This document shows positions 1 to 64,000 of a stretch of DNA of 64,000 bases, in pieces; position 1 is the stretch's first letter, and every line of letters starts with the position of its first letter. The stretch spans positions 1 to 64,000 of the forward strand of contig CALGPN010000002.1 in the NCBI GenBank assembly GCA_937960435.1, given 5' to 3'. The DNA is from an uncultured Desulfosoma sp. GTDB lineage: Bacteria > Desulfobacterota > Syntrophobacteria > Syntrophobacterales > DSM-9756. The notes under the pieces were generated by a model that ran no database searches, was not told the DNA's origin, and saw only the letters and a program-made list of their open reading frames with translations. The position numbers and the translations under genes are program-made.

Positions 1-220
1 CAAGCTTATTTTCTTGATTTAAGTTAAATGCAGCAGCATAGATTTTCCTTTTGTCTTCATCCGAAATATTAAAAAGCTTAAAATAATCTTCTAAATGATT
101 TTTTTCCTGCTCGCTAAAGTTTTGATCAACATAGATTATAGAGGAAAGTAGGCTTAAATATGCGACCTTTTCACGTTCAGTGTATCGCTCTTGTAAGGGG
201 TGTTTTTTTTCCTGTGACAT
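1..220 (-). CDS. TerB-like protein, partial (runs out of the window on the left)
   Basis: Seen: an open frame on the minus strand starts at an ATG whose complement lies at 218-220 and stays open for 73 codons to the window edge. AAAGGA lies 7 nt before the ATG, a good ribosome binding site. The peptide is helix-rich and charged; residues 11-25 read ERYTEREKVAYLSLL, followed by VDQNFSEQEK and an F-x-L-F-N-I-S turn. From memory this resembles the TerB/TerB-like helical domain found in tellurite-resistance and stress operons. Codon use is AT-rich (TTA, AAA, AAT), unlike every other gene here, so recent transfer is likely. The carboxy end is missing. Its exact role is unknown, and other alpha-helical stress proteins would also fit. 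Confidence 0.6.
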   Translation of the reverse strand, partial: MSQEKKHPLQERYTEREKVAYLSLLSSIIYVDQNFSEQEKNHLEDYFKLFNISDEDKRKIYAAAFNLNQENKL

Positions 221-300
221 ATAGTATTCCTTTCTTTATTAGTATTTTTTTGTTGTTATTGTTTATATAGATAGCGCTTAATGTATAATTACTTTTTTAG
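1..300. other. AT-rich block with a sharp composition boundary near 300
   Basis: The first 300 bases are about 30 percent GC, with long T and A runs, whereas from about position 305 the sequence is over 60 percent GC and stays so to the end of the window. The block holds the start of the TerB-like gene and its AT-rich 5' region (221-300). No integrase, tRNA or direct repeat is visible at the junction, so an insertion end point cannot be defined from this side. Confidence 0.7.
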
Positions 301-356
301 ATCCGCTATACGAAGGGATGAGGTGCTCGACCCGACACCGGCCGAATGTTAATCCT

Positions 357-482
357 TCATTGGCTTCGGGTGTGAATTCGCCCGAGAGCGAGCGTGCGGG
401 CCGCCCAGACGCTTACGGCCGATCCCAGGGCCCACAGGAGCAGGGTCCCAAACCAAGCCAAAACACCCAGGGGTGTCTCCAT
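357..482 (-). CDS. 41-residue single-span membrane protein, unrecognised
   Basis: Seen: a 41-codon frame from an ATG (complement at 480-482) to TGA at 357-359. Its ribosome binding site is strong: AAAGGAGA with a 6 nt gap to the ATG. The peptide begins METPLGVLAWFGTLLLWALG, one hydrophobic helix from about residue 6 to 29, then a basic tail ending RIHTRSQ. That layout (short N terminus, one span, positive tail) is like the small accessory subunits of some symporters, but no family signature is recognised and no large transporter gene adjoins it. Base composition matches the host chromosome. It could also be a remnant of a larger gene. The evidence is the ribosome binding site plus the membrane span. 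Confidence 0.4.
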   Translation of the reverse strand: METPLGVLAWFGTLLLWALGSAVSVWAARTLALGRIHTRSQ

Positions 483-704
483 GTCTTGTCTCCTTTCTGT
501 GACGGCAACGCCCCGAAGGGCGCCCCGGCCCAGTGCCGGTGGTTTTCGACTTCTCGCAAATTTTTGCCTTTCATTTCCGGAATCGGCGTTTCGGACACAA
601 AACATGAAGGAAAAATGTCCTGGAAACGGGTTGCCAGGAAACGGCGAATTTGCGATCTTGACTCGTGTTTTTCGGGATGGCCCCCAGAAAAAGGCGAGAA
701 CCCC
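483..704. other. Non-coding divergent spacer
   Basis: This is the spacer between the 41-codon minus-strand frame and the plus-strand EEP gene. It contains a small hairpin at 509-522 (CGCCC, CGAA loop, GGGCG) and an inverted repeat TCCTGG/CCAGGA at 618-639 with a 10 nt centre, which might be an operator. No convincing sigma-70 pair was found. Confidence 0.4.
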
Positions 705-1511
705 ATGCGCGTCATGACGTTCAATCTGCGCTTTGAAAACGACCGGGACGGCGAAAACAGCTGGGTTTATCGACGGGACCTGGTGGTGGAAACGGTCCGG
801 CGGTACCGGCCCGACCTTTTGGGAACTCAGGAAGGCCGCTGGAGCATGCTCCTCTACCTGGCCGAAAAGCTCGAAGATTATCTGTTGCATGCGCCTCGTC
901 GGGTTCTGGACGACACATGCCAGTATCCCACCCTGTTTGTCCGCAGGGACTCCTGGGCCGTTGAGGACGGTGGGGAGTTTTGGCTGTCCCAAACGCCGGA
1001 GGTGCATCGCAGCAAAGACTGGGACAGTGCCTTCCCGCGGATGATGAGCTGGGCCCGGGTCTCCGAGCGCGAAACGGAAAGGTCCCTGTGGGTTGCCGTA
1101 ACCCACTTGGACCACATCGGCGCCGAAGCGCGACGCGAGCAAGCGCGGATCCTCGCCCGATGGGTCCAGGTCCATCCCGGCGCCCATATCGTCATGGGCG
1201 ATTTCAACGACGGCCCCGAATCGGCGGTGTATCGGATTTTGACCCACCCGGAGGTGGGATTGCACGACACATGGCGTGCCGCCGGAAGGGCTGAGGGAGA
1301 CGAAGACAAAACCCACCACGGCTTTTCCGGTGTACCGCAGAAGAGCCGCATGGATTGGATTTTGGTTTCCGAACATTTCCGTGTTCTGGATGTGCGCATC
1401 GTCCGGGATCACTTCGGGGGACGGTATCCTTCCGACCATTTCCCCTATCTTGCGGATCTTTCATGGACGGCCTCACCGGAGCCCACCCCAACACCGAGGG
1501 AGCAGAGATGA
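705..1511 (+). CDS. Endonuclease/exonuclease/phosphatase (EEP) family hydrolase
   Basis: A protein of 268 residues with the EEP (DNase I-like) signature in order: MTFNLRF at the N terminus with its metal-site Asn, TQEG with the metal-binding Glu near residue 40, THLDHIG in the middle, GDFND near residue 165, and the closing SDHFP motif with the catalytic His. Such enzymes cleave phosphodiester or phosphate-ester bonds using a divalent metal. The substrate (nucleic acid, sphingolipid or sugar phosphate) cannot be told from the sequence. The frame is open much further upstream, but the family begins at this ATG, which has AAGGCGAG 6 nt before it. No signal peptide is seen. The stop overlaps the next start (ATGA), so it is co-translated with the nitrilase gene. 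Confidence 0.85.
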   Translation: MRVMTFNLRFENDRDGENSWVYRRDLVVETVRRYRPDLLGTQEGRWSMLLYLAEKLEDYLLHAPRRVLDDTCQYPTLFVRRDSWAVEDGGEFWLSQTPEVHRSKDWDSAFPRMMSWARVSERETERSLWVAVTHLDHIGAEARREQARILARWVQVHPGAHIVMGDFNDGPESAVYRILTHPEVGLHDTWRAAGRAEGDEDKTHHGFSGVPQKSRMDWILVSEHFRVLDVRIVRDHFGGRYPSDHFPYLADLSWTASPEPTPTPREQR

Positions 1512-2320
1512 AGGACATCATTCGAGTGGCTCTCGTGCAGCCCAAGCCCTATCCCGAATTCGGCGACCCGAGAAATATCGGCCACGGCCTGCATCTCCTG
1601 GAAAAATGTCGAGGCCAAGATCTCGATGTGGTGTGCTTTCCCGAGTACTTTCCGTTCGTGGGCGAAGAGGAACTGGCCCAGGCCGCCAGGGACCTTCGCA
1701 CCTACATCGTCGCCGGGCTGGTGGAACAGGAACGGGACCGGTTTTACAACACCGCGACTCTTTTTGATCGTTCCGGAAGGATCTTGGGCCGTCAGCGCAA
1801 AGTCAACCTAGGCGCCTTGGAACGGGATCATCTGCACATGACGCCTGGGGACGGTGTTTTTCGAGCCTTCCCGGTGGATTTTGGAAAGATCGGCATTCCC
1901 GTGTGCATCGATTTCTGGGGACAGCCGGAAGCCGCCAAACAATTGGTGGATCAAGGTGTGGAGGTCATTTTCAACATCAGTATTTTCCCCATTCTTCGAG
2001 GGCATTGGAAAACGGGGGCGCTGGTTCGGGCTTTCGACAACTTCTGTGCCGTGGTCGGCGTAAATACGGCCGACTACAATGCGCTCATCGACGGGCGCCG
2101 ATATCATCAGCACGGAGGCGGCAGTTTCGTCATCCAGCCGCCGCGCCTTTTGGACAAGGCGGCGTTTCGCCGCTGGTTCCGAAGTCTGGACCGTATCGAT
2201 GATTGGGTGACGGTGGAACTGGACGAGCTGGAACAGGTGCACATCGCGGAAATCTCTCTCGGGTCCGTGCGGCGGTACCGTCGGGAATTTTGGAATCGGT
2301 TCGGTTTCCAGCGGGTGTAA
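1508..2320 (+). CDS. Carbon-nitrogen hydrolase (nitrilase superfamily)
   Basis: This 270-residue protein carries the nitrilase catalytic triad: Glu46 in CFPEYFPF, Lys98 in GRQRKVNL and Cys133 in GIPVCIDFWG. The superfamily hydrolyses nitriles, amides or carbamyl groups through a Cys thioester. The sequence does not fit the well-known biotinidase, NAD synthetase or beta-ureidopropionase groups closely enough to name a substrate. The start overlaps the EEP stop by 4 nt, and the moeA-like gene begins 16 nt after its stop, so the three genes look like one operon. The C-terminal third (GSVRRYRREFWNRFG) is basic and ordinary for the family. An omega-amidase or N-carbamoyl hydrolase role is possible but not shown. 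Confidence 0.85.
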   Translation: MKDIIRVALVQPKPYPEFGDPRNIGHGLHLLEKCRGQDLDVVCFPEYFPFVGEEELAQAARDLRTYIVAGLVEQERDRFYNTATLFDRSGRILGRQRKVNLGALERDHLHMTPGDGVFRAFPVDFGKIGIPVCIDFWGQPEAAKQLVDQGVEVIFNISIFPILRGHWKTGALVRAFDNFCAVVGVNTADYNALIDGRRYHQHGGGSFVIQPPRLLDKAAFRRWFRSLDRIDDWVTVELDELEQVHIAEISLGSVRRYRREFWNRFGFQRV

Positions 2321-2336
2321 GAGGGCGACGCGACGG

Positions 2337-4286
2337 ATGAAGCGAAAAATCTATTTGCAAATGCACACGCTGGAAGAGGCTCGGGACAAGTGGCGTCGAG
2401 CCGTGGGGGATCGGCGTACGGCGGTGGAACGGCTGCCCGTGCCCGAGGCCTTGGGCCGGGTCCTTGCGGAGCCCGTAACGGCGAAAGTGTCCGTTCCCCA
2501 TTACCACGGCGCGGCCATGGACGGCTACGCCGTCAAGGCATCGGACACTTTCGGGGCGGCGTCCGTCCGTCCGAAACACCTCATTGTGGGCACCCAGGCG
2601 TTTGCGGTGGATACCGGCGATCCCATGCCCCCGGGGACCGATGCGGTGATCATGATCGAACACGTCCATCCGGTGGACGCCCACACCATCGAAATTCGAT
2701 CGGCGGCCTTTCCCTGGCAGCATGTGCGCAAGGTCGGCGAGGACATTGTCGCGGGCGAGTTGCTCCTTCCCCAGCAACATCGGCTCCGCCCGGCGGACCT
2801 GGGAGCCCTGCTGGCCTCGGGGGTTTCCATGGTTTCGGTTTACGCCAAACCGCGCGTGTGGATCCAGCCGACGGGGACCGAACTGGTCCCTGCCGATGAA
2901 GCCGCCCAGGCGGCTCCTGGCCAAATCGTGGAATTCAACGGCACGGTCATTGCCGCCATGGTGAGCCAAGAAGGCGGGCTCGCCCGGCTTCATCCGGGTA
3001 TCCGAGACGACGAAACGGCGCTTCGGGCTCGAATGAAAGACGCGGCACGGTCCGATGCGGACGTCATCGTCTTCAACGCGGGATCGTCGGCGGGGTCTGA
3101 AGATTTCACGGCGTCCCTCGTTCAAGAACTGGGGACGCTTCTCGTGCACGGTGTGGCCATGATGCCGGGCAAACCGGTGCTGTTGGGGCTTGTGGAGAGC
3201 AAGCCCTTTATCGGTCTTCCCGGATATCCCGTTTCGGCCGTCATGGCCTTCGAACAATTCGTCCGGCCGCTGCTGTGGTGGCTTCAGGGTCTCGCCGAAC
3301 CCGCCCAGCCTGCGGTGGAAGCCGTCATGGGCCGCAAGATGCCGTCCAAACTGGGGTTGGAGGAATTCCTGCGGGTCATCGTGGGTCGGGTGCAGAACCG
3401 TCTCGTGGCCATGCCGCTGCAGCGGGGCGCAGGCGTCATCACTTCTTTGGTCCGGGCCGACGGATTGGTGCAGATCCCCCAGGAATCCGAAGGGATCAAC
3501 GAAGGAGCTTCGGTTCGGGTGCGGCTTCTGCGGACCGAAGAGGAGCTGGACCATACGCTGATCATGATCGGAAGTCACGACAACACCCTGGACGTGCTGG
3601 CGGCCGAGCTCAAAAAGGTGGACCCCCGTCTGCATCTTTCTTCCAGCAATGTGGGAAGCCTGGGCGGCCTTCTGGCCGTGCGGCGCGGCCAGGCCCATTG
3701 CGCCGGAGCTCATCTTTTGGATACGGAAACGGGCGACTACAACCGTTCCTACGTGGAACGCTACCTTCAGGGGACGCCCGTGCGGTTGGTTCGGCTGGTG
3801 CGCCGTCGCCAGGGTCTGGTGGTGGCGCCGGGGAATCCGAAGCACATCCGGGGGATCGAGGACCTCTTCCGGCCCGACGTGCGTTTCGTGAATCGGCAAG
3901 CGGGATCCGGAACGCGGATCCTCCTGGACTACGAATTGGCCAAGATCGGCCGAACCCCTGAAGGGATCCACGGTTACGACTGGGAAGAATACACCCACAT
4001 GGCCGTGGCCGTGAATGTGCTCAGCGGAATCGCCGACTGCGGCATGGCCATCTATGCGGCGGCCAAGGCCATGGGGCTGGATTTCATCCCTTTGTGCGAG
4101 GAATGCTACGATTTGGTGATTCCGGAAGGGTGCTGGGAGGATCCGAAGATCGGCCGGCTTCTGGACGTGATCGTCTCCGAGCGATTCCGGCATCAGGTGC
4201 AGTCCCTGGGGGGGTACGACCCCGCGGAATCGGGGACTATCGTGGGCTCGTGGGACGGTGTCGCCTGGAAAGAGGCAGCCGACTGA
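2337..4286 (+). CDS. moeA: MoeA-type molybdopterin molybdenumtransferase fused to a PBP-like domain
   Basis: A 649-residue two-part protein. Residues 1 to about 410 are MoeA-like: the N-terminal HGAAMDGYAV segment, the MoCF-fold stretch with GSSAGSEDFTASLV and the GLPGYPVSAVMAFEQF helix. MoeA inserts molybdenum or tungsten into adenylylated molybdopterin. Residues from about 430 to the end form a periplasmic-binding-protein-like domain (SSNVGSLGG, then FVNRQAGSGTR, then YDWEEYTHMAVAVNVLSG), the type found attached to MoeA or to LysR/ModE-like regulators and thought to bind molybdate or tungstate. No signal peptide is present, so the binding domain works in the cytoplasm. The ribosome binding site is weak, consistent with coupling to the upstream gene. 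The 3' end overlaps the convergent murJ gene by 50 nt. Confidence 0.9.
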   Translation: MKRKIYLQMHTLEEARDKWRRAVGDRRTAVERLPVPEALGRVLAEPVTAKVSVPHYHGAAMDGYAVKASDTFGAASVRPKHLIVGTQAFAVDTGDPMPPGTDAVIMIEHVHPVDAHTIEIRSAAFPWQHVRKVGEDIVAGELLLPQQHRLRPADLGALLASGVSMVSVYAKPRVWIQPTGTELVPADEAAQAAPGQIVEFNGTVIAAMVSQEGGLARLHPGIRDDETALRARMKDAARSDADVIVFNAGSSAGSEDFTASLVQELGTLLVHGVAMMPGKPVLLGLVESKPFIGLPGYPVSAVMAFEQFVRPLLWWLQGLAEPAQPAVEAVMGRKMPSKLGLEEFLRVIVGRVQNRLVAMPLQRGAGVITSLVRADGLVQIPQESEGINEGASVRVRLLRTEEELDHTLIMIGSHDNTLDVLAAELKKVDPRLHLSSSNVGSLGGLLAVRRGQAHCAGAHLLDTETGDYNRSYVERYLQGTPVRLVRLVRRRQGLVVAPGNPKHIRGIEDLFRPDVRFVNRQAGSGTRILLDYELAKIGRTPEGIHGYDWEEYTHMAVAVNVLSGIADCGMAIYAAAKAMGLDFIPLCEECYDLVIPEGCWEDPKIGRLLDVIVSERFRHQVQSLGGYDPAESGTIVGSWDGVAWKEAAD

Positions 4287-5814
4287 AGAAAGGATCCACA
4301 AGATCGGCGGCGAATCGACGCCCCAGGGCGGCGAAGCCGAGAGCGAACGCCATAGCGGACAAAGCCAGTTGGGTGAAGGCCTGAGCGTACAGGTTGCCAA
4401 GGGGCCACAGGCTCGGTAACAAAAGACCGGCTGCGGCTGGGATCAAAGCGGCCGTGCTGACGGCGGTGATCTTGAGGGCCGAGGCGCCGAGTCCCTCAAA
4501 GGCCTGTGCGCCCAACCGAGCGCGCCACCGGAGGCTGAGCCCCAGCGTATAGAGCGCCACGGACAGGGCGCTGGCCGCGGCCACGCCGCGGACGCCGAAG
4601 CGCCTGGCGGCAATGAAATAAATCGGGATGGCGGCTACGGTGCACAGCGTGCCGATGACCGCCGGGGTCACCGTGTCCTGCCGCGCATAATAGCCCCGAC
4701 CCAGGATCTGTTGGATCCCCCAGCAGAAAACCACGCTGAGAAGAATCCGCAAAGCCCACACGGTTTCCACGGTGTCCGCCGCGCTGAAACGCCCCTGCTG
4801 GAAAATGAGGACAACGATGGGTTCCGCGGCCAGAATCATCCACAGGGATAGAGGGATGAGTACGGCCAGGGTGTTTCGGAAAGCGGTGCTGAGCGTCTCG
4901 AAGAACTTTCGGGCGTTGCCGGAAGCATAGGCTTCGGCCAAAAACGGGAAGGATGCCGTTCCTGCGGCCTGAGCCACCACCCCGACGGGAACAAGCATAA
5001 TGCGCCGCGCGTAATTGAGCCAACTGATGGCACCGACGGCGGCGAGGGACCCGAAGACGCGCACAAGTTGTTCGTCCAAAACGACCACCGACTGGCCTAC
5101 CATGAGCGGCAGTGCCAAAGCGAGGAATTTCTTCAAGGACGGGTGCCACACAACCCATCGCCATCGAAAATCGCCGCCGAACCGCACCGCCGTCAACGGC
5201 AGCAAAAAATTCCCGAGAAACGCGCCCGAAAGAACGCCCCAACAGAACCCCTCCATGCCGAAGCGGCGCATCAAAACCCCCAAGGCGATGATGAACGCAT
5301 TGTAAACGAGCGGGCTAAGGGCCGGCGCCTGGAACTGCTTTCTCAGATAGAGCACGGCGCTGCAGCATGAACCCAAGAGAAAAAAAATCTGGGCCGGGGC
5401 GATGATGCGAAGAAAATAGGCGAGGCGTTCCGCCGCTTGGGGGCTGAGACCCGGGGCCGCCCAATGGGACAGCGGGTTTGCCCAGACCATGACGGCCGCA
5501 GTAAGTGCCGAACTGATGACGGCCGTCCAAAAAAGAACGGCCGAAAAGAATCGCCAGGCGTCTTCTTCATCTTTTTGAAATTTTTCGCTGAGAATCGGGA
5601 TGAGGGTAATGGAAAAATACGCTCCGGCCAGAAGGTAATTGATGAAGTCCGGGATGACGAAGGCCGCGAAGTAGACGTCCGATTCTTCCGTCGCCCCGAA
5701 ATAATAGGAAATCACCTTGTCTCGAAAGAGGCCCATGAACCGGGACAGCAGGACACTTCCCCCGAGGAGGGCGGCGGCCCATCCCATAGCTTGGCGGCGA
5801 TGCCAGAACGCCAT
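4237..5814 (-). CDS. murJ: MurJ/MviN lipid II flippase
   Basis: This 525-residue polytopic membrane protein has the MviN/MurJ N-terminal signature LLSRFMGLFRDKVISYYFGA, followed by DVYFAAFVIPDF, and about 14 hydrophobic spans. MurJ moves lipid II across the inner membrane for peptidoglycan synthesis. The length is normal for the family. It is the last gene of a minus-strand run and begins 6 nt after the BKACE gene stop, so it is probably cotranscribed with a transporter and catabolic gene, an unusual partnership. Its 3' end overlaps the end of the moeA fusion on the other strand by 50 nt. A related exporter of the same MOP superfamily is the main alternative, but the N-terminal motif is typical. 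Confidence 0.9.
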   Translation of the reverse strand: MAFWHRRQAMGWAAALLGGSVLLSRFMGLFRDKVISYYFGATEESDVYFAAFVIPDFINYLLAGAYFSITLIPILSEKFQKDEEDAWRFFSAVLFWTAVISSALTAAVMVWANPLSHWAAPGLSPQAAERLAYFLRIIAPAQIFFLLGSCCSAVLYLRKQFQAPALSPLVYNAFIIALGVLMRRFGMEGFCWGVLSGAFLGNFLLPLTAVRFGGDFRWRWVVWHPSLKKFLALALPLMVGQSVVVLDEQLVRVFGSLAAVGAISWLNYARRIMLVPVGVVAQAAGTASFPFLAEAYASGNARKFFETLSTAFRNTLAVLIPLSLWMILAAEPIVVLIFQQGRFSAADTVETVWALRILLSVVFCWGIQQILGRGYYARQDTVTPAVIGTLCTVAAIPIYFIAARRFGVRGVAAASALSVALYTLGLSLRWRARLGAQAFEGLGASALKITAVSTAALIPAAAGLLLPSLWPLGNLYAQAFTQLALSAMAFALGFAALGRRFAADLVDPFFSRLPLSRRHRPTSPR

Positions 5815-5820
5815 AGCCGG

Positions 5821-6669
5821 TCAGTCCACCATGGTGAGGATGAGGTCCTTTCGGGCCGGATCCAGGGACAAGATGCGTCGAGCTTCGTCCGGGGTGGCGA
5901 TTTCGCGGCCGGTTTCCCGGGCGATCCGGACGACTTTTTCCACTAGCCTCGGGTTGGTGGCCGGAGAACCGTCGGGCATGAAGAGATTGTCCTCCAGTCC
6001 CACGCGCACGTGGCCCCCCATGACAATGGCGGCAGTGGCCAAGGGAATTTCCGCTTTGCCGATGCCGGCCACGCTCCAGGTGGAGCCGGGAGGGATGCTT
6101 TCGGAAAGAAAAAGCAGGTTCTTGATCGATCCGGGCATGGAACCGGGCGCGCCCAGGACAAAGTCGAAATGAAGCGGCGGGTCAATGAGGCCTTTGCGTT
6201 GCAAGTAAAGGGCGTTGTGGATCATACCCGTTTCAAACACCTCGATTTCGGGTTTGACACCCGTCTCTTTGAATACCCCGGCCAAGAACTCGATAAATTG
6301 CGGCGAATTTTCGTACACGATCCCCGGCAGGTTGTTGGATCCCGTGGTGAAGGAGGCCATCTCCGGCAGGAGCCTCACGGGGTTCGCCCGGGCTTCCCAG
6401 TCTTTGCCCGCTCGAGCACCCGTCGAAAGCTGAAGGATCACCTCCGGGGCGAGTTCCTTGATACGCCGCACGTTTTCCTTAAAACGAGCGATATCCAAAG
6501 TGGGCCGAAAATTTTCATCCCGGGCGTGGACATGGAAAACGACGGCACCCGCATCAGCGCATCGGCGGACGTCTTGGGCGATTTCCTCGGCGGTCATGGG
6601 CACGTGGGGGTTCATGGCCTTTGTAGGGACATTGCCGGTGAGGGCCACTGTAATCACCAACTTTTCCAT
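5821..6669 (-). CDS. BKACE-family beta-keto acid cleavage enzyme (DUF849)
   Basis: A 282-residue TIM-barrel enzyme of the BKACE family (prototype: 3-keto-5-aminohexanoate cleavage enzyme, Kce). Seen: KLVITVALTGNVPTK at the N terminus, VVFHVHARDE with the two zinc-binding His residues, LSTGARAG, and GGHVRVGLEDNLF with the conserved Glu. The family condenses a beta-keto acid with acetyl-CoA to give acetoacetate and a new CoA ester; the substrate varies widely. The start at 6669 has GGAGAA 8 nt upstream and fits the usual family N terminus. An ATG at 6693, overlapping the TRAP stop as TGATG, would add eight residues. It lies directly after a TAXI-TRAP transporter, which probably imports the substrate. 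Confidence 0.9.
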   Translation of the reverse strand: MEKLVITVALTGNVPTKAMNPHVPMTAEEIAQDVRRCADAGAVVFHVHARDENFRPTLDIARFKENVRRIKELAPEVILQLSTGARAGKDWEARANPVRLLPEMASFTTGSNNLPGIVYENSPQFIEFLAGVFKETGVKPEIEVFETGMIHNALYLQRKGLIDPPLHFDFVLGAPGSMPGSIKNLLFLSESIPPGSTWSVAGIGKAEIPLATAAIVMGGHVRVGLEDNLFMPDGSPATNPRLVEKVVRIARETGREIATPDEARRILSLDPARKDLILTMVD

Positions 6670-6692
6670 GGAAAGCGTTCTCCGATTTGACA

Positions 6693-8762
6693 TCAGGCCG
6701 CCTTGGGCCCCGGGGTTCTCGGGCTGCGGACCCTCTGCAAAAGGTAAACGAAAACGAAAAGCCCCAACCCTACCCCGTACATCCAGTAACGGTTTTCATA
6801 GGACACGCCGCACCAGGAGGCGATAAGATCCGGGCGCATGAGGGTGAGGGTGACGCCGAGCAGCAGGGGGATCTCGTAAATACGGTTGCGGGTGATGAGC
6901 CACCCTTGAGTGGCGGCGGCAAAGGCGAAATTGCCGAAACAGGCCATGGCGAAAATGAGCAACCCCTGGGTCCAACTGTTCACACTGTGCAGAATGAGGT
7001 CATAATTAAAAATGAACATAAACGGCAAGATAGCCGTGCGGATGTCATACATGAACCCCTGCAAACCCGTTCGGATGGGGTCGGATCGGGCGATGGCTGA
7101 GGCGGCGTAGGCTGCAAGCCCCACAGGCGGAGTGTCATCGGCCAGAATGCCGAAGAAAAAGCAGAACAAATGCGCTGCCATGAGCGGCACTTCGAAGCCG
7201 TAGGAGGCTCCCACGGTGACGATGGCGGGGGCGGTGAGCGACGCCATGACGATGTAGGTTGCGGTAGTCGGCAGGCCCATGCCGATAATGAGGCTGGCGA
7301 TGGCCGTGATCACAAGGAGCAGATAGATGTTCCCACCGGCCAGGGCATCCACGATCTGATTGACCAAGCCTCCCAAGCCCATGGCCACCACGCCGACGAT
7401 GATGCCCGCTGCGGCCGTCGCCATGGCCACACTGACCATGTTGCGGGCCCCGGAAACCAAAGAGGACAGGATGTTCATGAAACCCTGTTTCAGCGCCGGG
7501 AAAACCGGTTCCTTGTTTTTCACGGCCCGAACGCACGGCTGGACAAGCATGAGCAGGGCCAGGACCCAAATGGCGTTAAAGGCGGAGGACTGAGGGGTAT
7601 GCCGAAGGACCACCAGTTCGTAGAGCAGCATGATCAAAGGGATAAGATACTGGAGTCCGCTCACGAGGGTTTTGAAAAACGGCGGCAGCTCTTCCCGGGG
7701 CAGCCCTTTGAGGCCCAGCTTCGAGGCTTCGATGTGGGAGATGAAAAGAAGCGCCGCGTAGGATGCGAAGGCGGGAATCGCCGCGGCTTTGACCACGGCG
7801 ATATAAGGGACGCTCACATACTCGGCGATAATAAAGGCCGCAGCCCCCATAATAGGCGGCGCGAGCTGGCCGTCCGTGCTGGCCGCCACCTCGATGGCCG
7901 CGGCCTTGGTCGGTGGATAGCCTACGCGTTTCATGAGCGGGATCGTGAAGGTGCCCGTGGTGACCACATTGGCGATGCTGGATCCCGAAACCAAGCCCGT
8001 GAGCCCGCTGCTTAAGATGGCCGCTTTGGCCGGGCCTCCTTTAAAGCCGCCCAAGAGACTCAAGGCCAACTGGATGAAAAACTGCCCCGCCCCGGCTTTT
8101 TCCAGCATGGATCCGAAGAGCACGAACAAGAAAACAATGGTTGCCGAGACATCCAAAGGAATGCCGTAGATGCCTTCCGTGGACATGGTCATTTGCCCGA
8201 CAAAGCGGTTGAGGGAGACCCCTTTGAAGGCGATCACGTCGGGCATGTAGGGACCGTAGAAGGCATAAAGCGTAAAAACCACGCCGATCAAAGACAGCGC
8301 CGGGCCGATGGTTCGTCGAGCCGCTTCCAAAAGCAGGACAAGGAGTAGGAACCCCATCACGATGTCTCTCGGGATGGGCGCCCCGTAGCGCATCACGATG
8401 CCTTGGTAATCGATGATGACATAAAGAGCCGCAAAGGCGGCTAAGGGGGCGAGCACCCAATCCATGAGCGGGACATGGTCGGTGGCGGCCCAAAATTTGA
8501 TTCCCAAGCGCGGTTTTCGAAACATGGGAAAGCTGAGATAGACGACGAAAATGGCGAAGGCCAGGTGGATTGCCCGAACGTACCAAGAATCCAAAATGAG
8601 CCAACTGGCGATGGAGAGCTGAAAAAGGGACCAGGCGACGCAGGCGGCGCCGACGATGTACTTGGGAAAACCCCGGCCGGTCCGGGTCCCTCCCGTTTCC
8701 TCCTGAGCCAATTTGTGTGCCAGTTCTAAACCGGTATCCTTGTCCTGGGGGGCGGTGGTCAT
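6693..8762 (-). CDS. TRAP transporter permease, fused 4TM/12TM (TAXI type)
   Basis: This 689-residue inner-membrane protein has more than a dozen hydrophobic spans. The N-terminal part (about residues 30-150) matches the small DctQ-like unit and the rest the DctM-like large unit, with characteristic stretches GFLLLVLLLEAARRTIGPAL and SGLVSGSSIANVVTTGTFTI, PTKAAAIEVAASTDGQLAPP and GMGLPTTATYIV. Fused permeases of this kind pair with TAXI binding proteins, and a TAXI gene lies directly upstream. Transport is driven by an ion gradient, usually sodium or protons, and substrates are usually organic acids or amino acids. The BKACE gene follows with a one-base overlap. The substrate is not determined by sequence. 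Confidence 0.93.
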   Translation of the reverse strand: MTTAPQDKDTGLELAHKLAQEETGGTRTGRGFPKYIVGAACVAWSLFQLSIASWLILDSWYVRAIHLAFAIFVVYLSFPMFRKPRLGIKFWAATDHVPLMDWVLAPLAAFAALYVIIDYQGIVMRYGAPIPRDIVMGFLLLVLLLEAARRTIGPALSLIGVVFTLYAFYGPYMPDVIAFKGVSLNRFVGQMTMSTEGIYGIPLDVSATIVFLFVLFGSMLEKAGAGQFFIQLALSLLGGFKGGPAKAAILSSGLTGLVSGSSIANVVTTGTFTIPLMKRVGYPPTKAAAIEVAASTDGQLAPPIMGAAAFIIAEYVSVPYIAVVKAAAIPAFASYAALLFISHIEASKLGLKGLPREELPPFFKTLVSGLQYLIPLIMLLYELVVLRHTPQSSAFNAIWVLALLMLVQPCVRAVKNKEPVFPALKQGFMNILSSLVSGARNMVSVAMATAAAGIIVGVVAMGLGGLVNQIVDALAGGNIYLLLVITAIASLIIGMGLPTTATYIVMASLTAPAIVTVGASYGFEVPLMAAHLFCFFFGILADDTPPVGLAAYAASAIARSDPIRTGLQGFMYDIRTAILPFMFIFNYDLILHSVNSWTQGLLIFAMACFGNFAFAAATQGWLITRNRIYEIPLLLGVTLTLMRPDLIASWCGVSYENRYWMYGVGLGLFVFVYLLQRVRSPRTPGPKAA

Positions 8763-8823
8763 GATCGAGCCTTCGGCTGCAAGAATCGCTGTCCTCTCGT
8801 GTCAACCTCCGGAGGGGAATCGA

Positions 8824-8847
8824 GGCGGCGGGACAGAGCCCGCCGCC
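8824..8847 (-). promoter_or_regulatory. Intercistronic stem-loop between the TAXI binding protein and TRAP permease genes
   Basis: A perfect 9-bp stem (GGCGGCGGG at 8824-8832, CCCGCCGCC at 8839-8847) with a six-base loop lies just after the binding-protein stop. No T-run follows on the minus strand, so it is not a full terminator. Hairpins at this place often stabilise the 3' end of the binding-protein message so that more of it is made than of the permease; that role is inferred. Confidence 0.55.
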
Positions 8848-8862
8848 TTCCTTAGGTCGTCT

Positions 8863-9852
8863 TTATTTCAGGAGTCCCTTTTCTTTGAAATATTTCTCCG
8901 CACCGGGGTGGAACGGAGCGGAAAGGCCTTCCAACATGCTGGATGTGGTCAGGACTTCATAGGCCGGGTGCAAGGTTTTGAAGGCATCCAAGTTGTCGAA
9001 GATTTCCTTGACAATGGCGTAAACCACATCGTCCGGCGTTTTTGCGGAAGTGACGAACGTGGCCTTGACTCCCACCGTCGGCACATTTTCCTTGTTGGCG
9101 GCTCCTTCATACATGGCGATGGGGATCATTGCCTTGGCGTAATAGGGGTACTTCTTGACCAGCGCTTCTACGGGGGGGCCGTCGATGGGCACGAAGCGCA
9201 CCTTGCGGTGACCTGCGGTGGCTTCCTTGATGGCACCGCTGGGGTGGCCGACGGTGTAGAAGAAGGCGTCGATGCGGCCGTCTTGAAGGAGCCCCGGCGC
9301 TTCCGCCGCCTTGGCCTGTTCGGCTTTGATGTCTTTTTCCCAATTGATGCCGAAAGATTCGAGGACATCGATGGAATTCTGGAGCTGACCGGACCCGGGA
9401 TTGCCGATGTTGACGCGTTTTCCTTTCAGATCCGCAATGGTCTTGATCCCGGCGTCCTCCGCGGCGACCAGAGTCACCGCCTCAGGATGCAGACTGAAGA
9501 CGGCGCGAAGGTCCTTCTGCGGACCCTTGTCTTTCCATTCCGCTTCGCCTTTCACCGCCTGATACTGACGGTCCGACTGGGCGATGCCGAATTCCAGATC
9601 CCCGGCGAGCACGGCATTAATGTTGAAAACCGATCCCCCTGTCGCTTCCACAGTGCACCGGATGCCGTAGGTGTCCCGTTTGTCGTTGATCATTTTGCAG
9701 ATGGCGCCCCCCGTGGGGTAGTAGACCCCCGTAATGCCGCCCGTGCCGATGGTCACGAAGACCGTTTTGGCTTGGGCCGAACCGGGGCTCATGGCGGTAA
9801 AAACTGCTCCCATAACAAAGATGAGGGCGAGAACCAATCCTGCACGCTTCAT
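8863..9852 (-). CDS. TAXI-family TRAP transporter solute-binding protein
   Basis: This 329-residue exported protein has a signal peptide from residue 1 to about 28: basic MKRAG, hydrophobic LVLALIFVMGAVF, cleavage after SAQA. The mature part starts KTVFVTIGTGGITGVYYPTGG, the hallmark of TAXI (TRAP-associated extracytoplasmic immunogenic) proteins, and continues with AVLAGDLEFGIAQSDRQYQA and KRVNIGNPGSGQ. Known TAXI ligands include glutamate-like and other carboxylates; the ligand here is unknown. The ATG at 9852 is chosen because AGGAGG lies 6 nt upstream; an ATG two codons earlier would sit directly on that site. It is the first gene of the minus-strand operon TAXI-TRAP-BKACE-murJ. Confidence 0.93.
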   Translation of the reverse strand: MKRAGLVLALIFVMGAVFTAMSPGSAQAKTVFVTIGTGGITGVYYPTGGAICKMINDKRDTYGIRCTVEATGGSVFNINAVLAGDLEFGIAQSDRQYQAVKGEAEWKDKGPQKDLRAVFSLHPEAVTLVAAEDAGIKTIADLKGKRVNIGNPGSGQLQNSIDVLESFGINWEKDIKAEQAKAAEAPGLLQDGRIDAFFYTVGHPSGAIKEATAGHRKVRFVPIDGPPVEALVKKYPYYAKAMIPIAMYEGAANKENVPTVGVKATFVTSAKTPDDVVYAIVKEIFDNLDAFKTLHPAYEVLTTSSMLEGLSAPFHPGAEKYFKEKGLLK

Positions 9853-10271
9853 GTCCATCCTCCTGCTGTTTGGGGTTGACCGCTTGATGCCCAGACCTAC
9901 TGGTCTTCCTGTGTTTCTGGATCTCTTGTTGTCGCCTCTGCCTGTACGATAAATGCAGGCGAAGTCGATCCCCCGTGCGTCGAGCCAAACAGGTACAGCC
10001 CCCCTCGGAACATCCGAACGCCGAATGAGCATCTTTAAAACTTTGTCTCTGGTTAGCAAAAAAGAAGACCCGGTGCAACCTTGTTAAAGACCGCCAAAAC
10101 CCTTTCGCAGGGGTCCTGCAAAAGGCAGCACAGGCGGTTTCGGGGGCGAAAGGCGCCATTTTTCTTGAACGATCCCGACCCGTTTGCTATCTGTAACCGC
10201 TCCACGCCCGGCCTTTTCCAGAATGTTCTTCCGCCGGTGCGCGACAATCTTGCCCATGAGGTGAGGCGACG
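9853..10271. other. Divergent intergenic region between the TAXI operon and the amino-acid ABC operon
   Basis: 419 bases without a supported gene. It contains short inverted repeats at 9893-9906 (AGACC/GGTCT) and 9940-9960 (GCCTG/CAGGC) near the TAXI start, possible regulator sites, and one plausible plus-strand promoter (listed separately). A minus-strand promoter for the TAXI operon could not be fixed with confidence. Confidence 0.5.
10165..10193 (+). promoter_or_regulatory. Candidate sigma-70 promoter for the amino-acid ABC operon
   Basis: TTGAAC at 10165-10170, a 17-nt spacer and TATCTG at 10188-10193, about 80 nt before the first permease start. The -35 differs from consensus at one position and the -10 at two. 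It was found by inspection only. Confidence 0.4.
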
Positions 10272-10934
10272 ATGGATTTTATTCCCGTTCTCAAAGAAGG
10301 GCTGCCGTACGTGTTCAAAGGGACGTGGGTCACCCTTGTGGTGGTGGCCGGCGCTTTGGCGGTGGGCCTGAGCATCGGGTTGCCTCTGGCGGTGGGCACG
10401 GTTTACGGCCCCCGGTGGCTTCGACGCCTCATCGATCTTTATGTGTGGTTTTTCCGGGGAGTGCCTTTGTTGGTCCTCTTGTTCCTTTTTTACTTCGGCA
10501 TCTTTCCGTTCCTGGGGCTTGACCTTTCCGCATTTGTGGTTGCGGTCATCGTCTTGGGCTGCATCAGCGGCGCCTATCAGTCGCAAATCCTTCGGGGGGC
10601 CATTCTTTCCGTTCCCGAGGGGCAGATGAAGGCCGCGCGCGCCGTGGGGATGAGCGATCTTCAGGCCATTGGGCTGATCATTTTGCCCCAGGCGTTGCGC
10701 CTGGCCATTCCCGGTTGGTCCAACGAGTATGCGATCCTTCTCAAGGATTCCGCCGTGACCTATGCCTTGGGTGTCGCGGAAATCATGGCCCGTGCCCACC
10801 ATGTGGCCTCTCGCACCTACCAACATCTGCCCATTTACATCAGCGCCGGGGTCCTTTTCATGGGGCTCACGTACGTAGGGACCCGCCTGTTGGCGGTGCT
10901 GCACAAAAAAGTCCGCATCAAGGGCTACGCGTAA
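10272..10934 (+). CDS. Polar amino-acid ABC transporter permease
   Basis: This 220-residue inner-membrane permease of the HisM/GlnP type has five hydrophobic spans. The N-terminal PYVFKGTWVTLVVVAGAL and WFFRGVPLLVLLFLFYFG segments are typical, and the EAA loop that contacts the ATPase is visible as MKAARAVGMSDLQAIGLIILP. The ATG is preceded by a GAGGTGAGG ribosome binding site. The ATPase gene follows after 21 nt and a second permease after that, the normal heterodimeric arrangement for glutamine/histidine/cystine uptake. The substrate is not predictable, and no solute-binding protein gene accompanies the three genes. Confidence 0.92.
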   Translation: MDFIPVLKEGLPYVFKGTWVTLVVVAGALAVGLSIGLPLAVGTVYGPRWLRRLIDLYVWFFRGVPLLVLLFLFYFGIFPFLGLDLSAFVVAVIVLGCISGAYQSQILRGAILSVPEGQMKAARAVGMSDLQAIGLIILPQALRLAIPGWSNEYAILLKDSAVTYALGVAEIMARAHHVASRTYQHLPIYISAGVLFMGLTYVGTRLLAVLHKKVRIKGYA

Positions 10935-10955
10935 GGAGCCATTGGCAACGAGATC

Positions 10956-11708
10956 ATGGAAACAATCCTTCAAGTGCGCGAGATTCGGAAGCGTTATGGC
11001 AACAAGGAAATTGTCAAGGGGGTTTCTTTGTCGGTGCGGCGTGGAGAGATCAAGGTGCTCATCGGACCGTCTGGGGCGGGGAAGAGCACTCTGCTGCAGA
11101 TGATCAACTTTCTTGTTTTTCCTGACGACGGGGACGTTTTCCTCGAAGGGCGCCGCATCGACCCGGGCCGCAAAAGGGAGCTCTGCGCCTATCGCCAGCA
11201 AGTGGGCATGATCTTCCAGGAATTCAACCTGTTCGACCATCTCACGGCATTGGGCAATGTGGAAATCGGCCTGGTGCGCGTGAAGAAAATGGATAAGAAA
11301 GCGGCCCGCCTTCGCGCCATGGCCGAACTGGAGCGTGTGGGCCTGGGGGACCACGCAGGCAAGTACCCTGCGGAGCTTTCCGGGGGCCAAAAGCAGCGGG
11401 TGTCCATCGCCCGGGCGTTGGCCTTGGATCCCAAGGTCATGCTTTTGGACGAGCCCACATCGGCTCTGGATCCCGAGCTTATCGGCGAGGTCCATGCCGT
11501 GATCCGGGAACTGGGGGCGTCCGGCATGACCATGATCATGGCCACCCACCAAATCAGCTTTGCCCGGGCTTTGGCCCATGAGATGATCTTTATGGAAGAC
11601 GGTCGGATCGTGGAGCAAGGGCCGCCGGACATTATCCTGGACGAGGCCCGCTGCGCTCGAACTCGGGAGTTTTGCGCCAAGATCGGCGAATTGGGCGGGC
11701 GGCCGTGA
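10956..11708 (+). CDS. Polar amino-acid ABC transporter ATP-binding protein
   Basis: This 250-residue ATPase of the GlnQ/HisP type has Walker A GPSGAGKST, Q-loop IFQEFNLFDHLT, signature LSGGQKQRVSIARAL, Walker B VMLLDEPTSALDPE and the switch His in MATHQISFA. It energises the two flanking permeases. The stop codon overlaps the start of the second permease (GTGA), so translation is coupled. Length and motifs are complete. Confidence 0.95.
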   Translation: METILQVREIRKRYGNKEIVKGVSLSVRRGEIKVLIGPSGAGKSTLLQMINFLVFPDDGDVFLEGRRIDPGRKRELCAYRQQVGMIFQEFNLFDHLTALGNVEIGLVRVKKMDKKAARLRAMAELERVGLGDHAGKYPAELSGGQKQRVSIARALALDPKVMLLDEPTSALDPELIGEVHAVIRELGASGMTMIMATHQISFARALAHEMIFMEDGRIVEQGPPDIILDEARCARTREFCAKIGELGGRP

Positions 11709-12385
11709 TTCCGGACGAACTGTTTTTTCTTTACAGGGACTTAGCTCCGGCTCTGATTCGCGGAGCCGCCGTGTCGGTGCGCCTCATCCTTCCGTCGGCG
11801 GTGCTGGGTTTTGCGTGCGGTGTGCTGGCCGGATCATGCCGTGTCTACGGGTTTTCCCTCCTGCGCTGGGCCGCGGAAGCCTATGTGGCCGTGTTTCGAG
11901 GGTTCCCCCTTCTGGTCCAGCTTTACATTTGGTACTTCGGCATGCCCCGCTTGGGCCTTTACCTCACCCCCTATGAGGCGGCGGTCCTCGGTTTTACCCT
12001 GTGCAGCGGGGCCTATCATTCTGAATACATCCGCGGGGCCCTTCTTTCCATAAAAAGAGGGCAGATCCTCGCCGCCCAGGCCATCGGGATGAGCCGTCTC
12101 CAGACCTTGAGGCACATCATTTTGCCCCAGGCGGTGCGACGCGCACTGCCCGGTTGCGGCAACGAATGGATCTATTTGATCAAGTACTCTTCCTTGGCCT
12201 ACATGGTGACCTGCATCGAACTGACGGGCGAAGGAAAAATCGTCGCCTCCTCCACCTTCAAATACACCGAGGTGTTTGCCGCCGTCGGGTTCGTCTATCT
12301 TCTTTTCGTCACCCTGGCGACTTGGATCCTGAAGGGTCTGGAAAAGCGGCTGACCCTACCCGGCTTTGAATTCCATAGGGTCTAA
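11705..12385 (+). CDS. Polar amino-acid ABC transporter permease, second subunit
   Basis: This 226-residue permease is homologous to the one at 10272-10934. It shows VFRGFPLLVQLYIWYFG, the EAA-loop sequence AAQAIGMSRLQTLRHIILP and a C-terminal span. The start is taken as GTG at 11705, which overlaps the ATPase stop; an ATG at 11672 would add eleven unusual basic residues inside the ATPase gene. The two permeases probably form the transmembrane heterodimer. The gene ends 6 nt before the convergent aminotransferase gene. Confidence 0.9.
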   Translation: MIPDELFFLYRDLAPALIRGAAVSVRLILPSAVLGFACGVLAGSCRVYGFSLLRWAAEAYVAVFRGFPLLVQLYIWYFGMPRLGLYLTPYEAAVLGFTLCSGAYHSEYIRGALLSIKRGQILAAQAIGMSRLQTLRHIILPQAVRRALPGCGNEWIYLIKYSSLAYMVTCIELTGEGKIVASSTFKYTEVFAAVGFVYLLFVTLATWILKGLEKRLTLPGFEFHRV

Positions 12386-12391
12386 GGGGCT

Positions 12392-13738
12392 TCAGAATCC
12401 TTGGGACGACACCGCCTCGAGGGCCTCGTCCAAGATGCGCGTCATTTCCGCGATTCCTTTTTCGTCGATGACAAAAGGCGGCGCGAGCAGGATGTGATCC
12501 CCGGCGATTCCGTCGGCCCCGCCGGAGCCGGGATAGGTGATGAGCCCTCTGTGGAAGGCTTCCTGGGCGACCCGGGCGTTGACTTTAAGCGCCGGGGCGA
12601 AGGTCTCTTTGGTCTCTTTGTCTTTCACCAGTTCGATTCCGGCGAAAAGGCCGATCCCCCGCACATCGCCCACGATGGGATGTTTTCGAAGCGTCTCGAG
12701 GCTTTCCAAGAGCACCTTCCCCATGCGGGCGGATCGTTCCACGAGGCGATGTTTCTCGATGTAGCGGAGCACGGCGGCTCCGATGGCCACCGAGAGGGGG
12801 TTCTGGCAATAGGTGTGCCCGTGAACGAAAGCGCCGCTTCCTTGGCGGATGGCCTCGTGGATCTCCTCCTTGACGATAACCGCCCCAAGGGGCGTGTAAC
12901 CCGAGCTCAGGCCCTTTGCCGCGACGATGACATCGGGGACCACGCCCCAGTGGTCCAGAGCGAAACGCCGACCCGTTCGACCCACGCCCGTCATGACTTC
13001 ATCGGCGATAAGCTTCACGTCGTAGGCGTCGCAGATTTGGCGGATGCGTTGCCAATAGCCGTCTTTCGGGACCAGCGCGCCCGCCGTGGCGCCCACGACG
13101 GGTTCGGCGATAAAGGCGGCGACGGCGTCCGGTCCTTCGTACTTGATGGTCCGTTCCAGCTGATCGGCACATTCGAGGCTGCAGGATTCGGGTTTCCGCC
13201 CGAAGGGACAGCGGTAACAATAGGCCGGTTCAATGTGAGGGGTGTGGAGAAACAGGGGCAGGTAATGACGCCGACGGCCCGTATGGCCCCCCAGGGCTAG
13301 GGCTCCCGTGGTGTTCCCGTGAAAGCTGGTCCAGCGACTGATGACCTTGTACTTGTCGGGTTTGCCCACTTCCCGCCAGTACTGCCGGACGACTTTGACG
13401 GCCGTTTCCACCGCCTCCGATCCGCCGGAAAGGAAATAGACCCGGTTCAGCGAAGGGTCGGGCGCCATGCGGGTCAGTAGATCGGCGCATTCCAAAGCCG
13501 CTTCGCTGGTAAAGTGACTGCTGTGGGCAAAACAGATCCGGCGGGCCTGGGCGTTCATGGCTTCCAGGATTTCGGGCACTCCGTGCCCGATGCTCACCAC
13601 GCAGGCCCCGCCCGATCCGTCGATGTAACGGCGGCCGGCGGTATCCCAAACGAAAATGCCCTCGCCGCGGTCGACAACGGGATACGTTTTGCGAAGGTTT
13701 CGATAAAACACGCGCTCCGAGGCTCCATGGTCCGTCAT
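12392..13738 (-). CDS. Class III PLP-dependent aminotransferase
   Basis: This 448-residue fold-type I enzyme has SGGSEAVETAVKV (cofactor phosphate region), SFHGNTTGALALGG, LIADEVMTGVGRTG with the PLP-binding Asp, and AAKGLSSGYTPLGAV with the Schiff-base Lys. A Cys-rich segment (CYRCPFGRKPESCSLEC, about residues 190-206) is common in the subgroup usually annotated aspartate aminotransferase family, which includes omega-amino acid and putrescine/beta-alanine-type transaminases. The exact amino donor cannot be told. The frame is open for 52 more codons upstream, but the ATG at 13738 has AAGGA 10 nt before it and matches family length. The amino-acid ABC operon lies next to it in convergent orientation and may supply its substrate. 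Confidence 0.9.
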   Translation of the reverse strand: MTDHGASERVFYRNLRKTYPVVDRGEGIFVWDTAGRRYIDGSGGACVVSIGHGVPEILEAMNAQARRICFAHSSHFTSEAALECADLLTRMAPDPSLNRVYFLSGGSEAVETAVKVVRQYWREVGKPDKYKVISRWTSFHGNTTGALALGGHTGRRRHYLPLFLHTPHIEPAYCYRCPFGRKPESCSLECADQLERTIKYEGPDAVAAFIAEPVVGATAGALVPKDGYWQRIRQICDAYDVKLIADEVMTGVGRTGRRFALDHWGVVPDVIVAAKGLSSGYTPLGAVIVKEEIHEAIRQGSGAFVHGHTYCQNPLSVAIGAAVLRYIEKHRLVERSARMGKVLLESLETLRKHPIVGDVRGIGLFAGIELVKDKETKETFAPALKVNARVAQEAFHRGLITYPGSGGADGIAGDHILLAPPFVIDEKGIAEMTRILDEALEAVSSQGF

Positions 13739-13872
13739 CGTGGTCCGTCCTTTTCTTCTGAGTCGAAGGTGAACGCGGCCCGTTTTCCAGGGTCCCAAGA
13801 CACAGAGCCTCTTTAAGCCAATCGTCCTCGTTTGTGAAGGCCGATCTGGTGGCAATGGCAGTGGGAAAAGCC

Positions 13873-13901
13873 TTGACAGAGCCGGGGCGCCCATTTATAA
13901 G
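13873..13901 (+). promoter_or_regulatory. Sigma-70 promoter upstream of the small Cys protein
   Basis: TTGACA at 13873-13878, a 17-nt spacer and TATAAG at 13896-13901: a perfect -35 and a -10 with one mismatch, 38 nt before the start codon at 13939. Confidence 0.7.
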
Positions 13902-13938
13902 TGCCCGTTACGTCGCTTCTGGAAGGAGCCCGCATGGG

Positions 13939-14070
13939 ATGACGATGCGAAGCCCTTGTCTGGATTGTGACAAAAAGGATCAGGACAAGAACAAGTGCCT
14001 GGAAAACTGTGAGAAGTTGAGAGAGTTCCAAGAAATGCTCACTCGGAAAGGCACTTACGCTCGAGGTTGA
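13939..14070 (+). CDS. 43-residue Cys-containing small protein, unrecognised
   Basis: A 43-codon gene starting MTMRSPCLDCDKKDQDK with four cysteines: CLDC near residue 7 and CLENC near residue 20. The rest is highly charged (KLREFQEMLTRKGTY). The Cys spacing suggests a small zinc knuckle or Fe-S peptide. AAGGAG lies 10 nt upstream of the ATG, a near-consensus promoter precedes it and a strong terminator follows 26 nt after the stop, so it looks like an independently transcribed real gene. The frame extends further upstream, but that part overlaps the promoter. Function unknown. Confidence 0.65.
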   Translation: MTMRSPCLDCDKKDQDKNKCLENCEKLREFQEMLTRKGTYARG

Positions 14071-14096
14071 CGGAACACCCCTTGCGCCTGGGACCG

Positions 14097-14119
14097 AGCG
14101 GCCGAGGGCCGCTTTTTTT
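14097..14119 (+). terminator. Rho-independent terminator after the 43-residue gene
   Basis: A 7-bp perfect stem AGCGGCC/GGCCGCT with a GAG loop, followed by six further T residues at 14114-14119. It separates the small gene from rplU. Confidence 0.9.
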
Positions 14120-14178
14120 GTCAGGACCATGAAGGGCTCAGAGGGGTCTGAACTTGCACAGGGGCGGAGGACAAGCCG

Positions 14179-14553
14179 ATGTACGCGATCGTGGAGTGTG
14201 GAGGCAAACAGTATAAAGCCGAACCCGGAGCGCTGCTCAAGTTGGAGAAAATGCCGGGGGAAGCCGGGGAAGAGATCCTTTTGGATCGCGTGCTCCTTGT
14301 GGCCGACGGAGAAAACATCCACGTGGGGCGCCCTGTCGTCGACGGCAAAGTGGTGCGCGCCCGGATTGTGGAACACGGCCGCGGTGAAAAGATCGTCGTT
14401 TTCAAGTATAAGCGGCGCAAGGATTCCCGAAAGAAACAAGGACATCGACAGGCCTACACGGCGGTGAAGATCGAGGGAATCGAGGACCGCGTACCGCAGA
14501 CATCCCAAGAGTCCGTCTCCCAAGAGGACGAGGCGCGGGGTGGGGAGGAATAG
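14179..14553 (+). CDS. rplU: 50S ribosomal protein L21
   Basis: A 124-residue protein with the L21 pattern: [17 protein letters not shown] at the start, [17 protein letters not shown] in the middle and [16 protein letters not shown], the 23S rRNA-binding basic stretch. L21 is usually about 103 residues; here an acidic tail of some 20 residues (ending [11 protein letters not shown]) is added, as in several related bacteria. GGAGGA precedes the ATG by 8 nt. It is the first gene of the standard rplU-rpmA-obgE run. Confidence 0.97.
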
Positions 14554-14556
14554 ACC

Positions 14557-14826
14557 ATGGCACACAAAAAGGCGGGCGGCAGTTCCAGAAACGGTCGGGA
14601 CAGCGCCGGACAGAGGCGAGGGGTCAAGAGATTCGGCGGCCAGTTCGTGCGAGCCGGCAACATCTTGGTGCGGCAGTTGGGCACCAAGTTCCACCCGGGC
14701 AAGAATGTGGGGATGGGCAAAGACTACACCCTCTTCGCCTTGATCGACGGGGTTGTGGCGTTTGAACACAAGGACAAGCAGCGACAGAAGGTGAGCGTCT
14801 ATCCGGTGGCAGCCCAGACCAGCTAG
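14557..14826 (+). CDS. rpmA: 50S ribosomal protein L27
   Basis: An 89-residue protein starting [20 protein letters not shown], the near-universal L27 N terminus that reaches the peptidyl-transferase centre, then [17 protein letters not shown] and [15 protein letters not shown]. No N-terminal cleavage extension of the Firmicutes type is present. It starts 3 nt after rplU stops. Confidence 0.98.
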
Positions 14827-14862
14827 GAGCTTTTCGGACAAACAAAAGGTGTGTGGTCAGAA

Positions 14863-14890
14863 ACGGGGGAGCCAGGCTCCCCCGTTGTGT
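14863..14890 (+). terminator. Strong hairpin between rpmA and obgE (attenuator-like)
   Basis: ACGGGGGAGCC at 14863-14873 and GGCTCCCCCGT at 14875-14885 can form a long GC stem around a very small centre (in practice a 7-base loop), followed by TGTGTTTTG. The T-run is imperfect, so it probably lowers rather than blocks read-through from the ribosomal protein genes into obgE. Confidence 0.6.
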
Positions 14891-14907
14891 TTTGTGGGGG
14901 GCAGTGG

Positions 14908-15966
14908 ATGCGTTTCGTGGACGAAGTCCGCATTGTAGTCCAAGCCGGACACGGCGGAAACGGCTGTGTGAGCTTCCGGAGGGAAAAATATGTGCCGCGG
15001 GGAGGGCCCGACGGGGGCGACGGCGGCAAGGGCGGTGACGTCATCTTTGAAGCCACGGAACGCAAGCAGACTCTGTTAGATTTCCATTACAAGCGGTTTT
15101 ACCGAGCCCAGCGGGGGCGTCACGGCCAAGGAAAGGAAAAACACGGGCGAAGCGGGCAAGACTTGGTTCTCATGGTTCCCGTGGGGACTGTGGTCAAGGA
15201 CGCCCGCACCGGGGAAGTTCTTGCGGATCTTCATAATCCGGGCATGCGTTGGACGGCGGCACGAGGCGGCGCCGGAGGACGGGGGAACGCCCGCTTTGTC
15301 ACTGCGACACGGCAGGCGCCGAGGATCGCTGAAGAGGGCAAGGAAGGAGAATCTCGCGAGCTTGTCCTGGAGCTGAAACTTCTGGCGGACGTGGGGCTTG
15401 TGGGGTTTCCCAACGCCGGAAAATCGACACTGATTGCCGCCGTGTCCGCCGCTCGGCCTAAAATCGCCGATTATCCCTTCACCACCCTTGTCCCCAACCT
15501 GGGTGTGGTCCAATATGGAGACGCCCAACCCTTTGTGATGGCGGACATTCCCGGGCTTTTGGAAGGCGCGCATCAAGGGGCGGGCCTGGGGATCCGCTTC
15601 CTCCGGCACATCGAAAGGACCCGCGTGCTGGTCCACGTGGTGGATGCGGCTTCGGTGCCTCGAGAAAACCCTTTGGAGCCTTACCGGATCATTGAGCGGG
15701 AGCTTTCCGCATACGCCGAGAGTTTGGCCCGGAAGCCTCGGCTTGTGGCCCTCAACAAGATGGACTTGATTCCCGATCCCGACGAGCGTGCACGGCTGAT
15801 CACGGCCTTTTCCGCCATCGGCTGTCCGGTGGTGGGTATTTCGGCGCTCACCCGCGAAGGCTTGGACGATCTGTTGAGGGTCGTCGTCCGTGTGCTGCAC
15901 GAGGCCGTCCACAATCCTTCGACGAATGATGGGCAAACGTCCGACACCGCTCCACCGAGTTCCTGA
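14908..15966 (+). CDS. obgE: Obg/CgtA GTPase
   Basis: A 352-residue GTPase of the Obg family. The glycine-rich Obg domain (residues 1 to about 158) shows GGNGCVSFRREKYVPRGGPD and GGKGGDVIF. The G domain has GFPNAGKSTL (G1), DYPFTTLVPNLG (G2), MADIPGLLEGA (G3), LNKMDL (G4) and a G5-like SAL. Obg acts in 50S subunit maturation and stress signalling. The start at 14908 matches the usual MRFVDEV N terminus; an in-frame ATG at 14851 lies before the intercistronic hairpin and is unlikely. The C-terminal tail after residue 335 is short and polar. Confidence 0.97.
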   Translation: MRFVDEVRIVVQAGHGGNGCVSFRREKYVPRGGPDGGDGGKGGDVIFEATERKQTLLDFHYKRFYRAQRGRHGQGKEKHGRSGQDLVLMVPVGTVVKDARTGEVLADLHNPGMRWTAARGGAGGRGNARFVTATRQAPRIAEEGKEGESRELVLELKLLADVGLVGFPNAGKSTLIAAVSAARPKIADYPFTTLVPNLGVVQYGDAQPFVMADIPGLLEGAHQGAGLGIRFLRHIERTRVLVHVVDAASVPRENPLEPYRIIERELSAYAESLARKPRLVALNKMDLIPDPDERARLITAFSAIGCPVVGISALTREGLDDLLRVVVRVLHEAVHNPSTNDGQTSDTAPPSS

Positions 15967-16029
15967 ACATGACCCTGGCAGGGGAAGTCCATTTTAAAAC
16001 ATTCATTCGGGTTTTTCCAGGCTGGTGGG

Positions 16030-17580
16030 CTAAAGCACCATGATGCGGCATGGGCACGGCACATGTTTTTCCAACCACCGGGCTTCGTTGAATGTCGGCA
16101 CAAACGCCCACCAATCGTTCGCATTGAGCGCGTCCAGATCGAGATCCCCCGCAAGGCGCCATTCCCTTTCCTTTTTCCAGGAATGCTTTCCGGGTTCATC
16201 CAGCTGAAACCGGAACCGCTCCCATTCGGGAATCCTGGGGTAGTCGGCTTCCCGCGCGTAGACGGCGGGCCGAGCTCCCAGGGCTTTTAAAACCTTTCGC
16301 TTCACGGCGACGCCGTAAGGTTCGAAGGTCCATCGGATCAACGCCGGGTTCCAGCGGGTGAGCTGCGCCAAATCATCGGGTGACACCGACGTCCACGACA
16401 CGACGGGGATTTGCCCCCGAATCAAACGGCCGCAGGCCCGAAGACGCCGTTCCGTGAGGATGCGCCACAAGGTGTCCAAAGCCGTGTGATCGGCCCATGG
16501 TTTGCCGTGAAGGAGGTCTTCCGCCCAGGCACACCGACTTTGCCCAGGCCACGGGCCGGGGCACGATCGGGTGTAGTGGAAGAGGAAAGGTTCGTCCGCG
16601 GCGGGCATCGCGCAGAGGGCAGGACGGGGTTGTGAGGCACGCCCAAGGGCCCTTTGGGAGAAGCGACCGTGAGGCCCATGGGCGCCGGGCCATATCCGCG
16701 CCCGCCGAGGAAAGGTTTCGAGAATCTCGGCATTACCCTTTGTTTCCGGGGCTCCTTCACGGGCGGGAAAAACCCACACGGGCCGGGGGCATGCGGACAG
16801 CTCGTCGCTGAGGACACGAACCAGGTTTCCTCCTTTGCGGATTTCGATCACGTACCATTGATCCGCCGCGGCCGCGACCAGCCGATCTCGGCACAGAATG
16901 TGTGTCTTGAGAGGACACGCGGCCCGTCCGGGCAGGCAGGACAGGAACCAGCGAGGATCCAGACCGGGAAAGGCTGAAAGAAAGTGGTCCCACGGCGGTC
17001 GACTCACGGAAGCAATGCCGAAAAGAACGGTCGGTTTTTGATAAAGGTGAGCCCAACATGTCACCATGTCATAAAGCGCCGTGCCGAAGCTGCTCACCCA
17101 TGCCAGGGGTTCTTGGGCCGTTTGAACGAACACCCGGCGAAGGGCATGGACCCAAGGGTCGGCCCGTCGTGTCGGTTTTCCTTTGCGGGAGTTGAAGGCG
17201 GCGGACAAGAGGAGAGGGGCTTCGGGCGGGGCTCCCAAGGCGAAAAGGAACTTGGGACAGCCTTCCAAAGGGTGGCCGGAAGGGAACCGACAGGCCACGA
17301 CCTCCATGCCCATGGCCTTCCAGGTTTCAGAAAGCGTTTTGGCCTTTTGGGCCGTCGTGGAGGCCGTGGACTTTCGGGCCGGTGCGCCTGCCCAAAGCCT
17401 TTCGAAAAGCGCCTTCGGCGTCTCAGCGGCGTTCCCCTCCAAAGACCGAAACAACGCGTCAAGCCGTCGCTGGCGTTCGCGTCCATCCCAGGCAGCCTCC
17501 ACTTCCATGAGCGCGGCGGCTTCGAGCAGCGCGTTGCTCATCTGCGGCGAAAGGTGTATGAATAAAAGGCGGCTTTTCAT
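16030..17580 (-). CDS. Unrecognised two-part protein (Rossmann-like half plus a FHYTR...EREWR half)
   Basis: A 516-residue soluble protein that is not recognised. The first part (about 85-275) alternates strands and helices and contains VSSFGTALYD at 162-171, a Gly-containing turn reminiscent of SLOG/DprA-type nucleotide-binding folds, then ADQWYVIEIRKGGN at 239-252. The second part (about 330-516) has FHYTR at 334-338, a helix LDTLWRILTERRLRA, PVVSWTSVSP at 392-401 and EREWRLAGDLDLD at 471-483, an order that recalls DUF2971-type or ADP-ribosyltransferase-like proteins of defence loci. Both comparisons are tentative. No clear ribosome binding site precedes the ATG at 17580, and the open frame continues upstream only across the oppositely oriented YchF-like gene. 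It converges on obgE. Confidence 0.7.
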   Translation of the reverse strand: MKSRLLFIHLSPQMSNALLEAAALMEVEAAWDGRERQRRLDALFRSLEGNAAETPKALFERLWAGAPARKSTASTTAQKAKTLSETWKAMGMEVVACRFPSGHPLEGCPKFLFALGAPPEAPLLLSAAFNSRKGKPTRRADPWVHALRRVFVQTAQEPLAWVSSFGTALYDMVTCWAHLYQKPTVLFGIASVSRPPWDHFLSAFPGLDPRWFLSCLPGRAACPLKTHILCRDRLVAAAADQWYVIEIRKGGNLVRVLSDELSACPRPVWVFPAREGAPETKGNAEILETFPRRARIWPGAHGPHGRFSQRALGRASQPRPALCAMPAADEPFLFHYTRSCPGPWPGQSRCAWAEDLLHGKPWADHTALDTLWRILTERRLRACGRLIRGQIPVVSWTSVSPDDLAQLTRWNPALIRWTFEPYGVAVKRKVLKALGARPAVYAREADYPRIPEWERFRFQLDEPGKHSWKKEREWRLAGDLDLDALNANDWWAFVPTFNEARWLEKHVPCPCRIMVL

Positions 17581-17634
17581 ACGAAAAATTATGCAAGACG
17601 GCGCCGCCAGCGACAAGACCGAAAGGGTAAAGTG

Positions 17635-18678
17635 ATGAAATTGGGTATCGTGGGCCTCGGCAAATCGGGCAAAACCACCGTCTTTAACGCGCTCACGCAG
17701 CGGAGCGGGGAATCGCCCGCCGTCTCCGGCCAAGTCGTGCCGGTCTTCGGTGTGGTTCCCGTTCCCGACCCGCGCTTGGAATGGCTCACGGCCCTTTACC
17801 AGCCCCGGAAAAAGACACCCGCCCAAGTGACCTACACGGACCTTCAAGGCATCGCCGGGGTCGCGGAAAAGAAAAAGGACTACATGGCGCTGCTGCTCAC
17901 CCACATGCGGCCCGTGGAAGCCTTCCTCGTGGTGGTTCGCAACTTTTCGGACCCCGTTCTCGGCCCTCCTCGGCCCGCTCGAGACCTCCGTGAATTGGAA
18001 GAAGAATTCATTTTGGCGGATTTGGCCACGGTGGAAAAACGCCTGGAGCGGATCGAGGCGGAACAGAAAAAGGGACGAAAGACGGCGACGGTGGAAGTGG
18101 AACTGCTTCGGCGATGCGCCACGCTGCTCAACGACGAGAAACCCCTGCGGACCGATCCGAGCCTTTCGGCGGCGCCGGAATTGCGAGGATACACCTTCCT
18201 TTCGGCCAAACCCGTACTTGTTTTGGTCAACAACGACGATGACGACCCGGCGATGCCCGAGGATTTTCAGGGATCCGAGGAGGTCATGGTCATCCGTGGG
18301 CGGCTCGAAATGGAAATGGCGCAACTGAACGAGGCCGATGCGGCAGCTTTTCGGCAAGACTACGGGATCATCGAGTCGGCTATGGACCGTGTCATCCGTC
18401 GTTCATTCCGCCTGCTGGGATTGGGGACGTTTTTTACCGTCGGCGACGACGAGGTCAAAGCATGGACCATCCCTGAGGGGCTCCATGCCGTGGAGGCGGC
18501 CGGGGTGGTTCATTCCGACATGAAGAAGGGTTTCATTCGGGCCGAAGTGGTGGCCTACGAGGATCTGAAGAAGGCCGGAGATTATGCGGCGGCTCGGAAA
18601 CAGGGATGGGTCCGTTTGGAAGGCCGTGACTATCCCGTCAAAGACGGCGATATCATCCATTTTCGATTCAACGTATAG
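17635..18678 (+). CDS. YchF-like P-loop GTPase/ATPase with C-terminal TGS (DUF933) domain
   Basis: A 347-residue protein of the Obg/YchF class. It starts MKLGIVGLGKSGKTTVFNAL, whose P-loop GLGKSGKT differs from the canonical NVGKST of YchF. A coiled-coil-like insertion lies around residues 120-165 (LATVEKRLERIEAEQKKGRK). The C-terminal TGS/DUF933 part is well kept: LLGLGTFFTVGDDEVKAWTI, SDMKKGFIRAEVV and VKDGDIIHFRFNV at the very end, as in YchF. The usual G4 NKxD/NMxE motif is replaced by LVNNDDDD, so nucleotide preference is uncertain. The ATG at 17635 is used rather than the GTG one codon before. It is probably a paralogue of housekeeping YchF, cotranscribed with the zinc-ribbon gene. Confidence 0.85.
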   Translation: MKLGIVGLGKSGKTTVFNALTQRSGESPAVSGQVVPVFGVVPVPDPRLEWLTALYQPRKKTPAQVTYTDLQGIAGVAEKKKDYMALLLTHMRPVEAFLVVVRNFSDPVLGPPRPARDLRELEEEFILADLATVEKRLERIEAEQKKGRKTATVEVELLRRCATLLNDEKPLRTDPSLSAAPELRGYTFLSAKPVLVLVNNDDDDPAMPEDFQGSEEVMVIRGRLEMEMAQLNEADAAAFRQDYGIIESAMDRVIRRSFRLLGLGTFFTVGDDEVKAWTIPEGLHAVEAAGVVHSDMKKGFIRAEVVAYEDLKKAGDYAAARKQGWVRLEGRDYPVKDGDIIHFRFNV

Positions 18679-18702
18679 AAAAGGCGAGGAGGACGCGAGG
18701 CC

Positions 18703-19032
18703 GTGTTCTTTTTCATCGGAGGGATCCAGCCCAAGGTCAAGACGCTGGATGAAACCCCGCGCTTATGCCCGGCCTGCGGCCTGGCGCAGGCGCGCCTCAA
18801 ACGCATCGACCACTACCTCAGCTTATTCTTTATCCCGCTCTTTCCCGTCAAAAAGGGCGATCCGTTGCTCATGTGCGACCGGTGCGGCTATGCCGCTCCT
18901 CCTGAGGAGGCCGTGCAGAGGCCGCCTTACCCCCAGGCGCCGCTCAAGCCGGCGACTTTTCGGTGTCCTTCGTGTGACAAAGTTTTGGAACCCACTTTTG
19001 CATATTGCCCTTATTGCGGAAGGAAGGTATAA
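18703..19032 (+). CDS. Zinc-ribbon protein, unrecognised
   Basis: A 109-residue protein with three CxxC-type pairs plus a C-terminal pair: CPAC near residue 22, CDRC near 57, CPSC near 88 and CPYC near 104 (last residues CPYCGRKV). This suggests two zinc ribbons joined by a Pro-rich linker (PPYPQAPLKP). The first contains a hydrophobic stretch SLFFIPLFPVKKGDP, so it may touch a membrane or a protein surface. The start is a GTG with AGGAGG 10 nt upstream. It follows the YchF-like gene by 24 nt. The protein at 42391 has a loosely similar layout. Function unknown. Confidence 0.8.
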   Translation: MFFFIGGIQPKVKTLDETPRLCPACGLAQARLKRIDHYLSLFFIPLFPVKKGDPLLMCDRCGYAAPPEEAVQRPPYPQAPLKPATFRCPSCDKVLEPTFAYCPYCGRKV

Positions 19033-19086
19033 GCGGCTAGCCTTCGTGCACGGGCTGCCATTTCACGACTGCGGTATGGGGTATCG

Positions 19087-19830
19087 ATGAAAAACGAAGC
19101 CAACGCCAACGGCAACATCATTTCTTTTCCCACGGTGGCGAAACCCAATATCGAGGACATCTTTTCCCAATTCCTCGCGGAGCAAAAAGCTCGGTTGAAG
19201 CCTCAAACGTTTCGCCGTTACGAGGAGGTCGTTTCGCTTCTCCACACCTCTTTGAACCTCTACGGCTATCAGGAACTGCCTACGGTCGGGGAAAACACCT
19301 TGTATCGGCGCTTGGCCGATTACAAGGATCAGACTTTTTGCGCCATTTTCGGGCCGGACAAGATCCCTTCCGGCGTGTCCACGTTCCTGACCTACTTCAT
19401 GATTCGCAAGGTCATGGCCTCCGAGTCCCTCCTTCGAGCCGCCGGCACGGTCACGAAAACGCTCATGAAATGGCTTGTGGCCAAGGGCTATGCCCCCAAG
19501 GAAGAGGCCCGCAAGGCCATGGAGCTGGCCGGAGAAGCCTCTAGGGAACTCCCTGCTGCGGAACGGCTGGCTCGGCTTCTCTATGATTTCGCCCAAACCC
19601 ACCCTCCCCGCACCTGGGACGAAGAGCTGGACGACTATTTCGTCGTCGAAGAGATTCGTCCGGGGGTTCTCGTCCTTTCGGGGCTGACTCTGGAAACCGG
19701 TCTGCTGGAGGTCAAAGTCCCCAAAATCATCACCGATCACTGCAAGGTGGGCTGGCAGATCAACCTCCTTTTGGGCGAGACGCGAAGCGGGTGGAGAATC
19801 CTGGAATCGGGAAACGTTTACCCCTTGTGA
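19087..19830 (+). CDS. Conserved hypothetical protein with SAM-like helical N-terminal region
   Basis: A 247-residue soluble protein. Residues 20-60 (IFSQFLAEQKARLKPQTFRRY) resemble the N-terminal helical region of tyrosine recombinases or similar four-helix domains, but no recombinase catalytic residues (RHRY) follow. The middle (FGPDKIPSGVSTFLTYFMIRKVM) and the beta-rich C-terminal part (ELDDYFVVEEIRPGVLVLSG, ILESGNVYPL) are seen as one block, which suggests a single conserved family. It is the last gene before a strong terminator. Function unknown; a nucleic-acid-binding role is a guess. Confidence 0.8.
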   Translation: MKNEANANGNIISFPTVAKPNIEDIFSQFLAEQKARLKPQTFRRYEEVVSLLHTSLNLYGYQELPTVGENTLYRRLADYKDQTFCAIFGPDKIPSGVSTFLTYFMIRKVMASESLLRAAGTVTKTLMKWLVAKGYAPKEEARKAMELAGEASRELPAAERLARLLYDFAQTHPPRTWDEELDDYFVVEEIRPGVLVLSGLTLETGLLEVKVPKIITDHCKVGWQINLLLGETRSGWRILESGNVYPL

Positions 19831-19879
19831 TCCCCAGTAGAAGACGTCCCCAGGGTGCGCCCTCGGGCCGAGACGGATC

Positions 19880-19911
19880 GAGGCACGGGGATTCCCCGTG
19901 CCTCGTCTTTT
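19880..19911 (+). terminator. Rho-independent terminator
   Basis: An 11-bp perfect stem GAGGCACGGGG/CCCCGTGCCTC around ATT, followed by GTCTTTT. It ends the plus-strand run and lies between two converging genes. Confidence 0.88.
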
Positions 19912-19944
19912 GTCGTTCTCAGGGGATTGTCTTTTGATCTCTCT

Positions 19945-21018
19945 CTATGTGCCGGCCGCCATGCGCTGCATGGCCATGATCTTGTAAAGGTCGAAGGGAT
20001 GAGCGGGCGGCGTCTTTTTCTTGTCTTCCGGCTTGGGTTCCAGAGCGATGGCGTCCTCTGGGCATGTGGGGACGCAGACCCCACAGCCGATGCAGCGCTC
20101 CTGAGCCACCCGCGCCGTCCCGTCCACCATGCTGATGGCCTCCATCTGGCACCGTTCCACGCACGTCTCGCACCCGATACAGTCTTCCTCACGGACATGG
20201 GCGAAGAAGTTGCTCACGACGAAATCGGCGGGGTTGGGGAGGCGTTTGAGATTCTTTAAGATTTGACAGCAGCAGCCGCAGCACAGGCAGATGTTCATGA
20301 CCTTTTGGGCGTTGGACGGCTGGAGAACCAAGGCGTGTTCTTCGGCCGTTTCCAAGATTTTGAGGGCTTCTTCTTGACCGATGGCACGGCCTAGGCCGTT
20401 TTCCTCATAGTATTGAGCCCCGCTGCCGAAAACGAGACAGGTTTCCAAAGGACGGTCGCAACCCTTGCCCATCATGGAGTGTTCCTTGCGGCAGATACAT
20501 GGGGCGACCACGATCTTGTCCTGTTCGGCGATGATGCGCCGCGCTTCCTCGTAGGGCATGACGCTTTGCTCGGGCGTGATGGAACGGGGCAAAGGGATGG
20601 TTCTCAACTGCGGCGTCTTCAGGGCCATGCTCTTTTCAAAGAAAACCGGGATGTACTCATTGACCAGGGCGATGAGTTCTTCATCGAGGGCGTTCACGTG
20701 GTATTCCCAAATGCCGATGACGAACTGAGCCGCCATGTAACGAGCCTCAGGGCCTTTGCGAAGGCGAAAAATGAGCCCCTTGCGGGCCATTTCTTCCAGC
20801 TTGGGAGCCAGCTCCTCGGGAGGCATCCCAGCGCGTTCGGCAAGGCTTTCGACGGGTTCGGGCCTCATGGAAAGCAACACGGCCAATCGGGCCTCTTCGG
20901 GGGTGAAAAGCTTTTGCAAAATCCTGATCTCGACGCCGGAATCCGTTCGAGGAAAACCTGCGGGAAGGCGGTCGAGATGGAGGGCGAGTTTCTCATAGAC
21001 GTTCACTTCGTTCATCAT
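19945..21018 (-). CDS. Winged-helix/4Fe-4S ferredoxin-type electron carrier or regulator
   Basis: A 357-residue protein. The N-terminal part (about 25-95) looks like a winged-helix domain: FTPEEARLAVLLSM, AERAGMPPEELAPKLEEMARKG. A middle Cys-rich segment follows (APCICRKEHSMMGKGC, then LCCGCCC), and the C-terminal third has two classic 4Fe-4S motifs, CIGCETCVERCQ and CIGCGVCVPTCP. This build is frequent in strict anaerobes and is usually annotated as a 4Fe-4S dicluster protein; its partner is not known. The start at 21018 has AAGGAG 5 nt upstream; the frame open to 21108 crosses the promoter. It is transcribed alone. It may couple redox state to DNA or protein binding, but this is inference. 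Confidence 0.85.
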   Translation of the reverse strand: MMNEVNVYEKLALHLDRLPAGFPRTDSGVEIRILQKLFTPEEARLAVLLSMRPEPVESLAERAGMPPEELAPKLEEMARKGLIFRLRKGPEARYMAAQFVIGIWEYHVNALDEELIALVNEYIPVFFEKSMALKTPQLRTIPLPRSITPEQSVMPYEEARRIIAEQDKIVVAPCICRKEHSMMGKGCDRPLETCLVFGSGAQYYEENGLGRAIGQEEALKILETAEEHALVLQPSNAQKVMNICLCCGCCCQILKNLKRLPNPADFVVSNFFAHVREEDCIGCETCVERCQMEAISMVDGTARVAQERCIGCGVCVPTCPEDAIALEPKPEDKKKTPPAHPFDLYKIMAMQRMAAGT

Positions 21019-21104
21019 GGCGTCTCCTTGACTGTGCAAGTTCCTGTCTCCGCTGTGTCTTTGCGGCGACGGGTTCTGCGGGCTCGTCTCCGCAAAGCAT
21101 GCAG

Positions 21105-21133
21105 GCAATAAAAGCCGCGTCGGGTTCTGTCAA
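21105..21133 (-). promoter_or_regulatory. Sigma-70 promoter for the winged-helix/Fe-S gene
   Basis: On the minus strand: TTGACA (complement of 21128-21133), a 17-nt spacer, TATTGC (complement of 21105-21110), about 87 nt upstream of the start codon. The -35 is perfect and the -10 has two mismatches. Confidence 0.6.
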
Positions 21134-21249
21134 GAAATTTTGGGTGCTCTTAGGTATGCGTCATTGAAAACGGTAGACGATTCTGTTAGCAGAGCGAAGC
21201 TCGGCAGGATGCGGAGCCATGACGCTAGGGGAGCAAGGGGGAAGAGTGG

Positions 21250-22611
21250 ATGTTGCTGCAAGGGAGTCCCGAAGAACGGCTGCAACAAGGATTGGCACGC
21301 GAAGATCGGGAGATGCTTTTGCACGTGATCGAAAGCGTCCATCCCGCCGACGCTGCAACCCACTTGGCGCGGTTTAGGCCCGAAGAAGTTGCCCGCGTTG
21401 TGGACATTCTGGGGCCGGAAAGGATTCTTGACGTTTTTGAATTCCTTCCCTTTGAGGTCCAGAAGGAAACCTTGCCTTTTCTCAGCCGCGAGGTGGTGGC
21501 CCGGCTCATTACACTCATGCGGCCGGATGACCGGGCGGACCTTGTGGAAGAGCTGGATGAGGATTTTCAGGACCGGCTGCTGTCTTTGCTCATCAAGGCG
21601 GAGCGGCAGAATCTTCTAAAGCTTTTGACCTATCCCGAAGAAAGTGCCGGGGCGTATATGACCACCGATTACGCGTCCCTGAGAGCCACCCAGATGGTGC
21701 GGGACGCTTTAGACGAACTGCGCTTTCAGGCTCCCAAAAAGGAAACGATTTATTACGCCTACGTGGTCGACGAGGGGCGGCATCTTATCGGCATTGTGTC
21801 TTTGCGGGACCTTATTATGGCCCGACCGGACAGCACCGTGGAACGGATAATGTCCCGCAATGTCATTTCCGTCCCTGTGGACATGGACATTGAATTAGTG
21901 GCCAAGGAAATGCGCCATTATGACTTTTTGGCCATGCCCGTGGTGGATGGAGAAAACCGTCTCGTGGGGATCATCACCTATGACGATATCTTCGACGTCA
22001 TTACGGAAGAGGCCACGGAGGACATGTATCTGCTGGCAAGCCTCGACACGGACGAAAAGATCTCGTCGCCCGTGCCACGCTCCGTCAAGCTTCGAGCCCC
22101 CTGGCTCTTGGTGAACCTGGGAACGGCTCTTATCGCCTCCTACACCGTGAGCCTGTTTTCGGAGACGATCTCCCGCTTTGTCATTCTGGCCTCGCTGATG
22201 CCGCTGGTGGCCGGCCTCGGCGGGAACGCCGGCACGCAGTCGCTCACCGTGGTGGTTCGCGCCCTCGCGCTCGGGGAACTCGTGGACAGGAACAAATGGA
22301 CCGTCGTGCTGCATCAAATGGCCGTGGGGTTATGTAACGGGGCCCTGTGCGGCGCGGTGCTCGCAACCATCACCCTGGCGTGGCATCACAACCCGTGGCT
22401 CGCCCTCATCATGTGGCTTGCCATGATTTTCAACATGATCGTAGCAGGATGCCTGGGGGCCTTGGTGCCCATCGTTTTGCGCAAGCTCAAGTTGGATCCT
22501 GCCTTGGGATCGAGCATCTTCGTCACGGCGGCCACGGACACCGGCGGGTTTTTCTTCTTCCTCGGATTGGCCACCCTTTTCATGGAGAAGATTTTGGTGC
22601 ACGGCGCCTGA
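21250..22611 (+). CDS. mgtE: MgtE magnesium channel/transporter
   Basis: A 453-residue protein with the full MgtE architecture: an N-terminal superhelical domain (VHPADAATHLARFRPEE), two CBS domains (about 140-255; YVVDEGRHLIGIVSLRDL and MPVVDGENRLVGIITYDD), a connecting helix and five spans. The pore motifs GLGGNAGTQSLTV and TAATDTGGFFFFLGLATLF, with the Mg-binding Asp, are intact. MgtE imports Mg2+ (also Co2+) and is gated by Mg2+ bound to its cytoplasmic domains. The start has AGGGGGA 9 nt upstream. The 140-nt leader holds a GAGC-GAA-GCTC hairpin, but no known Mg riboswitch is recognised. Confidence 0.95.
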   Translation: MLLQGSPEERLQQGLAREDREMLLHVIESVHPADAATHLARFRPEEVARVVDILGPERILDVFEFLPFEVQKETLPFLSREVVARLITLMRPDDRADLVEELDEDFQDRLLSLLIKAERQNLLKLLTYPEESAGAYMTTDYASLRATQMVRDALDELRFQAPKKETIYYAYVVDEGRHLIGIVSLRDLIMARPDSTVERIMSRNVISVPVDMDIELVAKEMRHYDFLAMPVVDGENRLVGIITYDDIFDVITEEATEDMYLLASLDTDEKISSPVPRSVKLRAPWLLVNLGTALIASYTVSLFSETISRFVILASLMPLVAGLGGNAGTQSLTVVVRALALGELVDRNKWTVVLHQMAVGLCNGALCGAVLATITLAWHHNPWLALIMWLAMIFNMIVAGCLGALVPIVLRKLKLDPALGSSIFVTAATDTGGFFFFLGLATLFMEKILVHGA

Positions 22612-22666
22612 ACCGGTCTTTTCCTCCAGAGCAGCCTTAGGACGGGTCTTGGGGTTGCCCGGGACC

Positions 22667-24133
22667 CTACCGTGAACCGGACACCATATCTTCATAAAGC
22701 GTGAGATAGGATCGGGCGGCACGGCCCCAGCTGAAATCTTCGCTCATGGCCCGGCGCTGCATGTCCCGCCATTGAGGCGCATTCCTGTACACTTCCAACG
22801 CCGTCTTCAGGGCCCCGAGGAAAGCTTCCCGAGTGTGTTCGTAGAATTTGAAGCCGGTGCCCGTCTGAGGGTTCTGGGCGGCGTCCACGACCGAATCATC
22901 CAGCCCGCCCGTAGCGGACACGATGGGGAGGGTGCCGTAGCGCATGCTGTACATCTGGTTCAGCCCGCAAGGTTCATAACGGGACGGCATGAGAAAAAGG
23001 TCGCCGCCGGCCTCCAGGCGGTGAGCCAGGGCGTCATCAAAGGCCAGAACCACCCGGACCCGGTCGGGATGGCGGGACTGGGCCTGTCCCAAAAGTTTTT
23101 CGAGATGGGGGTCGCCGGTCCCTAAGACGGCGAGGCAGACAGAAAGATCCATCATGTCGTCCAAAGCGTCCAAGATCAGGTCAATCCCTTTTTGATGCAC
23201 CAAGCGGCTCACCACGACACACAGGGGGTCGTCTTTCACGGCCTCTGGAAAACCCAGCTCCTGCATCACATGGTCTTTGCACACCTTTTTGCCCTCTAAA
23301 CGTTCCACGTCGAACGGCGCCGGAATCAGGGGGTCATGGGACGGATCCCAGCGCTCGACGTCGATGCCGTTGAGAATACCCACGAGATCGTCCTGCCGAC
23401 GGCGGAGAATGCCGTCCAACCCGAAGCCCTGCTTGGGCTCGAGGATTTCCCTGGCATAGCGGGGGCTCACCGTAGAAATGCGGTGGCTGTAGGCAATGCC
23501 CGCCTTCAGGAAGTTGCACTGGCCGTAAAACTCCATACCGTCGATGGTGTAAGCTTCTTGGGGGAGACCTGTGAGCGTAAAGTAGGGTTCGGGAAACAGG
23601 CCCTGGTGGGCCAAGTTGTGAATGGTCAAAAGAGTTCGAACATGAGAAAACGCCGGATCGTAGCGCCACAGAAAATGCCTATAGGCTGCGGCGCATGCCG
23701 TTTGCCAGTCGTGGAGATGCAAAACATCCGGGATCCACTCTAGGTGTTTGCACAGAGCATAAACAGCTCGGGAAAATGTGATGAACCGCTGAGCGTTGTC
23801 CTCATAGTCTCCCCGCACGGGATGAACGTAAAGGTTGGGCCGGTGAAAGAATTCATCTTTCTCCACGAAATAGACGGGATAAGATGACGGGCGCCGCCAC
23901 TGCCAAAAGTGCACGTGATAGGTGTGGATGCCGACGGGGATGGGAATCCATTCGGCAAGGATCTTGGCGGCGTTCTCGCTCCTTTCCACGGTGGGGTACA
24001 GAGGCAGAAGGAGCCGAACATCGCAACCCAAAGCGGCCAGGGCCTCGGGCAAGGATCCCGCCACGTCGGCGAGGCCGCCCGTTTTGGCAAAAGGCGTGGC
24101 TTCCGAAGCGCAGAATAGGATTTTAAGCGCCAT
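22667..24133 (-). CDS. glgA: Glycogen (starch) synthase, GT5 family
   Basis: A 488-residue glycosyltransferase with the ADP-glucose-binding KTGGLADVAGSLPEAL near the N terminus, LHLHDWQTA, LTIHNLAHQGLFP, the VSRLVHQKGIDL hinge and, in the C-terminal domain, PSRYEPCGLNQMYSMRYGT with the catalytic Glu region. It adds glucose from ADP- (or UDP-) glucose to alpha-1,4-glucan. The start at 24133 has GGAGAA 4 nt upstream and gives the expected MALKILFCASEATP N terminus. No other glycogen gene lies nearby. It is transcribed divergently from the siroheme decarboxylase gene across 66 nt. Confidence 0.95.
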   Translation of the reverse strand: MALKILFCASEATPFAKTGGLADVAGSLPEALAALGCDVRLLLPLYPTVERSENAAKILAEWIPIPVGIHTYHVHFWQWRRPSSYPVYFVEKDEFFHRPNLYVHPVRGDYEDNAQRFITFSRAVYALCKHLEWIPDVLHLHDWQTACAAAYRHFLWRYDPAFSHVRTLLTIHNLAHQGLFPEPYFTLTGLPQEAYTIDGMEFYGQCNFLKAGIAYSHRISTVSPRYAREILEPKQGFGLDGILRRRQDDLVGILNGIDVERWDPSHDPLIPAPFDVERLEGKKVCKDHVMQELGFPEAVKDDPLCVVVSRLVHQKGIDLILDALDDMMDLSVCLAVLGTGDPHLEKLLGQAQSRHPDRVRVVLAFDDALAHRLEAGGDLFLMPSRYEPCGLNQMYSMRYGTLPIVSATGGLDDSVVDAAQNPQTGTGFKFYEHTREAFLGALKTALEVYRNAPQWRDMQRRAMSEDFSWGRAARSYLTLYEDMVSGSR

Positions 24134-24199
24134 GAAGTTCTCCGACGGTGAAAGGTTTTGGCCATATGCGGTCAAAATGTTTATCATGCGAACCTGAGG

Positions 24200-25243
24200 A
24201 TGCCAAAGCGACTTTTGGCCTGCAAGGGTCTGGAGCGGGAAGGGGATTCTTTGGATACCGTCGACCGACAGCTTTTGGATCATATCCAACGGGCTTTTCC
24301 CATTGAGGAGCGCCCCTATGCCGCGTTGGGCAAAAGGCTCGGCCTTTCGGAAGAAGACGTCTTGAGGCGAATCGAAAACCTTAAAAGCCTTCGGCTGGTG
24401 CGGCAAATCAGCGCCATCTTCAACACCGGCGCTTTGGGGTACCACAGCAGCCTGGTGGCCATGGCCGTGCCGGAACCTCATGTGGAACGAGCCGCCCAAG
24501 CGATCAATGCCTATCCCGGGGTGAGCCACAACTACTTGCGGCCGGGATCTTTCAATGTCTGGTTCACCATTGCGGTGCCACCGGGCAAGACCCTTCAAGG
24601 CGAGGTGGACCGTCTCGCTCGAATAGCGGGGGGATGGCCGACCCTTGTCTTGCCGGCGGTGAAAAAATACAAATTGGCCGTGGTTCTGGACGTCTTGGAA
24701 GATTCGGAAACTGAATCGGTGAACGCGGAGGTTCTCGAGGCGCCGCTGGAGTCTTCGGAGCGCTTTCAGGTCTCGGAGCGTAACGTCAAACTTGTCCGGT
24801 GTCTTCAGGAAGACCTGCCCTCAGTGCCGCGACCCTTTCACCACTGGGCCCGGTCCCTGGAGATGAGCGGCGAAGAACTGATGGCCGTCATTGACCGCTG
24901 GCTTGCTCGCAGCTGGATCCGGCGCTTTGCGGCCGTCCTCAACCATCGCAAGGTCGGCTTCGGCGCCAACGGCATGGTGATCTGGCAGTGCGAGACCTCC
25001 CGCATCGACGCCGCCGGTGCGGCTTTGGCGGCTTTTCCGCAGGTGAGCCACTGCTATCAGAGACCGGCCCACCCCCAGTGGCCGTTTAATCTTTATGCCA
25101 TGGTCCACGGCAGGAGTGTGGCCGAGTGCGAGAAAATCGCCGAAAGGCTTGCCGGCGCGGTGGGGCTTCATGACTATCGCATCCTTTTCAGTACTCGGGA
25201 ATTTAAGAAAATCCGGCTGAAGCTCTTTTGGGATGAACCATGA
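24200..25243 (+). CDS. ahbAB: Siroheme decarboxylase, AhbA-AhbB (NirDL-type) fusion
   Basis: A 347-residue protein made of two Lrp/AsnC-like halves. Half one (about 18-165) has the HTH VDRQLLDHIQRAFP and the motif GVSHNYLR at 107-114; half two (about 190-347) repeats the pattern with QVSHCYQR at 281-288. The paired VSHxYxR motif is typical of siroheme decarboxylase subunits AhbA/AhbB and NirD/L, which convert siroheme to 12,18-didecarboxysiroheme on the alternative heme route. In many sulfate reducers AhbA and AhbB are separate proteins of about 150 residues each; here they are one chain. The ribosome binding site is weak, and a TTG near 24251 after GGAAGGGG is an alternative start. Confidence 0.85.
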   Translation: MPKRLLACKGLEREGDSLDTVDRQLLDHIQRAFPIEERPYAALGKRLGLSEEDVLRRIENLKSLRLVRQISAIFNTGALGYHSSLVAMAVPEPHVERAAQAINAYPGVSHNYLRPGSFNVWFTIAVPPGKTLQGEVDRLARIAGGWPTLVLPAVKKYKLAVVLDVLEDSETESVNAEVLEAPLESSERFQVSERNVKLVRCLQEDLPSVPRPFHHWARSLEMSGEELMAVIDRWLARSWIRRFAAVLNHRKVGFGANGMVIWQCETSRIDAAGAALAAFPQVSHCYQRPAHPQWPFNLYAMVHGRSVAECEKIAERLAGAVGLHDYRILFSTREFKKIRLKLFWDEP

Positions 25244-25257
25244 GGAGAGCAGGGCCA

Positions 25258-25593
25258 ATGGAAGATCGTGAAGAATTTGAGCGTCGCAAACGAGCCATTT
25301 TTGAGCAGATGTCCCCGCGGGGCCAGAAGCGTATCCTGAAGATGGGCTACGAAAACTGGGACCCTTTCCAGGAGCCTAAAGACCCTCGCGAGCAGATCCG
25401 AAGCGCCACGGCTCTGCGGGCGACAATGATCCTCGCCGAGTTCTACCAAACACAAGGGCAGGATGAACGGCTGAGAAGCCATCACAAGGAGCTGCTGGAC
25501 TTGTGCCGTGGGCTCTTGCGCGAAGACCCCAGGGCTCTGGCGTTGTCGGCCTTTTGCTGTTGGTTCGACCGAAAGCGAATGGACGAGCGGTGA
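25258..25593 (+). CDS. Conserved hypothetical protein, about 111 residues
   Basis: A highly charged, probably all-helical protein starting MEDREEFERRKRAIFEQM, with GYENWDPFQEPKDPREQIR in the middle and a C-terminal ALALSAFCCWFDRK. No cofactor motif or membrane span is visible. AGGAG lies 10 nt before the chosen ATG; an upstream ATG at 25240 overlaps the ahbAB stop as ATGA and would add six residues. Either way it is coupled to the siroheme decarboxylase gene, so a link to tetrapyrrole metabolism is possible. Function unknown. Confidence 0.75.
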   Translation: MEDREEFERRKRAIFEQMSPRGQKRILKMGYENWDPFQEPKDPREQIRSATALRATMILAEFYQTQGQDERLRSHHKELLDLCRGLLREDPRALALSAFCCWFDRKRMDER

Positions 25594-25600
25594 GGGACTC

Positions 25601-26104
25601 CTAGGACTCGGTCCTGCAGGGGCGCAGTTCCACCAGTTCTTCCGCCGAAAGATCTCTCACTTTGACGATGGTCACCTGGTAGTGGAGGTCCTTTCCGGCC
25701 AGGGGATGATTGAAGTCCAAGACGACGCCGTCCGCATCCTTGGACTTCACGAAGTAGGCATAACGAGCTCCCGTGCCGTCGTTGGAGGCAACCACCCATT
25801 TGCCCGGCTCCAGTGTGCGCCCTTGAGGGAATTCATCAAAGGATCGGCGCTTGATCTGGCGGGGATCGTACGTTCCGAAAGCCTCTTCGGCGGGGATGAC
25901 AAACCGGAGGGTTTCCCCCTGGGTGTGCCCAAGGAGGCGGGCCTCCAGGGCAGGAAGAACCTGTCCATAGCCGACGGCGAAATTCATGGCCGCGGGGGGG
26001 TCTCCACCCAAAACCACCGTCCCGTCTTCCAAGGTGACCGTGTATTCCAAGACGACAAAACGGTCTTTAAGGACTTCCAAAGCTGCTTCAGTTCCCGTCG
26101 TCAC
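25601..26104 (-). CDS. SlyD-like FKBP peptidyl-prolyl isomerase
   Basis: A 167-residue protein with the split FKBP fold of SlyD: FVVLEYTVTLEDGTVV, NFAVGYGQVLPALEARLLG, the PAEEAFGTYDPRQIKRRSFDEFP junction into the insert-in-flap domain (about 85-130), then VVLDFNHPLAGKDLHYQVTI closing the FKBP part. SlyD proteins are proline isomerases and chaperones; in E. coli the His-rich tail delivers nickel to hydrogenase. Here the tail after residue 155 (ELVELRPCRTES) lacks a His cluster, so a nickel role is not supported. The adjacent TPR gene is upstream on the same strand. Confidence 0.93.
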   Translation of the reverse strand: MTTGTEAALEVLKDRFVVLEYTVTLEDGTVVLGGDPPAAMNFAVGYGQVLPALEARLLGHTQGETLRFVIPAEEAFGTYDPRQIKRRSFDEFPQGRTLEPGKWVVASNDGTGARYAYFVKSKDADGVVLDFNHPLAGKDLHYQVTIVKVRDLSAEELVELRPCRTES

Positions 26105-26134
26105 AACGCATTCTCCGCTCTGGCACGAGATATT

Positions 26135-26749
26135 TCATCCATGTATGGGATAGCCCAAGGCTTTGGCCCGATCGAGGTGATCGGCGGCTTTTTCGTCCTC
26201 CCCGAGGGCCTTGTAGGCGATATGGAGGTTATAGTGGGCCGGAGCGAAATCCGGATTGAGTTCCAAGACCTTTTGGGAGGCTTCCAGACTTTCCTGCCAC
26301 TCACCCCTTTGGATATGGGCGACGGCCAGATTGTTGTGGGCCTGCAGCAGGTTCGGCATCAAGGCCACCGCCTTGCGACATGCCGAAATGGCCTCGTCGG
26401 GATCTCCTTTCTGCAGGTAGGCGAACCCCAGGTTGCTGTAGGCCATGGCGAGATGCGGGTCCAGCTCGAGCGCCTTGCGGTTGGCTTCGATGCACCGGTC
26501 CAAATCGCCTTCTTGGAAGTAAAGGCCGCCAAGGTTTACGTAGGCTTGCGCCATGGAGGGGTCGCAGGCGATGGCCTGGCGAAACTCGGCGATGGCTTCA
26601 GCTCGAAGTCCCTTGCGAGCATAAGCAAGGCCTAGGTTGTAGTGAAAAACGGGGGAGTCGGGTTCAAAAAAAAGGCGTTCTCGCAGATAGCGGATGTATT
26701 GGTTGAGATCCGACTGCAGTTGCTTGGCGTCTTCGGTGGTCTCCGGCAT
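26135..26749 (-). CDS. Tetratricopeptide-repeat protein
   Basis: A 204-residue protein consisting of about five consecutive TPR units from residue 30 to the end; typical units read YNLGLAYARKGLRAEAIAEF, YVNLGGLYFQEGDLDRCIEA and YSNLGFAYLQKGDPDEAISA, with spacing of 34. It should form a superhelical protein-binding scaffold; no signal peptide or enzyme domain is seen. The start at 26749 has GAGGAA-GG just upstream; an ATG at 26761 is four codons earlier but has no ribosome binding site. The slyD-like gene starts 30 nt downstream, so the two are probably one operon. Confidence 0.88.
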   Translation of the reverse strand: MPETTEDAKQLQSDLNQYIRYLRERLFFEPDSPVFHYNLGLAYARKGLRAEAIAEFRQAIACDPSMAQAYVNLGGLYFQEGDLDRCIEANRKALELDPHLAMAYSNLGFAYLQKGDPDEAISACRKAVALMPNLLQAHNNLAVAHIQRGEWQESLEASQKVLELNPDFAPAHYNLHIAYKALGEDEKAADHLDRAKALGYPIHG

Positions 26750-26928
26750 GGCCTTCCTCATGGTGTATGGAGTTCGAAGGTCGGCGAAAGTCGACACCGG
26801 CCGAGGCCCAACCGTGCGGTGTGGGGCAAACCGGCCAGGCGCAGGGAACCTAACAAGGGCCCGAGGGTCTGTCAAGCCGTGGGGAGGATCGCCCGTTCCC
26901 CGAGCGGGAAGGTCGGCCGGGTTTTTTG

Positions 26929-26958
26929 TTGACAAAGCTTGAAACCGAAGTTTATAGA
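26929..26958 (+). promoter_or_regulatory. Sigma-70 promoter for dsrDAB
   Basis: A perfect -35 TTGACA at 26929-26934, an 18-nt spacer and TATAGA at 26953-26958. It would start transcription about 115 nt before dsrD and is the only good promoter seen before dsrDAB. Confidence 0.72.
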
Positions 26959-27022
26959 GGGTTGGGCTTGCGAGTGAATAAGTTCACTTTCTCATTTGCA
27001 CCTCTTTTGACGAAAGAATCGG

Positions 27023-27046
27023 CGGGGGCGCACCGGAGGGCCCCCG
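27023..27046 (+). promoter_or_regulatory. GC-rich leader hairpin before dsrD
   Basis: CGGGGGC at 27023-27029 pairs with GCCCCCG at 27040-27046 across a 10-base loop. A T-run begins only 9 nt after the stem, too far for a standard terminator. It may protect the messenger 5' end or act in attenuation; this is inference. Confidence 0.45.
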
Positions 27047-27080
27047 ATGGGCGTGTTTTTCATCCACAAAGGAGAGGACC

Positions 27081-27317
27081 ATGAGCGAAGAGGCTAAGGC
27101 AAAAATTTTAGAGTACATGAAAACCCAAAAGAAAACGAAACTTTATTTCAACGATTTGTGCAAAGCGGTCCCCGAACTCAAGATGCGGGAAGCCAAGAAG
27201 GTGCTCAACGAGCTCGTGGAGGAGGGCAAGGTGAAGTATTGGTCGAGCGGCAGCACGACCTTGTACATGTTGCCGGGCGAAGACGATGTGGCGGCGGAAG
27301 AAGAAAAGATGAAATAG
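27081..27317 (+). CDS. dsrD: DsrD, dissimilatory sulfite reductase activator
   Basis: A 78-residue winged-helix protein with the DsrD pattern: ILEYMKTQKKTKLYFNDLCK, REAKKVLNELVEEGKVKYW and SSGSTTLYMLPG, with an acidic tail. DsrD of sulfate reducers binds and stimulates DsrAB. It has an excellent ribosome binding site (AAAGGAGAGG, 3 nt before ATG). In the arrangement known from most sulfate reducers the gene follows dsrB (dsrABD); here it is first, 139 nt before dsrA, under the promoter at 26929. Confidence 0.93.
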   Translation: MSEEAKAKILEYMKTQKKTKLYFNDLCKAVPELKMREAKKVLNELVEEGKVKYWSSGSTTLYMLPGEDDVAAEEEKMK

Positions 27318-27456
27318 GCCTTTGGGGGTGTCCCGACCTGGTGGATTCCGTTTCCAACGGTGACATCAAAACGTAAGGCCGAGAGGGGCGGGTCGGAGGA
27401 GGGGCGCCTGAGTGTGTGAGCGGGTTTTTCTTCATTCTCTTTAAGGAGGTAGAAGG

Positions 27457-28731
27457 ATGGCTTTGAAGCATGCGACCCCAATGCTCGATGAACTGGAAAA
27501 GGGGCCATGGCCGAGCTTTGTCACCGACATTAAGCGAATGGCGGCCAGGAAACCCATGTGCGAAGACCTCCTCGGGCTCTTGGAAATGTCCTATGAGCAC
27601 AAGGAAGGCCACTGGAAACATGGCGGCATCGTCGGGGTGTTCGGCTACGGCGGCGGTGTCATCGGCCGTTACTGCGACCGGCCGGATCTTTTTCCGAACG
27701 TGGCCCATTTCCACACCATGCGTGTGAACCAACCGGCGAGCAAGTTCTATAGCACCGAAGCTTTACGAAAACTCTGCGATATCTGGGAAGAGCATGGCAG
27801 CGGTCTGACCAACATGCACGGGTCCACGGGGGACTGTATTCTTTTGGGAACCACGACCGACCAATTGGAACCCATATTCTATCGGCTGACCCATGAATTG
27901 GGCATGGACCTGGGCGGCTCGGGATCCAACATGAGAACTCCGGAAGGCTGTGTGGGAAGGGCCCGTTGCGAATGGTCGTGCTTGGATACGCAAGACATCA
28001 TTTATGACATCACCATCAAATACCAAGATGAACTTCATCGCCCGATGTTCCCCTATAAGTTTAAATTCAAAGCGTCGGGCTGTCCCAATGACTGTGTGGC
28101 GGCCATCGCCCGCGCCGACTGCTCCATTATCGGCACCTGGCGGGACAAGATCCGCATCGACCAGGAAGCCGTGCGCGCCTATGTGGGCGGCGAACTGGTG
28201 CCCAACGGCGGATCCCACGGGTTCGAAAAGCGCAAACTGGATATCCAGAAAGAGGTCATCGACCTGTGCCCGACCCGCTGCATGGAATGGGACGGCAAGA
28301 ACCTCAAGATTTGGGATGAAGACTGCACCCGCTGCATGCACTGCATCAATGTGATGCCGCGCGCCCTGCGTCCCGGCACCGATGTGGGAGCCACCATCCT
28401 GTGCGGCGCCAAGGCCCCGATTTTGGAAGGTGCGCAGCTCTCGAGCGTGATCATTCCGTTTATGAAGATGGAACCGCCTTACGAGGAATTTCATGAATTC
28501 GTCGAAAAGATGTGGGATTGGTGGATGGAAAACGGCAAGAACCGCGAGCGGTTGGGCGAACTCATTCAACGCCTGGGGCTTCGCGAGTTCCTCAAAGCCG
28601 TCGAAGTGCAGCCTGATCCACGCATGATCAACACGCCGCGTTTCAACCCCTACATCTTCTACGATCCGGCCGATGTTCCCGGCGGTTGGGAACGCGATGC
28701 CAAGGCCTACCGCGAACGGCACCATGCATAG
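27457..28731 (+). CDS. dsrA: Dissimilatory sulfite reductase alpha subunit
   Basis: A 424-residue subunit. Siroheme/4Fe-4S ligation motifs are visible as C165-x5-C171 ([10 protein letters not shown]) and C209-x3-C213 ([10 protein letters not shown]). The ferredoxin insert has C271/C275 (LCPTRCMEW) and CTRCMHC at 290-296. [14 protein letters not shown] and the N-terminal [20 protein letters not shown] are standard DsrA stretches. DsrAB reduces sulfite, with DsrC, to a DsrC-trisulfide in the cytoplasm. The start has TAAGGAGG 7 nt upstream. It is slightly shorter than the roughly 437 residues seen in Desulfovibrio. It should be of the reductive type, since dsrD is present and dsrEFH is not seen. 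Confidence 0.98.
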
Positions 28732-28742
28732 GAGGTGACACC

Positions 28743-29843
28743 ATGCCATTCGATCCCAGCGACATCATGAAAGATCGCATCACCGATATCGGCCCGCCGA
28801 AGTACGACAAGTTTTTCCCGCCGATTATCAAAGAAAACTACGGCAAGTGGAAATATCACGAAATTTTGGAACCCGGCGTGTTGGTCCACGTCTCCGAAAC
28901 GGGCGCTGAGGTCTATACCGTCCGTGTCGGTGCTGCCCGGCTTCTTTCGGTGGACCTCATACGTGAAATTTGCGACATTGCGGACAAACACTGCGGCGGC
29001 TACGTGCGGTGGACGACTCGGAACAACATTGAGTTTATGGTGGACGACAAGTCCAAATTGAAACCCCTCATGGATGATCTTAGAAGCCGGGGGAATTGGT
29101 TCCCCATCGGCGGCACGGGCGCCAGCGTGACCAACGTCGTGCACACGCAGGGATGGGTCCATTGCCACACACCGGCCATTGACGCTTCGGGCATCGTCAA
29201 AGCGGTCATGGACGAACTTTTCGAGTATTTCGGCTCCCATAAGCTGCCGGCTCAGGTGCGCATCTCCTTGGCCTGCTGCCTCAACATGTGCGGCGCCGTG
29301 CACTGCTCGGATATCGCCATCCTGGGCGTGCATCGTAAGCCCCCCATCATTGAACACGAACGCGTGCAGAATGTGTGCGAAATCCCTCTGGTCATCGCCG
29401 CGTGCCCGACGGCGGCCATCAAGCCTAAGAAGGTCGGCGACTACAAGAGCGTCGAGATCAACGAAAACCGTTGCATGTTCTGCGGCAACTGCTACACCAT
29501 GTGCCCCGCCCTGCCTCTGGCGGATGGCGAGGGCGACGGTATTGCCCTGTGGGTTGGCGGCAAGGTGTCCAATTCCCGTGTCCCGCCCAAGTTCTCGAAG
29601 CTGGCGGTGCCCTATATTCCCAACGAGCCGCCGCGGTGGCCGACCACGGTCCAGACGATCAAGAAGATGCTCGAAACCTACGCCTCCGATGCAAAGCGTT
29701 ATGAACGGATCGGGGAATGGATCGAGCGCATCGGCTGGGAAAAGTTCTTCGAGAAAACGGGAATCGAGTTCCGCCACGAGCATATCGACGACTACCGGCT
29801 CGCCATGACTACGTGGCGGACCACAACGCAGTTTAAGTTCTAA
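28743..29843 (+). CDS. dsrB: Dissimilatory sulfite reductase beta subunit
   Basis: A 366-residue subunit with [17 protein letters not shown], the siroheme-cluster region [16 protein letters not shown] (about 175-190) and the ferredoxin insert [12 protein letters not shown] at 244-255. In known structures the catalytically competent siroheme is held mainly by DsrB. The ATG at 28743 has AGGAGGTGA 5 nt upstream and lies 11 nt after the dsrA stop, giving tight coupling. An in-frame open stretch before it belongs to the end of dsrA. Confidence 0.98.
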
Positions 29844-29907
29844 GAAACCTCAAAGGGCGTTCCGGCTCCCCATCAGGGGGGTCGGTTCCGCCTTCGGTGA
29901 TTCAACC

Positions 29908-31365
29908 ATGAGGCAACGCACGCCGCGTCTGATGATCGCCGCCCTGCGTGGGGGAGCCGGCAAGACGCTGGTTTCGACCGGCCTCGCCGCGGCGTTCCAC
30001 CGCCTGAAGGGACTGCAGGTGGTCCCCTTCAAGAAAGGGCCGGACTACATCGACGCGGGGTGGTTGCGGTGCGCTGCATCCCATCCGTGCTACAACCTGG
30101 ATCCTTATCTCATGACGCCGGAAAAGCTCCTGCGGTCCTTTGTGGATCGAACGCACGGGGCGGACCTGGCTTTGATCGAAGGAAACCGGGGGCTTTATGA
30201 CGGCATGGATGCACAGGGCACGTGTTCGTCGGCGGAGGTGGCGAAGCTTCTCAAGGCGCCGGTCATTCTTGTTCTGGATGCCACCAAGATGACGCGGACC
30301 GCCGCCGCCATGGTCCTGGGATGCCAAATCATGGATCCGAACGTGCGTCTGCGCGGCGTCGTTTTGAACAGGGTCGCCGGAGGGCGCCATGAAAGGGTTC
30401 TCAAGGAGTCCATCCACAAAGCCTGCGGAATCCCCGTTGTCGGCGTCCTGCCCAAAGACCTGGGGGTTGTGTTCCCCGAACGTCACATGGGGCTGGTGCC
30501 CGTCCAGGAACACGCATGCTTGCAAGAAACGCTGGACACCCTGGCGGAATCCATGATGCGCTGTGTGGATGTGGAAGCACTGTGGCGCATCGCCCATGCG
30601 GCGGAGCCGCTGGGCCGCCCTGCCGATGGGGGGCATGAGCGCTGCGGCTTGGACGGCGCCTTCGGTCCGGTCCGCATCGGGGTGTTTCAAGATCGCGTTT
30701 TTCAGTTTTATTATCCCGAAAATCTGGAGGCTCTGGAAGAAGCCGGAGCCGAGTTGGTTTCCATCGACAGCTTGGTCACAGCCGTTTTGCCCGAGATCGA
30801 TGCGCTTTATATCGGCGGAGGGTTTCCCGAAACACACCTTTCCCTGCTGGCATCCAATGAGACCCTGAGAACGTCGATTCACAAGGCCGTGGAAAGCGGC
30901 CTTCCCGTCTATGCGGAATGCGGCGGATTGATGTATTTGAGCCGAGGGATTCGATCGGCGGAGGGATACTTCCCCATGGTGGGGGTTCTTCCGTTTTCCA
31001 TCGCCATGGGACGCACACCGCAAGGGCACGGCTACACGCTGCTGCAGGCCGTCAAGGAGACGCCCTTTTTCCCGTCGGGTGTCGTATTGCGGGGGCATGA
31101 GTTCCATTACTCCCGGGTGATCGATGCGGGGGAGGCGGTGGAGTGTGCTTTTCGCGTCCAGAAGGGATTTGGGGTCTTGGAAGGCTGGGACGGAGTATGC
31201 TATAAAAATGTGCTGGCGACCTACACGCATATTCACGCCGTTGGTTGCCGGTCTTGGGCCACGGGGATGGTGAACGCCGCCCAAAGATACCGAGCGGGCC
31301 GCCACGCGGCGATGCGCGGTGAGGGGTTTGGGGCCTCGCTGCCCGTAGGACAAAGCGCCGTATGA
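29908..31365 (+). CDS. dsrN: DsrN/CbiA-type cobyrinate (siroheme) a,c-diamide synthase
   Basis: A 485-residue glutamine amidotransferase. The N-terminal P-loop ATPase part starts AALRGGAGKTLVSTGLAAAF and has FKKGPDYIDAGW and LIEGNRGLYDGMD. The C-terminal class I-like amidotransferase part has the nucleophile in VYAECGGLMYLS, then GHEFHYSRV, and a THIHAVG end with the His. CbiA amidates cobyrinic acid; homologues inside dsr clusters are named DsrN and are believed to amidate siroheme for DsrAB. The position 64 nt after dsrB favours DsrN, but the nearby cobT means a cobalamin role is not excluded. The ribosome binding site is weak. Confidence 0.88.
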   Translation: MRQRTPRLMIAALRGGAGKTLVSTGLAAAFHRLKGLQVVPFKKGPDYIDAGWLRCAASHPCYNLDPYLMTPEKLLRSFVDRTHGADLALIEGNRGLYDGMDAQGTCSSAEVAKLLKAPVILVLDATKMTRTAAAMVLGCQIMDPNVRLRGVVLNRVAGGRHERVLKESIHKACGIPVVGVLPKDLGVVFPERHMGLVPVQEHACLQETLDTLAESMMRCVDVEALWRIAHAAEPLGRPADGGHERCGLDGAFGPVRIGVFQDRVFQFYYPENLEALEEAGAELVSIDSLVTAVLPEIDALYIGGGFPETHLSLLASNETLRTSIHKAVESGLPVYAECGGLMYLSRGIRSAEGYFPMVGVLPFSIAMGRTPQGHGYTLLQAVKETPFFPSGVVLRGHEFHYSRVIDAGEAVECAFRVQKGFGVLEGWDGVCYKNVLATYTHIHAVGCRSWATGMVNAAQRYRAGRHAAMRGEGFGASLPVGQSAV

Positions 31366-31406
31366 CGTTGTCTACGGAAGATTAAAAACAAAAGGAGGAT
31401 GTTTCC

Positions 31407-31724
31407 ATGGCACAGATCGAATACAAAGGCAAGGTGTTCAACCTCGACGAAGATGGGTTTATCGACAGCTTTGACAATTGGTGCCCTGAGTGGGTCGAAT
31501 ATGTCAAAGAGTCGGAAGGGATTCAGGAGCTTACCGAAGAGCACTGGAAAATTATCCATGTGCTCCAAGATTATTACCGGAAGCACGGCATCGCTCCCAT
31601 GGTCCGGATCCTCACCAAGGTGACCGGCTATAAGCTCAAATACATCTACGAGCTGTTCCCGAGCGGACCGGGCAAGGGCGCTTGTAAAATGGCGGGCCTG
31701 CCGAAGCCGACAGGTTGCGTTTAA
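31407..31724 (+). CDS. dsrC: DsrC, sulfur-carrier substrate of DsrAB
   Basis: A 105-residue protein with the TusE/DsrC fold sequence DEDGFIDSFDNWCPEW and HWKIIHVLQDYYRKHGIAP, and a flexible C-terminal arm GKGACKMAGLPKPTGCV. Both arm cysteines (C93 and C104, spacing 11) are present, so it is a true DsrC and not merely a TusE-like protein. DsrC forms the trisulfide with sulfite-derived sulfur and is re-reduced by the DsrMKJOP membrane complex. The ribosome binding site AAAAGGAGGA is strong, as expected for an abundant protein, and a terminator follows. Confidence 0.97.
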   Translation: MAQIEYKGKVFNLDEDGFIDSFDNWCPEWVEYVKESEGIQELTEEHWKIIHVLQDYYRKHGIAPMVRILTKVTGYKLKYIYELFPSGPGKGACKMAGLPKPTGCV

Positions 31725-31781
31725 ATCGATGGAGGCAGCCTCCGGGGGGTCTTCGGCCCCTCGGGGGATGGGTCGGGATAT

Positions 31782-31822
31782 GCCTGCCGCGGGCGCGCCA
31801 GATCGGGAAAGGCAGGTTTTTT
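31782..31822 (+). terminator. Terminator after dsrC
   Basis: GCCTGCC at 31782-31788 pairs with GGCAGG at 31811-31816 across a long loop that can itself fold, followed by six T at 31817-31822. The GC-rich inverted segments just upstream (31730-31770) may add a second hairpin. Confidence 0.7.
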
Positions 31823-31894
31823 CGTTTGCCGACATGAGAAAAGAATCACGATCCCCCGGGCTGAACAAGGGGAAAAGAAGACCGAGCTTTTTTC

Positions 31895-31923
31895 TTGACT
31901 TTGTCCCGACCTGCCAGTAAACG
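31895..31923 (+). promoter_or_regulatory. Candidate promoter for the ferredoxin gene
   Basis: TTGACT at 31895-31900, a 17-nt spacer and TAAACG at 31918-31923. The -35 is good and the -10 poor. It lies downstream of the dsrC terminator and about 80 nt before the ferredoxin start. Confidence 0.45.
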
Positions 31924-32002
31924 CCTTGGCGGCAAAGAGCGAAGGCGGGTCATCGGCCTGCCGGCTGGTTTCCCAATGATCACATGAGGAGGAAGAAAAG
32001 CA

Positions 32003-32188
32003 ATGTTTAAAGTGACAGTGGACAAGAACAAATGCACCGGCGACGGCGAATGCGTAGATGTGTGCCCGGTGGACGTCTACGAACTGGTGGACGGCAAGGC
32101 CGAGCCCGTCAACGAGGATGAATGCCTCGGCTGCGAAAGCTGCGTCGAAGTGTGCGAAAATGACGCCATCACGGTAGAAGAAGTCTAA
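32003..32188 (+). CDS. 7Fe-type ferredoxin, ferredoxin III-like (Asp in place of a cluster Cys)
   Basis: A 61-residue ferredoxin with two cluster sites. Site II is complete: CLGCESC at 41-47 with C21 as remote ligand. Site I reads CTGDGECVDVC at 11-21: the second Cys of the usual CxxCxxC is Asp14, with C51 as remote ligand. The same substitution is known in Desulfovibrio africanus ferredoxin III and Pyrococcus furiosus ferredoxin, where the site holds a [3Fe-4S] cluster that can take up a further metal. Overall similarity to D. africanus FdIII is strong from memory. It is a cytoplasmic electron carrier, plausibly serving the sulfite reduction chain next door. A strong terminator follows. Confidence 0.95.
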   Translation: MFKVTVDKNKCTGDGECVDVCPVDVYELVDGKAEPVNEDECLGCESCVEVCENDAITVEEV

Positions 32189-32216
32189 AGAAAACAAAGC
32201 AAAAACCCACAAAAAA

Positions 32217-32245
32217 ACCCAGGAGATTTTCTCCTGGGTTTTTTT
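32217..32245. terminator. Bidirectional rho-independent terminator
   Basis: A perfect 10-bp stem ACCCAGGAGA/TCTCCTGGGT with a TTT loop, flanked by A7 on the left and T7 on the right, so it can stop both the ferredoxin message (plus) and the converging cytochrome c3 message (minus). Confidence 0.93.
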
Positions 32246-32266
32246 GTAACAAATCCTCCGCGGCTT

Positions 32267-32716
32267 TCAGCTCTGGCCTTCCTTTTTGGGATGGCACTGC
32301 ACGCAGGTCGTCGGAGCGGCGCTCTGAGGATTTTGGGCCTTCAGCTTCTTGTGGCATTCCTGACAATTGGTGTGCATGGCCAGCTTCAGATTGAGCTTTT
32401 GTTGCTCCGGAGGCAGCTTCTTTTCGCCCTCGATGGTCGGTTCGTTGTGGCAGGACTCGCATTTGGCAACGGGATCACCTTGTTTCCAGACGTTCTTCCC
32501 GCCTTCGTACTTGTGGTGGCAGTCGGCGCACGCGATCTTGTAGTCTTCCGCATGCTTTTTGTGAGTAAACTGGACATTGGCCTTCGTGTGCTGGGGCCAC
32601 AATTTAGAGTTCATCGTGATCACGTCCGGGGCGTCGGCCGCGACGGCGATGAGGGCCCCCACAAAAAGAGCGACCGCGACGAAAACAGACGGGACCACCC
32701 AATTCCTTTTCTTCAC
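32267..32716 (-). CDS. Tetraheme cytochrome c3 (class III)
   Basis: A 149-residue periplasmic cytochrome. A signal peptide (VKKRNWVVPSVFVAVALFVG, cleavage after VAA near residue 27) is followed by about 120 mature residues with four CxxCH heme sites: C63-H67, C86-H90, C118-H122 and C138-H142, plus His residues at 43, 52, 55 and 115 suited as sixth ligands. Cytochrome c3 takes electrons from periplasmic hydrogenases and passes them to membrane complexes. The start is GTG at 32716 because AGGAGGTGA lies 4 nt before it; the frame open to 32764 covers the promoter leader. It converges on the ferredoxin gene at a shared terminator. Confidence 0.95.
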   Translation of the reverse strand: MKKRNWVVPSVFVAVALFVGALIAVAADAPDVITMNSKLWPQHTKANVQFTHKKHAEDYKIACADCHHKYEGGKNVWKQGDPVAKCESCHNEPTIEGEKKLPPEQQKLNLKLAMHTNCQECHKKLKAQNPQSAAPTTCVQCHPKKEGQS

Positions 32717-32771
32717 AGTGTCACCTCCTCTCGTCCCTAGGGTTCGACTTGTGATTCCGTTCACGCTGGCG

Positions 32772-32801
32772 ATTATAGGAAGAGTCTCCGGAAAGCGTCA
32801 A
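32772..32801 (-). promoter_or_regulatory. Sigma-70 promoter for cytochrome c3
   Basis: On the minus strand: TTGACG (complement of 32796-32801), an 18-nt spacer and a perfect TATAAT (complement of 32772-32777), about 55 nt upstream of the GTG start. Confidence 0.8.
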
Positions 32802-32824
32802 GGCTTTTCCGGTGAATTCGGAGC

Positions 32825-32855
32825 TTGACACACGGCGAAGGTCTTGAGCTATATT
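32825..32855 (+). promoter_or_regulatory. Candidate promoter for the DUF3303 gene
   Basis: A perfect TTGACA at 32825-32830 and TATATT at 32850-32855 with a 19-nt spacer, slightly long. It lies back to back with the cytochrome c3 promoter. Confidence 0.5.
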
Positions 32856-32909
32856 CGTCGCGACAAGATCCACGGCGGCGAGGGATTTCAGGTTGCAGGG
32901 GAGGGCGGC

Positions 32910-33185
32910 ATGCTGTTTATGGCCATATTCAATTATGCTCCGGAAGATCGCGACCGGGTGATCCAACGGTCGGAACAGTTGCCCGATGTGCCGGGGACTG
33001 ACATGAAGGGGGAATGGTTCGACGTCACGGGACATCGCGTGTTTCGGCTCTTTGAGGCCGAAGATGAAGCACACCTGGCTGCGGCCGTGTTCCAGTGGAC
33101 GGATCTGGGCGTTGCGGAAGTCGTCCCGGTCATGGAAACGAAAAAAGCCTTGAAGCTGCTGCGCAGGACGGCGAAGAAACCTTAG
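32910..33185 (+). CDS. DUF3303-type small protein
   Basis: A 91-residue protein beginning MLFMAIFNYAPEDRDRVIQR, a pattern typical of the DUF3303 ferredoxin-like (dimeric alpha/beta barrel) fold, with GEWFDVTGHRVFRLFEAED and WTDLGVAEVVPVMETKKALK. No catalytic residues are known for the family. GGGGAGGG lies just before the ATG. Function unknown; the gene is followed by a cobalamin riboswitch belonging to the next gene. Confidence 0.8.
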   Translation: MLFMAIFNYAPEDRDRVIQRSEQLPDVPGTDMKGEWFDVTGHRVFRLFEAEDEAHLAAAVFQWTDLGVAEVVPVMETKKALKLLRRTAKKP

Positions 33186-33222
33186 CCGCAGCTGTTTTGG
33201 CAAGCTTGTCCTTCAGACGATG

Positions 33223-33403
33223 GGTCCGGAATGGTGCCCGCGGATTGCCGCGGGGCAATAGGGAAGGCGGTGGGAAGCCGCCACGCTGGGCCGGCGCTGT
33301 GAGCGGGGATGAAATTCGGCGGTAAGCCACTGCAGCCTGGATAAGGGTGCGGGAAGGGCCGGAGAGTAAGACGATCCGCAAGTCAGAAGACCTGCCATCC
33401 GGA
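33223..33403 (+). promoter_or_regulatory. Adenosylcobalamin riboswitch
   Basis: The sequence holds the conserved cobalamin-riboswitch parts in order: AATAGGGAAGGCGGTG at 33258-33273, GCCGGCGCTGTGAGCGG, GCCACTG near 33327, GGATAAGGGTGCGGGAAGG and the B12 box AGTCAGAAGACCTGCC at 33381-33396. The closing P1 helix is clear: GGTCCGGAATGG at 33223-33234 pairs with CCATCCGGATC at 33393-33403 apart from one bulged A and a G-U pair. It precedes cobT, so high cobalamin should lower expression of the lower-ligand activation gene. Confidence 0.93.
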
Positions 33404-33440
33404 TCAAGATCAGACCGAATGTTTGCCTGTGCCTAAGGGT

Positions 33441-33476
33441 AAGCCTTCGAGGTCGTTGGGCCTCGAAGGCTTTTTT
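33441..33476 (+). terminator. Riboswitch-controlled terminator before cobT
   Basis: AAGCCTTCGAGG at 33441-33452 pairs with CCTCGAAGGCTT at 33461-33472 (12 bp), followed by further T residues. It lies 38 nt after the B12 aptamer and before the cobT start, so it is the likely expression platform (transcription termination). Confidence 0.92.
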
Positions 33477-33513
33477 CCTGTGGTGGCCGTAATGAATGGA
33501 GGAGGTGCGGTGA

Positions 33514-34578
33514 ATGGAAAAGACCCTGAGGAACGTGATCGAGGCGATAGAACCCGCTGATTCCTCGTGGGAAGCTCGGGCTTGGGAGAGGTTGCGTTCC
33601 CAGATTCGACCCCGGGGTTCCCTCGGGCGCCTTGAAGAGATGGCGGCCCGTCTGGCAGGCATGACGCAAAGCTTGGCCCCCGATGTGTCCAAAAAAATCA
33701 TTTTGACGATGGCCGGAGATCACGGCGTGGCGGAGGAAGGGGTGAGCGCCTACCCCCAGGAAGTGACCGCCCAGATGGTTTATAGTTTCGTGAAAGGGTG
33801 GGCCTCCATCAACGTTTTGGCGGATCATGGGGGAGCGACCGTGCGTGTGGTGGATTTCGGCGTCGCCTCGGATCTTCCTGAAGACTGGGCCGTGGTGCGC
33901 CGAAAGATCGGAAAAGGCACACGCAACATCACCAAAGGCCCGGCCATGGATCGCGGGGAAGCCGTCCGGGGGATGGTCGAGGGGGCCCGTTTGGTCATGG
34001 ACGCCGTAAGCCACGAAGGCTATCGCCTTATCGGGACGGGCGACATGGGCATTGCGAACACCACGCCTTCCACGGCCATTGTCGCGGCGTTCAGCGGCAA
34101 ACCCGTCGCCGAGTTGACCGGCCGGGGAACGGGTATCGACGATGCGGCTTGGCAGCGCAAAGTCCAAGCCGTCGAGACGGCTCTGGCCGTGAACCGCCCC
34201 GACCCTCTCGACCCTGTGGACGTGCTCGCCAAGGTGGGCGGCTACGAAATCGCCGGTCTGGCGGGGGCGGTCCTAGGGGCTGCGGCTGTGAGGGTGCCGG
34301 TGGTCTGCGACGGATTTATCGCCACGGCCGGCGCGCTCATTGCCTGCCGACTTGCGCCTCGGGCTGCGGATTATCTTTTTGTGTCCCATCGCAGCCAAGA
34401 GGTAGGCCATCAGACGATGATCGAGCTCCTCGGCCTGAAGCCGATATTGGATTTATCCATGAGGCTGGGGGAAGGGACGGGGGCGGCCTTGGCCATGCAT
34501 TTGGTGGAAGCTTCTGCGCGGGTTCTTCGAGATATCAAAACCTTTGCCGAGGCCGGGGTGACGGACACCGGCCATTGA
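33514..34578 (+). CDS. cobT: Nicotinate-nucleotide--dimethylbenzimidazole phosphoribosyltransferase
   Basis: A 354-residue enzyme with the CobT motifs RPRGSLGRLEEMAARLAG, AGDHGVAEEGVSAYPQEV, GTGDMGIANTTPSTAI, the LTGRGTGID segment and the C-terminal RLGEGTGAALAM with the catalytic Glu. It makes alpha-ribazole 5'-phosphate (or another lower-ligand nucleotide) from nicotinate mononucleotide for cobamide assembly. The ribosome binding site GGAGGAGGTG is strong. It stands alone behind its riboswitch; no other cob genes adjoin it apart from the CbiA-like dsrN 2 kb away. Confidence 0.96.
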   Translation: MEKTLRNVIEAIEPADSSWEARAWERLRSQIRPRGSLGRLEEMAARLAGMTQSLAPDVSKKIILTMAGDHGVAEEGVSAYPQEVTAQMVYSFVKGWASINVLADHGGATVRVVDFGVASDLPEDWAVVRRKIGKGTRNITKGPAMDRGEAVRGMVEGARLVMDAVSHEGYRLIGTGDMGIANTTPSTAIVAAFSGKPVAELTGRGTGIDDAAWQRKVQAVETALAVNRPDPLDPVDVLAKVGGYEIAGLAGAVLGAAAVRVPVVCDGFIATAGALIACRLAPRAADYLFVSHRSQEVGHQTMIELLGLKPILDLSMRLGEGTGAALAMHLVEASARVLRDIKTFAEAGVTDTGH

Positions 34579-34832
34579 TGAGATACCGGGGACAAGGGGC
34601 TTTTCCTAGCCAGGTTCATGCGCCCGTCCTCGGACTCTGATCAACAAGGGATTGGGACAAAACGGCACGGCCTGTGGGGCGGCAAAGCCTGCCGGGCCGC
34701 TGGATTGGGTGAAGAGACGATGGGGGCGGACCTATGTGTCCGCCCTTTTTCGCGCGCGATCCTTTTCTAAAGACCCCAAAGCCCGCAGGTCGACGAAACG
34801 TCTTTACCGTGAGGAGCCGGCTCTGCGGCGCC
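34579..34832 (+). other. Non-coding stretch after cobT with a terminal hairpin
   Basis: No gene is supported here. The centre (34650-34700) is rich in short inverted repeats (CGGCACGGCC, GGCGGC-AAA-GCCTGCC) and ends in the strong terminator at 34724-34750. This could be the cobT 3' untranslated region or a separate small RNA; no promoter was recognised. Confidence 0.4.
34724..34750 (+). terminator. Rho-independent terminator downstream of cobT
   Basis: An 8-bp perfect stem GGGCGGAC/GTCCGCCC with a six-base loop and five T at 34746-34750. It lies about 150 nt after the cobT stop and before the converging lipoprotein gene. Confidence 0.9.
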
Positions 34833-36755
34833 TCACCGGTCGACGCGGACCAAAGACCCGCCGGTGATCTGCAGGATCGGGTAGGTTCTTTCCATGTGTC
34901 CGTCGGGAGCGAAACGCATGGGGCCCAAGGGACCGTTGGGAAGGTCCAGCTGCAACAACCATTGGCGAAACCGTAGGCGATCCGCTTGGGCTTCCTTGAG
35001 GAGCTGTTCGCGGGCGCCGAGAACGAGCAGGGCCGCGCTGTAGGCCTGAGCCGCCAAGAAGTCCGGGTCTTCGCCGTATGTTTCCCGGTAATCCTTAAAA
35101 AAAGCCTCCTGAACCGGGTCCGTGGTCCCGGAAGGATCCCTGTAAAAAGCGGAGGGGAAAAGAGCGCCTTCCAAGTAAACTCCGCCCGCCGAGATCAGCG
35201 ATTTTTCTTCCCAGAGATTCGTGCCCAAAAGGGTCACCCCGACCACGTCGTAATAGGGCAGTTGAGGGGCGATGAGGGCGATGGTTTCGGCGGCGTCAGG
35301 GATAAACAAGGCGTCGAGGGTCGAGTCCTCCGTCCGCGATCCCGAGTCTGAACGCGCACGTTGGGCGACGGCCTGGATCGGTCCCTTAAAATCGGTCATT
35401 CCCGGGGCGTACGAGACGTCAGCGACAAGGTGTCCTCCCTTTTCCCGGACCTTGGTGACAAAGACTTCCCTCAAAGCTCTCCCGTAAGGTTCTTCGGGAT
35501 AAAGAACACCGAAGTTCTTATATCCAAGAACGTCTCGGCAGTAGCTGAGCAAGGTCCCGATCATGTCCTGGTGATCAAGGAAGGCGTGGAAAAGAAAAGG
35601 GGTTTGCGAGGAGACTTGACGTTTTTCCGTAAGGCTGATCACCGGGATGCCGTGTTCGTTGGCCAGAGGCATGACCGCTTCGGCGCTTCGGGGGCTTAGA
35701 GGGCCGATCACGGCGAGAACCTGCTCGTCCTGGACCAGATGGTTCAAAGCGCTGACGGCGAGGTCCGGGTTGGCCTGGGTGTCCGCCAAAACGAGTCGTG
35801 TCGGTGAGCCCCGATAAAGCTTTTCCCAGTGCCTCAAAGCGAGAGCGACTCCCTTGACGGCTCGGCGGCCGTAGGCGGCGTGCGGTCCGCTCAAGGGGAC
35901 CATGCATCCAAGCCGTTGCGGGTCGGCCGGCCCTGCGGGGCCTATGACGCCTCGAAGCTCCTCCTCGATCTTTCGGGCTACAGGGTGCTGCGGGTTTTGG
36001 GACATCAACTTAAGAAAAGCGTCACGCCGTTCTTGAGGAGGCCTGAGCTGGATCTGACGGTAAAGCAGAAAAGGGAGCAAGCGCTCGGAGGCGACGTTTT
36101 GAAGCGCGCGATCCACCGACGGCCCATCCAAGGTCAGCGCAAGGGAAAAGGCCTCTTGGTCCAGGAGCTTTTGGTCTTCTGGTCCGGGTTGGGCGGCGTA
36201 TCCTTTGTCGAGCCACGAAAGGGCGGCGTCCGGATTTCCCGCATCCCTGTAAAGACCCGCGAGAAGACGAGCCAGCTTCTGACGCCAGGCGGGTTGCGAG
36301 ACCGCGGCATCCCAGAGGGACTGGGCTTCTTCGATGAGTTTTTTGCGGTTTTCGCCTTCCTCCCATCGGGCGTAGAGCAGCCCGATGCGCGCGGTTATCG
36401 CATCGCGCCACTGGGGATATTCTCTGAGCGCCGCTTCATAGGCCTTGCGGGCGGCATGGGGGTTTTGGGCCTGCACCCAAATGTCGCCTTGGGCGGTCAA
36501 AGCCGCGGGGGCGATGGCGTTGGAGGGGAAGAAGTAGGCGATTTGTTGGAAGGTCGCCAAAGCGTCGTCCAGGCGGCCGGCGTCCCTTAGGGAAACGGCC
36601 TGCTTCCAGAGGGCTTGGGCTTCCGGAGGCGGCGGTTCGTGAAAGACGCTTTCGGGGATAAGCACGCGAACCTGTTGCCGAGGGACGCATCCCAGAGGGA
36701 GCGAGGCACACAGGATCAGAAACGCAAGAAGACGCACAACACTTCGAAAAATCAT
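34833..36755 (-). CDS. Lipoprotein with N-terminal TPRs and LpoA/amino-acid-binding-like domain
   Basis: A 640-residue exported lipoprotein. Its signal peptide MIFRSVVRLLAFLILCASLP ends in the lipobox LPLGC (Cys at about 23). Residues 50-290 form helical TPR-like repeats (LWKQAVSLRDAGRLDDALAT, AYEAALREYPQWRDAITARI). Residues about 300-640 match the type I periplasmic-binding fold of Leu/Ile/Val-binding proteins and LpoA: GCMVPLSGPHAAYGRRAVKG, AVIGPLSPRSAEAVMPLANE, PYGRALREVFVTKVREKGGH. LpoA-type outer-membrane lipoproteins activate penicillin-binding proteins; the TPR plus binding-fold order is the same. AAAGGA precedes the ATG by 7 nt. It lies downstream of dnaK and may be read partly from that operon. 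Confidence 0.85.
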   Translation of the reverse strand: MIFRSVVRLLAFLILCASLPLGCVPRQQVRVLIPESVFHEPPPPEAQALWKQAVSLRDAGRLDDALATFQQIAYFFPSNAIAPAALTAQGDIWVQAQNPHAARKAYEAALREYPQWRDAITARIGLLYARWEEGENRKKLIEEAQSLWDAAVSQPAWRQKLARLLAGLYRDAGNPDAALSWLDKGYAAQPGPEDQKLLDQEAFSLALTLDGPSVDRALQNVASERLLPFLLYRQIQLRPPQERRDAFLKLMSQNPQHPVARKIEEELRGVIGPAGPADPQRLGCMVPLSGPHAAYGRRAVKGVALALRHWEKLYRGSPTRLVLADTQANPDLAVSALNHLVQDEQVLAVIGPLSPRSAEAVMPLANEHGIPVISLTEKRQVSSQTPFLFHAFLDHQDMIGTLLSYCRDVLGYKNFGVLYPEEPYGRALREVFVTKVREKGGHLVADVSYAPGMTDFKGPIQAVAQRARSDSGSRTEDSTLDALFIPDAAETIALIAPQLPYYDVVGVTLLGTNLWEEKSLISAGGVYLEGALFPSAFYRDPSGTTDPVQEAFFKDYRETYGEDPDFLAAQAYSAALLVLGAREQLLKEAQADRLRFRQWLLQLDLPNGPLGPMRFAPDGHMERTYPILQITGGSLVRVDR

Positions 36756-36837
36756 GTCGTTCCTTTGCTCGAAAAACCGAGGGCTTTCGGCGGATCGCCT
36801 CAGGGTGGCACCCGCCGGTTCCGGAGCTCCTATGGCC

Positions 36838-36866
36838 AAGGGGCACGTGGATGCCACGTGCCCCTT
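36838..36866. repeat. Long perfect inverted repeat
   Basis: AAGGGGCACGTGG at 36838-36850 and CCACGTGCCCCTT at 36854-36866, 13-bp perfect arms around ATG. It lies in the spacer between dnaK and the lipoprotein gene. No T-run follows on the minus strand, so it may be an operator or a 5' stability hairpin. Confidence 0.7.
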
Positions 36867-36895
36867 GTGCCGCACTCCCCTAGCAAAATCCTTCT

Positions 36896-36920
36896 GAAAC
36901 CGCAAGGGTTTCCCCTGCGG
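36896..36920 (-). terminator. Terminator-like hairpin after dnaK
   Basis: On the minus strand CCGCAGGGG-AAA-CCCTTGCGG forms about 9 bp including one G-U pair, followed by TTTC. The T-run is short, so partial read-through into the lipoprotein gene is possible. Confidence 0.5.
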
Positions 36921-36932
36921 TCTTGGTCTTCG

Positions 36933-38849
36933 TTATTTGTCTTTGACCTCTTCGAAATCCGCGTCCACGACGTCGTCGTCGGACTTGCGCCCCGACGCAC
37001 CGCCGGCGGAGGCTGCAGAGCCTCCGGCCTGAGCTTGCTGCTCGGCTGTCTTCTTGTACATCTCCTCGGCCAGCTTATGAGAAACCTGCGTGAGCTGTTC
37101 CATCTCTTTTTCGATGGCGCGCTTGTCGTCGCCTTCCATGGCCTTTCGGAGCTTTTCGATCTGGGCGTCGATCCGGCTTCGGGTGGCCGCATCCACCTTG
37201 TCGCCCAGGTCCTTGAGCGTCTTTTCGGTGCTGTAGATGAGCGCGTCGGCCTGGTTGCGCGTGTCCACCAGTTCTCGGCGCCGCCTGTCTTCCTCGGCGT
37301 GCATTTCGGCTTCCTTGACGAGCTTTTCGATTTCTTCCTGGGACAGGCCGCTGGAGGCGGTGATCTGGATGGACTGTTCCTTCCCCGTGGCCAGGTCTTT
37401 GGCCGACACATGCACAATGCCGTTGGCGTCGATGTCGAAGGTCACTTCAATCTGCGGCACACCGCGCGGCGCGGGTGGGATCCCCACCAAGTCGAAACGG
37501 CCCAAAGTTTTGTTGTCGGCCGCCATGGGCCGTTCCCCCTGGAGCACGTGGATGGAGACGGCCGTCTGGTTGTCGGTGGCGGTGGAGAAAATCTGGCTCT
37601 TGCGCGTCGGGATGGTGGTGTTGCGTTCGATGAGCTTGGTCATGACGCCGCCCAGAGTTTCAATGCCCAGAGACAGCGGAGTGACGTCCAGCAAGAGCAC
37701 GTCTTTCACTTCCCCGGAAAGCACCGCCCCTTGGATGGCGGCGCCCACGGCTACCACTTCGTCGGGGTTGACGCCCTTGTGCGGTTCTTTACCGAAGAAC
37801 TCCCGGACCTTTTGTTGGACGCGCGGCATGCGGGTCATGCCCCCCACGAGGATGACTTCGTGGATGTCCGCCGCGGTGAGCCCCGCGTCTTGGAGCGCTT
37901 GGCGCATGGGCGGCACGAGTTTTTCGATGAGGTCTTCCGTCAGGGCTTCCAGCTTGGCTCGGGTGAGCTTCATCGTGAGGTGTTTCGGGCCGGAGGCGTC
38001 GGCCGTGATAAAGGGGAGATTGATGTCCGTTTCCGTCGTGGAAGACAGTTCGATTTTCGCCTTTTCGGCGGCTTCTTTGAGGCGCTGCAGGGCCATCTTG
38101 TCATTGCGAAGGTCAATGCCCTGGTCTTTTTTGAATTCGTCCGCCAGCCAATCGATGATGCGTTGATCGAAGTCTTCACCCCCTAGGTGTGTGTCCCCGT
38201 TGGTGGCTTTCACTTCAAAGACCCCATCGCCGATTTCCAGGATGGAAATATCGTAGGTGCCCCCACCCAAGTCGAAAACGGCGATCTTTTCGTCTTTTTT
38301 CTTGTCCAACCCGTAGGCCAAAGCCGCCGCAGTGGGTTCGTTGATGATGCGAAGGACGTTCAGGCCCGCAATCTTTCCGGCGTCTTTGGTGGCCTGGCGT
38401 TGACTGTCGTTGAAATAGGCGGGGACGGTGATGACCGCATCGGTCACCTTTTCGCCCAGGTAATCTTCAGCGGTTTGCTTCATTTTCATAAGAATAAAGG
38501 CCGAAATTTCCGTCGGGCTGTATTGCCGCCCGCGGATGAGGATGTGGGCGTCGCCGTTGGCCGCTTCCACGATCTTGTACGGCAGAATTTCCAGGTCTCG
38601 CTGCACTTCCTTGGATCTGTACTTCCGGCCGATAAGGCGCTTTACGGCAAAAACGGTGTTTTCCGGGTTGGTGATGGCCTGCCGTTTGGCTACCTGACCC
38701 ACCAGGCGTTCCCCGCTGTCGGTGAAGGCGACCATAGACGGGGTGGTGCGCCCGCCTTCAGAGTTCGTCAACACTTTGGGCTCTTTGCCCTCCATGACGG
38801 CCACAACGGAGTTTGTTGTGCCCAGATCGATCCCAATGATTTTTGCCAT
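36933..38849 (-). CDS. dnaK: Hsp70 chaperone DnaK
   Basis: A 638-residue chaperone. The ATPase domain begins [19 protein letters not shown] and includes [19 protein letters not shown] and [14 protein letters not shown]. The substrate-binding domain includes [15 protein letters not shown] and [14 protein letters not shown], and the C-terminal tail ends [15 protein letters not shown]. With GrpE and DnaJ it folds and protects cytoplasmic proteins. The ribosome binding site AAGGAGG lies 8 nt before the ATG. It is the third gene of hrcA-grpE-dnaK; no dnaJ follows. Confidence 0.99.
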
Positions 38850-38949
38850 TGCTCATGCCTCCTTAAAAGACGAATGGGTGTCACTTCTGTCTCTCATGGT
38901 TGTTTGGTCGCACGTCCGTCGGGCACCGTGGCGGTGCCGGTCTCCAGCC

Positions 38950-39561
38950 TCAGGCGGGACGTTCCGATTCTTGGGAACACGTGGCCGTGCGGCTTCCTTT
39001 GCTCACGGCAACCAGGGCGGGTCTGAGGAGCCGATCATGCAACGTGTAGCCCTTCTGGAACTCCTGGATGACCGTATTGGGTGGAAATTCTTCCGTTTCC
39101 TGTTGGAGGATCGCTTCATGAAAACACGGGTCGAAATCTTTGCCGTGGGATTCAAAAGGTCTGCAGCCAAACCGCGCCAGGGTGTCCAAGAAATGCTTGT
39201 GGGTCATCTTGACCCCTTCCAGCAGCGTTTGGTTGTCGGTGTCCTGTTCCGCGTGCTGGATGGCGCGTTCCAAGTTGTCTACGACGGCCAATAGTTCCCG
39301 AATCAGACTCTCGTTGGCATACGCGACGGCTTCGGCGCGGTCCCGTTCCAATCGCTTGCGCGTATTTTCCATGTCTGCCGCTTGGCGCAGGAGCCTGTCC
39401 TTTAGGGATTGGATTTCCGATTCTTTTTGTTCCAAAAGAACCCGGAGATCTTCATCGGCCGGTGTCTCGTCCGAGGATGGCCCCTCAGGGGCGGGCTGCG
39501 TCGCGTCATCGGAAGAGACGGAGGGATCCTCATGGAAATCCGGTTTCTTTTCGTTGAGCAT
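38950..39561 (-). CDS. grpE: Nucleotide exchange factor GrpE
   Basis: A 203-residue protein with an acidic, disordered N terminus (to about 45), a long coiled coil (LLEQKESEIQSLKDRLLRQA, ADMENTRKRLERDRAEAVAY), the four-helix part and the C-terminal beta domain with FDPCFHEAI and VIQEFQKGYTLHDRLLRPA. GrpE releases ADP from DnaK. GGAGGTGG lies 7 nt before the ATG. It lies between hrcA and dnaK. Confidence 0.97.
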   Translation of the reverse strand: MLNEKKPDFHEDPSVSSDDATQPAPEGPSSDETPADEDLRVLLEQKESEIQSLKDRLLRQAADMENTRKRLERDRAEAVAYANESLIRELLAVVDNLERAIQHAEQDTDNQTLLEGVKMTHKHFLDTLARFGCRPFESHGKDFDPCFHEAILQQETEEFPPNTVIQEFQKGYTLHDRLLRPALVAVSKGSRTATCSQESERPA

Positions 39562-39664
39562 AAATTTTCCACCTCCATGTGCAGCCGCCGAAACAAATCG
39601 CTACCTTGATAATCACGGCCACGGGACATGTCAGCACCCGGCGGCTGGGAAAGGTCCATAATTT

Positions 39665-40735
39665 TTACGACGGATCATTTTTCCGCGCGGACGGAGCCTC
39701 ATCCGGCTCATCCAGGAACTGGCTCAGCAAGGACGCGGTGAAGGTCACCACGGGAATGATGCGCGAATAATCCATGCGGATAGGCCCGATAACGCCGAGG
39801 ACACCGAGAACGGTTCCGCCGCGCCCATACGGGGACGACACCACGCTCATTTCATGCAACTCGCTGATGTCGCTTTCCGTCCCCAGGATGATCTGCACCT
39901 GCCGTGAGGGGTCCAAGGCGCGGTCCAGCAGCCGGACAATTCGCGATTTATCTTCGAAGGCTTCCAGAATCCGCCGCATCCGTTCCACATCGGCGAATTC
40001 GGGATTGCTCAACAGATGCTTGTGCCCTTCGATATGGACGTCCGTGTTTTCCAAAGCGTCCTGAAGAGCCCGCTGACTCAGTTCCAGGGCGCGAGTGAAA
40101 AGCTGGTCAAAGAGAGCCTTTTCCCCCTCCATCTCCTTGAGGATGCGTTCCTTGACCTGGCTCAAGGGAATGTCTTGAAGGGCTTCGTTGAGATATCGAG
40201 AATACTTGTCCAAGCTGTCCTGAGGAATGTCTTCGTCCCAGTCCACAAGGGTGTGCTGAACCAACCCGGAGGCCGTGATCAGAATGACGAGGATCTGGTG
40301 TGCCCGAAGCCGCACGAACTCGATGTGCTTAAAGCGCGTGGCGCTGAGCCGCGGCCAGAGCACGATGCCCGCCTGGCGACAAAAGCGCGAAAGCACCTGG
40401 CTGGTGCGTCGCAAAAGTTCCTCCACATCCACCCGGCCCGATTCAAAAGCCCTGCGGATGAGTGCCTGCTGGCGCTTTTCCAACTCCCGGATCTTCAGAA
40501 TGGAATCCAAATAAAGCCGAAGACCCTTGTCCGTCGGGATGCGGCCGGCGGAAGTATGGGGTTGCTGCAAAAGCCCCATGTCCTCCAAATCGGCCATGAT
40601 GTTGCGAATCGTCGCCGAACTGACGTTGAGGCCGTAGTGCTTGGAGACGGTTCGAGACCCCACGGGTTCGCCGCTGCGAATGTATCCGGACACCACGGCT
40701 TCCAAAACTTTTTGGTTTCGTTCGTTCAGCTTCAT
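39665..40735 (-). CDS. hrcA: Heat-inducible transcription repressor HrcA
   Basis: A 356-residue repressor starting MKLNERNQKVLEAVVSGYI, with the winged helix SGEPVGSRTVSKHYGLNVSS and ATIRNIMADLEDMGLLQQPH, then a GAF-like domain ending GGTVLGVLGVIGPIRMDYSR. It binds CIRCE with help from GroEL and represses this operon and usually groESL. The ATG at 40735 is used; a longer frame to 40762 would run into CIRCE. It heads the operon, so the loop is autoregulatory. Confidence 0.97.
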   Translation of the reverse strand: MKLNERNQKVLEAVVSGYIRSGEPVGSRTVSKHYGLNVSSATIRNIMADLEDMGLLQQPHTSAGRIPTDKGLRLYLDSILKIRELEKRQQALIRRAFESGRVDVEELLRRTSQVLSRFCRQAGIVLWPRLSATRFKHIEFVRLRAHQILVILITASGLVQHTLVDWDEDIPQDSLDKYSRYLNEALQDIPLSQVKERILKEMEGEKALFDQLFTRALELSQRALQDALENTDVHIEGHKHLLSNPEFADVERMRRILEAFEDKSRIVRLLDRALDPSRQVQIILGTESDISELHEMSVVSSPYGRGGTVLGVLGVIGPIRMDYSRIIPVVTFTASLLSQFLDEPDEAPSARKNDPS

Positions 40736-40755
40736 CGTTTTTGTTCCACCTGAAA

Positions 40756-40782
40756 TTAGCACTCCTCATCGAAGAGTGCTAA
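40756..40782 (-). promoter_or_regulatory. CIRCE operator
   Basis: A perfect consensus CIRCE element: TTAGCACTC at 40756-40764, nine-base centre, GAGTGCTAA at 40774-40782. It sits between the promoter and the hrcA start and is the binding site for HrcA. Confidence 0.98.
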
Positions 40783-40785
40783 CCG

Positions 40786-40814
40786 AACATAGTGTGATCT
40801 TAGAATCTTGTCAA
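40786..40814 (-). promoter_or_regulatory. Sigma-70 promoter for hrcA-grpE-dnaK
   Basis: On the minus strand: TTGACA (complement of 40809-40814), a 17-nt spacer and TATGTT (complement of 40786-40791). The start point would fall in CIRCE, the usual arrangement for HrcA repression. Confidence 0.85.
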
Positions 40815-40975
40815 GCTGAGATCGTGCTGTGCCGGAAGGATAAGGATAAAAGGAAACGGGCGGGGCGCACGACGTCCCTTTTCCGGAACGCGCCACCGGG
40901 GCTTCCTGCATCATTCGGATAGATCGCCGAGACGCACTCCGGCGCGATGCCTCGGGTCGGCGGGCTGGGAGGGGT

Positions 40976-41194
40976 CTAGGTGTGAACCATGTCGAAGTCC
41001 TGGAAGAAGTGAATGAAATCTTCCTGGAGCTTAAAACAGCTCATTTTGATGCCCGCTTCGGACTGGTTGTGGAAGGTCAGGATGATCCTTCCCGGAGTGA
41101 CGGCATCTTTTTCGATGCGGCCGATTTCTTCCAGATCTCGAAGGACCCTCTTTTCATCGCAATCCGGCTTCAACTGGATCCACATCTTCTTCAT
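40976..41194 (-). CDS. 72-residue protein coupled to the DtxR regulator, unrecognised
   Basis: A small soluble protein starting MKKMWIQLKPDCDEKRVLRD, with PGRIILTFHNQSEAGIKM and a C-terminal LQEDFIHFFQDFDMVHT. The beta-alpha pattern suggests a compact ferredoxin-like fold; two Cys (residues about 12 and 55) are not in a known metal motif. AAAGGAGA lies 4 nt before the ATG. The gene starts inside the end of the DtxR-like gene, overlapping it by 41 nt, so the two are tightly coupled and it may belong to the metal response. Function unknown. Confidence 0.75.
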   Translation of the reverse strand: MKKMWIQLKPDCDEKRVLRDLEEIGRIEKDAVTPGRIILTFHNQSEAGIKMSCFKLQEDFIHFFQDFDMVHT

Positions 41195-41762
41195 GGGTTC
41201 TCCTTTCGGGACCGGGTTCACGGGTTCGTAAAGGCTCCTCCTCAGCGCGGCTTTCTTCACCCTGGAGCTTCTCGAGGCATCGGGCCACACACGCCGGACA
41301 ATCCGGCTCGGTTTCCGATCTTTGGCAATAGGCGGCAAACGCCTGTAACCAGTCGGCCCCGGCTCGAGGGCAAGTCTTGATGAATTCGAGAAACTGCACG
41401 AGCCTTTCGAAAGCCACGGGACCGATAGCATGTTCGATGCGGCACGCGTTGGCTTCCGCCTGATCGGGTTCCAAACGAAGGGCTGTGATAAAGAAATCTT
41501 TCAAGATCTGGTGACGTCGGATAATCTGCTGCGCCACATGGCGCCCTTGGGGGGTGAGCGTCACGTAGCTGTAAGGGCTGTAGTTAATGAGACCACGGAC
41601 GGCCAGCGCCCTCAAGGCTCCGGTGACGGACGCCCGCTGCACGCTCATCTGATCGGCGATGTCCTTGGCTCGCGCGGCTTGATGGGCGTTTTCCAAATGG
41701 AAGATCACCTCCAGGTAATCTTCCAAGCTTGCCGAAAGCCCTGCCAGGGCGTCATTGGTCAT
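41154..41762 (-). CDS. DtxR/MntR-family metal-dependent regulator
   Basis: A 202-residue regulator. The N-terminal winged helix (LEDYLEVIFHLENAHQAARA, DIADQMSVQRASVTGALRAL) is followed by the dimerisation and metal-binding domain (IIRRHQILKDFFITALRL, ANACRIEHAIG, where His and Glu are metal ligands). The C-terminal part has a Cys cluster CQRSETEPDCPACVARC, seen in deltaproteobacterial members of the family, then a charged tail. Such proteins repress iron (feoAB) or manganese uptake genes when metal is bound; no uptake genes lie in this window. The ATG at 41762 has AAGGAA about 9 nt upstream. Confidence 0.9.
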   Translation of the reverse strand: MTNDALAGLSASLEDYLEVIFHLENAHQAARAKDIADQMSVQRASVTGALRALAVRGLINYSPYSYVTLTPQGRHVAQQIIRRHQILKDFFITALRLEPDQAEANACRIEHAIGPVAFERLVQFLEFIKTCPRAGADWLQAFAAYCQRSETEPDCPACVARCLEKLQGEESRAEEEPLRTREPGPERRTHEEDVDPVEAGLR

Positions 41763-41846
41763 AGATTTTTGTTCCTTCACCGGGGTTGTTGTGCCGAAAA
41801 TACCTTGTGAAATCCGAGAGGTCAAGAAAGCCCGAAAGGCACCGTG

Positions 41847-42266
41847 TCATTTTTCTGCGCACCACACCCACAACGCCGCGCAGAGTCCCCAGACGGCGTT
41901 GTAGACGAAAACGAAGAGCGGTGTGAGTTCCCCCAGCGACAGGCCGAACCACCCCTTCTTGAGGACGAAGGGAAAGAAATACAAAAGCTGCGCCGCGGTC
42001 GGGCACAGACTGAAAAGAATGCCTCGGCTGAACACTCCAACGAGGAAGCCGCCCCGCAAGGCAGGAAGAAGAAAAAGAAGACCCCATAGGCCTCCCCAGA
42101 CGATCCGAGGGTACAGAAAGGCTTTGCCCCACACGGGGGCGAGGGCCACGCCCAATTTTTGGGGAAGGCCCGCCTGCCCGAGAGAGGACGACATCCACGA
42201 ATTCACCAGAGCCCCCAGACACCCTCCGGAAAAAGCCACACTGATTCTCGTGATGGTAGCCTTCAC
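41847..42266 (-). CDS. Small integral membrane protein, unrecognised
   Basis: A 139-residue protein with about four hydrophobic spans: ISVAFSGGCLGALVNSW, IVWGGLWGLLFLLPAL, GILFSLCPTAAQLLYFFPFV and FVFVYNAVWGLCAALWVWC. Gly and Trp residues recur inside the spans. The start is taken as GTG at 42266 with AAGGGGA about 10 nt upstream; a TTG at 42314 would add 16 polar residues but has no ribosome binding site. It precedes the dtxR-like gene on the same strand. Function unknown. Confidence 0.7.
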   Translation of the reverse strand: MKATITRISVAFSGGCLGALVNSWMSSSLGQAGLPQKLGVALAPVWGKAFLYPRIVWGGLWGLLFLLPALRGGFLVGVFSRGILFSLCPTAAQLLYFFPFVLKKGWFGLSLGELTPLFVFVYNAVWGLCAALWVWCAEK

Positions 42267-42329
42267 GTCCGTTTCTTCCCCTTGAGGTGGCGAATCATGA
42301 TTTTCGTGCCCCAAAAGATCATCACACGG

Positions 42330-42358
42330 TTGATATCACAGCGTGCAGGATTTATAAA
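42330..42358 (+). promoter_or_regulatory. Sigma-70 promoter for the 80-residue zinc-ribbon gene
   Basis: TTGATA at 42330-42335, a 17-nt spacer and TATAAA at 42353-42358, each one base from consensus, 32 nt before the ATG at 42391. Confidence 0.7.
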
Positions 42359-42390
42359 GGAGCGCCGATTCCGAGGAGAAAGGAGTCTTC

Positions 42391-42633
42391 ATGAAAATCA
42401 AATGTGCCTGTTGTGATTACATCGGGGATGCCGCCCCACTGTCAAAAGGGTCGCGTTCCAAAGAAATCGCCTTGTGGTGCTGCCTGTTCCTGCCGGGTCT
42501 TCTCTATACCTTGTGGCGCCGGTCCAGCGACGGGCGCTACATGGGGTGCCCTCAGTGCCGAAGCGCCCAATTTCGGACGCTGACCCGCCGCGAGTGGAAG
42601 GATCTGGAACGCCAAGGGCTGCTTAAAGGCTAA
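42391..42633 (+). CDS. 80-residue zinc-ribbon protein with one hydrophobic segment
   Basis: A small protein starting MKIKCACCDYIGDAAPLSKG, with CxCC near residue 5 and CPQC near residue 53 as a likely zinc site. Between them lies a hydrophobic stretch (ALWCCLFLPGLLYTLW) that may insert in the membrane; families of this build (zinc ribbon around an LxxPGxxYxxWR core) are common but uncharacterised. AAAGGAG precedes the ATG by 5 nt and a good promoter lies upstream. The cysteine desulfurase gene follows after 130 nt. Confidence 0.78.
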   Translation: MKIKCACCDYIGDAAPLSKGSRSKEIALWCCLFLPGLLYTLWRRSSDGRYMGCPQCRSAQFRTLTRREWKDLERQGLLKG

Positions 42634-42763
42634 GTTTGGGCCGACCACCGGCGCAGCCTCGGGGATTCGAGGCGCCCGCGGACTTTGATGCCCCGTGGCG
42701 GCGCTTTGGGAAATGAAAAATTTCCGGGCCCTGTCGCACGCATTCTTCAGCGCAAGGACCGTC

Positions 42764-43912
42764 ATGGACGATCGGCATCCGATCTATCTCGACTACAACG
42801 CCACAACGCCCATCGACCCAAGAGTCGCGGAAGCCATGCGACCGTGTTGGGAATCTGTCTTCGGGAATCCCTCCAGCAGCCACGCTTACGGGAGGGAAGC
42901 CAAGCGCATGCTTGAAGAAGCGCGGAGCCGCCTGGCCGCGCTCCTGAACGCTCAGAGTGATGAAATCATTTTCACCAGCGGGGGAACGGAGTCCAACAAC
43001 ATGGCCCTGTGTGGTGTGGCGCGGGCTTTGGCATCCCGGGGCCGACACATCGTCACGAGCCGCATCGAACATCCGGCCGTGTTGGAGCCGTGTCTGGCCC
43101 TGATGGAAGAAGGTTTCGATGTCACCTTTGTGCGCGTGGACCAATACGGGATGGTGGACCCGGAGGAAATGATCGCCGCCTTGCGCCGCGACACGATCCT
43201 GGTCAGCCTCATGCATTCCAACAACGAAGTGGGGACGCTCCAACCTGTAAAAGAGATCGCCGAGGCGGCTCGGGCCCGCGGCATCCTGGTCCATTCGGAT
43301 GCCGCTCAAAGTGTTGGCAAGGTGCCTGTGGACGTTTCGGATTTGGGCTTAGACCTTTTGACGGTGGCCGGCCATAAACTCTATGCCCCGAAAGGGGTGG
43401 GGGCGCTTTATGTGCGCCGCGGGACGCCCATCCAAAGAATTTTACACGGGGCGGGGCAGGAGCGAGGCCTTCGGCCCGGCACGGAAAACGTTTTGGAGAT
43501 CGTCGGCTTGGGCATGGCGGCCGCCGTGGCCATGGAAGAACTTCCCGAGGAAATGGCGCGAATGCAAACCTTGCGGGACCGGTTGCAGGATCGGCTTCTC
43601 GCCGCTTTTCCCGAAGCCCGGGTAAACGGCCATCCCTATCGGAGGCTTCCTAACACTTTGAGCCTGTCTTTTCCTGGAACCCCGGCCGATGCGCTCCTGC
43701 AGGCCATGCCGGAAGTGGCGGCATCGGCCGGCGCGGCCTGCCACAGCGACCAGGTGCGGGTGTCCCATGTGCTGGAAGCCATGGGTGTTCCCATGGATAC
43801 GGCCAAGGGCACGGTGCGGCTGTCCGTGGGACGGTTCACCCGAGACGATGAGATCGAGGCCGCGGCGTCGACCATCGAGAAGGCGGTACAAAAAGTCAGA
43901 GAGCACCCATAG
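42764..43912 (+). CDS. Cysteine desulfurase (NifS/IscS family)
   Basis: A 382-residue PLP enzyme. Seen: IYLDYNATTPIDPRV at the N terminus, FTSGGTESNNMAL (cofactor phosphate region), LVSLMHSNNEVGTLQPVKEI, the Schiff-base Lys in TVAGHKLYAPKGVGALY, GAGQERGLRPGTENV and the mobile loop ASAGAACHSDQVRVSHVLE with the catalytic Cys. It supplies sulfur from cysteine for Fe-S clusters or thio-modifications. No iscU or nifU gene adjoins, so a dedicated Fe-S role is not shown. The ATG at 42764 has AAGGA 5 nt upstream; an in-frame ATG at 42695 adds residues unlike the family. Confidence 0.92.
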   Translation: MDDRHPIYLDYNATTPIDPRVAEAMRPCWESVFGNPSSSHAYGREAKRMLEEARSRLAALLNAQSDEIIFTSGGTESNNMALCGVARALASRGRHIVTSRIEHPAVLEPCLALMEEGFDVTFVRVDQYGMVDPEEMIAALRRDTILVSLMHSNNEVGTLQPVKEIAEAARARGILVHSDAAQSVGKVPVDVSDLGLDLLTVAGHKLYAPKGVGALYVRRGTPIQRILHGAGQERGLRPGTENVLEIVGLGMAAAVAMEELPEEMARMQTLRDRLQDRLLAAFPEARVNGHPYRRLPNTLSLSFPGTPADALLQAMPEVAASAGAACHSDQVRVSHVLEAMGVPMDTAKGTVRLSVGRFTRDDEIEAAASTIEKAVQKVREHP

Positions 43913-43921
43913 AGGTAGGAC

Positions 43922-44533
43922 ATGAATCGTCCGGGCGTTCCTTGGGCCGATGCGGAGGCCATGCGCCGGCGGCTCCAGGAAAAGATTCTCGATCAAGCCT
44001 TCCAGGTGGCCGACACCCCCGTCTTCAAGCTCGTCTCGGGAGCCGTCAGCCGCTTTTATTTCAATTGTAAACGCGTGACCCTGGACCCGGAGGGCATGGT
44101 CCTCATCGGCCATCTTATCTTCGAAAAAATCAAGCCCTTGAACGTCCAAGGCATCGGGGGGCTCACCCTGGGGGCCGATCCCATCGCCGATGCCGTCGCC
44201 TACACGTCTTGGATTCACGGGTGTCCCATCCAAGCCTTCGTGGTGCGAAAGGCCCAAAAAGAACACGGGATTCCGGCCCGCATCGAGGGGAACCTTCGGC
44301 AGGGGGACCGAGTGGTCGTCGTGGACGACGTGATCACGACGGGTGGTTCGACCATTCAAGCCATCCGAGCCTGCAAGGCGGCGGGGCTGCATGTGGTGCA
44401 GGCCGTGGTCCTGGTCGATCGGCAGGAAATGAACGGTCGGCAAAATATTCTGGAAGAGGTGGACAAGGTGGAAGCCTTGGTGCTTCGAGACGAGATTATG
44501 GCGTTGCATGAAGCTCGCAGCGCTCGAGGGTAG
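43922..44533 (+). CDS. pyrE: Orotate phosphoribosyltransferase
   Basis: A 203-residue type I phosphoribosyltransferase with the PRPP-binding loop RVVVVDDVITTGGSTIQA, FVVRKAQKEHGIPARIEGNL (the flexible catalytic loop region) and VSRFYFNCKRVTLDPEG at the N-terminal side. It converts orotate and PRPP to OMP in pyrimidine synthesis. It starts 9 nt after the cysteine desulfurase stop and is followed by galE, so the three form a plus-strand operon without an obvious common pathway. Confidence 0.94.
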   Translation: MNRPGVPWADAEAMRRRLQEKILDQAFQVADTPVFKLVSGAVSRFYFNCKRVTLDPEGMVLIGHLIFEKIKPLNVQGIGGLTLGADPIADAVAYTSWIHGCPIQAFVVRKAQKEHGIPARIEGNLRQGDRVVVVDDVITTGGSTIQAIRACKAAGLHVVQAVVLVDRQEMNGRQNILEEVDKVEALVLRDEIMALHEARSARG

Positions 44534-44550
44534 GGAAAGGGATCGGTGTC

Positions 44551-45549
44551 ATGAACATCCTGGTGACGGGAGGAGCCGGCTATATCGGGTCCCACACGGC
44601 CAAGACGGTTCGAAAGCACGGCCATACGCCTATCGTGTTCGACAACTTGAGTCGCGGTTGGGCGGACTGGGTGCGCTACGGGCCGTTTGTCTACGGGGAC
44701 ATCCGGGACGAAGAGGCCCTCTATCAGGTCCTTCGAGCTTTTCGGGTGGACGCCGTCATTCATTTCGCCGCTCTGGCCCTTGTCGAGGAATCGGTTCGAA
44801 ACCCTTCGGATTATTTCGACCACAATGTCCGCGGCACCATCGCCTTGGTGCGGGCCATGGGTCGGGCTGGCGTCCGCCGGTTGGTCTTTTCCAGTTCTGC
44901 GGCCGTCTACGGCAGAGCGAAGACCTGCCCCATTCCTGAGGATCATCCCAAGGAACCGACCAACCCCTATGGCCTGACCAAATGGCAGGGCGAGCAAATC
45001 CTTGAGACGGTAGCGGCCGCTTCCGGTATCCGCCTGGCCGTCCTTCGCTATTTCAATGTGGTGGGAAACGACCCGGACGGAGAGATTTACGAACGGCACG
45101 AGCCGGAAACCCATGTGCTCCCGAACCTCATGCGGGCCGCCTTAACCGGGGCGCCGTTTTATCTTTTCGGCACGGACCACAAGACCCCGGACGGGACGGC
45201 GGTGCGAGATTACGTGTATGTGCTGGATCTGGCCGAGGCCCACGTGGCGGCTCTGGAAGTGCTGGAGAACCGCGAACGGTTGGTGTCCAACGTGGGTCGG
45301 GGGGCGGGAGTCTCCGTTCGGGAGGTGGTGACGGCCGTGGAACAGAGCCTGGAAATCAAGGTGGCCGTGGTGGAAAAACCCAAGAGGCCGGGAGACCCGC
45401 CGACGCTGGTGGCCGACAACGCCTTCCTCAAGACCTGGTTTGACCGCCCTTTCAAAACCCTGCCTGAAGTCATCAGGGAAATGGCCCGCCAAAGGGCCTT
45501 CCTGGATGGTCTTCGCCCCGAGAACGCACCGCCCGTGCCGGAGCGCTGA
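44551..45549 (+). CDS. galE: UDP-glucose 4-epimerase (GalE-type SDR)
   Basis: A 332-residue extended short-chain dehydrogenase. NAD-binding motif VTGGAGYIGSHTAKT, the FAALALVEESVRNP segment, SSSAAVYG with the catalytic Ser region and YGLTKWQGEQ with the Tyr-x3-Lys pair; FNVVGNDPDGEI and DGTAVRDYVYVLDLAEAHV are typical of GalE. It interconverts UDP-glucose and UDP-galactose for surface polysaccharide. It follows pyrE by 17 nt. Confidence 0.93.
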   Translation: MNILVTGGAGYIGSHTAKTVRKHGHTPIVFDNLSRGWADWVRYGPFVYGDIRDEEALYQVLRAFRVDAVIHFAALALVEESVRNPSDYFDHNVRGTIALVRAMGRAGVRRLVFSSSAAVYGRAKTCPIPEDHPKEPTNPYGLTKWQGEQILETVAAASGIRLAVLRYFNVVGNDPDGEIYERHEPETHVLPNLMRAALTGAPFYLFGTDHKTPDGTAVRDYVYVLDLAEAHVAALEVLENRERLVSNVGRGAGVSVREVVTAVEQSLEIKVAVVEKPKRPGDPPTLVADNAFLKTWFDRPFKTLPEVIREMARQRAFLDGLRPENAPPVPER

Positions 45550-45632
45550 ACGGTTCGAGATCGCCTTCCCCTCTTCAGGCCCGACGACCATGGGTGACGC
45601 CATTTCTTGAGAACAAGGATCCTGCGCTTCGC

Positions 45633-46742
45633 CTAGCCTCGGAAGAGACCGTTCCCGGCATTTCCTCGCAAAAAAGGGTCCAACGTGCCGAAGGAGACGA
45701 CCTGGTCGAAACGGGCCGGGTTCCAACGGGGTCGATTGTCCTTGTCGATCAGGCGCGCACGAACACCTTCCCAAAAGTCGTGGTGGCCGATCATCCAGCA
45801 GGCGGCGCGGGTGTCCAGGGCAAAAACTTCCTCCAAAGGACGGCCCCGCTGGCGCTTTAACAGCGCCAATGTGAGGACCACGGCCGTCGGCGACCTTTCG
45901 GACAAGCGTCGAAACACGCCTTCACACAGGCGGCTCTGCACCTGACATTGGGAAAGATCTTCTAAAAGTTTCGGCACCGACGCGACCCCATCAAAATAGC
46001 AGCGCACCCAGTCGTCCATTTCGGGATCGTGGGGAAGGGGTTCCGTCGTACGGAAAGAGGAAACGATTTCATGAAGCCTGTGCGCCGCTTCATGGCGGTT
46101 TACGGGAAGATCCGGGGCCGTCTCTGCCAAGATCTGGATGAGCCTGTCGATCCGGGCAGACGGTACCCAATGGGTGGCCAGACCCAAGCGCACGGCGTGA
46201 GCTCCAAAGACGTCGTCTCCCGTCAGCGCCAAATACTCGGGGTATCCTGGCGGGCATTTGTCGTGGAGCCATGCCGTGGCGCCCACATCCGGGAAGAAAC
46301 CGATACGCGTTTCCGGCATGGCCATGTGGGTGGTTTCTGTGGCGACGACGACGTCGGCTCCCGCCGCCAGCCCAAGGCCTCCGCCCATGGTCACACCGTG
46401 GGCGATCACGACCACGGTTTTGGGATACCGGTGAAGGGTGAGATCTAAAGCGTACTCCTCGTGGAAAAAGGACTCAGCCGTGGTTTGCCGCCCCTGATGC
46501 ACAAGCATCGCCACGGTTTTGATGTCGCCTCCGGCACAAAAGGCTTTGGGGCCGGTTCCTGTCATCAAAATGAGGCGAATCCTGTCGTCGCCCCGGGCGG
46601 CCTCCAGCACGGCGCTCATGTGCCGGACCATGCCGAGAGACAGGCTATTGAGCGCCTCCGGCCGATCCAGCCGGATATGCAGCATGGCGCCGTCCGTTTC
46701 AACGCGCACGTGAGGATCCCTGTGCTCGGTCGCAACGTCCAT
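45633..46742 (-). CDS. 3-hydroxyisobutyryl-CoA hydrolase-like (enoyl-CoA hydratase superfamily)
   Basis: A 369-residue crotonase-fold protein. Seen: IRLDRPEALNSLSLGMV, oxyanion-hole stretch FCAGGDIKTVAML, GVTMGGGLGLAAGADVVVAT and MPETRIGFFPDVGATAWL with the conserved Glu and Asp. The extra C-terminal region of about 110 residues (CEGVFRRLSERSPTAVVLTL) and the total length match the 3-hydroxyisobutyryl-CoA hydrolase subgroup of valine breakdown rather than simple hydratases, though that group contains other thioester hydrolases. AAGGAGG lies 10 nt before the ATG. It is transcribed alone and converges on galE. Confidence 0.87.
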   Translation of the reverse strand: MDVATEHRDPHVRVETDGAMLHIRLDRPEALNSLSLGMVRHMSAVLEAARGDDRIRLILMTGTGPKAFCAGGDIKTVAMLVHQGRQTTAESFFHEEYALDLTLHRYPKTVVVIAHGVTMGGGLGLAAGADVVVATETTHMAMPETRIGFFPDVGATAWLHDKCPPGYPEYLALTGDDVFGAHAVRLGLATHWVPSARIDRLIQILAETAPDLPVNRHEAAHRLHEIVSSFRTTEPLPHDPEMDDWVRCYFDGVASVPKLLEDLSQCQVQSRLCEGVFRRLSERSPTAVVLTLALLKRQRGRPLEEVFALDTRAACWMIGHHDFWEGVRARLIDKDNRPRWNPARFDQVVSFGTLDPFLRGNAGNGLFRG

Positions 46743-47360
46743 AGGGTGAGGACCTCCTTTGGATGTGGGAAGCGGAAAGTTGTTGATTGTCAAGAGTCCC
46801 TTAATCACTCCATGATCTTCGGTCACGTGTTTCGGCTTTCCCATGAATTGTCGCCGGCCAGTCGATGATTTAGGGCCTGGGGGCCGCCCATCCCATAGGG
46901 GGAAACCGTAGGTTGGGGTGAGCGCAGCGAACCCCAACGGCACCACGCAGCAAACAATAAGAATTGTTCGATAGAGCAACCTCAAGGGCAGCCTATCCCA
47001 CCGCCGCAACGCCATCATGCCGTAAGCAGCAAGAATGGGTCGGGCCGAGCGAAACCAAGGTGCGAGGAGCACGACGCGCGGACTGTCTTGGTTTTATTTT
47101 TCTTGCGCAGGTTCGGCCGGATTGATAGGGTTTTCGCACGGCCAGGTGACGGCCCGTTCTCCGTCGTGTGGACTTGACCGAGCCTTTGCCCTGTTGTTCC
47201 GCCCTCTTCGTGCTTTTCTCATCCCTTTTCCCGTCCGAGTTTCCCCGCAAACTGTCTTTTTCGCTCCCAGTGCCGGCCACGTGCTCCGGTTCATGCGGCC
47301 GTCATCGGCACGGCGTTATGCAAAAGACCTTGACCACACATTTTGGGCGGGAGGGAGACT
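46743..47360. other. 618-base intergenic region without a supported gene
   Basis: The region holds the REP-like hairpin (46912-46938) and surrounding sequence that resembles degenerate repeat DNA. Open frames occur on both strands but none combines a ribosome binding site, length and protein-like composition. A T-rich stretch at 47090-47103 and 47195-47265 breaks the local GC pattern. The last 20 bases carry the ribosome binding site of the next gene. Confidence 0.5.
46912..46938. repeat. REP-like palindrome (GTTGGGG...CCCCAAC)
   Basis: GTTGGGG at 46912-46918 and CCCCAAC at 46932-46938 around TGAGCGCAGCGAA. The core 'TAGGTTGGGGTGAGCGCAGC' type is a dispersed short palindrome found in many bacterial genomes, often near RAYT transposases. 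Only one clear copy lies in this window. Confidence 0.6.
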
Positions 47361-48311
47361 ATGCGACTGATCGTCATTGGACAGGCGCCGTTTGGGCGCG
47401 ATTGCTTGCAGGCGTTGTTGGACGGTGGGGAAAACGTGGTGGGGGCCGTCACCGTGCCAGACGTCCCCGGGGCGAAAAAACCCAACCCATTCAAGGAACT
47501 GGCCGTGGAACGGGGTTTGCCTTTGCTCCAGCCGCGCTCCCTCAAAGGCCCCGAGGTTTTGGCGTGGGTTCGGGATAAAAAGCCTGATCTTTTTGTTCTG
47601 GTCTTCGTCACGCAATACATGGGAAAGGACGTCATTGAGGCCGCTACGCTCGGCGGCATTAACTATCATCCATCGCTTCTCCCCAAATATCGGGGCGGCA
47701 GCGCCATCGCGTGGGCTCTTATTCACGGGGAAAAGGAAACAGGGGTGACCATTCACTACATCGACGACGGCGTGGATACCGGAGACATCGTTCTCCAGGA
47801 AGCCGTCGCCATTGGGTCGGACGACACCACCGCAAGCCTTTATTTCAACAAGCTTTACCCACTAGGCGTGAAGCTTGTCCCCGAAGCCGTCCGCCTCATC
47901 CGGGAAGGCAAGGCACTGCGGATCCCGCAAGACCCCCGCCTGGCGTCTTTTCAGCCCGCCCTCAAACCGGAACATACCGGCATCGACTGGAGACAGACGG
48001 CAGACACTGTGCATAACCTGATTCGTGGGGCTTTTCCGGTGCCCGGAGCCGGCACCCGCTGGCAGGGGAAAAATCTGACCATTTTGGAATCCGTTCCTGT
48101 CCTCGAGGCGTCGTGGGAGAAGCCCAGGCACGCGCCGGGAGAAATTCTCGAACTCGGGGAGGAAGGCTTCACGGTCCAAACGGGTCTAGGGCGGATTTTG
48201 GTCAAACGGGTCCAGAGCAAAGAGGCCGGGAAAGTGGGGGCCGCCGAATTTGCCAAAGCCCAGGGGCTCAAGCCGGGAGACGTCCTCGAATCCCTCCTGG
48301 GCACCAAGTGA
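47361..48311 (+). CDS. Formyltransferase/hydrolase of the 10-formyl-THF dehydrogenase N-domain type (Fmt-like)
   Basis: A 316-residue protein. It begins MRLIVIGQAPFGRDCLQALL and has VVGAVTVPDVPGAKKPNP, INYHPSLLPKYRGGSAIAW, then IHYIDDGVDTGDIVLQE. The catalytic triad of Fmt-fold enzymes is present: Asn and His in INYHPS and Asp in DDGVDTGD. The early region and the SLYFNKLYPLGVKLVPEAVR and WRQTADTVHNLIRG segments look closer to the hydrolase domain of 10-formyl-THF dehydrogenase than to methionyl-tRNA formyltransferase. The C-terminal domain (about 210-316) is Fmt_C-like. It could be a second Fmt, a formyl-THF hydrolase or a sugar formyltransferase. GAGGGAGA precedes the ATG; a TTG six codons earlier is less likely. 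Confidence 0.85.
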   Translation: MRLIVIGQAPFGRDCLQALLDGGENVVGAVTVPDVPGAKKPNPFKELAVERGLPLLQPRSLKGPEVLAWVRDKKPDLFVLVFVTQYMGKDVIEAATLGGINYHPSLLPKYRGGSAIAWALIHGEKETGVTIHYIDDGVDTGDIVLQEAVAIGSDDTTASLYFNKLYPLGVKLVPEAVRLIREGKALRIPQDPRLASFQPALKPEHTGIDWRQTADTVHNLIRGAFPVPGAGTRWQGKNLTILESVPVLEASWEKPRHAPGEILELGEEGFTVQTGLGRILVKRVQSKEAGKVGAAEFAKAQGLKPGDVLESLLGTK

Positions 48312-48523
48312 GGTTTCCGTCCTGGCGCCAGGTCGGGGCGGACGAGCTTTGTGAGGCTCTGTCGTCTCCCGCGAACCTGCGGCAAAGTTCCGAGATGCCC
48401 ACCGACGGCGTCATCGTCCCAGGGAATCGGTCGTCAGACCGGTGTTTTCGCTCACGGAAGGTCCGCGCGCATCACAATGGAATGTTTTACGTGCTCAGGC
48501 GTGCCCGCAAGGGGCTGCGAAAG

Positions 48524-48559
48524 CCTAGAACGATTCTGTCTAGGTAGAGTGATTTTTTT
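48524..48559 (+). terminator. Weak terminator-like hairpin after the formyltransferase gene
   Basis: CCTAGA at 48524-48529 pairs with TCTAGG at 48539-48544; a T7 run follows 8 nt later at 48553-48559. The gap makes it a poor terminator. The stretch 48312-48610 holds no gene. Confidence 0.4.
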
Positions 48560-48610
48560 CAGGAGTTAAAAAGCAGGAAGGAGCGAGTGACGAAGCACGA
48601 AACGACGAAA

Positions 48611-49118
48611 ATGCCGTTGGTTGGGGACCACGCACCGGAGTTTACAACCGATAGGGCACACAGGGAATTTATTTCCCCAAGGATTATGAAGGCAGTTGGG
48701 TCGTGTTCTTTTCTCACCCGGCGGATTTTATGCTCGTTTGCACCACAGAGTTTATGACGTTCGCCGCCAAGGAGGCTGAATTTGCCAAACGCAACTGTAA
48801 ACTTCCGGGCCTTTCTACTGACAGTCTTTATGCTCACATTGCGTGGCTACGGACAATCAAGGAAAAAATCAACGCGATCCTTTATGTCCTCTTTCCAACG
48901 GGCATAATGCGGACGAGGTGCTGCGGCTGCTCACGGCCCTCCAAACGACGGACGCCCACGGCGTCGCCACACCGGCCAATCGGCAACCGGGGGACGACGT
49001 CATTGTAGCGCCGCCGGCCTCCTGTGGGGTGGCTGGGGAGCGCACCGAAACCCCGGATGCCGACGTCACGTGCTTGGATTGGTTTATGTGTCTGAAGAAG
49101 TGCCCGCCGATCCAATAA
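48611..49118 (+). pseudogene. Decayed peroxiredoxin (AhpC/Prx6-type) gene
   Basis: Three reading-frame pieces align in order with a 1-Cys/Prx6-type peroxiredoxin. Piece 1 from the ATG at 48611: MPLVGDHAPEF. Piece 2, in the next frame from about 48675: FPKDYEGSWVVFFSHPADF, LVCTTEFMTFAAKEAEFAKR, then DSLYAHIAWLRTIKEKIN. Piece 3, in the third frame from about 48880: SNGHNADEVLRLLTALQTTD, AHGVATPANRQPGDDVIV, ending CLDWFMCLKKCPP with TAA at 49116. Two frameshifts are needed, and about 55 residues between KEKIN and the SNG segment are missing. The peroxidatic Cys (CTTE) is still readable, but an intact enzyme cannot be made. A terminator follows. Confidence 0.9.
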
Positions 49119-49154
49119 AGGTGTGTTTCCGAAACATCGCCTCTGGAATTGGTG

Positions 49155-49185
49155 CCCCGTGGGCCTTCGGCCCCGCGGGGTTTTT
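49155..49185 (+). terminator. Rho-independent terminator after the peroxiredoxin pseudogene
   Basis: CCCCG and CGGGG outer arms plus GGGCC/GGCCC inner arms around a TTC loop, followed by T5 at 49181-49185. It is intact although the gene is not, and overlaps the end of the converging CDF gene by two bases. Confidence 0.85.
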
Positions 49186-50161
49186 AGTCGGTTGCGGTCA
49201 AGTGACCGTGGTCCCAAAAAGTGAATTGAGATTTGGGGTGGCTGCGGGAGGCGCACTGAGGCATGTTGCAGATGGGGCAATTGGGATCCTGGCATGGGTC
49301 GATGTGCACGAAAACTTCGGCAGCGCCCTTGAAATGGGTATGGAACAGATTTTCCAGCTCGGCTACTTCCCGATGGGCTTCCACAATGGGGAGAAAACGC
49401 GGCAGAATCAGGTGAAAATCCACGTAAATGTGCCGACCCGATCGCCAGGCCCGGAGCCTGTGAATATCGACCCAAAGATTCTTCCGGTTACGGCTGAGCA
49501 AATGGGAAATTTCGGCGAGGAGTTCCGGGTCTGAAGCGTTCATGAGGCCGGCGAAGGCTTCCTTGAGGAGCGATCTTCCGGAAAAGAGAATCTGCAGCCC
49601 GACGAGGGCTGCCACGGCGCCGTCGATCCAGTACCAGCCGCTGAAACGCACCAGAATCAAACCCAGCACGACTCCGAGGGACGACAGGCAATCCGTCATA
49701 ATGTGCTTTCCGTCGGCGACCAGGGGAAGGGACCGAGTGCGCCGGCCCGCGGTGATGAGAAAGAGCCCCAAGGCCCCGTTGACGGCACTGGTCGCCAAAA
49801 CGAGCCATAGTCCCAGGTCCAAATTGGGCAGAGGATGGGGGCGGCTGATCTGTTGCCATGCGCTCCAGAAGATGCCCAGAGCGGCAAGGATGATGAGGGC
49901 GCCCTCAAAACCTGCGGAAAAGTATTCCACCTTCCCGTGGCCGTAGGGATGTTCCGAATCGGGAGGTTTGGCAGAAAGGGCGATGCTCCACAGGGCGAAG
50001 GCGCTAGCAATGACGTTGACGATAGATTCCAACGCATCGGAAAGGACTGCGGTGGAGCGGGTGATGCGGTAGATGAAAAATTTGAAGCCCATTAACAAAA
50101 CGCCCACGGTCAACGACAAGAGGATGGCTTTCAAACGGGTGCGTTGAGCATGATCTTTCAT
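49184..50161 (-). CDS. Cation diffusion facilitator (CDF) metal efflux protein
   Basis: A 325-residue protein with six spans. Metal-site motifs: STAVLSDALESIVNVIAS in span 2 and DGKHIMTDCLSSLGVVLG in span 5 (HxxxD), plus HPYGHGKVEYFSAGFEG after span 2. The cytoplasmic C-terminal domain follows (about 205-290), then a tail with Cys and His residues (DPCQDPNCPICNMPQCASRS and WDHGHLTATD), likely an added metal sensor. CDF proteins export Zn, Fe, Co, Cd or Ni by proton exchange; the metal is not determined. The ATG at 50161 is chosen because GAGG lies 9 nt upstream; the ATG two codons earlier is too close. It is divergent from hypA. Confidence 0.9.
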   Translation of the reverse strand: MKDHAQRTRLKAILLSLTVGVLLMGFKFFIYRITRSTAVLSDALESIVNVIASAFALWSIALSAKPPDSEHPYGHGKVEYFSAGFEGALIILAALGIFWSAWQQISRPHPLPNLDLGLWLVLATSAVNGALGLFLITAGRRTRSLPLVADGKHIMTDCLSSLGVVLGLILVRFSGWYWIDGAVAALVGLQILFSGRSLLKEAFAGLMNASDPELLAEISHLLSRNRKNLWVDIHRLRAWRSGRHIYVDFHLILPRFLPIVEAHREVAELENLFHTHFKGAAEVFVHIDPCQDPNCPICNMPQCASRSHPKSQFTFWDHGHLTATD

Positions 50162-50385
50162 GGGCATCCGCCTCGAAGCGGGGCGACGGGAACCGAAGGC
50201 TTGGGAAGCCGTGCGAAAATCGCCGCAAGCATAACACGGACCGGGGAAAAACAAAAGGCAGGCGGCGAACCTTCTTGGGGGCCGAACTTGATTCGTTCTT
50301 TGGGCTGTGTTAAGTGCGCTATGCCTTCCGAGAGGTTTTGAAGAGGCTTTCGGCACGGCAGGAAAACCGCCAAGAGGGGCATCAC

Positions 50386-50751
50386 GTGCACGAAATGGCC
50401 ATCGCCCAAAGTGTCTTGGAAATCGTTTTAGACGAATGCCGGGTGCACGGCATTGCCACCGTGGATCGGATTGCCGTGCAGGTAGGGGCTTTGGCGGCCG
50501 TGGTGCCGGAAGCGTTGAGGTTTTGTTTTCAAGTGGTGGCACAAGGGACTCCGGCCGAAAAAGCCGTGTTGGATATCGAAACCGTCCCTGTGGTGATGCG
50601 TTGTCCCCTGTGCGGGGAACTCTTCGAAATGGAGGATCGTCTCGACATGTGCCCTCAATGCGGTCCCGTGGTGTCGGGCCTTTCGCTCGTCAGCGGCCGC
50701 GAAATGACGGTCATGTCCATCGAAGGACGGGGAAAAGACGACGGAGCGTAA
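50386..50751 (+). CDS. hypA: Hydrogenase nickel chaperone HypA
   Basis: A 121-residue protein. The start is a GTG so that the chain begins (M)HEMAIAQSVLEIV; the N-terminal amine and His2 bind nickel in this family. The zinc domain has CPLCGELFEMEDRLDMCPQC at about 74-93. AGAGGGG precedes the GTG by 6 nt; an ATG at 50314 gives a non-family extension. HypA works with HypB to insert Ni into [NiFe] hydrogenase. It is the first gene of the hyp operon. Confidence 0.94.
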   Translation: MHEMAIAQSVLEIVLDECRVHGIATVDRIAVQVGALAAVVPEALRFCFQVVAQGTPAEKAVLDIETVPVVMRCPLCGELFEMEDRLDMCPQCGPVVSGLSLVSGREMTVMSIEGRGKDDGA

Positions 50752-50754
50752 GAA

Positions 50755-51426
50755 ATGGGGGAAATCAAGGTTCCCGTGGTCCGAAACATTTTGGAAGTCA
50801 ATGAACGGCTGGCGCGGGAAAACCGACGGCTTTTCGACGAAAAGAAAATTTTGGTTCTGAACCTTATGAGCTCGCCCGGGGCGGGGAAGACCTCGGTTCT
50901 GGAGCGGACGGCGGAGGCCCTCCAAGGGCGCTACACCATGGCGGTCATCGAGGGGGACATCCAGTCGTCCTATGATGCCGAACGGTTGCAGCGAAAAGGC
51001 GTTCAGGCGGTGCAGATCAACACGGACGGGGCGTGCCACCTGGACGGCAACATGATCCGCACGGCTTTGGAAAACCTGGACTTGGATCCGGTGGATGTGC
51101 TCGTCATCGAAAACGTGGGCAACCTGGTGTGTCCGGCCGAATTCAACCTGGGCGAGCACGAGAAGGTGATGATCCTCAGCGTGGCCGAAGGGGACGACAA
51201 GCCGCTCAAGTACCCGCTCATGTTTCAGATTTCTTCGGTCCTCCTCGTCAACAAAACGGACCTCTTACCTTACGTGGACTGCGATCTCCAGGCGATCCAC
51301 GAACGGGCGAGGCAACTGAACCCTACCCAAAAAATCTTCGATATTTCCTGTCGCACGGGAGAAGGGCTGGAAGCGTGGACGGCGTGGCTGGAAGCCCGGA
51401 TTCGGGAGCACAAAGGCCTGCCGTAA
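50755..51426 (+). CDS. hypB: Hydrogenase nickel incorporation GTPase HypB
   Basis: A 223-residue SIMIBI-class GTPase: P-loop MSSPGAGKTSVLERT, metal-site region DGACHLDGNMIRTAL with conserved Cys and His, VIENVGNLVCPAEFNLGE with the second Cys, and VNKTDLLPY (G4). The N-terminal nickel-binding CxxGCxC or His-rich extension of some HypB proteins is absent (it starts MGEIKVPVVRNIL). It supplies GTP energy for Ni delivery with HypA. It starts 3 nt after hypA. Confidence 0.97.
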   Translation: MGEIKVPVVRNILEVNERLARENRRLFDEKKILVLNLMSSPGAGKTSVLERTAEALQGRYTMAVIEGDIQSSYDAERLQRKGVQAVQINTDGACHLDGNMIRTALENLDLDPVDVLVIENVGNLVCPAEFNLGEHEKVMILSVAEGDDKPLKYPLMFQISSVLLVNKTDLLPYVDCDLQAIHERARQLNPTQKIFDISCRTGEGLEAWTAWLEARIREHKGLP

Positions 51427-53810
51427 GACTGGATCTTCCGGTCCTGCGGCGCATTGGGGTCCGCGTGGAAGGGATCGTCCAAGGGGTGGGCTTTCGGCCT
51501 TTCGTCTATCAGACGGCCCGCCGGTGGGGTCTCAACGGCTGGGTTCGAAACGACGCCACAGGCGTGGAGATCGAGCTGGAAGGAGACGCCGAAGCACTGG
51601 ATGCCTTTCTGGAAACCCTGCGCACGAAGGCTCCTCCGTTGTCCCGCATCTGTTCCCTCGTGGTCTCGGACAAACCCTACGAACGCCTTTCGGGATTTCA
51701 CATCGTCGCCAGCGACGCCTCAAGCCTTCGAACGGCGCTCATTTCCCCGGACACGGCTGTATGCGACGACTGTGTGCGGGAGCTGCTCGACCCCAAGGAC
51801 AGGCGCTATCGATATCCTTTCATCAACTGCACCAATTGCGGGCCGCGCTACACCATCATTCAGGACATCCCGTACGATCGCCACAAGACGACCATGGCGC
51901 GGTTTTCCATGTGTGACGCGTGCCGGGCCGAATACGAGGACCCGGCGAATCGGCGCTTCCACGCCCAACCCAACGCGTGCCCGGTGTGCGGTCCCCACGT
52001 GTGGTTGGAAGACGGCCGAGGCCGGATTCTGGCCGAGCGGGACGATGCCGTGCGGGAAGCCGTTCGCTTTTTGGAAAAAGGTTCCATCGTTGCCGTGAAG
52101 GGGCTCGGCGGTTTTCATTTGGCCGTTCCCGCTGCGGACGAGAACGCCGTGTCTCGGTTGCGGCGCCGAAAGATCCGGGAAGAAAAACCCTTTGCCGTGA
52201 TGTTCCGGGACTTGGATGCCGTGCGGGCCGTTTGCCGTCTCGGTCCACAAGAGGAAGAGCTGATTCTTTCGAAGGAAAGGCCCATCGTTTTGGTCCGAAA
52301 GCGAGCCGATGCGCCGGTTTCGGTTCCGCCCATCGCCCCGTCGGTCGCTCCGCGAAACGCTTTTCTCGGCGTCTTTCTTCCTTATACGCCGCTCCACGTG
52401 TTGCTTTTTCAAGACAGCGCCTACCATGCCCTTGTGATGACCAGCGGGAACCAAAGCGATGAACCCATCGTGACGGAAAACGGCGAGGCGCGGACCCGCC
52501 TGTGCGGGATTGCCGACTTTTTCCTGATGCATGACCGTGACATCTATATCCGATGCGACGATTCCGTCACCCGGGTGTTGCCCGGCGGGGTGATGCCCGT
52601 GCGTCGCGCCCGCGGTTACGTGCCCGTCCCGGTGCGTCTTGCCCGTTCGGGCCCTGTGGTGTTGGCGACGGGGGCCGAACTCAAGAACACCGTGTGTCTG
52701 ACCAGGGATCGGGACGCTTTTTTGAGTCAGCATATCGGCGACTTGGAAAATGTGGAAACCCTTCACGCGTTCGAAAAGACCATCGAACATCTCCAGAGGA
52801 TTTTGGACGTTCGTCCTGCCTTGATCGTCCACGACCTTCATCCGGATTATCTCAGCACCCAATGGGCCGAAGCCCGGGCGGAGCCCCTTCCTGCGGCGCC
52901 GCAGGTGTCAGAGAATGTCGGGGCCGTTTTGGAAAGTTCCCGAGCGGTGTATCGGATCGGCGTGCAGCATCACCACGCCCATATCGCATCGGTGATGGCC
53001 GAAAGGCATGGGGAGGGACCGGTTTTGGGCGTGGCTCTAGACGGGACCGGCTACGGGGCCGACGGCACTGTATGGGGAGGTGAATTTCTCTATGTGGACG
53101 GAGCCGTGTGCCGGCGGCTGGGGCGATTTTCGCACCTGTTTCTTCCCGGCGGGGATCGGGCCGTCAAGGAACCTTGGCGCACGGCTCTGGCCGCTCTGTG
53201 GGTGCTTGCCGGGGATGAAGTGGAAGAGCGCTACGGCCGCTTTACCGACCGGTGGCCGGAAAGGGAGCGGCGCGGGGTGTTGCACATGCTTCGCCGTGGG
53301 CTCAATTCGCCGCGCACGTCCTCGTGCGGGCGGCTCTTTGACGTCATGGCGTCCCTGTGCGGCGTGCGGGATCGGATCCATTATGAAGGCCAAGCCGCCA
53401 TCGAGTTGGAACAATCCATCGAAGAAGACTCCGGGGCTTACGGGGTCGACATTCGAAAGGACGGAGACCTCTGGGAGCTGGACACCCGCCCCATGCTGGC
53501 CGAAGCGGTGGAGGATCTCCTTCGGGGCTGCCGCCCCGGGGCGGCGGCATGCCGGTTCCATAACGCGATCATCCGGGCGGTGGGACGCCTTTTAGGCCTG
53601 CTCGCCGAGGAAACAGGCCTGCGGACCGTGGCGTTGAGCGGCGGGGTGTTCCAGAATGTCTACTTGAGCACCGGCTTGGAAGCTTTCCTTAAAGAGGCGG
53701 GCTGGACCGTATGGGTTCATGAGAAGGTGCCCCCGAACGATGCGTGCATTTCCCTGGGGCAGGCTTATATCGGCCGATGCGTGCTGGATTCCATGGGGGT
53801 AAGAGGTTGA
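51375..53810 (+). CDS. hypF: Carbamoyltransferase HypF
   Basis: About 811 residues. Domains in order: acylphosphatase-like (VEGIVQGVGFRPFVYQTARR), two zinc fingers (CDDCVREL...CTNCGPRYT and CDACRAEY...CPVCGPH), a YrdC-like domain (KGSIVAVKGLGGFHLAVPAA, LVMTSGNQSDEPIV) and a Kae1-like carbamoyltransferase domain (QHHHAHIASVMAE, LGVALDGTGYGADG, SGGVFQNVYLS). HypF makes the carbamoyl adduct on HypE that becomes the CN ligand of the hydrogenase iron. There is no ATG in the right place: GTG at 51375, inside the end of hypB with AAGGG 8 nt upstream, is my choice; GTG 51384 or 51465 are alternatives. Confidence 0.93.
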   Translation: MDGVAGSPDSGAQRPAVRLDLPVLRRIGVRVEGIVQGVGFRPFVYQTARRWGLNGWVRNDATGVEIELEGDAEALDAFLETLRTKAPPLSRICSLVVSDKPYERLSGFHIVASDASSLRTALISPDTAVCDDCVRELLDPKDRRYRYPFINCTNCGPRYTIIQDIPYDRHKTTMARFSMCDACRAEYEDPANRRFHAQPNACPVCGPHVWLEDGRGRILAERDDAVREAVRFLEKGSIVAVKGLGGFHLAVPAADENAVSRLRRRKIREEKPFAVMFRDLDAVRAVCRLGPQEEELILSKERPIVLVRKRADAPVSVPPIAPSVAPRNAFLGVFLPYTPLHVLLFQDSAYHALVMTSGNQSDEPIVTENGEARTRLCGIADFFLMHDRDIYIRCDDSVTRVLPGGVMPVRRARGYVPVPVRLARSGPVVLATGAELKNTVCLTRDRDAFLSQHIGDLENVETLHAFEKTIEHLQRILDVRPALIVHDLHPDYLSTQWAEARAEPLPAAPQVSENVGAVLESSRAVYRIGVQHHHAHIASVMAERHGEGPVLGVALDGTGYGADGTVWGGEFLYVDGAVCRRLGRFSHLFLPGGDRAVKEPWRTALAALWVLAGDEVEERYGRFTDRWPERERRGVLHMLRRGLNSPRTSSCGRLFDVMASLCGVRDRIHYEGQAAIELEQSIEEDSGAYGVDIRKDGDLWELDTRPMLAEAVEDLLRGCRPGAAACRFHNAIIRAVGRLLGLLAEETGLRTVALSGGVFQNVYLSTGLEAFLKEAGWTVWVHEKVPPNDACISLGQAYIGRCVLDSMGVRG

Positions 53811-53913
53811 GGAGAGAGCGGGACGATTGCACCGGGGCTTACCGGCCGGAGGTTCGAAACGGGCTCTTTCCCACCGTGGCGAGCGGCTCGAAAAATGAAG
53901 ATCAGGGGGACGA

Positions 53914-55041
53914 ATGGCCTTGAAATACATCGACGAATTTCGGGACGGCCAATTGGCGCGTCGGCTTCTCACACAGCTGAAAAAACGCTGTAGAGATCTG
54001 GAGCCCATGCGGTTCATGGAAATCTGCGGGACCCACACGGTGGCCATTTTCCGCTCAGGGCTGCGCCCCCTTTTCCCTCCCACTGTGGAGCTCGTGAGCG
54101 GTCCAGGGTGTCCCGTCTGTGTAACGGCGGGCGAAGACATCGACAAAGCGGTGTGGTTCGCCTCCCAGCCCGGGGTGGTGACGGCCACCTTCGGCGATCT
54201 GCTCCGGGTGCCTGGCTCACGCACGTCCCTGGCGCAAGAGAGGGCTCGAGGGGCGGATGTGCGCATGGTCTACAGTGCAACCGATGCGGTGGAGTTGGCT
54301 CGGCAAAACCCCGATCGTCAAGTGGTCTTTATCGGGATCGGTTTCGAAACCACCGCGCCCACGGTGGCTGCGGCCATCGTCATGGCGGATCGGCTGGGCC
54401 TTGAAAATTTTTCGGTTTTTTCGATCCATAAGGTCCTGCCTCCGGCCATGGAAGCGCTTCTGTCCTCGGGAGATCTCCATCTGGACGGGTTCCTTTGCCC
54501 CGGCCATGTCAGCACCATTATCGGGGCCAAAGCCTATGAAGACGTGGTGCGCCGCTATGGGATGCCGTGTGTCGTCACGGGGTTCGAACCCCTGGACATT
54601 CTTCAAGGGCTTCTCATGCTTGTGGAACAGCACGCCTCCCGCGACGCCCGTGTCGAAATTCAATATCGGCGCGGCGTCACTTGGGAAGGGAACACCGCCG
54701 CTCAGGAACTCATGGCTCGTGTGTTCCGGCCGGCGGACGCCGTCTGGCGCGGATTGGGATTTATTGCGGGGTCAGGCTTGGTCCTCCGGGACGATTGGGC
54801 ACGCTTTGACGCCGCCAAGCGCTTTTCGGTGCCGAGCCTGGGTGTGCGGGAAGATCCGGCCTGCCGTTGCGGCGATGTGCTTCGGGGGGCGCTGCGCCCC
54901 ACGTCGTGTCCTCTTTTTCGGAAAGTGTGCACCCCGCAAAACCCCAAGGGGCCGTGCATGGTTTCCAGTGAAGGCACCTGCGGTGCCTATTTCAAATATC
55001 ATCACGACGGCCCGGATCCGGACGTAGAAGAAAAATATTAA
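53914..55041 (+). CDS. hypD: Hydrogenase formation protein HypD
   Basis: A 375-residue Fe-S protein. Conserved parts: RFMEICGTHTVAIFRSGL, VSGPGCPVCVTAGEDID (Fe-binding Cys pair), FIGIGFETTAPTVAAAI, FLCPGHVSTIIGAKAYE and the C-terminal 4Fe-4S cysteines in CRCGDVLRG, CPLFRKVC and KGPCMVSSEGTCGAYF. HypD with HypC assembles the Fe(CN)2CO unit. The usual hypC gene between hypF and hypD is not here: the 103-nt gap has no open frame of that kind. Confidence 0.97.
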   Translation: MALKYIDEFRDGQLARRLLTQLKKRCRDLEPMRFMEICGTHTVAIFRSGLRPLFPPTVELVSGPGCPVCVTAGEDIDKAVWFASQPGVVTATFGDLLRVPGSRTSLAQERARGADVRMVYSATDAVELARQNPDRQVVFIGIGFETTAPTVAAAIVMADRLGLENFSVFSIHKVLPPAMEALLSSGDLHLDGFLCPGHVSTIIGAKAYEDVVRRYGMPCVVTGFEPLDILQGLLMLVEQHASRDARVEIQYRRGVTWEGNTAAQELMARVFRPADAVWRGLGFIAGSGLVLRDDWARFDAAKRFSVPSLGVREDPACRCGDVLRGALRPTSCPLFRKVCTPQNPKGPCMVSSEGTCGAYFKYHHDGPDPDVEEKY

Positions 55042-55059
55042 GAGGTGCCGGGAAACCGC

Positions 55060-55503
55060 ATGGTAAGCAAACTCATTCAAAAGTTCGAGAGTATCTCTCT
55101 TCAGGTGCTGATGCTGATGATGGCCATTGTCTTGGCGGCCACTATCGTCGACCTTGCGTGGCTCCTTTGGGTGGACCTTGCCAAGCCGCCTTATTTCATC
55201 TTGAGTGTCGATGAACTGCTGGAAATCTTCGGCCAGTTCCTGCTCGTGATTATCGGGCTCGAGCTTTTGGAAACCGTGCTCAAGACGTACGCGACACCGC
55301 ATCAGCCCCATTTCGAAGTGGTCATCAACGTGGCCATCATCGCCGTCGCCCGCAAAATCATCATCCTGGATATCAAGAAAGAGGCGCCCCTAAGCGTCAT
55401 CGGGCTGGCGGTCATCGTCCTAGGCTTGGCGTGTGCTTACTACCTCATGAAAAGAGGACAGCGCGAGACAGATTCGGTTAAAACGGTGCGCGAAGGCCGC
55501 TAA
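55060..55503 (+). CDS. PsiE-like membrane protein inside the hyp operon
   Basis: A 147-residue protein with four hydrophobic spans: LMLMMAIVLAATIVDLAWLL, IFGQFLLVIIGLELLETVL, VVINVAIIAVARKIIILD and VIGLAVIVLGLACAYYLM. The LELLETVLKTYATPHQPHFE and AIIAVARKIIILDIKK stretches are typical of the phosphate-starvation-inducible PsiE family (COG3431), whose function is not known. It begins 18 nt after the hypD stop and ends 81 nt before the hypE start, so it is in the operon. A GTG at 55045 is an alternative start, but ATG 55060 fits the family better. Confidence 0.82.
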   Translation: MVSKLIQKFESISLQVLMLMMAIVLAATIVDLAWLLWVDLAKPPYFILSVDELLEIFGQFLLVIIGLELLETVLKTYATPHQPHFEVVINVAIIAVARKIIILDIKKEAPLSVIGLAVIVLGLACAYYLMKRGQRETDSVKTVREGR

Positions 55504-55584
55504 AGCCCGGGCGGGCAGTGTGCCGGGCTGATGAAGATGGGAACGAAGAAAACCGACCGGGGCACACAAAGGGAAGAACGCGCG

Positions 55585-56592
55585 ATGGAAAAACAGGTGT
55601 TGTTGGATCACGGCAGCGGGGGACGGGCGACCCATGAACTCATCCAAAAGGTGTTTGCGCCGCTTTTGGGAAACCCATACCTTGAGGCCATGAACGACAG
55701 CGCGGTCATGGATCTTCCCGGCCAACGGCTGGCGCTCACCACGGATTCTTACGTGGTGGACCCGCTCATTTTCCCCGGCGGCGACATCGGGTCTCTCGCC
55801 GTCCATGGAACGATCAACGACTTGGCCATGAGCGGCGCCCGGCCGCTGTATCTCACGGCGGGGTTCATCCTGGAAGAGGGCTTGGAGGTGGCGCTCCTGG
55901 AAAGCATCGTGCGCTCCATGGCGGAAGCGGCCCGGGAGGCCGGCGTGGCTGTGGTGGCCGGAGACACCAAGGTGGTGCCTCGAGGAAAGGCCGACAAATT
56001 ATTTATCAACACGGCGGGCGTCGGCATCGTCCCTGCCGGCGTGTCGGTGGGCGGCGAGAAGGCCCAGCCGGGTGATGCGGTCCTCATCAACGGAACCATC
56101 GGCGACCATGGGACGGCCGTTCTGTGCACGCGCGAAGGCCTTTCCATGGAGGGCGACATCCGAAGCGATTCCGCGCCGCTGCACACTCTGACAAGCGCGC
56201 TCCTGGAGGCGTGTCCCCGGGTGCACGTCTTGCGCGATCCCACAAGAGGGGGAGTAGCCACGACGCTTAACGAAATCGCTCGGCAGTCTCGAGTGGGCAT
56301 CCGCCTTTTCGAAGAGGCTCTACCGATCCGCCCCGATGTGGCGGGAGCGTGCGAAATCCTCGGCCTGGATCCCCTCTACATGGCGAACGAAGGCAAGGTC
56401 CTGGTAGTCCTTCCTCGAGAAGACGCCGAAAAGGCTTTGACGCTCATGCGGCGCCATGCGCTGGGGCGGGAAGCGGCCCTCATTGGCGAAGTCATCGCCG
56501 AGGATCCCGGCCGGGTTGTGTTAAAGACTCGCATCGGCGGACACCGCATTGTGGACATGCTGCGCGGGGAACCTCTGCCCCGGATCTGTTGA
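55585..56592 (+). CDS. hypE: Hydrogenase expression/formation protein HypE
   Basis: A 335-residue member of the PurM/SelD-like ATPase family: LLDHGSGGRATHELIQKVF, MNDSAVMDLPGQRLALTTDS, VAGDTKVVPRGKADKLFINT, RDPTRGGVATTLNEIA, and the C-terminal PRIC whose terminal Cys receives the carbamoyl group from HypF and is dehydrated to thiocyanate. The chosen ATG at 55585 has AAAGGGAAGAA upstream; an in-frame ATG at 55531 would add 18 charged residues unlike the family. Confidence 0.96.
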   Translation: MEKQVLLDHGSGGRATHELIQKVFAPLLGNPYLEAMNDSAVMDLPGQRLALTTDSYVVDPLIFPGGDIGSLAVHGTINDLAMSGARPLYLTAGFILEEGLEVALLESIVRSMAEAAREAGVAVVAGDTKVVPRGKADKLFINTAGVGIVPAGVSVGGEKAQPGDAVLINGTIGDHGTAVLCTREGLSMEGDIRSDSAPLHTLTSALLEACPRVHVLRDPTRGGVATTLNEIARQSRVGIRLFEEALPIRPDVAGACEILGLDPLYMANEGKVLVVLPREDAEKALTLMRRHALGREAALIGEVIAEDPGRVVLKTRIGGHRIVDMLRGEPLPRIC

Positions 56593-56704
56593 ACCCGTAA
56601 GGGCTTCGCTGCCGAGAAAAGGCGGGAGCGGTCTTGCCGGCCTTTTCCCCCATGGGCTAGACTCCCAAACAAGAGCCGACATCATGAGGGAAGAGGGAGG
56701 GGCC

Positions 56705-57838
56705 GTGGGGCTTCACTGGCTGAGCGGCAGAGGGCGAGGGTTCCGATGCGGGGTGTGCGGTCGCGACATCGACGGCCTGGGGTCGGGGATCGGCGTGTGC
56801 GCCCGATGCCTTGTCCATGATTGGGATCGGGCCCGCCCTCTGGTGGACGCCGTCCACCGGAAATCTCGGTCGCGTTTTCTCTTGCCGCTGGAAGCGCCCC
56901 GGGCTCGCATCGGGGCGGAATGCAGCCTGTGTCATCATCGGTGCCGCATGCAATCGGGGGAACCCGGGTATTGCGGCATTCGGACCGGCGACATGGAAAG
57001 TTTGCGCCATGACGGCCGGCTCCGCGCTCTCGTTTCCTATTACCACGATCCCATCCCCACCAACTGCGTCGCCGATTGGGTCTGCGCGGGAGGCACAGGG
57101 GTGGGTTATCCTCGATACAGCATGAGCAAAGGCCCGGAGGTGGGCTGGTACAATCTGGCGGTCTTTTTCGAAGCGTGCAACTTCAACTGCCTCTATTGCC
57201 AGAACTGGTCGTTCAAACGCACGGCGACTCATGAAAAACCATGGCTGGCCCTGGATGAGATGCTTCCTGCGGTGACGGATCGCACGTCCTGCATCTGCTT
57301 TTTCGGGGGGGATCCCGTGCCCCAGCTGCCCTTTGCCTTACGTTTTTCCCGGGAGGCCATCAAGAGCCGATCGGGGGGCGTGCTCCGCGTGTGCTGGGAA
57401 ACCAACGGCAGCATGCATCCCAGCTGGCTCCGCCCCATGGTGCAGCTCTCGTTGGAATCCGGGGGCTGCATCAAGGTGGATCTCAAGGCCTGGGACCCTC
57501 ACATCCATTGGGCTCTGTGCGGATCGGAGAACCGACAGGTTCTGGAAAATTTTGCGCAGTTGGCCCAATGGTTTTCCGTGAGACCCGATCCGCCGCTGCT
57601 CATTGCCAGCACCCTTCTCGTTCCGGGTTATGTGGGCGAATCGGAAGTTTCGCGCATCGCCCGGTTCATCGCCGGACTCAACCCCGATATCCCTTATGCT
57701 CTTTTGGGCTTCGCCCCTCAGTTCGTCCTCAATGATTTTCCCACCACATCCCGACAGGAAGCCGAAGCGTGCCTGGACGCCGCTCTGAAGGCCGGGTTGC
57801 GGCGGGTACGGCTGGCCAACAGGCATCTGCTGTGTTGA
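56705..57838 (+). CDS. Radical SAM protein of the AmmeMemoRadiSam / PflA-like type
   Basis: A protein of about 377 residues. Early Cys pairs (CGVCGRD and CARC) form a probable zinc ribbon, followed by CSLCHHRCRMQSGEPGYCGIR (an AmmeMemoRadiSam-type Cys cluster), then the radical SAM motif CNFNCLYCQNW with the three 4Fe-4S ligands. FFGGDPVPQLPFALRFSREA and WETNGSMHPSW follow the standard fold. Pyruvate-formate-lyase activase-like members generate glycyl radicals, while the AmmeMemoRadiSam group is of unknown function. The start is GTG at 56705 with GGAGG 4 nt upstream; an ATG at 56684 is the alternative. It follows hypE by about 110 nt and may share its transcript. Confidence 0.85.
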   Translation: MGLHWLSGRGRGFRCGVCGRDIDGLGSGIGVCARCLVHDWDRARPLVDAVHRKSRSRFLLPLEAPRARIGAECSLCHHRCRMQSGEPGYCGIRTGDMESLRHDGRLRALVSYYHDPIPTNCVADWVCAGGTGVGYPRYSMSKGPEVGWYNLAVFFEACNFNCLYCQNWSFKRTATHEKPWLALDEMLPAVTDRTSCICFFGGDPVPQLPFALRFSREAIKSRSGGVLRVCWETNGSMHPSWLRPMVQLSLESGGCIKVDLKAWDPHIHWALCGSENRQVLENFAQLAQWFSVRPDPPLLIASTLLVPGYVGESEVSRIARFIAGLNPDIPYALLGFAPQFVLNDFPTTSRQEAEACLDAALKAGLRRVRLANRHLLC

Positions 57839-57999
57839 AGGGTATCCTGTGCCCGAGAGTCGAAAAATCTTTATGCCGGAGCGTGTTTCCCCGATGATGG
57901 TCGGTGGGTTTTCTCCGCCGCCTCGGGCGGCCAAGGGTTAATCGTGGCGAGGCAAGAGCGTTTGGGGAAAAAAGTGAAGAGGGTGCGCAGGAGGTCGTG

Positions 58000-58443
58000 A
58001 TGCGTTACGACGAAGGTCGGATCGGTCGACTGTTCGTGTTGCGGTTGGAAGAAGGGGAGCGCCTTCCCGATGTGATCGAAAACTTTGCCCGGGAAAAAGG
58101 TGTGGAACGGGCCATGGTTCTCCTTTTGGGGGGAATCGACGACGGCAGCCGCATCGTCGTGGGGCCGGAAGCAGGGCGCGGAAAGGACATTGTCCCGATC
58201 GTCCACACTCTTTCGGGCATTCAGGAGATTCTTGCCGTGGGCACCGTGTTTCCCGATGAGCACGGCAACCCCGTGCTCCACATGCACGGCGCCTCGGGGC
58301 GGGAAGGGGGTGCTTCCGTAGGCTGCACTCGAGCTGGCGTCACCGTGTGGCTCGTAGGCGAAGTGATCCTGCTGGAAATTCTTGGCTCCAGCGCCACCCG
58401 CAGAAAAGACCCCGCCAGCGGCCTGACGCTTTTGAGCCTCTAA
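58000..58443 (+). CDS. PPC/DUF296 domain protein
   Basis: A 147-residue single-domain protein. MRYDEGRIGRLFVLRLEEGE starts the PPC (plants and prokaryotes conserved) domain, with AREKGVERAMVLLLGGIDDG, the metal-site motif LHMHGASGREG (HxH) and a C-terminal VWLVGEVILLEILG. Bacterial members form trimers, often bind metal at the HxH site, and are of unknown function; AT-hook fusions in plants bind DNA. AGGAGG lies 6 nt before the ATG. Upstream in-frame codons to 57904 are not part of the domain. Confidence 0.87.
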   Translation: MRYDEGRIGRLFVLRLEEGERLPDVIENFAREKGVERAMVLLLGGIDDGSRIVVGPEAGRGKDIVPIVHTLSGIQEILAVGTVFPDEHGNPVLHMHGASGREGGASVGCTRAGVTVWLVGEVILLEILGSSATRRKDPASGLTLLSL

Positions 58444-58485
58444 ACGGGGCCGTTTGCTCTCTTACCGTACGAGAGCTCAATGTCG

Positions 58486-59748
58486 CTACCATATCCCCTG
58501 CCCGTCCTTAAGGGATTTCCTCTGCGGATGCCCCCACGGGGCGAAGCGGGGAAGAAGGAGGATGCCCGGCACGGCGCCGAGGACGCTCACGATGTAGAAC
58601 CACGTCCAGCCCAAGGCGGATGCCAGGTATCCGGTGGGGGCTCCGGCCAGAACGCGGGAGACGGCCATGAGGCTGGAAAGGAGCGCGTATTGGGTGGCGG
58701 TGTAACGGCGGTTGCAGAGGCTCATGAGGAACGCGAGAAAAGCCGCCGTGCCCAGCCCGCCGCAGAGATTTTCCACGGCCACCGCCCCGACCATGGCGGC
58801 ATAGTTCCGGCCGGCTGCAGCCAAACCTGCAAAAGCCAAATTGGAAAACGCCTGCGCAAAGGCCGCCAGCCACAGGGATCGCCCGATGCCGAGTCGGTGC
58901 ACCGTCCCGCCTCCGATCAACGTCCCCACGATGGTGCTCACCAACCCGAAAGCCTTGTTCACCGTCCCCACATCGGTGCGGGTGAAGCCGAGATCCAGCA
59001 AAAACGGCGTGGTCAACGCTCCCGCCAAGGCATCGCTCAACTTGAACACCATGATGAACCCCAACATGGCTAGGGCACCGGGCCGGGTGAAATAGTCCGC
59101 GAAAGGCGCCCACACGGCTTCCTTAAGGGTCGAGGGGCGGGCAAGGGAGGCGTCGCGGGTCGGTTCGGGGCAGAAAAGGGTCCACAAAGCACAGCCGGCC
59201 ATGACCATCCCCATGGCGGTATAGACCGCCCGCCACGGCACATGGTCGGAAAGAATCAAGGCCATGGCCCCCGATGTGAGCATGGCGAGACGATAACCTG
59301 CGACACTCACCGCCGCCCCGGCGCCTTTGTCCGAATCGGGCAGCACTTCCGCCCGGTAAGCGTCGATGACGATGTCCTGACTGGCGCTCCAGAAGGCGGC
59401 GAGCAGAGCCAGCATGCCCATGAGGTGAAGGTGGCGGGTCGGGCTGAGCGATCCCAAAAGGATGAGACTTGCGCAGAGAAGGAGCTGGGTGGTAAGGATC
59501 CATCCCCGGCGCCTGCCGAGCCACGGGGCGGCGAATCGGTCCATGACGGGGGCCCACACCATTTTGATGGTGTAGGGGAGGCCGACTAGGGAAAAGAGGC
59601 CGATGAGCCGGATGTCCACCTTTTCGGACATCATCCAGGCTTGCAGTGTGCTTCCGGTCAGGGCCAAGGGAAGACCGGAGGAAAACCCCAAACCCAAGAG
59701 TCCGAGAACGTGTCGGCGACCGTAGACGGTGATCCAGGATGGAGGCAC
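58486..59748 (-). CDS. ampG: AmpG-type muropeptide permease (MFS)
   Basis: A 420-residue protein with about 12 spans. LGLLGLGFSSGLPLALTGST and LGWTWFYIVS mark the AmpG/acetyl-CoA-transporter-like branch, with LVGLPYTIKMVWAPVMDR, FWSASQDIVIDAYRAEVLP and GAAVSVAGYRLAMLTSGA. AmpG imports GlcNAc-anhydroMurNAc peptides for cell-wall recycling. The start is GTG at 59748 with GAGGAG 5 nt upstream. It converges on the PPC-domain gene and diverges from the KamA-like gene. Confidence 0.93.
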   Translation of the reverse strand: MPPSWITVYGRRHVLGLLGLGFSSGLPLALTGSTLQAWMMSEKVDIRLIGLFSLVGLPYTIKMVWAPVMDRFAAPWLGRRRGWILTTQLLLCASLILLGSLSPTRHLHLMGMLALLAAFWSASQDIVIDAYRAEVLPDSDKGAGAAVSVAGYRLAMLTSGAMALILSDHVPWRAVYTAMGMVMAGCALWTLFCPEPTRDASLARPSTLKEAVWAPFADYFTRPGALAMLGFIMVFKLSDALAGALTTPFLLDLGFTRTDVGTVNKAFGLVSTIVGTLIGGGTVHRLGIGRSLWLAAFAQAFSNLAFAGLAAAGRNYAAMVGAVAVENLCGGLGTAAFLAFLMSLCNRRYTATQYALLSSLMAVSRVLAGAPTGYLASALGWTWFYIVSVLGAVPGILLLPRFAPWGHPQRKSLKDGQGIW

Positions 59749-59901
59749 GGTGGCTCCTCACGAGGATTGTTCGTGACGGGGGGCTTTCCCCAGCGCACGC
59801 TCAAGCGGCGTCAAAGTAACCGACAGAGCATGAGCGCCGGAAAGCCCACGGGGACGGTCGAAAAAAGGGTTTGGGACCACAAAGGGGAAAATGTCGATCC
59901 G

Positions 59902-60954
59902 ATGATCTCTGTGGAACGTTTTGCAGCGCACTGGCGTGTGCCTTTAGAACCCTTGGCGGCGGTTCATGAGGTCTACCCGTTCGTTCTGAGCCGCCATTTT
60001 GCCGGCCTCATCACATCCCCCGGTGATGCGCTGTGGCGGCAAGTGGTGCCGGATGTGCGGGAATTGGACGCGCTCGATCCCTTCGGCCTGCAAGACCCTT
60101 TAGGAGAAGAGCGCCGATCCCCCGTGCCCAATCTGGTGCATCGCTACCCCGATCGGGTGCTGTGGATCGTCACGGACGCCTGTGCCGTCCATTGCCGCTT
60201 TTGCACACGAAAGCGCCGATGGTCCCGCTCCATGCCGCTGACCGAGGACCATGTTCGGGCCGCCCTGGACTATATCCAAAAAAACCCATCCGTGCGGGAT
60301 GTCCTCCTCTCCGGCGGGGATCCTCTGATGCTCCCCGTCGATTTCCTGGAAGCCTTATGCGCCGCATTGCGCGAAATTCCCCATGTGCGCATTCTCCGGA
60401 TCGGCACCCGAGTTCCCTTTGCCGACCCACGCCGAGTGACCCCCTCCGTGGCGCGGCGCCTCGCGGCTTTCCAACCGATCTACATCAACATCCATGTGAA
60501 CCATCCCCAGGAAATTTCTCCCGAAAGCCGCGAAGCCTGTCGTTTTCTGGCCGACGCCGGCATCCCCTTGGGCAGCCAGACGGTGCTCCTCAAAGGCGTC
60601 AACGACGACGCGGCGGTGCTCGGCACCCTTTTCACGGAATTGCTCACCTTGCGCGTCCGTCCCTATTACCTGCTCCAGATGGATCTCATGCACGGCACAG
60701 CCCACTTCCGCACCCCCCTCACGGCCGGGCCGCAGCTCATGGCGGCTCTGCGACACCGCATTTCCGGTCTGGCCATTCCCCAGGTCGTGGTGGATCTCCC
60801 CGGAGGGCTTGGGAAGGTGCCGTTGACGGCGTCGGCCGTGGTTCGCCTGGAAGAGGATCGGGCGGTGTTTCGAAACGCCGCGGGCGAGGAAGCCGCCTAT
60901 CCTCTGGAACCCGGCGAAGAAGAGCGCGTGCGGCGTCTTCTGGGGGCGAGGTGA
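59902..60954 (+). CDS. KamA-family radical SAM aminomutase (EpmB / lysine 2,3-aminomutase-like)
   Basis: About 350 residues. Seen: RQVVPDVRELDALDPFGLQD, the radical SAM cysteines in DACAVHCRFCTRKRRW, VLLSGGDPLMLP, RIGTRVPFADPRRVTPSVA, GSQTVLLKGVNDDAAVLG and YYLLQMDLMHGTAHFRTPL, all standard for the lysine 2,3-aminomutase family. PLP is held by a Lys in the C-terminal part (LGKVPL). Members either make beta-lysine or act with EpmA on elongation factor P; without an efp or epmA neighbour the role is open. ATG 59902 starts the domain; ATG 59829 would add 24 residues, and neither has a strong ribosome binding site. Confidence 0.9.
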   Translation: MISVERFAAHWRVPLEPLAAVHEVYPFVLSRHFAGLITSPGDALWRQVVPDVRELDALDPFGLQDPLGEERRSPVPNLVHRYPDRVLWIVTDACAVHCRFCTRKRRWSRSMPLTEDHVRAALDYIQKNPSVRDVLLSGGDPLMLPVDFLEALCAALREIPHVRILRIGTRVPFADPRRVTPSVARRLAAFQPIYINIHVNHPQEISPESREACRFLADAGIPLGSQTVLLKGVNDDAAVLGTLFTELLTLRVRPYYLLQMDLMHGTAHFRTPLTAGPQLMAALRHRISGLAIPQVVVDLPGGLGKVPLTASAVVRLEEDRAVFRNAAGEEAAYPLEPGEEERVRRLLGAR

Positions 60955-60968
60955 TCCCTCGGATTCTT

Positions 60969-63299
60969 TCATGAAACCCGTTGCCAAAGAGGACCGTGCG
61001 GGGTGTCGCGAACCACAATCCCCAAACGCCGCAGTTCGTCGCGCAAGGCATCGGCCCGGGCCCAATCCTTGGCGGCGCGGGCCTCCTCCCGTTGTGCTAT
61101 GAGCGCCTTTTCTTCCGGGGACAAGGCGCGCAGATCCCGCTCAAAAAGCCCCAAAATCCGGTCCACGCTCTCAAGGGCCTTAAGCACGGCCTCCTTGGCT
61201 CTCGTCGTCAGAGGCCCCCGTTGCATCCGGAGATTCATCTTTCGCACGAAGTCGAAAAGCGCCGCCAGGGCTTTGGGGGTGTTGAGGTCGTCGGCCAGGG
61301 CGTCGAAGAAACCACGTTCCAAGGAAAACACTTCTTCTTCCACCCCGTCGGTGCCCTGGTCTTCAACGGGCACATGATGCACACGGTTGATGAATTCGCG
61401 GATTCTCTTGAGCCCCTGCGCCGCGCTGCGAAGGCTTTGGGAGGAGACCTTCATGGGTTTTCGGTAGTGAGAAGCAATGAGCCAGAATCGGATTTCAGCG
61501 GGCGTCATCCCCTGGGCGGTGAGGTCTTCCAAGGTTAACCCTTTGGAGGTCTCCGCGGGCGGCATTTCGAGGGTTTTCTCCTCGTCGGCGAGCTGGATCC
61601 TTTCGGTGAGAAGCCAGATGTTGGCGTAGGGCTTTCCGGCGAGCGCCCGCGCGATGGTGTGGACGTTTTCCAGGTGAGGGAAGAGGAAATCCATGCCGCT
61701 CACGCACAGATCCAGGGGGAATCCGAACCGATCCATGACCATGGCCGCCGCGGCGATATGCCATGTGGGGACCACGTTGCCCCATTCCGTTTTCATATAG
61801 TCGCCGCGTTTGAGTTCGGCCAGGGTGGCCCGTTTGAGCAAGGCGAAGTCGCGTGGGTTCAGTTTCTCGTAAGCACTCAAGTCCACGGAAGAACCGGGGC
61901 GAATCTTCTTGGGGTCAACCCCGGAAAGACGGCCGTAGTCGTCCATTTGGGCCACACTGAAATAGACGGAACGCAGCTTTTCGTAAGCCGCCCCCTTTTT
62001 GAGCAGCGAACGCACCAGGGCGACGACGGCTTCCATGTGTTCGGACGTCTTGGTGGTGACGAGCTGGGGGGCCATGCCCAGTTTTTCCAGTTCCGAGGTG
62101 AAGACGGCCGTTCTTTCCTGGACGTAGTGCTCCAGGCTTGTCCCTTTTTCGGCGGCGCACTGGATGGATCGGCTGTCCAGGTCGGGGAGAAGCACGACGG
62201 TTTCCGCACGGAACCCTTTCGAACGCACGAAGCGGGTGAGGACATCGGCCAGCATGAGACGTCGGGCGGTCTCCAGCGACAGGCAGGAGTCCAGGGGGGG
62301 GCCGGTGACGGCAATGCGGATTTTGCCTTCCACGACGGGTTTGAAGTCCACTTTGTCCCGCCTCAGAAAGTCGAAAAACCGGAAGTCCGGCTCCAGCATG
62401 GTGGTGAAAAGGTTCGTGCTGAGATAGCGGTCTCCGCCGTCGGGGAGCACGGCCACAATCACGCCGTCTTGGCGTTCCTTGGCGATTTCCACGGCGGCCG
62501 CCATGCACGCCCCGGAACTCATGCCCACAAAGAGTCCCTCCTCTCGCGCCAGCCGGCGGGCCATTTCAAAGGCGTCTTCATCCTTGACGTGGACGATGCG
62601 GTCCAGTTTGTGGCGGTCGAAAATGCCGGGGACGTAAGATTCCTTCATGTTTTTGAGGCCTTGGATCTTATGCCCCGGATAGGGTTCCACGGCCACGACT
62701 TCAATGGCCGGGTTGCGTTCTTTCATGGCCTGAAGGATGCCCATGGCGGTGCCGCTGGTTCCCAGGGTCGTCACCACCACGTTCACGCGTCCTTCCGTCT
62801 GGTCGTAAATTTCCGGGCCTGTGCCTCGATAATGGGCTTCGGGGTTGGCCAAGTTGTTGAACTGATCCGCCAGGAAGTACTTTTCCGGGTGCTCCCTCAC
62901 CATCCGATAGACTTCCTCGATGGCGCCGTCTGTGCCCAATGCGCCGGGGGTGAGCAGAAGTTCGGCCCCGAGGGCCTTCAGAATCTTTTGGCGTTCCAGG
63001 CTCGCGGTTTCGGGCATGGCCAGGATGAGCCGATAGCCTTTGACGGCGGCCACCACGGCCAAGCCGATGCCCGTGTTTCCGCTGGTGGCTTCGATGATGG
63101 TTTTGTCCGCAGTGAGTTCCCCTTTGCGTTCGGCCGCCTCGATCATGAAAAGGGCCGTGCGGTCTTTGATGGAGCCTCCGGGGTTTTTACATTCGAGTTT
63201 GGCGTAGATGGTCGTTCGAGGGTTGGGGTTGAGGCGGTTGATGCGCACGAGGGGGGTGTTGCCGATGGCTTGCAGGACGTTGTCGAACACGTTTTTCAT
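60969..63299 (-). CDS. Cysteine synthase fused to a catalytically degenerate cysteinyl-tRNA synthetase-like domain
   Basis: A 776-residue fusion. Residues 1-305 are an O-acetylserine sulfhydrylase-type cysteine synthase: NVLQAIGNTPLVRIN, Schiff-base Lys45 in NPGGSIKDRT, TSGNTG at 72-77, LGTSGTAMG at 179-187 and LPDGGDRYLST at 285-295. Residues 305-776 follow a cysteinyl-tRNA synthetase from start to end, including the C-terminal DALR-type helical part and the last helices. Yet the key sites differ: the CG of VCG before HIGH is VTG (331-333), HIGH is replaced by LSLE, WHIECSAM is WHIAAAAM (513-520), FPHHENEIAQ is FPHLENVHTIA and KMSKS is absent (SKGLTLEDL). Zinc and adenylate sites are therefore lost. 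The ATG at 63299 has GGAGA upstream. Confidence 0.9.
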   Translation of the reverse strand: MKNVFDNVLQAIGNTPLVRINRLNPNPRTTIYAKLECKNPGGSIKDRTALFMIEAAERKGELTADKTIIEATSGNTGIGLAVVAAVKGYRLILAMPETASLERQKILKALGAELLLTPGALGTDGAIEEVYRMVREHPEKYFLADQFNNLANPEAHYRGTGPEIYDQTEGRVNVVVTTLGTSGTAMGILQAMKERNPAIEVVAVEPYPGHKIQGLKNMKESYVPGIFDRHKLDRIVHVKDEDAFEMARRLAREEGLFVGMSSGACMAAAVEIAKERQDGVIVAVLPDGGDRYLSTNLFTTMLEPDFRFFDFLRRDKVDFKPVVEGKIRIAVTGPPLDSCLSLETARRLMLADVLTRFVRSKGFRAETVVLLPDLDSRSIQCAAEKGTSLEHYVQERTAVFTSELEKLGMAPQLVTTKTSEHMEAVVALVRSLLKKGAAYEKLRSVYFSVAQMDDYGRLSGVDPKKIRPGSSVDLSAYEKLNPRDFALLKRATLAELKRGDYMKTEWGNVVPTWHIAAAAMVMDRFGFPLDLCVSGMDFLFPHLENVHTIARALAGKPYANIWLLTERIQLADEEKTLEMPPAETSKGLTLEDLTAQGMTPAEIRFWLIASHYRKPMKVSSQSLRSAAQGLKRIREFINRVHHVPVEDQGTDGVEEEVFSLERGFFDALADDLNTPKALAALFDFVRKMNLRMQRGPLTTRAKEAVLKALESVDRILGLFERDLRALSPEEKALIAQREEARAAKDWARADALRDELRRLGIVVRDTPHGPLWQRVS

Positions 63300-63656
63300 C
63301 GCACCGCAATCTCCAAGGTGAGTTTGCCGCAGGTCGCCGTGGCGGCTCGGAGTTTTCTGCAAACCTTCCGCCGGGAACTCGGCGGGTATAGTGAATGGTT
63401 TCCGGGCCTTTGTCAAAGGGTATGGGCTGCGGGAAGAAGCCGGTCCGGAGAGCGAACCGGGAAGAGTGAGGAAAGCGGGCGCGCTCTCAAGGGGGTGACG
63501 GCAAGATGCGTGTTTTCAAGTGTTTGACGACTTCCGGGTGAGGCGCTATATATACGCGGATTGGGCCTAGAGGATGCACTTGGTAAAGACCATGGCGGGG
63601 AGCCTGGGTAAGTGTGCCGAAGACGACAAGGTGGGGAGCGCGACAAGGAGCGATCG
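63300..63656. other. Divergent spacer before panE
   Basis: 357 bases without a supported gene. It contains the panE promoter (63524-63552) and a long leader of about 100 nt. No good minus-strand promoter for the cysteine synthase fusion was found. Confidence 0.5.
63524..63552 (+). promoter_or_regulatory. Sigma-70 promoter for panE
   Basis: TTGACG at 63524-63529, a 17-nt spacer and TATATA at 63547-63552: one mismatch in the -35, two in the -10. Confidence 0.65.
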
Positions 63657-64000
63657 ATGAAGATCGGGGTCATGGGAACGGGAGGAGTCGGGGGATACTT
63701 CGGGGGTTTTCTCGCACGCGCCGGAATGGACATCCATTTTGTGGCCCGAGGAAAGCACTTGGAGGCCTTGCAGGAGGAGGGCCTGGAGGTGGTGACCAAC
63801 AACGAAAACTTCCGAGTGCGCATCCACGCCACGTCCGAGCCCGAAGAGATCGGTCCGGTGGATCTGCTCCTTTTTTGCGTCAAATCCCATGATACCGAAA
63901 AAGCCGCGCGGTTCGCCGAGCCCATGGTGGAAGCCGATACGGTGATCCTCACCCTTCAAAACGGCATCGACAACGCCGAGAAACTCGCTCGCCATTTCGG
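63657..64000 (+). CDS. panE: Ketopantoate reductase (2-dehydropantoate 2-reductase), partial
   Basis: The first 114 codons of a gene that runs off the right edge. It begins MKIGVMGTGGVGGYFGGFLA, a Rossmann NADP-binding motif (GxGxxG), then VARGKHLEALQEEGLEVV, LLFCVKSHDTEKAA and TLQNGID, the typical order of the ApbA/PanE family (LxxxVKxxxT and LQNG). It reduces 2-dehydropantoate in pantothenate/CoA synthesis, although many homologues act on other 2-keto acids. AAGGAG lies 6 nt before the ATG and a promoter at 63524 serves it. Confidence 0.9.
   Translation, partial: MKIGVMGTGGVGGYFGGFLARAGMDIHFVARGKHLEALQEEGLEVVTNNENFRVRIHATSEPEEIGPVDLLLFCVKSHDTEKAARFAEPMVEADTVILTLQNGIDNAEKLARHF

Follow-up and report, generated by a model that had tools for sequence, protein, structure and literature searches.

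HisZ, a paralogue of HisRS without adenylation activity, regulates HisG in histidine synthesis (PMC9437257). The CysRS* of Desulfobacterales, a paralogue of cysteinyl-tRNA synthetase (CysRS), lacks the anticodon-binding domain and charges a selC* tRNA-Cys; selC* tRNA-Cys genes are reported in both Syntrophobacterales and Desulfobacterales (PMC7609411). Outside translation, the CysRS paralogue MshC is the mycothiol cysteine ligase. The eukaryotic kinase GCN2 contains a dead HisRS-like domain, fused to the enzyme and thought to sense tRNA charging. A review of synthetase paralogues includes MshC and CysRS* under CysRS, with HisZ under HisRS, and a fusion of CysK with CysRS is absent from it. No description of such a fusion was found in open-access papers, and the novelty of the one reported here is provisional, resting on that literature.

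The stretch of DNA analysed (the window, 64,000 nucleotides from an uncultured Desulfosoma sp., a Desulfacinum relative) encodes in one chain a CysM-type cysteine synthase and a full-length CysRS-like half (Table 1). The frame opens with an ATG at 63299, giving the N-terminus MKNV, a start common to its relatives. The initial annotation had proposed an intact cysteine synthase joined to a CysRS homologue, complete to its DALR tail, that had lost its catalytic sites by something other than random decay. The fusion is real: Pfam PALP (residues 9–287, 1.9e-71) is followed by tRNA-synt_1e (319–626, 2.7e-44), DALR_2 (664–720) and CysS_C (725–767). CysS_C is detected in 48 of 53 fusions.

Table 1. 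Features of the cysteine synthase–CysRS fusion gene (window positions; residues of the fusion protein; CysRS positions in E. coli numbering)
Feature	Position	Strand	Remarks
Whole fusion gene, CysM-type synthase joined to CysRS-like protein	60969..63299	-	776 aa
Cysteine synthase half, residues 1-300	62400..63299	-	NCBIfam cysKM 378.7 bits, cut-off 344
K45, PLP Schiff-base lysine	63165..63167	-	invariant in 98 fusions
K216 in short loop HKIQGLKNM	62652..62654	-	at the Arg220 position of M. tuberculosis CysM
CysRS-like half, residues 308-775	60975..62378	-	homology, Pfam, modelled fold
T332 replacing zinc ligand Cys28	62304..62306	-	E. coli numbering
SLET, residues 341-344, replacing HIGH	62268..62279	-	alignment
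R346-R347, equivalent to Arg42 and Arg43	62259..62264	-	Arg42 kept; Arg43 fusion-specific
A517 replacing zinc ligand Cys209	61749..61751	-	E. coli numbering
H542, zinc-ligand position His234, retained; His of FPHLEN	61674..61676	-	kept in all fusions
V546 replacing zinc ligand Glu238	61662..61664	-	E. coli numbering
Lost KMSKS loop region, residues 568-588	61536..61598	-	mostly low model confidence
DALR domain, residues 664-720	61140..61310	-	Pfam DALR_2
Anticodon-binding domain, residues 725-775	60975..61127	-	Pfam CysS_C match 725-767

With E. coli CysS (PDB 1u0b, 1li5) the fusion shares full-length homology, fold, anticodon residues and the DALR domain, but it has lost HIGH, KMSKS, Cys28, Cys209 and Glu238 and is joined to a cysteine synthase. 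Mycobacterium tuberculosis CysM, the O-phosphoserine sulfhydrylase (PDB 3dwg), has the same kind of PLP active site and a short loop with a basic residue at the Arg220 position; unlike the fusion it has no C-terminal CysRS-like half, and the fusion is a putative user of O-phosphoserine. The likeness to HisZ, drawn in the initial annotation, is apt in that the adenylation site is lost, the residues of the biosynthetic enzyme are intact, and a catalytically dead synthetase paralogue is tied to the biosynthesis of its own amino acid; HisZ, however, derives from HisRS (class II) and is a separate subunit. MshC is likewise a CysRS paralogue outside translation, but its active site ligates cysteine, and it is unfused and has no anticodon-binding domain, a domain that the fusion has; the window protein scores 110 bits on MshC, for which the cut-off is 485. 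CysRS*, another odd CysRS paralogue of the same phylum, is the mirror image, having kept catalysis and lost the anticodon domain where the fusion has done the reverse. GCN2 likewise joins an enzyme to a dead synthetase domain, although it is a kinase with a histidyl domain of unrelated sequence.

The N-terminal half has the PLP lysine and substrate loop of a CysK/CysM enzyme, and K45, S73, N75, T76 and Q146 are invariant in 98 of 98 fusions. K216 is equally invariant and is missing from the CysK genes linked to serine acetyltransferase, which have a long loop ending IGAGF in place of the short CysM loop. The M. tuberculosis CysM sequence used for this alignment was checked against the PDB. E. 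coli CysM also has Arg at the K216 position, and the loop and its basic residue therefore prove nothing by themselves about O-phosphoserine use.

Genome content bears on the substrate as well. The other PALP enzymes of the window's genome are threonine ammonia-lyase, a threonine dehydratase, threonine synthase, TrpB and a TrpB-like protein, which leaves the fusion as the only cysteine synthase found there, and this assembly (95% complete) has no serine acetyltransferase match at E<=1e-15. Among 35 fused genomes, counted individually irrespective of shared ancestry, the fusion is the sole cysKM match in 20. Exactly these 20 show no strong match to serine acetyltransferase, with weaker hexapeptide matches alone in two of them. 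In the remaining 15 a further CysK occurs together with an acetyltransferase, adjacent in the inspected cases. Because sole synthase and absent acetyltransferase always go together, this pattern points to O-phosphoserine, and together with the short-loop Lys216 it leads us to infer that this is the fusion's substrate. Stand-alone short-loop CysM-like synthases with the same Lys occur in genomes of the phylum that have neither fusion nor acetyltransferase (L184 to L190), which gives the acetylserine-free type a broader distribution than that of the fusion. For many relatives of sulfate reducers, the fusion family suggests acetylserine-independent cysteine synthesis as the likely main route. Some fused genomes contain a long serine acetyltransferase (L194, L195, L196), with frames of ~320–340 aa that fall below the TIGR01172 cut-off and lie beside a CysK-type gene.

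The C-terminal half of the window protein is not a functional CysRS by its motifs: HIGH reads SLET, KMSKS is absent, and the NCBIfam cysS score is 244.4 bits, below the cut-off of 340. The E. coli CysRS reference has the expected residues at positions 28, 209, 234, 238, 427, 432, 436 and 451. The annotated loss of HIGH, KMSKS and zinc ligands is right for the two motifs and for Cys28, Cys209 and Glu238, but not for His234, the one ligand of four that is kept, as H542. A second, canonical cysS, called for by the same annotation, is present in the genome at G000:C9 (582 bits to TIGR00435, cut-off 340). Judged against the best motif-retaining fusion (461 bits), a separate cysS is apparent in at least 144 of 149 fused genomes; the five without a clear second copy (G060, G078, G131, G265 and G395) are drafts, 62–94% complete. 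The possibility that the fusion is its genome's sole CysRS is ruled out by the canonical cysS in nearly all fused genomes.

Two results go beyond the initial annotation: the phylum-wide spread of the fusion, and its standing as the sole cysteine synthase found in those fused genomes that lack serine acetyltransferase. A search for other fusions, which the annotation had proposed, recovers the gene in Desulfacinum and further members of the Syntrophobacteraceae. Within the class, 51 of 56 genomes have it, with one further partial match, and within the phylum ~149 of the 395 genomes sampled, over a third. The last count comprises open frames of at least 740 residues; at E<=1e-80 there are 157 matches, eight of them near the threshold and without coordinates. 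In close pairs dN/dS is ~0.03–0.06 for the synthase half and 0.11–0.13 for the CysRS-like half, both purifying. Recent pseudogenisation of the C-terminal half is ruled out by the open frame in ~149 genomes and the low dN/dS, in keeping with the annotation's view that this is not random decay.

A tree built from 121 CysRS sequences places the fused CysRS halves in a single clade (SH-aLRT 99), separate from the canonical CysRS that these genomes also carry; the trees are quick searches with SH-aLRT support only. Arg43 marks the clade, occurring in 87 of 87 fused and 0 of 34 unfused sequences. Neighbouring the clade on the tree are unfused cysS genes from one Heimdallarchaeota record, one Patescibacteria record and a further genome of the phylum to which the Heimdallarchaeota record belongs. 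Each of the three adjoins a cysK, and the CysRS motifs are intact in the Heimdallarchaeota and Patescibacteria copies. In the Heimdallarchaeota pair (L012:5350-7656), cysK and cysS abut with zero gap, and another CysS is encoded elsewhere in that genome. This pair likely pictures the state before fusion, and the simplest history from these sequences would be that a cysK–cysS pair was joined once. Searches of the Patescibacteria and Heimdallarchaeota phyla returned unfused copies only, and a search of 399 genomes of the Caldanaerobacter phylum, run without a positive control, gave no match at E<=1e-95.

Within the fused clade the catalytic motifs have decayed repeatedly. The tree requires 10 changes at His37 of HIGH, 10 at Lys266 of KMSKS, 4 at Cys28, 4 at Cys209 and 8 at Glu238. 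Fully dead members, defined as lacking Cys28, His37 and Cys209, make up 27 of the 87 fusions and need ~4 changes. The annotation had asked whether the motif loss is shared, and allowed that relatives with intact motifs could expose it as recent and isolated. More-intact relatives are indeed found: four zinc ligands persist together with HxG and KxS in 20 of 87, six motif-retaining fusions score 430–461 bits on cysS (cut-off 340), and a single one, L079, is nearly canonical, with HLGN, KMSRS and all zinc ligands. The loss is nevertheless class-wide, and neither recent nor isolated. On their residues, the 20 might still bind or activate cysteine.

The anticodon-binding domain behaves differently. 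Residues R737, R741, W746, D750, R753 and D765 correspond to R423, R427, W432, D436, R439 and D451 of E. coli CysRS. Arg423, Asp436, Arg439 and Asp451 are conserved in 98 of 98 fusions, position 427 is always Arg or Lys, position 432 is always aromatic, and the anticodon-contact positions show 0 changes on the tree. In structure 1u0b, G34 of tRNA-Cys is contacted by Arg427, Asp436, Trp432 and Arg423 (PMC12684709). Canonical CysRS has 6 invariant residues in the anticodon domain and 85 in the rest of the protein; the 27 fully dead members keep all 6 of the former and 33 of the latter (Fisher p 0.005). The anticodon region is short, with six invariant columns, and folding may explain why some of its residues are kept. 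Modelling gives the C-terminal half a CysRS fold (pTM 0.84, mean pLDDT 82.8), with low-confidence stretches that include the lost KMSKS loop, and the closest structure is 1u0b, the CysRS–tRNA-Cys complex (TM 0.74). The full-length fusion, modelled as a single chain, reaches pTM 0.58, and the orientation of its two halves is poorly predicted.

The reading that we favour, with roughly even confidence, is that the fusion is a cysteine synthase with a non-catalytic tRNA-Cys-binding module that would couple cysteine synthesis to tRNA-Cys; the binding, the substrate and the control are all inferred. A PLP-dependent, CysM or O-phosphoserine-type synthase would bear a C-terminal CysRS unable to activate cysteine and still presenting an anticodon-binding surface for tRNA-Cys. 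The ligand would be tRNA-Cys, perhaps in its uncharged form, and its binding may switch or position the synthase. Cysteine production could then respond to the condition of the tRNA-Cys pool, and take place near the canonical CysRS. Such a module is the simplest account, since the tRNA-reading residues are kept, the activation chemistry has been lost in several lineages, and the join to a working synthase has been maintained. More tentatively, and rather less probably, a pseudo-synthetase that reads tRNA-Cys, perhaps its charging state, sets the activity of the synthase, which would make this a bacterial biosynthetic enzyme under direct tRNA control, a counterpart in idea to GCN2, in use over much of a phylum.

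Other readings have to be weighed against a tRNA-Cys-binding module. Of the options raised in the initial annotation, tRNA-Cys binding is the best supported, by anticodon contacts that are kept while catalysis decays, and cysteine sensing at the zinc site is unlikely in the window protein because three of the four ligands are gone. It is unlikely, more generally, that the CysRS-like half tunes the synthase as HisZ does HisG, by sensing a small molecule (cysteine or some other metabolite) independently of tRNA. That precedent exists, all four zinc ligands are kept in 34 of 87 fusions, so that an ancestor could have bound cysteine, and His234, Glu236, Asn237 and Arg42 persist among the core residues of dead members; yet the window protein lacks HIGH and KMSKS as well, and small-molecule sensing leaves the strict conservation of the anticodon domain unexplained. 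Sensing of this kind is less likely for the window member and possible for the ancestor. A purely structural role is also improbable. On that view the C-terminal half would do no more than stabilise the synthase or its oligomer, or tether it to a partner protein, with the anticodon surface maintained because it folds the tail. The heavy degradation of the catalytic region would suit such a role, as would a dN/dS in the CysRS-like half ~2–5 times that of the synthase half in close pairs, but the G34-contacting residues are specifically retained phylum-wide, and unfused CysM works without any such domain.

Much harder to sustain is a tRNA-based synthesis like that of archaeal SepRS/SepCysS, in which the CysRS-like half would hold seryl- or phosphoseryl-tRNA-Cys for the PLP half. 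One chain does unite O-phosphoserine-type synthase features with tRNA-Cys-binding features, but none of 35 fused genomes has a SepRS match over the cut-off (positive controls matched), a canonical CysRS is present, the PLP half resembles an enzyme of free amino acids, and the charging step has no known candidate. That the CysRS-like half still activates cysteine, whether for tRNA charging or for MshC-like small-molecule ligation, is the least credible reading, for the motifs and scores of L079 and other motif-retaining relatives favour it but the window protein, like its class, is without HIGH, KMSKS and three of the zinc ligands, and that protein falls short of both the cysS and the MshC cut-offs.

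If the C-terminal half does bind tRNA-Cys, amino acid synthesis would be physically tied to the tRNA pool within one polypeptide, with no riboswitch or transcription factor. The family also forms a natural graded series of synthetase inactivation, from near-intact through partly decayed to dead, with the tRNA-binding residues fixed, and this series is useful for asking how synthetases turn into regulators.

No structured RNA of Rfam is matched at 58500–64000 around the gene, and no conserved cysteine-specific gene set was found in the neighbourhood of the fusion across genomes. The genes flanking it are of the housekeeping kind, for example thymidylate kinase in a minority of genomes and a ketopantoate-reductase-like gene in close relatives. 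In the window, a KamA/EpmB-like radical SAM gene (59641–60954) is convergent with the fusion and ends ~15 bases from it, and the ketopantoate-reductase-like gene (63612–63998) is divergent from it.
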